NCBI GenBank assembly: GCA_014730235.1 | Contig: WJIO01000387.1 | Location: 1 to 18,925 of the forward strand | DNA: 18,925 nucleotides | Source of the DNA: Candidatus Poribacteria bacterium | GTDB lineage: Bacteria; Poribacteria; DTPJ01; WJIO01 | Reading direction: 5' to 3' | Part shown: positions 1 through 18,925 of the stretch, piece by piece | Position numbering within the stretch: position 1 is the stretch's first letter | Layout: each line of letters starts with the position of its first letter | Made by a program: the position numbers and the translations under genes | The notes under the pieces: generated by a model | Seen by the model: only the letters and a program-made list of their open reading frames with translations | Database searches by the model: none | What the model was told of the DNA's origin: nothing

Positions 1-356
1 CATCCTGCCATATAATCAATATAATCAGCGGCAAAATTTACCTCTATTTGAGCAAGGGATAAGATTTTGCCCTGTTCTTCCGAAATAGTATGAGCAAGGT
101 TTTCCTCGTTTTCCCTAATAGCGACAGCAAGAGAACGCAAATAATCAGCTCTTTCAATTGGTGGAACTTTTACCCATGTTTTCTGAGCCTTGTCAGCCAC
201 TTCAACCGCATTCTGGACATCCGCCGCCGTTGATTCCGGAACTTCCGAGATCACCTTTTCAGTGGCTGGATTTTCTACCTGAATCATTTTCCCTGAATCT
301 GAATCCAGAAATTCTCCATTAATGAAATTTTTGTGTTTGGGGATTGTTATGCTCAT
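1..356 (-). CDS. Aldehyde dehydrogenase, N-terminal part (lactaldehyde dehydrogenase-like), runs off the window
   Basis: The reverse strand from the ATG at 356 reads without a stop to the window edge, giving 118 residues. It begins MSITIPKHKNFINGEFLD and continues through VENPATEKVISEVP, IERADYLRSLA, IRENEENLAH, ISEEQGKIL and ADYIDYMAG. This is the standard N-terminal NAD-binding start of the aldehyde dehydrogenase superfamily (an ING-F start, NPAT-, R-D-L, EE-GK). The ADYIDYMA stretch is, from memory, close to E. coli AldA, so oxidation of lactaldehyde, glycolaldehyde or a similar small aldehyde with NAD is plausible. That would fit sugar (fucose/rhamnose) breakdown. The catalytic Cys and Glu lie outside the window. 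An AGGAAGGA ribosome binding site sits 3-4 bases before the ATG. Family is certain; substrate is inferred. Confidence 0.9.
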   Translation of the reverse strand, partial: MSITIPKHKNFINGEFLDSDSGKMIQVENPATEKVISEVPESTAADVQNAVEVADKAQKTWVKVPPIERADYLRSLAVAIRENEENLAHTISEEQGKILSLAQIEVNFAADYIDYMAG

Positions 357-502
357 AATTCCTTCCTCTTCGCTTTTGTGTTCTCACAGAAAGACATTTC
401 ACTGTAGAACCCACGTTATGATTTTCGCAAAATAAGTGCTGAGGAAAGGAGAAAGATGGGTGAGTGTAAAGAAAACCAGAATCTGGACGTACCGATAACT
501 TA

Positions 503-637
503 TCATGTCCACTCTATTTGTTCAATAAACTCCTTAACAAAGGTATCTATTTCATTCATGCTAAAGCGGAAATCAATGGAAATAAACTGGCTGGAGGTAG
601 ACTCCCACTTATACGAAAATGAAGATAAACAAAGCGG
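503..637 (-). pseudogene. Possible remnant of a gene 3' end (44 open codons, no start)
   Basis: Between two in-frame TGA codons, the reverse strand has 44 open codons ending in ISIDFRFSMNEIDTFVK then EFIEQIEWT. The pattern of a beta strand, a short polar turn and the helix EIDTFVKEFIEQIE resembles the extreme C-terminus of class-V aminotransferase or cysteine-desulfurase-like proteins. That is a resemblance from memory only. There is no start codon or ribosome binding site, and the upstream frame is closed, so this would be a leftover of a degraded gene rather than a working one. It could equally be chance. Confidence 0.25.
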
Positions 638-874
638 TCATGAAATACCAGCTTCCTGTATATTTTTCTCCTTTCCAAGCACGGGAGGCACAGCCGTTTC
701 CAGCTATACCCTATCGGCCAGTCTTCATGGGTTAAATAACCTTTAGAAAGAAAGGCTCGGAGAAATTTCATTTACATGAATAACTGATTCATATTAATAT
801 ATATGACTTTTAATGTCAAGTGAAAATCCTGAACTTCAGATACCAAGCAAAAAATTTATGTCCGTGAAAACTTT

Positions 875-1056
875 GGCTCTTCCGGTTTGAGTATGGTAAT
901 AATTTGAAAATTCTCTCAGCTTGTCATTCCTGCAAAACTCTTATTCCTTTTTGCTCAAGCTTTTTCAAAAAGCTTGAAGCAGGAATGACAAATGGAGGAT
1001 GTTTTTTCTTAATTGGACAATGTTTTTTACACCTCCACATTCAAACTGGATGAACC
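875..1056 (+). mobile_element. MITE-like element, copy 1 (degraded, internally expanded), with 8-bp target duplication
   Basis: The element starts GGCTCTTCCGG at 875 and ends with a degenerate inverted copy, AAACTGGATGAACC, at 1043-1056. The first ~59 bases match the intact copy at 4885 with about five mismatches. Flanks AAAACTTT (867-874) and AAAACTTC (1057-1064) agree at 7 of 8 bases, as expected for an old 8-bp target duplication. The central palindrome arms (GTCATTCCTGC at 922-932 and GCAGGAATGAC at 979-989) are separated by a 46-base insert, against four bases in the intact copy. The insert contains its own perfect hairpin, CAAGCTTTTT-C-AAAAAGCTTG (956-976). No transposase is encoded. 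Confidence 0.75.
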
Positions 1057-1092
1057 AAAACTTCTGATACAGACTAAAAACTTATTATACAT

Positions 1093-1174
1093 CTCATTGC
1101 GAGTAAAGCGAAGCAATCTCAAAGGTTTAGTGTATGGAGGAGATTGCTTTGTCACTCCGTTCCTCACAATAACA
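1093..1174. repeat. Palindromic 'cattgcgag...caatctc' intergenic repeat
   Basis: The left arm CTCATTGCGAGTAAAGCGAA runs on into GCAATCTC (1093-1120). The right arm, GGAGATTGCTTTGTCACTCC then GTTCCTCACAATAAC (1139-1173), is its imperfect inverted copy. The two are separated by about 18 bases. Elements with ends of this type (TCATTGCGAG...AGCAATCTC) are familiar as dispersed non-coding repeats in many environmental bacterial genomes. It lies 36 bases right of MITE copy 1, so the two mobile repeats are clustered in the same gene-free stretch. Confidence 0.6.
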
Positions 1175-1304
1175 CAGGGATGTAAAATTTATACTTGGCT
1201 TCAGATATGAATCATTGATTTTTATCATTCAAGCTTTTATAATAATCCAAATCAATAGCTCAAAAACAATGATGGATGTTTAGTATTTGGAGGAATAAGC
1301 ATAT

Positions 1305-2111
1305 ATGAATTATGAAAGAAACAATATACAGGAAATACAGGGGTTGAGCCAAAGGGGAAAAACCCTCAGCATTGTTGATCTGATAAAGGCCAACACAATA
1401 AGTGTGGATATGGCGGCATATTCCATGTATAACATAGCAAAAGAAGCTTCATTTCTTACGGCGGCAAGGCCGGGAAATGCTGGTAAAACAACTTTATTAG
1501 CATGTTTGTTGACCTTTTTACCACCCGGTAACCAGATAATTACCACTAGTGATCCCTCTGTAATAACCAATGCAGAGAAATATATAGAAAATAAAGAACC
1601 TGACAAAATATGCTTTTTATGTCACGAGATCGGGTCAGGGCCCTGGTATGGTTACCTGTGGGGAAGATATGTGGGTCAAATGATAAATCTTATAAACAAA
1701 GGCTGTCGAGTGGCAACTTGTATACACGCGGATACTTTAACAGAACTGCATGATATTATGGTTTCCAGGGAATTGGAAGTGTCTGAAGAGGATTTTACCC
1801 TTATAGACCTGATATTATTTATGAATCTTGATAGATCAATTACAGGACTTAGACGTAGAGTATCTGCTTTATATAAGAAAACTTCTGATCAGGATAGACA
1901 TAAACTGATTTTTTCATGGGATAAAAGTTCTGATGAATTTATAAAACATGATAAATGCCCTGAAAAGACAGATGGTATTGATATTTGCAGAGATTTTGTA
2001 AATCATTTAGTGAAATCAGGTGAGAATGATTTTCGTTGGGTAAGAGAAAAGGTGCTGGAATTTTATGATAATCTGGATTCCAGCCTGTTTTTACATGGGG
2101 ATAAGAATTGA
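1305..2111 (+). CDS. GspE/VirB11-like P-loop ATPase, stand-alone
   Basis: This 268-residue protein resembles the core of secretion/pilus ATPases. It has a short N-terminal segment (SIVDLIKANTISVDMAAY, about 22-39), a P-loop ARPGNAGKTTLL (about 53-64), an acidic strand CFLCHEIGSG (about 102-111) in the Walker B/Asp-box region, and RVATCIHADTLTEL (about 135-148). The last matches the His-box (AT-HA) of the VirB11/PilT/GspE superfamily. The P-loop has Arg where the first Gly of GxxxxGKT usually lies. The glutamate-rich C-terminal third (from about 190) is not recognisable. Start: ATG at 1305 preceded by GGAGG at 1289-1293. No secretin, pilin or platform gene lies nearby, so a role in a secretion machine is not shown; it could be an orphan or regulatory ATPase. 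Superfamily fairly sure, role unknown. Confidence 0.75.
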   Translation: MNYERNNIQEIQGLSQRGKTLSIVDLIKANTISVDMAAYSMYNIAKEASFLTAARPGNAGKTTLLACLLTFLPPGNQIITTSDPSVITNAEKYIENKEPDKICFLCHEIGSGPWYGYLWGRYVGQMINLINKGCRVATCIHADTLTELHDIMVSRELEVSEEDFTLIDLILFMNLDRSITGLRRRVSALYKKTSDQDRHKLIFSWDKSSDEFIKHDKCPEKTDGIDICRDFVNHLVKSGENDFRWVREKVLEFYDNLDSSLFLHGDKN

Positions 2112-2144
2112 TTTATATGCTTTATATTATGACAGCTTTCCTGA

Positions 2145-2249
2145 GTTTTGTTTTTTTCGATAAGAGTTGCAAACGGTTATATTCCCTGGTGGACTAATGG
2201 TTGTAATGGATATAGCGATAACATACTTGGAGCTATTCAAATTAAATAA
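2145..2249 (+). pseudogene. Possible remnant of a gene 3' end upstream of the sulfatase
   Basis: After an in-frame TGA (2142-2144), 34 codons stay open to a TAA at 2247-2249. They read like real protein: VANGYIPWWTNGCNGYSD followed by NILGAIQIK. The dense Trp/Gly/Asn pattern is typical of carbohydrate-active enzymes, but I cannot assign a family. No start codon with a ribosome binding site precedes it, and it fills most of the gap between the ATPase-like gene and the sulfatase. It could be the decayed tail of a gene once ahead of the sulfatase. Low confidence. Confidence 0.25.
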
Positions 2250-2260
2250 GGACTATTCTA

Positions 2261-3661
2261 ATGTCAGATAAAACCAATCTTTTGTTTGTATTTGCAGACC
2301 AATTAAGAGCGAGTTCTCTGCCGGTATATGGTGAAAATCAGATTGAAACGCCCAACATCACCCGACTGGCGGAACAGGGCGTAACTTTTACAAACTCTAT
2401 ATCCACCTGTCCGGTATGCACCCCTTACCGATCTATGCTTTTGCTGGGACGACATCCCCAGACCACAGGTCATATAATGAATTTCGTATGCACGCGCCAC
2501 GACGAAATCAGCATCGGGGATGCCTTTTCTCATGCTGGATATAAGACCGGGTGGGTGGGCAAGTGGCATCTGCATACAGGTTCGTTCCCCCAGATAAATG
2601 GGCCCGACTACGTTCCGGAAGGCAGGAATCGACTGGGCTTTCAATACTGGCGGGGTTATAACTTTCACATGGATTATTTCAACGGCACAGTTAATATAGA
2701 CGACTGGCGTTACCAGCATTGGACAGGTTATGAGACTAATGCCCTGAATCAATATGCCATAGAATTTATGGAAGGTGTTGGGGATAACCCTTTCTGTCTG
2801 TTTATCTCACCCCATCAACCCCATTTTACGCCTTATGATTACGCCCCAAAAGAATATTATAAGCGTCTGCCGGATAAGCTGCATCTGCCTGAAAACGTGC
2901 CGGATGACCTTATGGACAGGTCTCTGGATGTATACCGTCATTATCTTGCCATGACCCTGGCCCTGGACGATATGATGGGTGAATTAATAGACTATCTGGA
3001 TCGCACCGGGAAAAGCGATAATACACTTGTTGTTTTTACTTCGGATCATGGAACTCAGATGGGGGCGCAAGGCTGGCATCCCTTCCAGAAAAAAGTTCCC
3101 TACGAGGAATCACTGTTGATACCCATGATAATCCAACAGCCGGGAGTGTTTGACAACGGCGGATTATGTGATACACTAACGGCCCCGGTGGATATGTTTC
3201 CATCATTGTGCAGCCTTTGCGACGTTCCAATTCCCCGAACTGTGGAGGGTTACGATCTATCGGGGTCATGGCTTGGTGAAGAAAACTCCTGCCGGCAGGA
3301 TGCTGTGTTGACCATGAATTTCACAAAGGCTTATGACTTCCTTGTCGATGGCGAAGAATGGCGGGGAGTAAGAACAAAGGATTATTCATACTCCCGATGG
3401 CTTAACGGAACAACTGAGCTTTTTGACCTCAGAAACGATCCCCTGGAAATGGAAAACCTGGCCGGCATCCTGAAACACAGGGAGCTTGAGAAACAAATGG
3501 AGTCACAACTTCAGGAATTGATGACCAGACGTAATGAATCTATGATACCATGCACTGATTACGGCATTTGGTATGATAATCAGCGCAGGATCATAAGAAA
3601 TGTATACGGCGAACTGGGCGATCCGGAACAACCCCCGGATTGGTCTTTACTTACTGCTTGA
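2261..3661 (+). CDS. Type I sulfatase (formylglycine-dependent), cytoplasmic-type
   Basis: This 466-residue protein is a member of the alkaline-phosphatase-superfamily sulfatases, which hydrolyse sulfate esters. Seen directly: the metal strand LLFVFADQL with D13-Q14; the catalytic signature C53-T-P-Y-R57, whose Cys is converted to formylglycine in this family; GWVGKWHLH (K101, H103) for sulfate binding; SPHQPH (about 183-188); and FTSDHG (D262, H263) completing the metal site, followed by a lysine pair at 277-278. The C-terminal LFDLRNDPLEMENLA is the usual sulfatase C-subdomain motif. There is no signal peptide, so it probably acts on small imported sulfated substrates inside the cell, unlike many exported sulfatases. 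The DQ rather than DD start is seen in choline-sulfatase/heparan-type branches; exact substrate unknown. The ATG follows AAGGAC at 2248-2253. Its 3' end overlaps the opposing URO-D gene by 11 bp. Confidence 0.92.
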   Translation: MSDKTNLLFVFADQLRASSLPVYGENQIETPNITRLAEQGVTFTNSISTCPVCTPYRSMLLLGRHPQTTGHIMNFVCTRHDEISIGDAFSHAGYKTGWVGKWHLHTGSFPQINGPDYVPEGRNRLGFQYWRGYNFHMDYFNGTVNIDDWRYQHWTGYETNALNQYAIEFMEGVGDNPFCLFISPHQPHFTPYDYAPKEYYKRLPDKLHLPENVPDDLMDRSLDVYRHYLAMTLALDDMMGELIDYLDRTGKSDNTLVVFTSDHGTQMGAQGWHPFQKKVPYEESLLIPMIIQQPGVFDNGGLCDTLTAPVDMFPSLCSLCDVPIPRTVEGYDLSGSWLGEENSCRQDAVLTMNFTKAYDFLVDGEEWRGVRTKDYSYSRWLNGTTELFDLRNDPLEMENLAGILKHRELEKQMESQLQELMTRRNESMIPCTDYGIWYDNQRRIIRNVYGELGDPEQPPDWSLLTA

Positions 3662-4712
3662 TAGGCAAATATCCATGCTTATTTATGGCCCTGGATATGG
3701 CCAGCATGCTTCCATGCCAACGGTTTGCCGGGATGTCCTCTGTGATTCCGATAATCAGTCGATCTCCCGGCGTTGATTCTTTCAGGAGCTTGACGGTTTC
3801 CGCTTCCACTTCCTCATCAGAACGTATATGTATAGATGATGGATAATTTATCCACAGGACTTTATCAGACCATATATCCAGGGCTTCTCTGAGAGTCATA
3901 TCACAGTCAGGGGCAGGGGTAAAGGCTTCTACATAGTCCAGACCGGATTCGGCCACTAAATCAGCCCATACCTTGTTGTTGCCATCCAGATGCGCCCCCA
4001 GCAGAACGTTGCCCTTGTGGAGTATATCGGCGGCTTCGTTGTAACATGGTATAACGTATTTCTGGAAACGCTCCCGACCCATTACATCGCCGGTTTCGTT
4101 TCCTCCGTAGTTTACATGGGATGCTGGAGAGTTAGCCACCAATGGGTAAATTTTCCGATGCTGTTCAACGATTGCATCGTTGAGCTTCTGAATTTCATCA
4201 CGACGTTCCAGCCACTCTATGGCAAAGATTTCCACTCCCATCCATGAGATCATGATCTGATGCAGCGGCGTTAATCCTATTCCTCCCCGAAGGATCACAC
4301 CCTCGCCTAATTCAGCTTCGGCTTTGAGGTAGCTGTCGTAGCATGGCTCGTATTCAGCATCCTGAATCATGAACATCAGAGGTTTATAGTCCTCCGGTTT
4401 TGTGAATAGCCTCTTTATGTGCCAGCTTGTAAATCCCGCAGGGCGGCTTATAGAATGTAGATCACCTACAGGTGTATGGATGTCTCTCCGGGAATAAGTA
4501 ATACCATCCTCTTCATAAGAACTGGATTTGTAGGTAACGTTAGGCGTTTTGGTATGGAAAACCGCGTATCCACGATTGACGACGCATAGACCGTCTTCTT
4601 TGAGCTTGCGCTCGGTTTCTGATGGGGAGATCATACACTCATATATAGTAAAAGGCACTTTGTCGGGCCTGTCACCATATAGAACCGCTTCAACTCTTTT
4701 TCGAGGTGTCAT
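3651..4712 (-). CDS. Uroporphyrinogen decarboxylase (URO-D)-family / cobalamin-methyltransferase-like protein
   Basis: This protein of 353 residues starts MTPRKRVEAVLYGDRPDKVP, the typical opening of the URO-D/MtaA/CmuA family (R-R-V-A-L-G---D-VP). Other visible pieces are a central GGIGLTPLHQIM and WMGVEIFAIEW, HVNYGGNETGDVMG, KYVIPCYNEAA, LLGAHLDGNN, and LDYVEAFTPAPDCDMTLREA near the C-terminus. This is a paralogue branch common in environmental polysaccharide-degrading bacteria and probably not a haem-synthesis enzyme; possibilities include methyl transfer. The frame is open upstream to 4862, but I chose the ATG at 4712 because it begins at the family N-terminus and has GAAAGG five bases ahead. 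It is co-directional with the glycosidase-like gene, from which a MITE separates it. The function of this branch is not established. Confidence 0.82.
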   Translation of the reverse strand: MTPRKRVEAVLYGDRPDKVPFTIYECMISPSETERKLKEDGLCVVNRGYAVFHTKTPNVTYKSSSYEEDGITYSRRDIHTPVGDLHSISRPAGFTSWHIKRLFTKPEDYKPLMFMIQDAEYEPCYDSYLKAEAELGEGVILRGGIGLTPLHQIMISWMGVEIFAIEWLERRDEIQKLNDAIVEQHRKIYPLVANSPASHVNYGGNETGDVMGRERFQKYVIPCYNEAADILHKGNVLLGAHLDGNNKVWADLVAESGLDYVEAFTPAPDCDMTLREALDIWSDKVLWINYPSSIHIRSDEEVEAETVKLLKESTPGDRLIIGITEDIPANRWHGSMLAISRAINKHGYLPIKQ

Positions 4713-5028
4713 ATATAAACCTTTCATTTCATTTGTCATGTAAGAAATAGCAAACGGATAGCACAGATTAAAATGATATTCACAGATTACCAGTTGACAG
4801 CTTAATAAAGATAATGATAGGCCCCCGTTAGGGGGAATTTGAGAATACTTATTGGTAATCACTTGTGAGCTATTTTAGTTTACTGGTTCTTCCGGGTTTA
4901 GTGTGGTAATAATTTGAAAATTCTCTCAGCCTGTCATTCCTGCGAAAGCAGGAATGACAATCAAAGTAAGTTTTTCTTGTAAATTTGATATTTTTCTTCA
5001 TTACCACAATAAACCCGGAAGAACCAAT
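4713..5028. other. Intergenic spacer containing a MITE and a small GC hairpin
   Basis: Besides the MITE at 4885-5025, this spacer has a short inverted repeat CCCCC-GTTA-GGGGG (4822-4835) in otherwise AT-rich DNA. It is not followed by a T-run on either strand, so I do not call it a terminator. It lies in the leader region of the URO-D gene. No clear promoter is visible. Confidence 0.5.
4885..5025 (+). mobile_element. MITE, copy 2 (intact, 141 bp), inserted at the stop codon of the glycosidase gene
   Basis: The terminal inverted repeats are about 26 bp, GGTTCTTCCGGGTTTA- at the left and the complementary -TAAACCCGGAAGAACC at the right, with a single mismatch (position 17). The flanks AGTTTACT (4877-4884) and AATTTACT (5026-5033) are an 8-bp target duplication with one mismatch. 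The centre is a perfect 12-bp hairpin, TGTCATTCCTGC-GAAA-GCAGGAATGACA (4942-4969). There is no open frame for a transposase. Ends of the GGYTCTT type plus 8-bp duplications match what is known of ISL3-family insertion sequences, so a trans-acting ISL3-like transposase is inferred. The right duplication contains the TAA stop (5029-5031) of the upstream gene. Confidence 0.88.
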
Positions 5029-7998
5029 TTACTTTATAACGAAATGCCATAAATATTTAATATTATCATCTCTTTCAGGAATACTAAAGTTTATTATACC
5101 ATCTTTAGCTACAGCCTGTATAGATGATCCATCATCAAGAATAAGGTATATATCACCGGATTCAGAACCCGGAGATTTTACACAAACGTCCTTACCGGGA
5201 TATTCATACAGCCATATTTCTGTATTTTTATTATTTTCCACGATGAAAGACACACCTTCGTGACCAAAATCCATATTTCCCAGCTTCTTTATATTTGCGG
5301 CTGTAAGGTTTGGCCCTGTTACATAAAATCCGTAAGGAGGTAATTCATAACCTTTTTCTGTTCTATCCTTTGAATTGAGGTTTGCTGTTACATCTATATT
5401 ACCATATACAGCCTTTATAATACCATCATCCTCCGGTGTGCTTGCATCATTCCAACTGTGTTTAAATGCCTTCACAGGTTCGCCTACATACCGGGAGCAT
5501 ATAGATTTCTGTATACGATCCAGCCATCTCAACCATTCACGCGCTTTTGTATTCTCCAGAGCCGGGGCATGAATCACATAACTCATACAAAATCCAAGAC
5601 CGAGAGTCCAGGACAAGACCTGGCGATTTGTAACGAACTGACCAAGATCATGATACAGCATAGCAGTTTTGTCATGGGCGATATATTGGGCAAGGGGAAA
5701 AATCTCCCATGTTTTTTTAGGGAACTTGTATTTCATTAAAGAACGCCAGCCTGGACCACCTACAGTGGGAACAATACTCCAGGCCATTCCACATAATTGA
5801 ACTTCGTAATTAACTACCCTATCCCAGCCAGATTCAGTGGACAACGGTTTAACCTGAGAATCCTCAGTAATCATAGAGATAATACCTTCAGCATAAGCAT
5901 AAGGTGTAGGGGATGCAGGATTCATATCATAATGCCAGCTTCGGGCCCCGCATTGATCCTGAAAGAGAATATCCACAGGATATTCATGGGTAAATTGCTT
6001 TACAGTCTTGCGGTTGGCTGACTGGACAGCCGGATGCCAGTGACAGATAGTATATCCTTCGTTTTCTCCATAACGTTCTCTGGATAAACTTCCATCCAGA
6101 TTCCGTAAAAGCGGCTCCTCACCTTCCCTCTTAAATGTCGGGCCTTTGGGATCGTCGCACCACCACGTGGGATTGGTATATGGAACAACAATATGACCTA
6201 ATTCATGACATTTATCGAAGAACTCCCGGAATTCCTCAGGTGTTCCAAACTCCGATCGTGGGGGTAAATGATCCGGATATTCCTTGTCGAAACCACCTTT
6301 CAGATAATCGGTAAAGTGAACCTGGGTAGGTACAGGCAACAAATCCAGATATTTTATCTTATCTTTGCAGTTGCCATTGTATTTTACCAATACTGAATTT
6401 TTGAATTTCTCCAGAATTTCAGGGGACATTTTATTCTCAAGAGGACGATTGATAAGGTTGGTTTCGCAGTAATCCCTTAAACTTTCCCCGGCTGATTTAC
6501 CTGTGGTTATACGGACTTCAGGACATAACCAGCTTTCGCCTTCCGGAACGTAGGTAGCAAATGGACGATCACAGTATCCACCTTTCTCATCACCGCCGAT
6601 TGACAGACGACCGGGAACAAAGATAACGGAATGGTCTTCTGCACCAACCCAGGCATCGTGCTTTCCGGGCTGTATACGGTATATGGAAACCGAATCTGTG
6701 TTAGTGTCCAGGTGGAAGAAATCAGCAAAGGCGGCTGGATAAAGAACGCTGTGCTGAAAGTAGGTTGCAGGATGAAGAGCCGCAAAAAAGGAATATCCAC
6801 CAACTTCAAACCAGTTACCCCCATTTTTTACATACTCACCAACAGCCTCTACACTATCATCAATGCTGTTTTCATCTGATGTCGGAATCCACTCTCCATA
6901 GGGATTTAGAATAGCCAGAAATTTTTGAGATTTAAGAACTTCCAGCATGACTTTGGGAGAAGCAATTATCTCCATATCAATATCTGATTTGTTCTGAAAT
7001 TCTTTAATCCATTCATCCACCTTAATATTTGTATAACCGCCTCTTTCTGGGCCGTTTTTTAAGGCAATAAGTCCGAACTTTGGGGAATTTTCTTTAGAAA
7101 CAGACATAAGCTTTTCTACAACGCCTGTAACCACAGCTTTAACGTTTTGTTTATCGCGATTATCAATTCTACCACCTATTCTCCACAATAAACCCTTATC
7201 TCCCAGATCGCCGGCGGCGAAGTAAGGCCCATTTTCTGAGTCGACAAGAACAATATCCATGTGAGAATAGGGCGAAGAACGATTGACCTGGGCTACAGAT
7301 TTATTAATCCGCTTTGTCAATTCAGGATCAAGCCATTTTTCCCCCTCTGGTGTAACATTTACCTTTACCGGAATTTCATCCTCCTGTATATCAATGTGTC
7401 CGCCAAATAGATTTACATAACCCTGTGAACCCATTACTTTATGCTGCCATGATGTGGGATTATCCGGCGATTGACGCTGGAAGAACCATCCTTTAAAAGC
7501 CGTTCCTACAGACATGTTGCCATTCATGGGGCATATAAACTGATCCAGTTGTTGGGGATCAAATCGAAGCTGGGCTGGTAACGCAAAATCCAGGATCGTC
7601 CCATTATAAGGTGTAACTTCACCTTTAAATCCTATACCATCAGAATCTATGCTGATATTTATTTCAACTTTTACCTCAGGGCTTTTAAATACCATGTGCA
7701 ATTCGTCTTCCTGACTGTTTACAGAATATTTAAAGCTTTTGTCCGCTGAGGATGAATTAAATTCAGCAGCGTTTATTGTTTTTCCATCGGCAAGTTTTAT
7801 ATGCCAGAGACCAAATTCATCGCTATTCAGTATGGACTTTGACTTATCATCTCCCGTTATCGAAATTATAGATCCATTGCTGTTATTAAAAGTAACAGTT
7901 CCTGACCCGTTTGATAGAATAATCTTTGCATTTTCATATTCGACAGCCCCCATAACGACTGAAACCAGAGTTAATACAGTTATACTTGATAACATCAT
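5029..7998 (-). CDS. Large exported glycoside-hydrolase-like protein (DUF6259-like)
   Basis: This 989-residue protein starts MMLSSITVLTLVSVVMGA, a short hydrophobic signal-peptide-like start, and is likely periplasmic or exported. An N-terminal all-beta region (about 20-260) rich in Asn/Ser/Gly resembles the galactose-mutarotase-like domain in front of many glycosidases. From about 560 a TIM-barrel-like part follows: LPVPTQVHFTDYLKG, a segment with HELGHIVVPYTNPTWW, then PVDILFQDQCGARSWH with D681 on a strand end and STESGWDRV with E722. These are reasonable candidates for nucleophile and acid. A C-terminal beta domain ends WLYEYPG...LWHFVIK. The layout fits DUF6259/GH36-GH101-clan-like glycosidases; the substrate is unknown. 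AGGAG at 8003-8007 is four bases from the first ATG and seven from the second (7995), so translation may start one codon later. The stop codon lies within the MITE target duplication. Confidence 0.75.
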   Translation of the reverse strand: MMLSSITVLTLVSVVMGAVEYENAKIILSNGSGTVTFNNSNGSIISITGDDKSKSILNSDEFGLWHIKLADGKTINAAEFNSSSADKSFKYSVNSQEDELHMVFKSPEVKVEINISIDSDGIGFKGEVTPYNGTILDFALPAQLRFDPQQLDQFICPMNGNMSVGTAFKGWFFQRQSPDNPTSWQHKVMGSQGYVNLFGGHIDIQEDEIPVKVNVTPEGEKWLDPELTKRINKSVAQVNRSSPYSHMDIVLVDSENGPYFAAGDLGDKGLLWRIGGRIDNRDKQNVKAVVTGVVEKLMSVSKENSPKFGLIALKNGPERGGYTNIKVDEWIKEFQNKSDIDMEIIASPKVMLEVLKSQKFLAILNPYGEWIPTSDENSIDDSVEAVGEYVKNGGNWFEVGGYSFFAALHPATYFQHSVLYPAAFADFFHLDTNTDSVSIYRIQPGKHDAWVGAEDHSVIFVPGRLSIGGDEKGGYCDRPFATYVPEGESWLCPEVRITTGKSAGESLRDYCETNLINRPLENKMSPEILEKFKNSVLVKYNGNCKDKIKYLDLLPVPTQVHFTDYLKGGFDKEYPDHLPPRSEFGTPEEFREFFDKCHELGHIVVPYTNPTWWCDDPKGPTFKREGEEPLLRNLDGSLSRERYGENEGYTICHWHPAVQSANRKTVKQFTHEYPVDILFQDQCGARSWHYDMNPASPTPYAYAEGIISMITEDSQVKPLSTESGWDRVVNYEVQLCGMAWSIVPTVGGPGWRSLMKYKFPKKTWEIFPLAQYIAHDKTAMLYHDLGQFVTNRQVLSWTLGLGFCMSYVIHAPALENTKAREWLRWLDRIQKSICSRYVGEPVKAFKHSWNDASTPEDDGIIKAVYGNIDVTANLNSKDRTEKGYELPPYGFYVTGPNLTAANIKKLGNMDFGHEGVSFIVENNKNTEIWLYEYPGKDVCVKSPGSESGDIYLILDDGSSIQAVAKDGIINFSIPERDDNIKYLWHFVIK

Positions 7999-8370
7999 AA
8001 TGCTCCTAATATGTAACCGTTAAAAAATGAATATAACTTATTGCGTTTTCAGTTGTGCTGGAAATCTCCATTTAATCTGAATATCAACGACTTATAGTAT
8101 ACATATCTTTATATATTCAGTAAAGCAGAAATTATGATTTGATCCTTTCCAGATTAATCAATCAACTGTTTAGTCTTGCTAAATACTGCCTGGTAAATAG
8201 CACAGCGACTATGAAGATTAGTTGGTTTTATCTCTGAAAATTCATCATTTATCTCTTGAAATATATCATTCAATGTCTTATGATTCATGTTAGATGCATA
8301 CTTTCTTGTGTAATCTAAGGATATGGTGAAGAACTCTGAAAAAATAAAAGCTGAGGAATAGATCAATAAA
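7999..8370. other. Divergent intergenic region between the glycosidase-like and DUF6785-like genes
   Basis: This AT-rich region should carry both divergent promoters. Several TATA-like stretches occur (for example TATAGTATACATAT at 8094-8107), but no pair with a good -35 can be defended. A short open frame on the minus strand (8154-8288) is listed separately with low confidence. Confidence 0.4.
8154..8288 (-). CDS. Possible small protein of unknown function (44 aa)
   Basis: From the ATG at 8288 the reverse strand encodes MNHKTLNDIFQEINDEFSEI continuing to FSKTKQLID, a plausible soluble, helical composition. The frame is open back to a TTG at 8366 (70 codons). No clear ribosome binding site precedes either start, and no family is recognised. 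It lies in the divergent promoter region, so it may be a decayed gene fragment or chance. Confidence 0.25.
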   Translation of the reverse strand: MNHKTLNDIFQEINDEFSEIKPTNLHSRCAIYQAVFSKTKQLID

Positions 8371-10296
8371 ATGAATCAAGAAGCCTCATCAACCGATTAC
8401 TCATCATCCGGCATCAAAATCCATATATTACTGATCGGTCTGGTGTTTGTCGTTTTGAATGGATACTGGACTCTTATGGGCAGTGAAGTCTGGCATTCTA
8501 CCCAGCTTACTATCGCTTCTCTGTTTTTTAACGCCGTTTTTACCCTTCTGGTTCTGGTAATTATCAATCTTGTAATAAAAAAGATTGTGCCGAGATTTGC
8601 TATGTCCCAGGCTGATATGCTTACCATATATGTAATGGTGGTTATGCTGACTACCATAAGCGGACATACTATGATGGGCTATCTCCTTCCAGCTATTGCC
8701 CACGCTTTCTGGTTCGCCACCCCGGAAAATGAATGGTTGCAGTTGTTTGGCAGCCATGTACCGGACTGGATGGCCGTTAAAGATGCGGATGTATTAAGGG
8801 GGTTTTATGAGGGTGAATCATCTCTTTATATTACACGAAACCTGAAGGCTTGGTTCAAGCCGGTTCTAGCTTGGTCTTCCTTTGTCATAGTGCTGTGGAT
8901 CGTGCTTTTGTCCATGAATATATTTATCCGTAAGCAGTGGACAGAGAATGAGCGATTAAGCTACCCTATCATCCAGCTACCTGTTGCAATGACGGGCAAC
9001 CCACGTAAATTCTTTGGAAATCGTCTCATGTGGATAGGTTTTTCCATATCCGGCACTATATGTATTTTAAATGGACTGAGTTACATAAACCCGGCCGTTC
9101 CTTACATTAACGTCAAACATCAGGGCATAGCGTCTTTTACCAGCAGACCCTGGAACGCTATGGGTACCCTCACCATATCCTTTTACCCTTTTATCATCGG
9201 CCTGATGTTCTTTACACCTCTTGATCTATCCTTTTCCTGCTGGTTCTTCTACGTATTTGGTAGAATTCAAAGGATAGTGGGTATAGGTATGATAGGAGCT
9301 AAAAGTATTTATTTTTATGAGCAATCTATCGGCGCATGGATCGCTTTTGGTTTAATTCCCCTGTGGATGGGGAGAAAATTTTATATACGCATTATAAACA
9401 GAATCTTCAGAAGAAATTACCCACTGGATGATTCCAGCGAACCTATGAGTTACAGAACGGCTACGATAATACTCGTAATTGGTTCTCTATACTTATTTTT
9501 GTTCCTGAACCACGCCGGTATGTCCTTTTGGGCTATCGGTATATTTTCCATGATTTATGCTCCTATGGTTCTGGGAATTACACGATCCAGGGCAGAAATC
9601 GGGCCCCCGCTACATACTTTGATATACGTTGACCCAGCCAGGACAATGGTTACCACCATGGGAACATACCGTCTTGGTACACCAAATCTGACTATATTGA
9701 CCTACCTGTATCCCCTTAACAGATGTTTCCGGGCAAATCCCATGCCCAGCGAACTGGAAGCCCTACGTATAGCAGAACGAACCCGCATAGGTTATCGCCA
9801 GATACTGGCCGGGATGATACTGGCCATTGTCTTTGGTATCTTTATAACCTTCTGGCTTTATCTGCATGTAATGTATGATCTCGGCGCAACCAGCAAAGCA
9901 AGAGGTTGGATCGGTACTATGGGATGGGAGTTTTTTAACCGGTTAAACAACTGGCTTGTTTATCCACAAAATACAAACTGGTCAGAAACAGGTGGAATCA
10001 TCGGCGGGTTCATATTTACCATTTTCCTGGCCATTATGAAAGGTCGATTTTTATGGTGGCCCTTTCATCCCGGCGGCTATGTATTAACAACTGGCGGTGG
10101 TCTTGGACGATCATGGTTTGCCGTATTTATAAGCTGGATGCTAAAGGCAATAATTCTAAGAGCGGGGGGAGTGCGTCTTTACCGTAGGGCTGTACCTTTT
10201 TTCTTTGGTCTTATGCTTGGTGATTATGCTCTGGGGTGTGTATGGAGTCTTATAGGTATCGCCTTTAAAATACCAACTTATGGAGTCTGGCACTAG
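8371..10296 (+). CDS. Polytopic membrane protein, DUF6785-like (OPT-transporter-like)
   Basis: This 641-residue integral membrane protein has about 12-14 hydrophobic segments, from HILLIGLVFVVLNGYW near residue 18 to FFFGLMLGDYALGCVW near the end. Conserved-looking loops include a Ser-rich N-terminus, FAMSQADMLTIYVMV (about 76-90), ENERLSYPIIQLPVAM (about 192-207), RSRAEIGPPLHTLIYVDPAR (about 409-428) and FHPGGYVLTTGGG near 565-578. The NERLSYPI-P motif and architecture are those of the DUF6785 family, distantly like oligopeptide (OPT) transporters. These are common in Poribacteria, Armatimonadota and related groups beside sugar-catabolism genes. Transport of a degradation product of the neighbouring hydrolase is a reasonable inference. 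The ATG at 8371 has GAGGA 13 bases upstream, slightly far. It ends in TAG and converges on the glycoconjugate operon. Confidence 0.82.
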   Translation: MNQEASSTDYSSSGIKIHILLIGLVFVVLNGYWTLMGSEVWHSTQLTIASLFFNAVFTLLVLVIINLVIKKIVPRFAMSQADMLTIYVMVVMLTTISGHTMMGYLLPAIAHAFWFATPENEWLQLFGSHVPDWMAVKDADVLRGFYEGESSLYITRNLKAWFKPVLAWSSFVIVLWIVLLSMNIFIRKQWTENERLSYPIIQLPVAMTGNPRKFFGNRLMWIGFSISGTICILNGLSYINPAVPYINVKHQGIASFTSRPWNAMGTLTISFYPFIIGLMFFTPLDLSFSCWFFYVFGRIQRIVGIGMIGAKSIYFYEQSIGAWIAFGLIPLWMGRKFYIRIINRIFRRNYPLDDSSEPMSYRTATIILVIGSLYLFLFLNHAGMSFWAIGIFSMIYAPMVLGITRSRAEIGPPLHTLIYVDPARTMVTTMGTYRLGTPNLTILTYLYPLNRCFRANPMPSELEALRIAERTRIGYRQILAGMILAIVFGIFITFWLYLHVMYDLGATSKARGWIGTMGWEFFNRLNNWLVYPQNTNWSETGGIIGGFIFTIFLAIMKGRFLWWPFHPGGYVLTTGGGLGRSWFAVFISWMLKAIILRAGGVRLYRRAVPFFFGLMLGDYALGCVWSLIGIAFKIPTYGVWH

Positions 10297-10343
10297 GGAT
10301 TTTGTATTTGTAAAGAGGTATTATAAACTAAAAGCTTGCACAA

Positions 10344-10378
10344 AAAACAGACAATGTTATTTTAACACTGCCTGTTTT
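10344..10378 (-). terminator. Intrinsic terminator of the minus-strand operon (possibly bidirectional)
   Basis: A 16-bp stem, AAAACAGACAATGTTA (10344-10359), is separated by TTT from TAACACTGCCTGTTTT (10363-10378). In the minus-strand transcript every position pairs, two as G-U wobbles, and the helix runs into a T-run. In the plus-strand transcript the same two positions are A-C mismatches. It lies 24 bases past the stop of the radical SAM gene and 48 bases past the stop of the membrane protein gene. It therefore mainly serves the minus-strand operon. Confidence 0.75.
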
Positions 10379-10401
10379 CTGAAAAATACCCATGCTTGAA
10401 T

Positions 10402-11706
10402 TCAGCTTGAGTGATTTACCTGGGGTAATTGACATGTACCATTGCTTGAGAACATTTTGGTAAATCGTCTCATTTTTTGATAATTAGGCGGTTTTCTGCC
10501 ATCGAAGAAATCGCATGAATAAAAATAAAGAACATCCCGTAACCAGAGGCGGGATTTTTCATTTTTAAATATTTTAATTAGAGCAGATATAGGATGATGA
10601 TATAGATTTATAAGAGGTTCATATAATTCCGTTGGATCCCGGAAACATTCCCAATCGCATTTAACGCAGAAAGGTTTTTGCTCTCGCAAAGTTTCCAGAT
10701 CAATGTCCCATATCTCACCGAGATCATCTTCGACCCTGTATCCACATGGGTATAAATGTCCTGTTTCAGCATCCATATAGAAGAAGTCAATACCACCTCT
10801 GCATGGATATTCGGTTTTGCTGCCGTTATTATAAAATTTCATTAAAGCGCATAAACTTGTTTTGGGTGTAAATATCCTGATTTTAGGGCGATATTCTGAA
10901 AGAGTGTCAAAAAGTGCTTTGAATAAAACAGCTTTTTCCTCACGGGTGAAAGATACAACGCGATCTTTAGATGTAGCCAAATAGGACACGTCATCAATAT
11001 CCATACTCATGGGATAACATGTATTGGCCATGGTAAAGCCAAGGTTTATCACCCGCTGGCAGAAATCAGAAAAACCCTTGCTGTAGCGTTCATAAAACTT
11101 TTCTTCGTTAAAATCATTTATTTCATCCATACCGTAACGACCGCCGATATTCCTATTTATACCCAGATTAGCGGCAGGATAGATGCCGTATTCCTGAAGA
11201 ATTGGAACAGCTTTTTCAATACCGTTGATCAAACCGGGAAATCCTCGCATTTCTTCATGGACTTCAGGGCATGAAGAATCAAGGCTGATCCAGAGGTTGC
11301 GAAGATTTGTCTGAGATAGTTTCTCTGCTATAGTATATACACGTTTTTCAAACTTATCATGCTGAGCGGGATCGTAACAGAAGGCAAAGCCATTAGTGCC
11401 TGTCCTTATGTATTTTACGCCCCTGCTACTGGCATGGTTTATAAGCTCTACAATATCATCCAGAAAAAGGAAGGGTTCACCACCGGTAAAAGACAATATC
11501 TGAATGTTCCAGTTATCAACGGCGTAGTCAATAACTCTTTTTATATAATCTTTTGAGAGGGTTTTCCTGGATGCATCACTGCCTTTTCGCATTCCACACT
11601 GGGGGCAACTTGCATTACAGAAAGTAGTATACTGAATAACCAATTGTGGGTTTATATGCTTTTCTCTAAGGGCATCAAAGACCGTCCCAAATGTACCTTT
11701 ACTCAA
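10402..11706 (-). CDS. Radical SAM protein with SPASM-like C-terminal cysteine cluster
   Basis: This 434-residue protein has C30-NAS-C34-PQ-C37 (CxxxCxxC, binding the SAM [4Fe-4S] cluster), FTGGEPF (GGE at 75-77) and ISLDSS (about 140-145). At the C-terminal side is a cysteine set C302, C321, C347, C350, C354 (CRGG; LYPCGYR; CVKCDWEC) that resembles a SPASM/twitch auxiliary-cluster domain. The last 80 residues (HPISALIKIFKNEKSRLWL) are basic and hydrophobic and may touch the membrane. The only usable start is TTG at 11706 (ATT precedes it), with AGGAAGG upstream; no nearby ATG is in frame. It is the last gene of the operon, 54 bases behind the PHP-GT4 gene, so its substrate is probably a sugar, lipid or peptide of that pathway. 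It does not look like the sulfatase-maturing enzyme: the spacing and length differ, and it is not next to the sulfatase. Confidence 0.85.
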   Translation of the reverse strand: MSKGTFGTVFDALREKHINPQLVIQYTTFCNASCPQCGMRKGSDASRKTLSKDYIKRVIDYAVDNWNIQILSFTGGEPFLFLDDIVELINHASSRGVKYIRTGTNGFAFCYDPAQHDKFEKRVYTIAEKLSQTNLRNLWISLDSSCPEVHEEMRGFPGLINGIEKAVPILQEYGIYPAANLGINRNIGGRYGMDEINDFNEEKFYERYSKGFSDFCQRVINLGFTMANTCYPMSMDIDDVSYLATSKDRVVSFTREEKAVLFKALFDTLSEYRPKIRIFTPKTSLCALMKFYNNGSKTEYPCRGGIDFFYMDAETGHLYPCGYRVEDDLGEIWDIDLETLREQKPFCVKCDWECFRDPTELYEPLINLYHHPISALIKIFKNEKSRLWLRDVLYFYSCDFFDGRKPPNYQKMRRFTKMFSSNGTCQLPQVNHSS

Positions 11707-11760
11707 AATGTTTTTTAATCCTTCCTATTAGCCATTAGATTATTCAGCCGGTAAAAATCA

Positions 11761-14139
11761 CTATACATAACTCAATGAGGTGGTTGGTTCCATATAATCA
11801 AGTTCCAGACGGTCTGATTTTTCATGTCCGGTCACCGTATGCCAGAATCCCATAAAAATGTCTTCCTTATCAAATCTTGCAACGTTATCAACCGCCTTTT
11901 TAGACATATTTAAGCGCATTTGTTTATCAAGCATGAGTTTATCAATGGAATTAACAAACATGGAACTGTTTGTCGCAACGATCCCTGACTTACCATCAAT
12001 CACTATTTCTTTTGGACCACCTTGATTCATGACAACGCATGGAATACCTGATGCCTGGGCTTCAAGCACCACATTTCCAAAAGTATCAGTAAGGCTTGGG
12101 AATGCAAATATATCAGCCGAAGCATAAGCCTTTGACAGTTGTTCGCCAAACATAGGGCCGAGGAGTTTGAAGTTTCCCATGTGTTTGGTTTTATCTCTAA
12201 GTTCTTCCAGATAAGGGCCCTCACCAATGCAAAGCATGGTAAAATCTCTGTTCCTTTGGAGAAGCTGGTTATGAACATCCAGAAGTAAATCCAGGTTCTT
12301 TTCTTTGGATATCCGACCCACATAGAGTAGTTTAGTTCCTTTGGTATGACCAAAGTAACCGTTGTTGCTTCGTTTTGCTGGAGAGAAAACCTCCCGATCA
12401 ACCCACCTTCTCAGGAAACCAATTTTATCTGTTCTAATACCCCATTTTTCAAGTTCCGCAGCATAATCACTTGATGGAACCAGTATGCGGTCTGCTTGAT
12501 CGTAAAAAGCTTTGGCAAGTTTTGCTACAACAGCAGCCAGCATATTATCATTTGTTAATTCGTATGAATATCTTGGCAGATCAGTATGGTATATGGAAGT
12601 AACCGGAAGCCCGAAAACCTTAGCCGCTAAGAGACCGGCAAATCCCATAGGCCCGGGTGTGCTAATAACTACAGAATCAAACTCCTCTTCTTCCATCCAT
12701 CTGGCTAATCGAAGGAAGGATGGAAAATAAAGGGTTAGATCTTTATACATAGGAATTCGGAAATTAGTGATGGACGGGAAAGCTTTTATACCTTCCGGAT
12801 GACCATCTTCCTTTTCGTCGGATACAACAACAGTAAGGTCACAATCATATTCTTTACTTGCATCCAGGAATCTGTTTATAGTTCTTACTACACCATCCAT
12901 AACCTGGTATCTATCGGTAAACCATGCGACTTTCTTGGGTTTAGCTTCCCCCATAAACCTTTCAGCTTCGTGTATCAAATCCAGATCTTTATGTACTGAG
13001 GACATAGAGGCCATATAAGCGCCAAGAATCGCAGTTCCCCAGGCTATAAAAGAGTTAAGAAGCAAAGGCTGTTCTGTAATCTGGATTATCAGGCGATCCC
13101 AGAGGTCTGCTGCAAGATTAAAAACGTGTTTATTAATTTCTTCCGCGCTTAATGTACCGGAGTTGAACATAGTTTTTAATTCCGGTCTTTCCTGAACCAC
13201 AGCCCGAACCTCGCGAACGAGAGGTGATTGTTCTTTTTCAGGACTTCTCTTCAGGGCTTTTTTCAGTTTTCTTCGAGTCCAGATATTGGGTTTTTTACCA
13301 TCTTTTTGCAGCATGAGTTTCAACATTAATGCGGCTTCGGAAGATTGACCTTTCTGGCTCATAGCATACTGGTAACCTACACTGATTATCTGGTGGGCCA
13401 GTGTAAGACTTCCGTCTGATACACCACAAGCCTCAGTCCGTCCCGCCCGAATACCCTCCAAAAGTGCCTCTTTTGTCATTTCCTCGACCATCACTTCAGT
13501 GTGACATGATCCTACAAACAACCCGCCATGATCGTCTGAACCACCGACAAAATACTTCTCCCAGGGCCTATCTCCTACAGGTTCGAGGTTATGCTTATCG
13601 GCAAACCATTTAATATCTTCTTCAGTCAATGATGAGAGCATTCGTTTAGTAATCCGATTAGTTCTATCGTATCTTCCGCCATTTAAAACTTCGTGTCTTT
13701 TAAAAAGTAGTATCAGCTTTTCAAAATGATCCCAGGTAAGATCACCGTTTACTTTGTAGAGGGGGTGGGCAGCGAAATGTATTATATCCTCCTGGTTGAG
13801 ATAATCCACCAGATCATAAACGTTATGTCTAACTTCTTCGATTTCTCTGTTCTGTTCTTCATTTATATCAATACAAACAACATGCACCTTAACACCGTCG
13901 GGGAAAAATGCAGTAGTTTCTCTGCCAATGATTACATTATCATAGTCTAGTATTTCCTTCACGCCGTTAATATTGTCATGATCAGTAATAGTAACGAAAT
14001 CCATGTTGCGATTCATGGCCAACTGGTACAGTGATTCTGGTGGTGTATATGATTCAGCACATCCAATCTGTCTCAGCACCCATAATCCGGCTGAAGAAGC
14101 TTTGCTGTGACAATGTAGATCAATTTTTGCTTTGTGCAT
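11761..14139 (-). CDS. Fusion of PHP-type metal phosphoesterase and GT4 glycosyltransferase
   Basis: This 792-residue protein has two enzyme halves. Residues 1-240 are a PHP domain: DLHCHS (D7, H9, H11), FVTITDHDN (D53, H54, D55), GRETTAF (E74), FAAHP (H125), and GGSDDHGG (D202, D203, H204) give the expected metal ligands. Residues about 240-400 are a helical linker with a basic segment (TRRKLKKALKR, 288-298). Residues about 402-790 are a GT-B GT4 glycosyltransferase: KKVAWFTDRY-VMDGVVRTI, STPGPMGFAGLLAA, YHTDLPRY, LLYVGRISKEKN (605-615), LCIGEGPYLEEL, and DTFGNVVLEAQASGIP. The usual ExxxxxxxE appears as D685...E693. The GT half resembles SQD2/mannosyl-lipid GT4 enzymes that act on lipids. 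Start: ATG at 14139 with GGGAG seven bases ahead. It ends in tandem TAG-TGA. Enzyme classes are firm; substrates are inferred. Confidence 0.9.
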   Translation of the reverse strand: MHKAKIDLHCHSKASSAGLWVLRQIGCAESYTPPESLYQLAMNRNMDFVTITDHDNINGVKEILDYDNVIIGRETTAFFPDGVKVHVVCIDINEEQNREIEEVRHNVYDLVDYLNQEDIIHFAAHPLYKVNGDLTWDHFEKLILLFKRHEVLNGGRYDRTNRITKRMLSSLTEEDIKWFADKHNLEPVGDRPWEKYFVGGSDDHGGLFVGSCHTEVMVEEMTKEALLEGIRAGRTEACGVSDGSLTLAHQIISVGYQYAMSQKGQSSEAALMLKLMLQKDGKKPNIWTRRKLKKALKRSPEKEQSPLVREVRAVVQERPELKTMFNSGTLSAEEINKHVFNLAADLWDRLIIQITEQPLLLNSFIAWGTAILGAYMASMSSVHKDLDLIHEAERFMGEAKPKKVAWFTDRYQVMDGVVRTINRFLDASKEYDCDLTVVVSDEKEDGHPEGIKAFPSITNFRIPMYKDLTLYFPSFLRLARWMEEEEFDSVVISTPGPMGFAGLLAAKVFGLPVTSIYHTDLPRYSYELTNDNMLAAVVAKLAKAFYDQADRILVPSSDYAAELEKWGIRTDKIGFLRRWVDREVFSPAKRSNNGYFGHTKGTKLLYVGRISKEKNLDLLLDVHNQLLQRNRDFTMLCIGEGPYLEELRDKTKHMGNFKLLGPMFGEQLSKAYASADIFAFPSLTDTFGNVVLEAQASGIPCVVMNQGGPKEIVIDGKSGIVATNSSMFVNSIDKLMLDKQMRLNMSKKAVDNVARFDKEDIFMGFWHTVTGHEKSDRLELDYMEPTTSLSYV

Positions 14140-14196
14140 GTCTTAACTCCCATCTTTCAAGATTTTAGTTTAAAACCAGAAATAGGCATTAAAAAA

Positions 14197-15258
14197 TCAG
14201 GTAAATTCTATTCCAACCAATTCATTATCTCTGGTTAAAGATACTTCATGAATACTGACTTCAGCAAATTTAAAACCTTTACTGGTATATTTTGTTCTAA
14301 GCAGGCTAAGCTGTTCTTCATCCCGGTACATGCCAACTATAGCTCCACCTGAACCGGGAAACTTGGCAGGAGCGCCAAGTTCTTCCGCTATACCTATCAT
14401 TTCCAGATTCCGCTTTCCAATGGCTTTATCGCCATATATTTTTCTGCGGAGTTTGAAATTAATACTCATAAGCTTTCCAAAATGTTTAATATTTCCATCT
14501 TCCAGAACTTGTTTACCTTCCTCAGCCAGAGTTCCAAACACGCTCATGGCATCAATAATTTCTCTATCACCCTGATTATATCTAAACCGGACTTCGTTGT
14601 GCATTTTACCAGAATCTTTCCCTGAGCCTTCGACATAGGCAATAAACAAATTTGGTAAAAGATTGAAATCTAACCTTTCATACAAACCAAAACCGTTTTT
14701 ATCCATATGTTCTTTATTGAAGTCCATGTAGACAGTACCACCGTAGCTTTGTATAACTCTATCCTGAAGTCCCGCCTTAATACCAAGTTCCTCTGTTTCA
14801 ACGCTGAGTACCAGGTTAGGCTGAATTTCCAGGGGTATATCTTTATCATCAAGTTCATAAAATTTCATAAGGGCTTTCAGGAGCGATACGATAATAGCGC
14901 TTGACCCACCCAGGCCTACCTGCCGGGGAATATTGGTGTCATAGGTTATGCTGTAATTACCGTTTTTAAGACAAATTCCATTTTCACGACAATACTTACT
15001 AAATCTCTTGCATGTTGCATATATAAGCCTTATACCGCCATAATATCCATCCCGCTTGGATACTTCTTCCAAATCATACAAACTTTTAAATTCGGTAGGA
15101 TCAAATTCCCTGTGAGGTATTATCTTTAAGTTTTTGCTTTCTGTAAGTCTTACCGTCGCCCAGAAATTAGTTATACATGAAGATATTGTTTTACCAAAAA
15201 ATCCATCAGATGGATTTCCCATCAGTCCTATTCTTGAATAAGTCCTTTTTTCAATCAT
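14197..15258 (-). CDS. GHMP kinase, glucuronokinase-like (plant-type)
   Basis: This 353-residue GHMP-superfamily sugar kinase has N-terminal RIGLMGNPSDGFFGKTIS (9-26), the ATP loop VGLGGSSA (114-121), ELGIKAGLQDRVIQSYGG (157-174; D166 as likely catalytic Asp) and the third motif FPGSGGAIVG (300-309). From memory these match plant glucuronokinase almost word for word (GNPSD-FG-TIS, NFWA, GYYGG, YDTNIPRQ-GL-GSSAI, AGLQDRV-Q-YGG--MDF-KEHMD, SDSGK-H, GSGGA). That enzyme converts D-glucuronate and ATP to glucuronate-1-phosphate. Other bacterial relatives may use heptose or other sugars, so the substrate is inferred. The ATG directly abuts the stop of the preceding gene (TAA then ATG), a sign of coupled translation. 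It is followed after 57 bases by the PHP-GT4 gene. Confidence 0.85.
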   Translation of the reverse strand: MIEKRTYSRIGLMGNPSDGFFGKTISSCITNFWATVRLTESKNLKIIPHREFDPTEFKSLYDLEEVSKRDGYYGGIRLIYATCKRFSKYCRENGICLKNGNYSITYDTNIPRQVGLGGSSAIIVSLLKALMKFYELDDKDIPLEIQPNLVLSVETEELGIKAGLQDRVIQSYGGTVYMDFNKEHMDKNGFGLYERLDFNLLPNLFIAYVEGSGKDSGKMHNEVRFRYNQGDREIIDAMSVFGTLAEEGKQVLEDGNIKHFGKLMSINFKLRRKIYGDKAIGKRNLEMIGIAEELGAPAKFPGSGGAIVGMYRDEEQLSLLRTKYTSKGFKFAEVSIHEVSLTRDNELVGIEFT

Positions 15259-16329
15259 TTAAGATAATCCCCTTTTTGTATTACCCCTGATCCATAACTC
15301 CCTGGCTCCCAGTGTTAAAAAACATGTTGCCCCCAAAGCTGTGCTGAGAAGATAAGAGATGGATCTATCTAGAACAGTAAGGGTAAAAGCTTGTAATGGT
15401 GGAACTCCTATTAGCACTAAACCGGCCACAAGACCGCCTTCAATAATTCCTATTCCACCGGGAGTAAAAGCTATTAAACCCATAGATATATACCAGACAT
15501 TAACAGCTGCTGCTGCGCTGAAGGAAAGGTTAATGTCCATAGCATAAGCAAGTATTTTAAGTCTAAGGGGAGCCATTACCCAGAAAAAGCTGGCTGCGAT
15601 TAAACTTTCAAAAACAGGAATTTTCCATTTACCCGAATATGGTATTGAATTTATAGATATATTATTTTTTTCTTCACGGGTAAGTAGTCGTAAAATCCTG
15701 TTCCACAATATTGGCATATAATTTGTTTTATATATAATCAGGAAGGCAACTAACAGTATAATTGACATCGTTCCAATGATATAGCTAAACTGCCGCCATG
15801 TTAATAACTTATGTTCCACCAATACAGGTGCGCCTATCATACCCATAAGGGCTATTGGTGCTAGCTCTGTCAGTTTGCTTATTGCTACAGATAGAACGGA
15901 TACAGAATATGGCATTTTAAACTTTTTTCGCAAACCATATACCCGTATAATTTCGCCGCCAGCTCTACTCATAGGAGTTATATTATTTACAAATATACCG
16001 GCCATCCATATTGGCATGAGTTTTAAAACATTCACATGCTTATTGAAAATCTTCAATACGGCCTTCCAACTCCAGTCTGTTAATAATGTGCTTATAACGT
16101 AGACCAGAACAGCCAGAAAAAAGAATCTGAGTTTGATTTTAGATAGGGCTTTTCCAGTCTCTGAAAGGGATTTTGCTAGACTTCCAAATGAAATATATCT
16201 CCAAAGACCGAAAGCTATAAGACCGAGAAAAATCAGGCCGATAGATATTTTAATTGCTTTTATTTTTACTTCCCCCAGGTTTTTAATATATTTCTCATTT
16301 AATGTAGTTTCATTAACTACAATTGACAT
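15259..16329 (-). CDS. UPF0104 / LPG-synthase-TM family membrane protein (flippase-like)
   Basis: This protein of 356 residues has about eight membrane segments. The first is ISIGLIFLGLIAFGLW (about 30-45); a conserved NNITPMSRAGGEIIRVYGLR sits near 115-134 and FTPGGIGIIEGG near 290-301. These are the hallmarks of the PF03706-type (YbhN/lysylphosphatidylglycerol synthase membrane) family, whose members move or modify lipids and are often encoded beside glycosyltransferases. It lacks the soluble acyl-transfer domain of MprF, so a lipid or glycolipid flipping role is more likely. I chose ATG 16329 over the TTG at 16344 because GGAG sits nine bases before the ATG. That start lies inside the end of the original (uninterrupted) GT9 frame, giving a 13-bp gene overlap. 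Confidence 0.85.
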   Translation of the reverse strand: MSIVVNETTLNEKYIKNLGEVKIKAIKISIGLIFLGLIAFGLWRYISFGSLAKSLSETGKALSKIKLRFFFLAVLVYVISTLLTDWSWKAVLKIFNKHVNVLKLMPIWMAGIFVNNITPMSRAGGEIIRVYGLRKKFKMPYSVSVLSVAISKLTELAPIALMGMIGAPVLVEHKLLTWRQFSYIIGTMSIILLVAFLIIYKTNYMPILWNRILRLLTREEKNNISINSIPYSGKWKIPVFESLIAASFFWVMAPLRLKILAYAMDINLSFSAAAAVNVWYISMGLIAFTPGGIGIIEGGLVAGLVLIGVPPLQAFTLTVLDRSISYLLSTALGATCFLTLGARELWIRGNTKRGLS

Positions 16330-16514
16330 TCTGAGCTGCTCCAAACCTTTTTTATCAATTCATTAGTAGCATCGAAAACTTCATCCACAGGAAGTTCAGC
16401 TAGGCATAAATGGGAAGGGCCGTGTTTACACCTGGGGTTAAAGTTACTCTTTCTTAGCTTGAGGATAGGCCAGCAGGGGCGACATTCCATATTTTTTGCA
16501 ACGACAATATGTTC
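16317..16514 (-). pseudogene. Detached 3' end of the GT9 gene, in frame behind an amber codon
   Basis: Directly after the TAG at 16515-16517, the same frame stays open for 65 more codons to a TAG at 16317. It encodes EHIVVAKNMECRPCWPILK, then a segment with CKHGPSHLCLAEL and DEVFDATNELIKKVW. The pattern of a C-x-x-C pair, further cysteines, the CL-(E/D)-(L/I) step and a final helix is the usual C-terminal tail of GT9 heptosyltransferases. It has no start or ribosome binding site of its own. Its stop overlaps the next gene by 13 bp, a normal operon arrangement, which supports it as the true end of the original gene. Confidence 0.8.
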
Positions 16515-17426
16515 CTAACCATAAGGTGATGTTGCAACAGGATTAGTTGGGCCAAAAATTGCGACAGTAGGAGTTTTCATAGCAGCGGCGACGTGCATCA
16601 ATCCTGAATCGTTGCTTACAAATACATTACATTTGCTGATTAAAGCGGCTGCTTCCCTTATGGTCGTACCGTCAATTACAATAGGTTTGATATTCATCAT
16701 ATTATATATATCAAATCTAAGTCTTTTTTCATTCAGTCCGCCAAACAATAAAAGACGCGCGTCAGGATATTCTGTTAATAACCTGTTACCAAGCTCAGCG
16801 AATTTTTCTTTAGGCCAGCGCTTATATATCATTCCCCATTCATCGCTGGAGCCAGGATGAAAACCAATGAGCATTTCCTTTTCATTGACTCCATGAGATT
16901 TCAAAATTTTTTGACTTGCAGTTACGTCTTTTTTAGAAATCCATATCCTGGTGTTATAATTAGCTTCATTTTTATGATATATATCAAGGGGTTTTAAAAG
17001 GCTAAGATTTTGATGAACCGCATGTTCATTGGAATTCATGGCAACTCTAATATTGTGAGTGAAGGACAATCCCATAACTTTTTTCATCATAGGGTGAGAA
17101 TGTATAATCCTGTATTTTGCCTGTATTACTCCAGCAAATATGTTATCAACAAAGTTGCTGCTAAATCCTGTAAGACAAACATCAAACTTTCGTCTCATTA
17201 AGGACACAAATAACTTAAGCTTATGGCCGATGTTATTAAAAGACCGGTCAATTTTAACGATTTCACTTATATAAGGACATGACTCAAAAATCTGTTTTGA
17301 GCCTTCCAAAGTGGTTAAGACTGTTATCTTGGAACCAGGTCTTTTTTCCCCAAGTAACTGGATCATGGGCGTGAGCATGATCGCGTCACCAATACCGTGA
17401 ATACTCAGAATAACTATTTTTTCCAT
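16515..17426 (-). CDS. GT9 glycosyltransferase (heptosyltransferase-like), truncated by in-frame amber codon
   Basis: The encoded part has 303 residues and starts MEKIVILSIHGIGDAIMLTP, the GT9 N-terminus (glycine-rich GDA-L-TP loop). It contains LIGFHPGSSDEW and KRWPKEKFAELGNRLL at the start of the second Rossmann half, LLLFGG, IREAAALISKCNVFVSNDSG, and LMHVAAAMKTPTVAIFGPTNP for ADP-sugar binding. Such enzymes add heptose or related sugars to lipid A-core or other glycolipids. The frame is open back to 17477, but ATG 17426 matches the family start. Complete relatives are about 340-370 residues; read through the TAG this gene would give 369. The missing 65 codons are intact just downstream, so the truncation looks recent, or is a sequencing error. 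Without its tail the enzyme may be inactive. First gene of the five-gene operon. Confidence 0.85.
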   Translation of the reverse strand: MEKIVILSIHGIGDAIMLTPMIQLLGEKRPGSKITVLTTLEGSKQIFESCPYISEIVKIDRSFNNIGHKLKLFVSLMRRKFDVCLTGFSSNFVDNIFAGVIQAKYRIIHSHPMMKKVMGLSFTHNIRVAMNSNEHAVHQNLSLLKPLDIYHKNEANYNTRIWISKKDVTASQKILKSHGVNEKEMLIGFHPGSSDEWGMIYKRWPKEKFAELGNRLLTEYPDARLLLFGGLNEKRLRFDIYNMMNIKPIVIDGTTIREAAALISKCNVFVSNDSGLMHVAAAMKTPTVAIFGPTNPVATSPYG

Positions 17427-17487
17427 ATTTATGACCAATATTAAACAAAATGATATGTTAAATAAATATATTTCCAAACTAACTGCG

Positions 17488-17493
17488 ATTATA
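17488..17493 (-). promoter_or_regulatory. Candidate -10 box for the GT9-led operon
   Basis: The minus strand reads GTTGATATAATCGC, with a perfect TATAAT at 17493-17488, about 62 bases before the GT9 ATG. At the expected distance upstream only a weak -35 (TTGCTA with a 19-bp spacer) is seen. Position is sensible for the operon promoter, but a TATAAT in AT-rich DNA is weak evidence. Confidence 0.3.
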
Positions 17494-17566
17494 TCAACTT
17501 TCTGTTATTTGCTAGCAAAGAATAAGTTAAGATACAATTAATTTAATGGCTTTTTAGGCTTCTATA

Positions 17567-17629
17567 CTTTCGCAGGAATGACAAGCTGAGGGAATTTTCA
17601 ATTATAATCACACTGAACCCGGAAGAAGC
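17567..17629 (-). mobile_element. MITE, copy 3 (half element)
   Basis: On the minus strand this reads GCTTCTTCCGGGTTCAGTGT and continues to TTGTCATTCCTGCGAAAG, matching the left half of the intact copy at 4885 with few differences. The match stops exactly at the centre of the internal palindrome; the other half is missing. No target duplication can be found, consistent with deletion of the rest. Confidence 0.7.
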
Positions 17630-17794
17630 ATTTTTCTTTATACCAAAAATCTTCCCTAACCTGAATAGCACCTACTTCAGGAAATCTTTACGGATTTTTG
17701 CACAGTTTCCAAGAAATAACTTAAACGTGAATGGCGTTATATTAATGGGGAATTATATTTATTATAGAACTTGATTGCTCCTTGAGGTGATATA

Positions 17795-18832
17795 ATGACA
17801 AAAGAAAATAAAAGCGTTACAAGACGGGAATTTATAATAGGCAGCATAGGCCTGGTGGCAACAGGCGGCATAATTGGTCTGGCTTCCAAAAATATACTTT
17901 CCGGTTCATCCGAAAATAAAAATATTGTAAGAAATTCATACCGGGAAGAACTGGAAAAACTTACTAAAGTAGATCCCAGCTTAATCAATTATCAGGAAAT
18001 TAAAAAGATAGATGTAAATTGTCACGATCTAAAAGCCGTCACAGTTGATTCTCAAGATCGCATTTATATAGCGTCAGATAAATCCATACAGGTATTGAAT
18101 AGAGATATAAGCTTTCATAATAAATTAAATTTAAAGGATACTCCCCGATGTCTGACTATATCTGAAAATGGTGATATATATGCAGGAATGCGGGATCATG
18201 TAGAAATCTATGACCTGAAAGGCGGATTCAAATCCCGGTGGGAAAATCTAGGCGGAAATCCTGTACTTACTTCACTGGCTGTTTCAGACGGCAACGTGTT
18301 TGTGGCCGATGCAGGCAATCGCAAGGTACTGCGCTTTGATTCATCAGGAAAGCTGATAAGACAGATCGACGGTGGAAGGGAAGCCCACAGCTTTACTGTG
18401 CCCAGTCCATATTTCGATCTGGCTGTTTCACCCGATGGCCTGCTTAGAGTAGCAAATCCGGGAGAACACAGGATCGAGGCATTTACTTTCGATGGCGACC
18501 TTGAACTTGCCTGGGGCAATGCGTCATTGGCAATTGATAGCTTCTGTGGATGCTGTAACCCGGTTAATTTTGCAATACTCCCTGATGGGCGATTTGTGAC
18601 CAGCGAAAAAGGCGTTCCCCGAATTAAAGTATACAAACAGAATGGCAGATTTGAAAGCGTGGTAGCCACCCGGGAAAACTTTGCAAAAAATGCAGCTAAC
18701 TGCGCTAATAACGGTTTGTCTGATTGTAAAAAAGGCGGGATGGATGTAACGGTTGATTCCACAGGTCGGATAGTTGTAATGGATCCCATTGAAAAGAACA
18801 TTAGAATATTTGAGCGTATCAATAAAGCCTAA
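17795..18832 (+). CDS. Tat-exported NHL-repeat beta-propeller protein
   Basis: This 345-residue protein starts with a twin-arginine signal, SVTRREFIIGSIGLVATGG (R10-R11 followed by a hydrophobic stretch), so it is exported folded and may stay membrane-anchored. Residues about 75-340 form an NHL-type six-bladed propeller: repeated LAV--DG-VFVADAGNRKVLRFD, LAVSPDGLLRVANPGEHRIEAF, FAILPDGRFVTSE, VTVDSTGRIVVMD. Unusual is FCGCCNP (C251, C253, C254) plus C303 and C311 in one face, which might bind a metal or cofactor, fitting Tat export; this is inference. Translation starts at the ATG with a near-perfect GAGGTGAT Shine-Dalgarno (17784-17791). It is divergent from the glycoconjugate operon and no enzyme motif is seen; binding or scaffolding is likely. 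Confidence 0.85.
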   Translation: MTKENKSVTRREFIIGSIGLVATGGIIGLASKNILSGSSENKNIVRNSYREELEKLTKVDPSLINYQEIKKIDVNCHDLKAVTVDSQDRIYIASDKSIQVLNRDISFHNKLNLKDTPRCLTISENGDIYAGMRDHVEIYDLKGGFKSRWENLGGNPVLTSLAVSDGNVFVADAGNRKVLRFDSSGKLIRQIDGGREAHSFTVPSPYFDLAVSPDGLLRVANPGEHRIEAFTFDGDLELAWGNASLAIDSFCGCCNPVNFAILPDGRFVTSEKGVPRIKVYKQNGRFESVVATRENFAKNAANCANNGLSDCKKGGMDVTVDSTGRIVVMDPIEKNIRIFERINKA

Positions 18833-18854
18833 CTAAATGGTCTCAAAAATATTT

Positions 18855-18925
18855 GGCTTTTCCGGGTTCAGTGTGGTAAAGATAAGAAACTTTTTTATGC
18901 TGTCATTCCTGCGAAAGCAGGAATG
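18855..18925 (+). mobile_element. MITE, copy 4 (left part, cut by the window end)
   Basis: Starting 22 bases after the NHL gene stop, GGCTTTTCCGGGTTCAGTGT begins another copy of the family. It leads to the central hairpin CTGTCATTCCTGC-GAAA-GCAGGAATG at 18899-18925. The right half lies outside the window, so the target duplication cannot be checked. Confidence 0.75.

Follow-up and report, generated by a model that had tools for sequence, protein, structure and literature searches.

We found that a PHP-GT4 fusion protein and a radical SAM enzyme form a conserved two-gene core. The window studied here (the whole stretch of DNA analyzed, 18,925 bp) is a complete contig, C332, of a 5.5-Mb assembly (451 contigs, 91.6% complete), in which the pair closes a five-gene operon. 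The gene identities, their packing, the pairing, and the family or fold similarity to GpgS, GpgD, and BlsE can be read from the sequence. Literature searches on a PHP domain with a glycosyltransferase and a radical SAM protein, or on a radical SAM protein with a glycolipid and a flippase, returned nothing on this system, and no description of the pairing was found in the literature searched. Only in 2023 to 2025 were genes assigned to glucosaminyl phosphatidylglycerol (GlcN-PG) and to a charged glycolipid related to it (PMC10128005, PMC12713373). In Pseudomonas aeruginosa, GlcN-PG is the product of GpgSDF, which combines a GT4 enzyme with a deacetylase and a UPF0104 protein predicted to be a flippase (PMC12713373); HexSDF of Clostridioides difficile is an analogous aminohexosyl glycolipid system (PMC10128005).

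Pfam searches confirmed all five genes, tightly packed on the minus strand:

16515..17426, minus strand: GT9 (heptosyltransferase-like) gene, interrupted (PF01075; sequence)
15259..16344, minus strand: UPF0104/LPG_synthase_TM flippase-like membrane protein (PF03706, E = 2e-39; TIGR00374, 106 bits)
14197..15258, minus strand: GHMP kinase, probably glucuronokinase-like (PF00288 and PF08544)
11761..14139, minus strand: PHP-GT4 fusion (PHP_C, PF13263; GT4, PF13439 and PF00534)
10402..11706, minus strand: radical SAM enzyme with a SPASM/twitch-like C-terminal Cys set (PF04055)
10340..10375, minus strand: intrinsic terminator (13-bp stem and U-run)

The initial annotation had described five families packed on one strand and closed by a terminator, and this arrangement held. 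The gaps are 0 bp between the flippase gene (probable start, ATG at 16329) and the kinase gene, 57 bp between the kinase and PHP-GT4 genes, and 54 bp between the PHP-GT4 and radical SAM genes. None of 200 shuffles matched the stability of the hairpin 3' of the radical SAM gene (z = -5.9). The 0- to 57-bp spacing and the common terminator suggest co-transcription. The GT9 assignment also stood (PF01075), but the gene is not intact: its open reading frame ends at an in-frame TAG (16515 to 16517). The same frame continues for about 64 codons to 16317 with Cys-rich, GT9-like C-terminal sequence, and reading through raises the PF01075 score from 104.7 to 114.4 bits, which indicates that the gene is interrupted, either as a pseudogene or through a base error in the assembly. 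We rejected pyrrolysine as the reason for the TAG because PylB is absent from the genome; a second candidate, a TAG in the frame of the C169 kinase paralogue, was dismissed because it is the terminal stop of that gene.

Three further regions of the window were noted. A sulfatase-like open reading frame with a CxPxR (CTPYR) motif (2261 to 3661) adjoins a weakly URO-D-like protein (3651 to 4862). A 989-aa protein (5029 to 7998; DUF6259, 47.8 bits) is possibly of glycoside-hydrolase type. A DUF6785/DUF6784 membrane protein (8371 to 10296), convergent with the operon, has a homologue in a same-phylum locus (L044).

Searching 84,980 species genomes with a profile yielded over 580 relatives of PHP-GT4, and the fusion on its own is therefore common. 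We examined the best 80 loci, and in 17 of them a radical SAM homologue (43 to 51% identical to the window's) adjoins the PHP-GT4 gene on the same strand at a distance of 30 to 302 bp. These paired loci cover at least four phyla (Nitrospirota, Thermodesulfobacteriota, Planctomycetota, and Hydrogenedentota). Co-occurrence was assessed in 395 genomes of the Thermodesulfobacteriota group (the phylum of Desulfatitalea). The radical SAM gene was present in 11 of these genomes, adjoining PHP-GT4 in 5 and unlinked in 6, and all 11 also carried PHP-GT4, found in 67 genomes overall (hypergeometric P = 1.6e-9, uncorrected for shared ancestry). Among 31 genomes with PHP-GT4 and no adjacent radical SAM gene, 30 had no radical SAM homologue anywhere. 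The pairing label requires about nine changes on the PHP-GT4 tree, and distances within the two families correlate (r = 0.73; p = 1e-4). The window's PHP-GT4 protein branches with an Omnitrophota sequence, its closest relative (46%; L098). In a separate set of 97 genomes, the radical SAM gene was found in the window's genome only and full-length PHP-GT4 in that genome plus one of another phylum. The combination of PHP-GT4 with a radical SAM protein, singled out by the initial annotation as the most unusual part of the operon, is thus unusual indeed and is also its conserved part. Of the three families whose co-occurrence across genomes the initial annotation proposed to check, these two recur together, with no kinase homologue detectable at the nearest 80 PHP-GT4 loci.

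In a Desulfovibrio locus (L205, 8037-9371 and 11755-12924), two closely spaced radical SAM genes lie apart from PHP-GT4; one belongs to the PHP-GT4-partner family, and the other is about 27% identical. The "clusters" that recurred near PHP-GT4 genes (about 325 and 454 aa) were discarded as antisense or shifted-frame open reading frames in GC-rich DNA.

The five-gene set is not conserved as one pathway. No homologue of the kinase, flippase, or GT9 protein was detectable at the nearest 80 PHP-GT4 loci, including those with a radical SAM partner. Kinase relatives (51 to 67% identity) occur in about a dozen same-phylum genomes, with two paralogues elsewhere in the window's own genome. In the same-phylum genomes examined, the genes around them vary from almost every locus to the next, and none of the other four families is ever among them; we therefore rejected a conserved operon centered on the kinase. 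The exact five-gene pathway put forward in the initial annotation was not upheld, as all of the same-phylum relatives examined carry the kinase in a different place. Five ordinary envelope genes may instead have gathered in one lineage, with PHP-GT4 and radical SAM as the only functional unit and the kinase, flippase, and decaying GT9 drawn from other pathways (uronate salvage or LPS core). We consider this a real possibility that falls short of an even chance. The lack of conservation of the set, the kinase paralogues, and the GT9 interruption all fit it, whereas the tight spacing and common terminator, suggestive of co-transcription, do not; a GpgSDF-like system would also be expected to have a flippase, and the operon encodes a UPF0104 protein (PF03706, E = 2e-39).

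The kinase carries both GHMP kinase domains (PF00288 and PF08544), and its nearest solved structures are HddA (heptose-phosphate kinases) and mevalonate kinases. It is highly similar (48.7% identity over 337 aa) to what we take to be a plant glucuronokinase sequence, one not drawn from a database. It is probably glucuronokinase-like, and a glucuronokinase function is a plausible lead. Its presence in the same operon as a uronate-decarboxylase-like fold hints at a link, but the kinase does not recur at the other loci. Plant and zebrafish glucuronokinases (PMC3938481) are likewise GHMP kinases, but no pyrophosphorylase partner lies in the window.

The PHP-GT4 protein combines an N-terminal metal-dependent phosphoesterase-type PHP domain (residues about 1 to 240) with a C-terminal GpgS-like GT4 domain (about 400 to 770). 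The PHP assignment is based on PHP_C (24.9 bits; cutoff, 21.3), a weak match to NF038032, and metal-site residues that do not vary; PF02811 (PHP) itself was not reported for this protein. The HxH and TDH motifs and C-terminal D/H metal ligands of the superfamily are all present. Across 34 members, the ligands H9, H11, D53, H54, H125, and D202 are invariant, and E74, H86, and H204 are kept at 90% or more. Because the metal-site residues are conserved, the domain is likely to have phosphoesterase activity. For the GT4 half, the top NCBIfam family is GpgS (NF053787), which all 34 relatives scanned also match. The score of 111.1 bits is below the curated cutoff of 480 bits, and so the acceptor and donor may differ from those of GpgS.

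Gene neighborhoods elsewhere point to lipids. A DUF2334/GpgD-like (GlcNAc-PG deacetylase-like) gene directly adjoins PHP-GT4 in 22 Verrucomicrobiota loci (L121, 9183-10001, and 21 similar loci); three such neighbors tested scored 162 to 195 bits against a GlcNAc-PG deacetylase cutoff of 280 bits. Deacetylase and PHP-GT4 likely constitute a separate, uncharacterized GlcN-lipid operon in that phylum. A phosphatidylserine decarboxylase gene lies directly upstream of PHP-GT4 in four loci (L108, L116, L118, and L134). The radical SAM gene was never found together with either neighbor; the mutual exclusion of deacetylase and radical SAM coincides with phylum. DUF2334 is absent from the window and has no match in its genome (about 92% complete). 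In another phylum (L082, L083, L087, and L091), PHP-GT4 relatives lie near genes for LpxB, a DUF374 acyltransferase, Gfo/Idh/MocA, and a methyltransferase, a lipid context. The idea of a glycolipid moved by a flippase, already raised by the initial annotation, gains support from the GpgS-like GT4, the GpgD-like and phosphatidylserine decarboxylase neighbors in related loci, and the UPF0104 protein.

A soluble product is the alternative here. As in mycothiol synthesis, the GT4 domain would glycosylate a phosphorylated polyol (e.g., inositol phosphate), the PHP domain would remove the phosphate, and the radical SAM enzyme would modify the resulting small molecule. MshA is the second NCBIfam match of PHP-GT4, and the best folds for its predicted model (mean pLDDT, 85.6) are BshA and MshA, with PimA also among the matches. 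MshA and BshA share the GT4 fold and motifs and transfer GlcNAc, but they use soluble acceptors, which would count against a GpgSDF-like reading, and lack a PHP domain. Fusion of a glycosyltransferase to a phosphatase-type domain fits a soluble pathway, as does an inositol-monophosphatase family gene near one PHP-GT4/radical SAM pair (L106). GpgS nevertheless outscores MshA, the neighboring deacetylases are GpgD-like (DUF2334), and the phosphatidylserine decarboxylase neighbors and the window's flippase indicate lipids, and we regard a soluble pathway as quite unlikely.

Judged by its sequence, the radical SAM partner is a distinct family. Its CxxxCxxC and GGEP motifs (C30, C34, C37, and G75-P78) are invariant in the family alignment, as are five C-terminal Cys residues (302, 321, 347, 350, and 354), compared with seven in the SPASM motif; the Pfam output contained no SPASM family for this protein. 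The closest solved fold for its model (pLDDT, 83.1) is BlsE (PDB 7vob; Z = 22.6, 296 residues, 3.6 Å), with the next entry at Z = 19.9. BlsE is a cytosylglucuronic acid decarboxylase that decarboxylates a glucuronoside (PMC3715490). The match covers most of the window's protein, and CxxxCxxC and GGEP are common to both, but identity is about 16%, the BlsE substrate is a soluble nucleoside, and the BlsE family model (TIGR04466) gives 33.4 bits against a curated cutoff of 400. The fold similarity therefore favors sugar chemistry for the radical SAM protein and does not establish its substrate; the core also lies close to SkfB, viperin, and SuiB. A role in maturing peptides or proteins, or in modifying lipid chains, with a regulatory or indirect link to PHP-GT4, seems improbable: the SPASM/twitch-like Cys pattern, sequence matches to the peptide epimerase YydG, and fold similarity to SkfB, SuiB, and GDGT-MAS are consistent with such a role, but the best fold is a sugar-acting enzyme, the 54-bp gap in the window's pair is too small for a precursor gene, and every radical SAM genome tested has PHP-GT4.

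Taken as a GpgSDF-like glycophospholipid system, the operon would make and export a modified glycolipid, with the radical SAM enzyme altering the sugar in place of a deacetylase. With a nucleotide sugar as donor, the GT4 half would glycosylate the head group of a phospholipid, for instance phosphatidylglycerol, and the PHP half would hydrolyze a phosphate carried by either the acceptor or the product. The sugar would next be altered by the radical SAM enzyme, in the role taken by the GpgD-like deacetylase in related loci; our favored guess is decarboxylation or a similar carbon-centered reaction on a uronic acid. The UPF0104 protein would serve as the flippase for this lipid. By converting salvaged glucuronate into its 1-phosphate, the GHMP kinase may feed the donor pool, and GT9, if functional, would extend the glycan. 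We infer the acceptor, the donor, the radical chemistry, and the membership of the kinase and GT9, along with the order of steps (GlcA-1-phosphate, GT4 transfer, GT9 extension), the GT9 gene being interrupted. Against this scheme stand the failure to detect the kinase, flippase, and GT9 near other pairs, the lack of a radical SAM gene in the genome of the closest PHP-GT4 relative (L098), the coincidence of deacetylase/radical SAM exclusivity with phylum, and the GT9 interruption. We see its chances as evenly balanced. More tentatively, and with less than favorable prospects, we propose that the radical SAM enzyme of this two-gene system, which occurs in several phyla, chemically alters the sugar that PHP-GT4 has installed on a membrane glycophospholipid, one example being decarboxylation of a lipid-linked uronic acid. 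We know of no earlier radical SAM step on a glycolipid sugar, and this one, if true, would be the first. The widespread occurrence of PHP-GT4 and its interchangeable partners (deacetylase, radical SAM, and phosphatidylserine decarboxylase) suggest that lipids with modified head groups form a larger class, with many members in anaerobes, and offer the radical SAM family a testable substrate class.

Among known systems, HexSDF resembles the window in its three-part logic of synthase, sugar modifier, and MprF-like flippase, but its synthase is annotated as a monogalactosyldiacylglycerol synthase, with PHP and radical SAM unmentioned (PMC10128005). GpgSDF (PMC12713373) differs in that the window's GT4 is far under the GpgS cutoff and fused to PHP, a deacetylase match is missing from the window's genome, and radical SAM, GHMP kinase, and GT9 genes are extra. 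The two nevertheless share a GT4 enzyme with GpgS as its best match and a UPF0104 flippase in one operon, and PHP-GT4 relatives in Verrucomicrobiota adjoin a GpgD-like deacetylase. On these family similarities, the PHP-GT4/radical SAM system is best described as a putative variant of known GpgSDF-type glycolipid systems.
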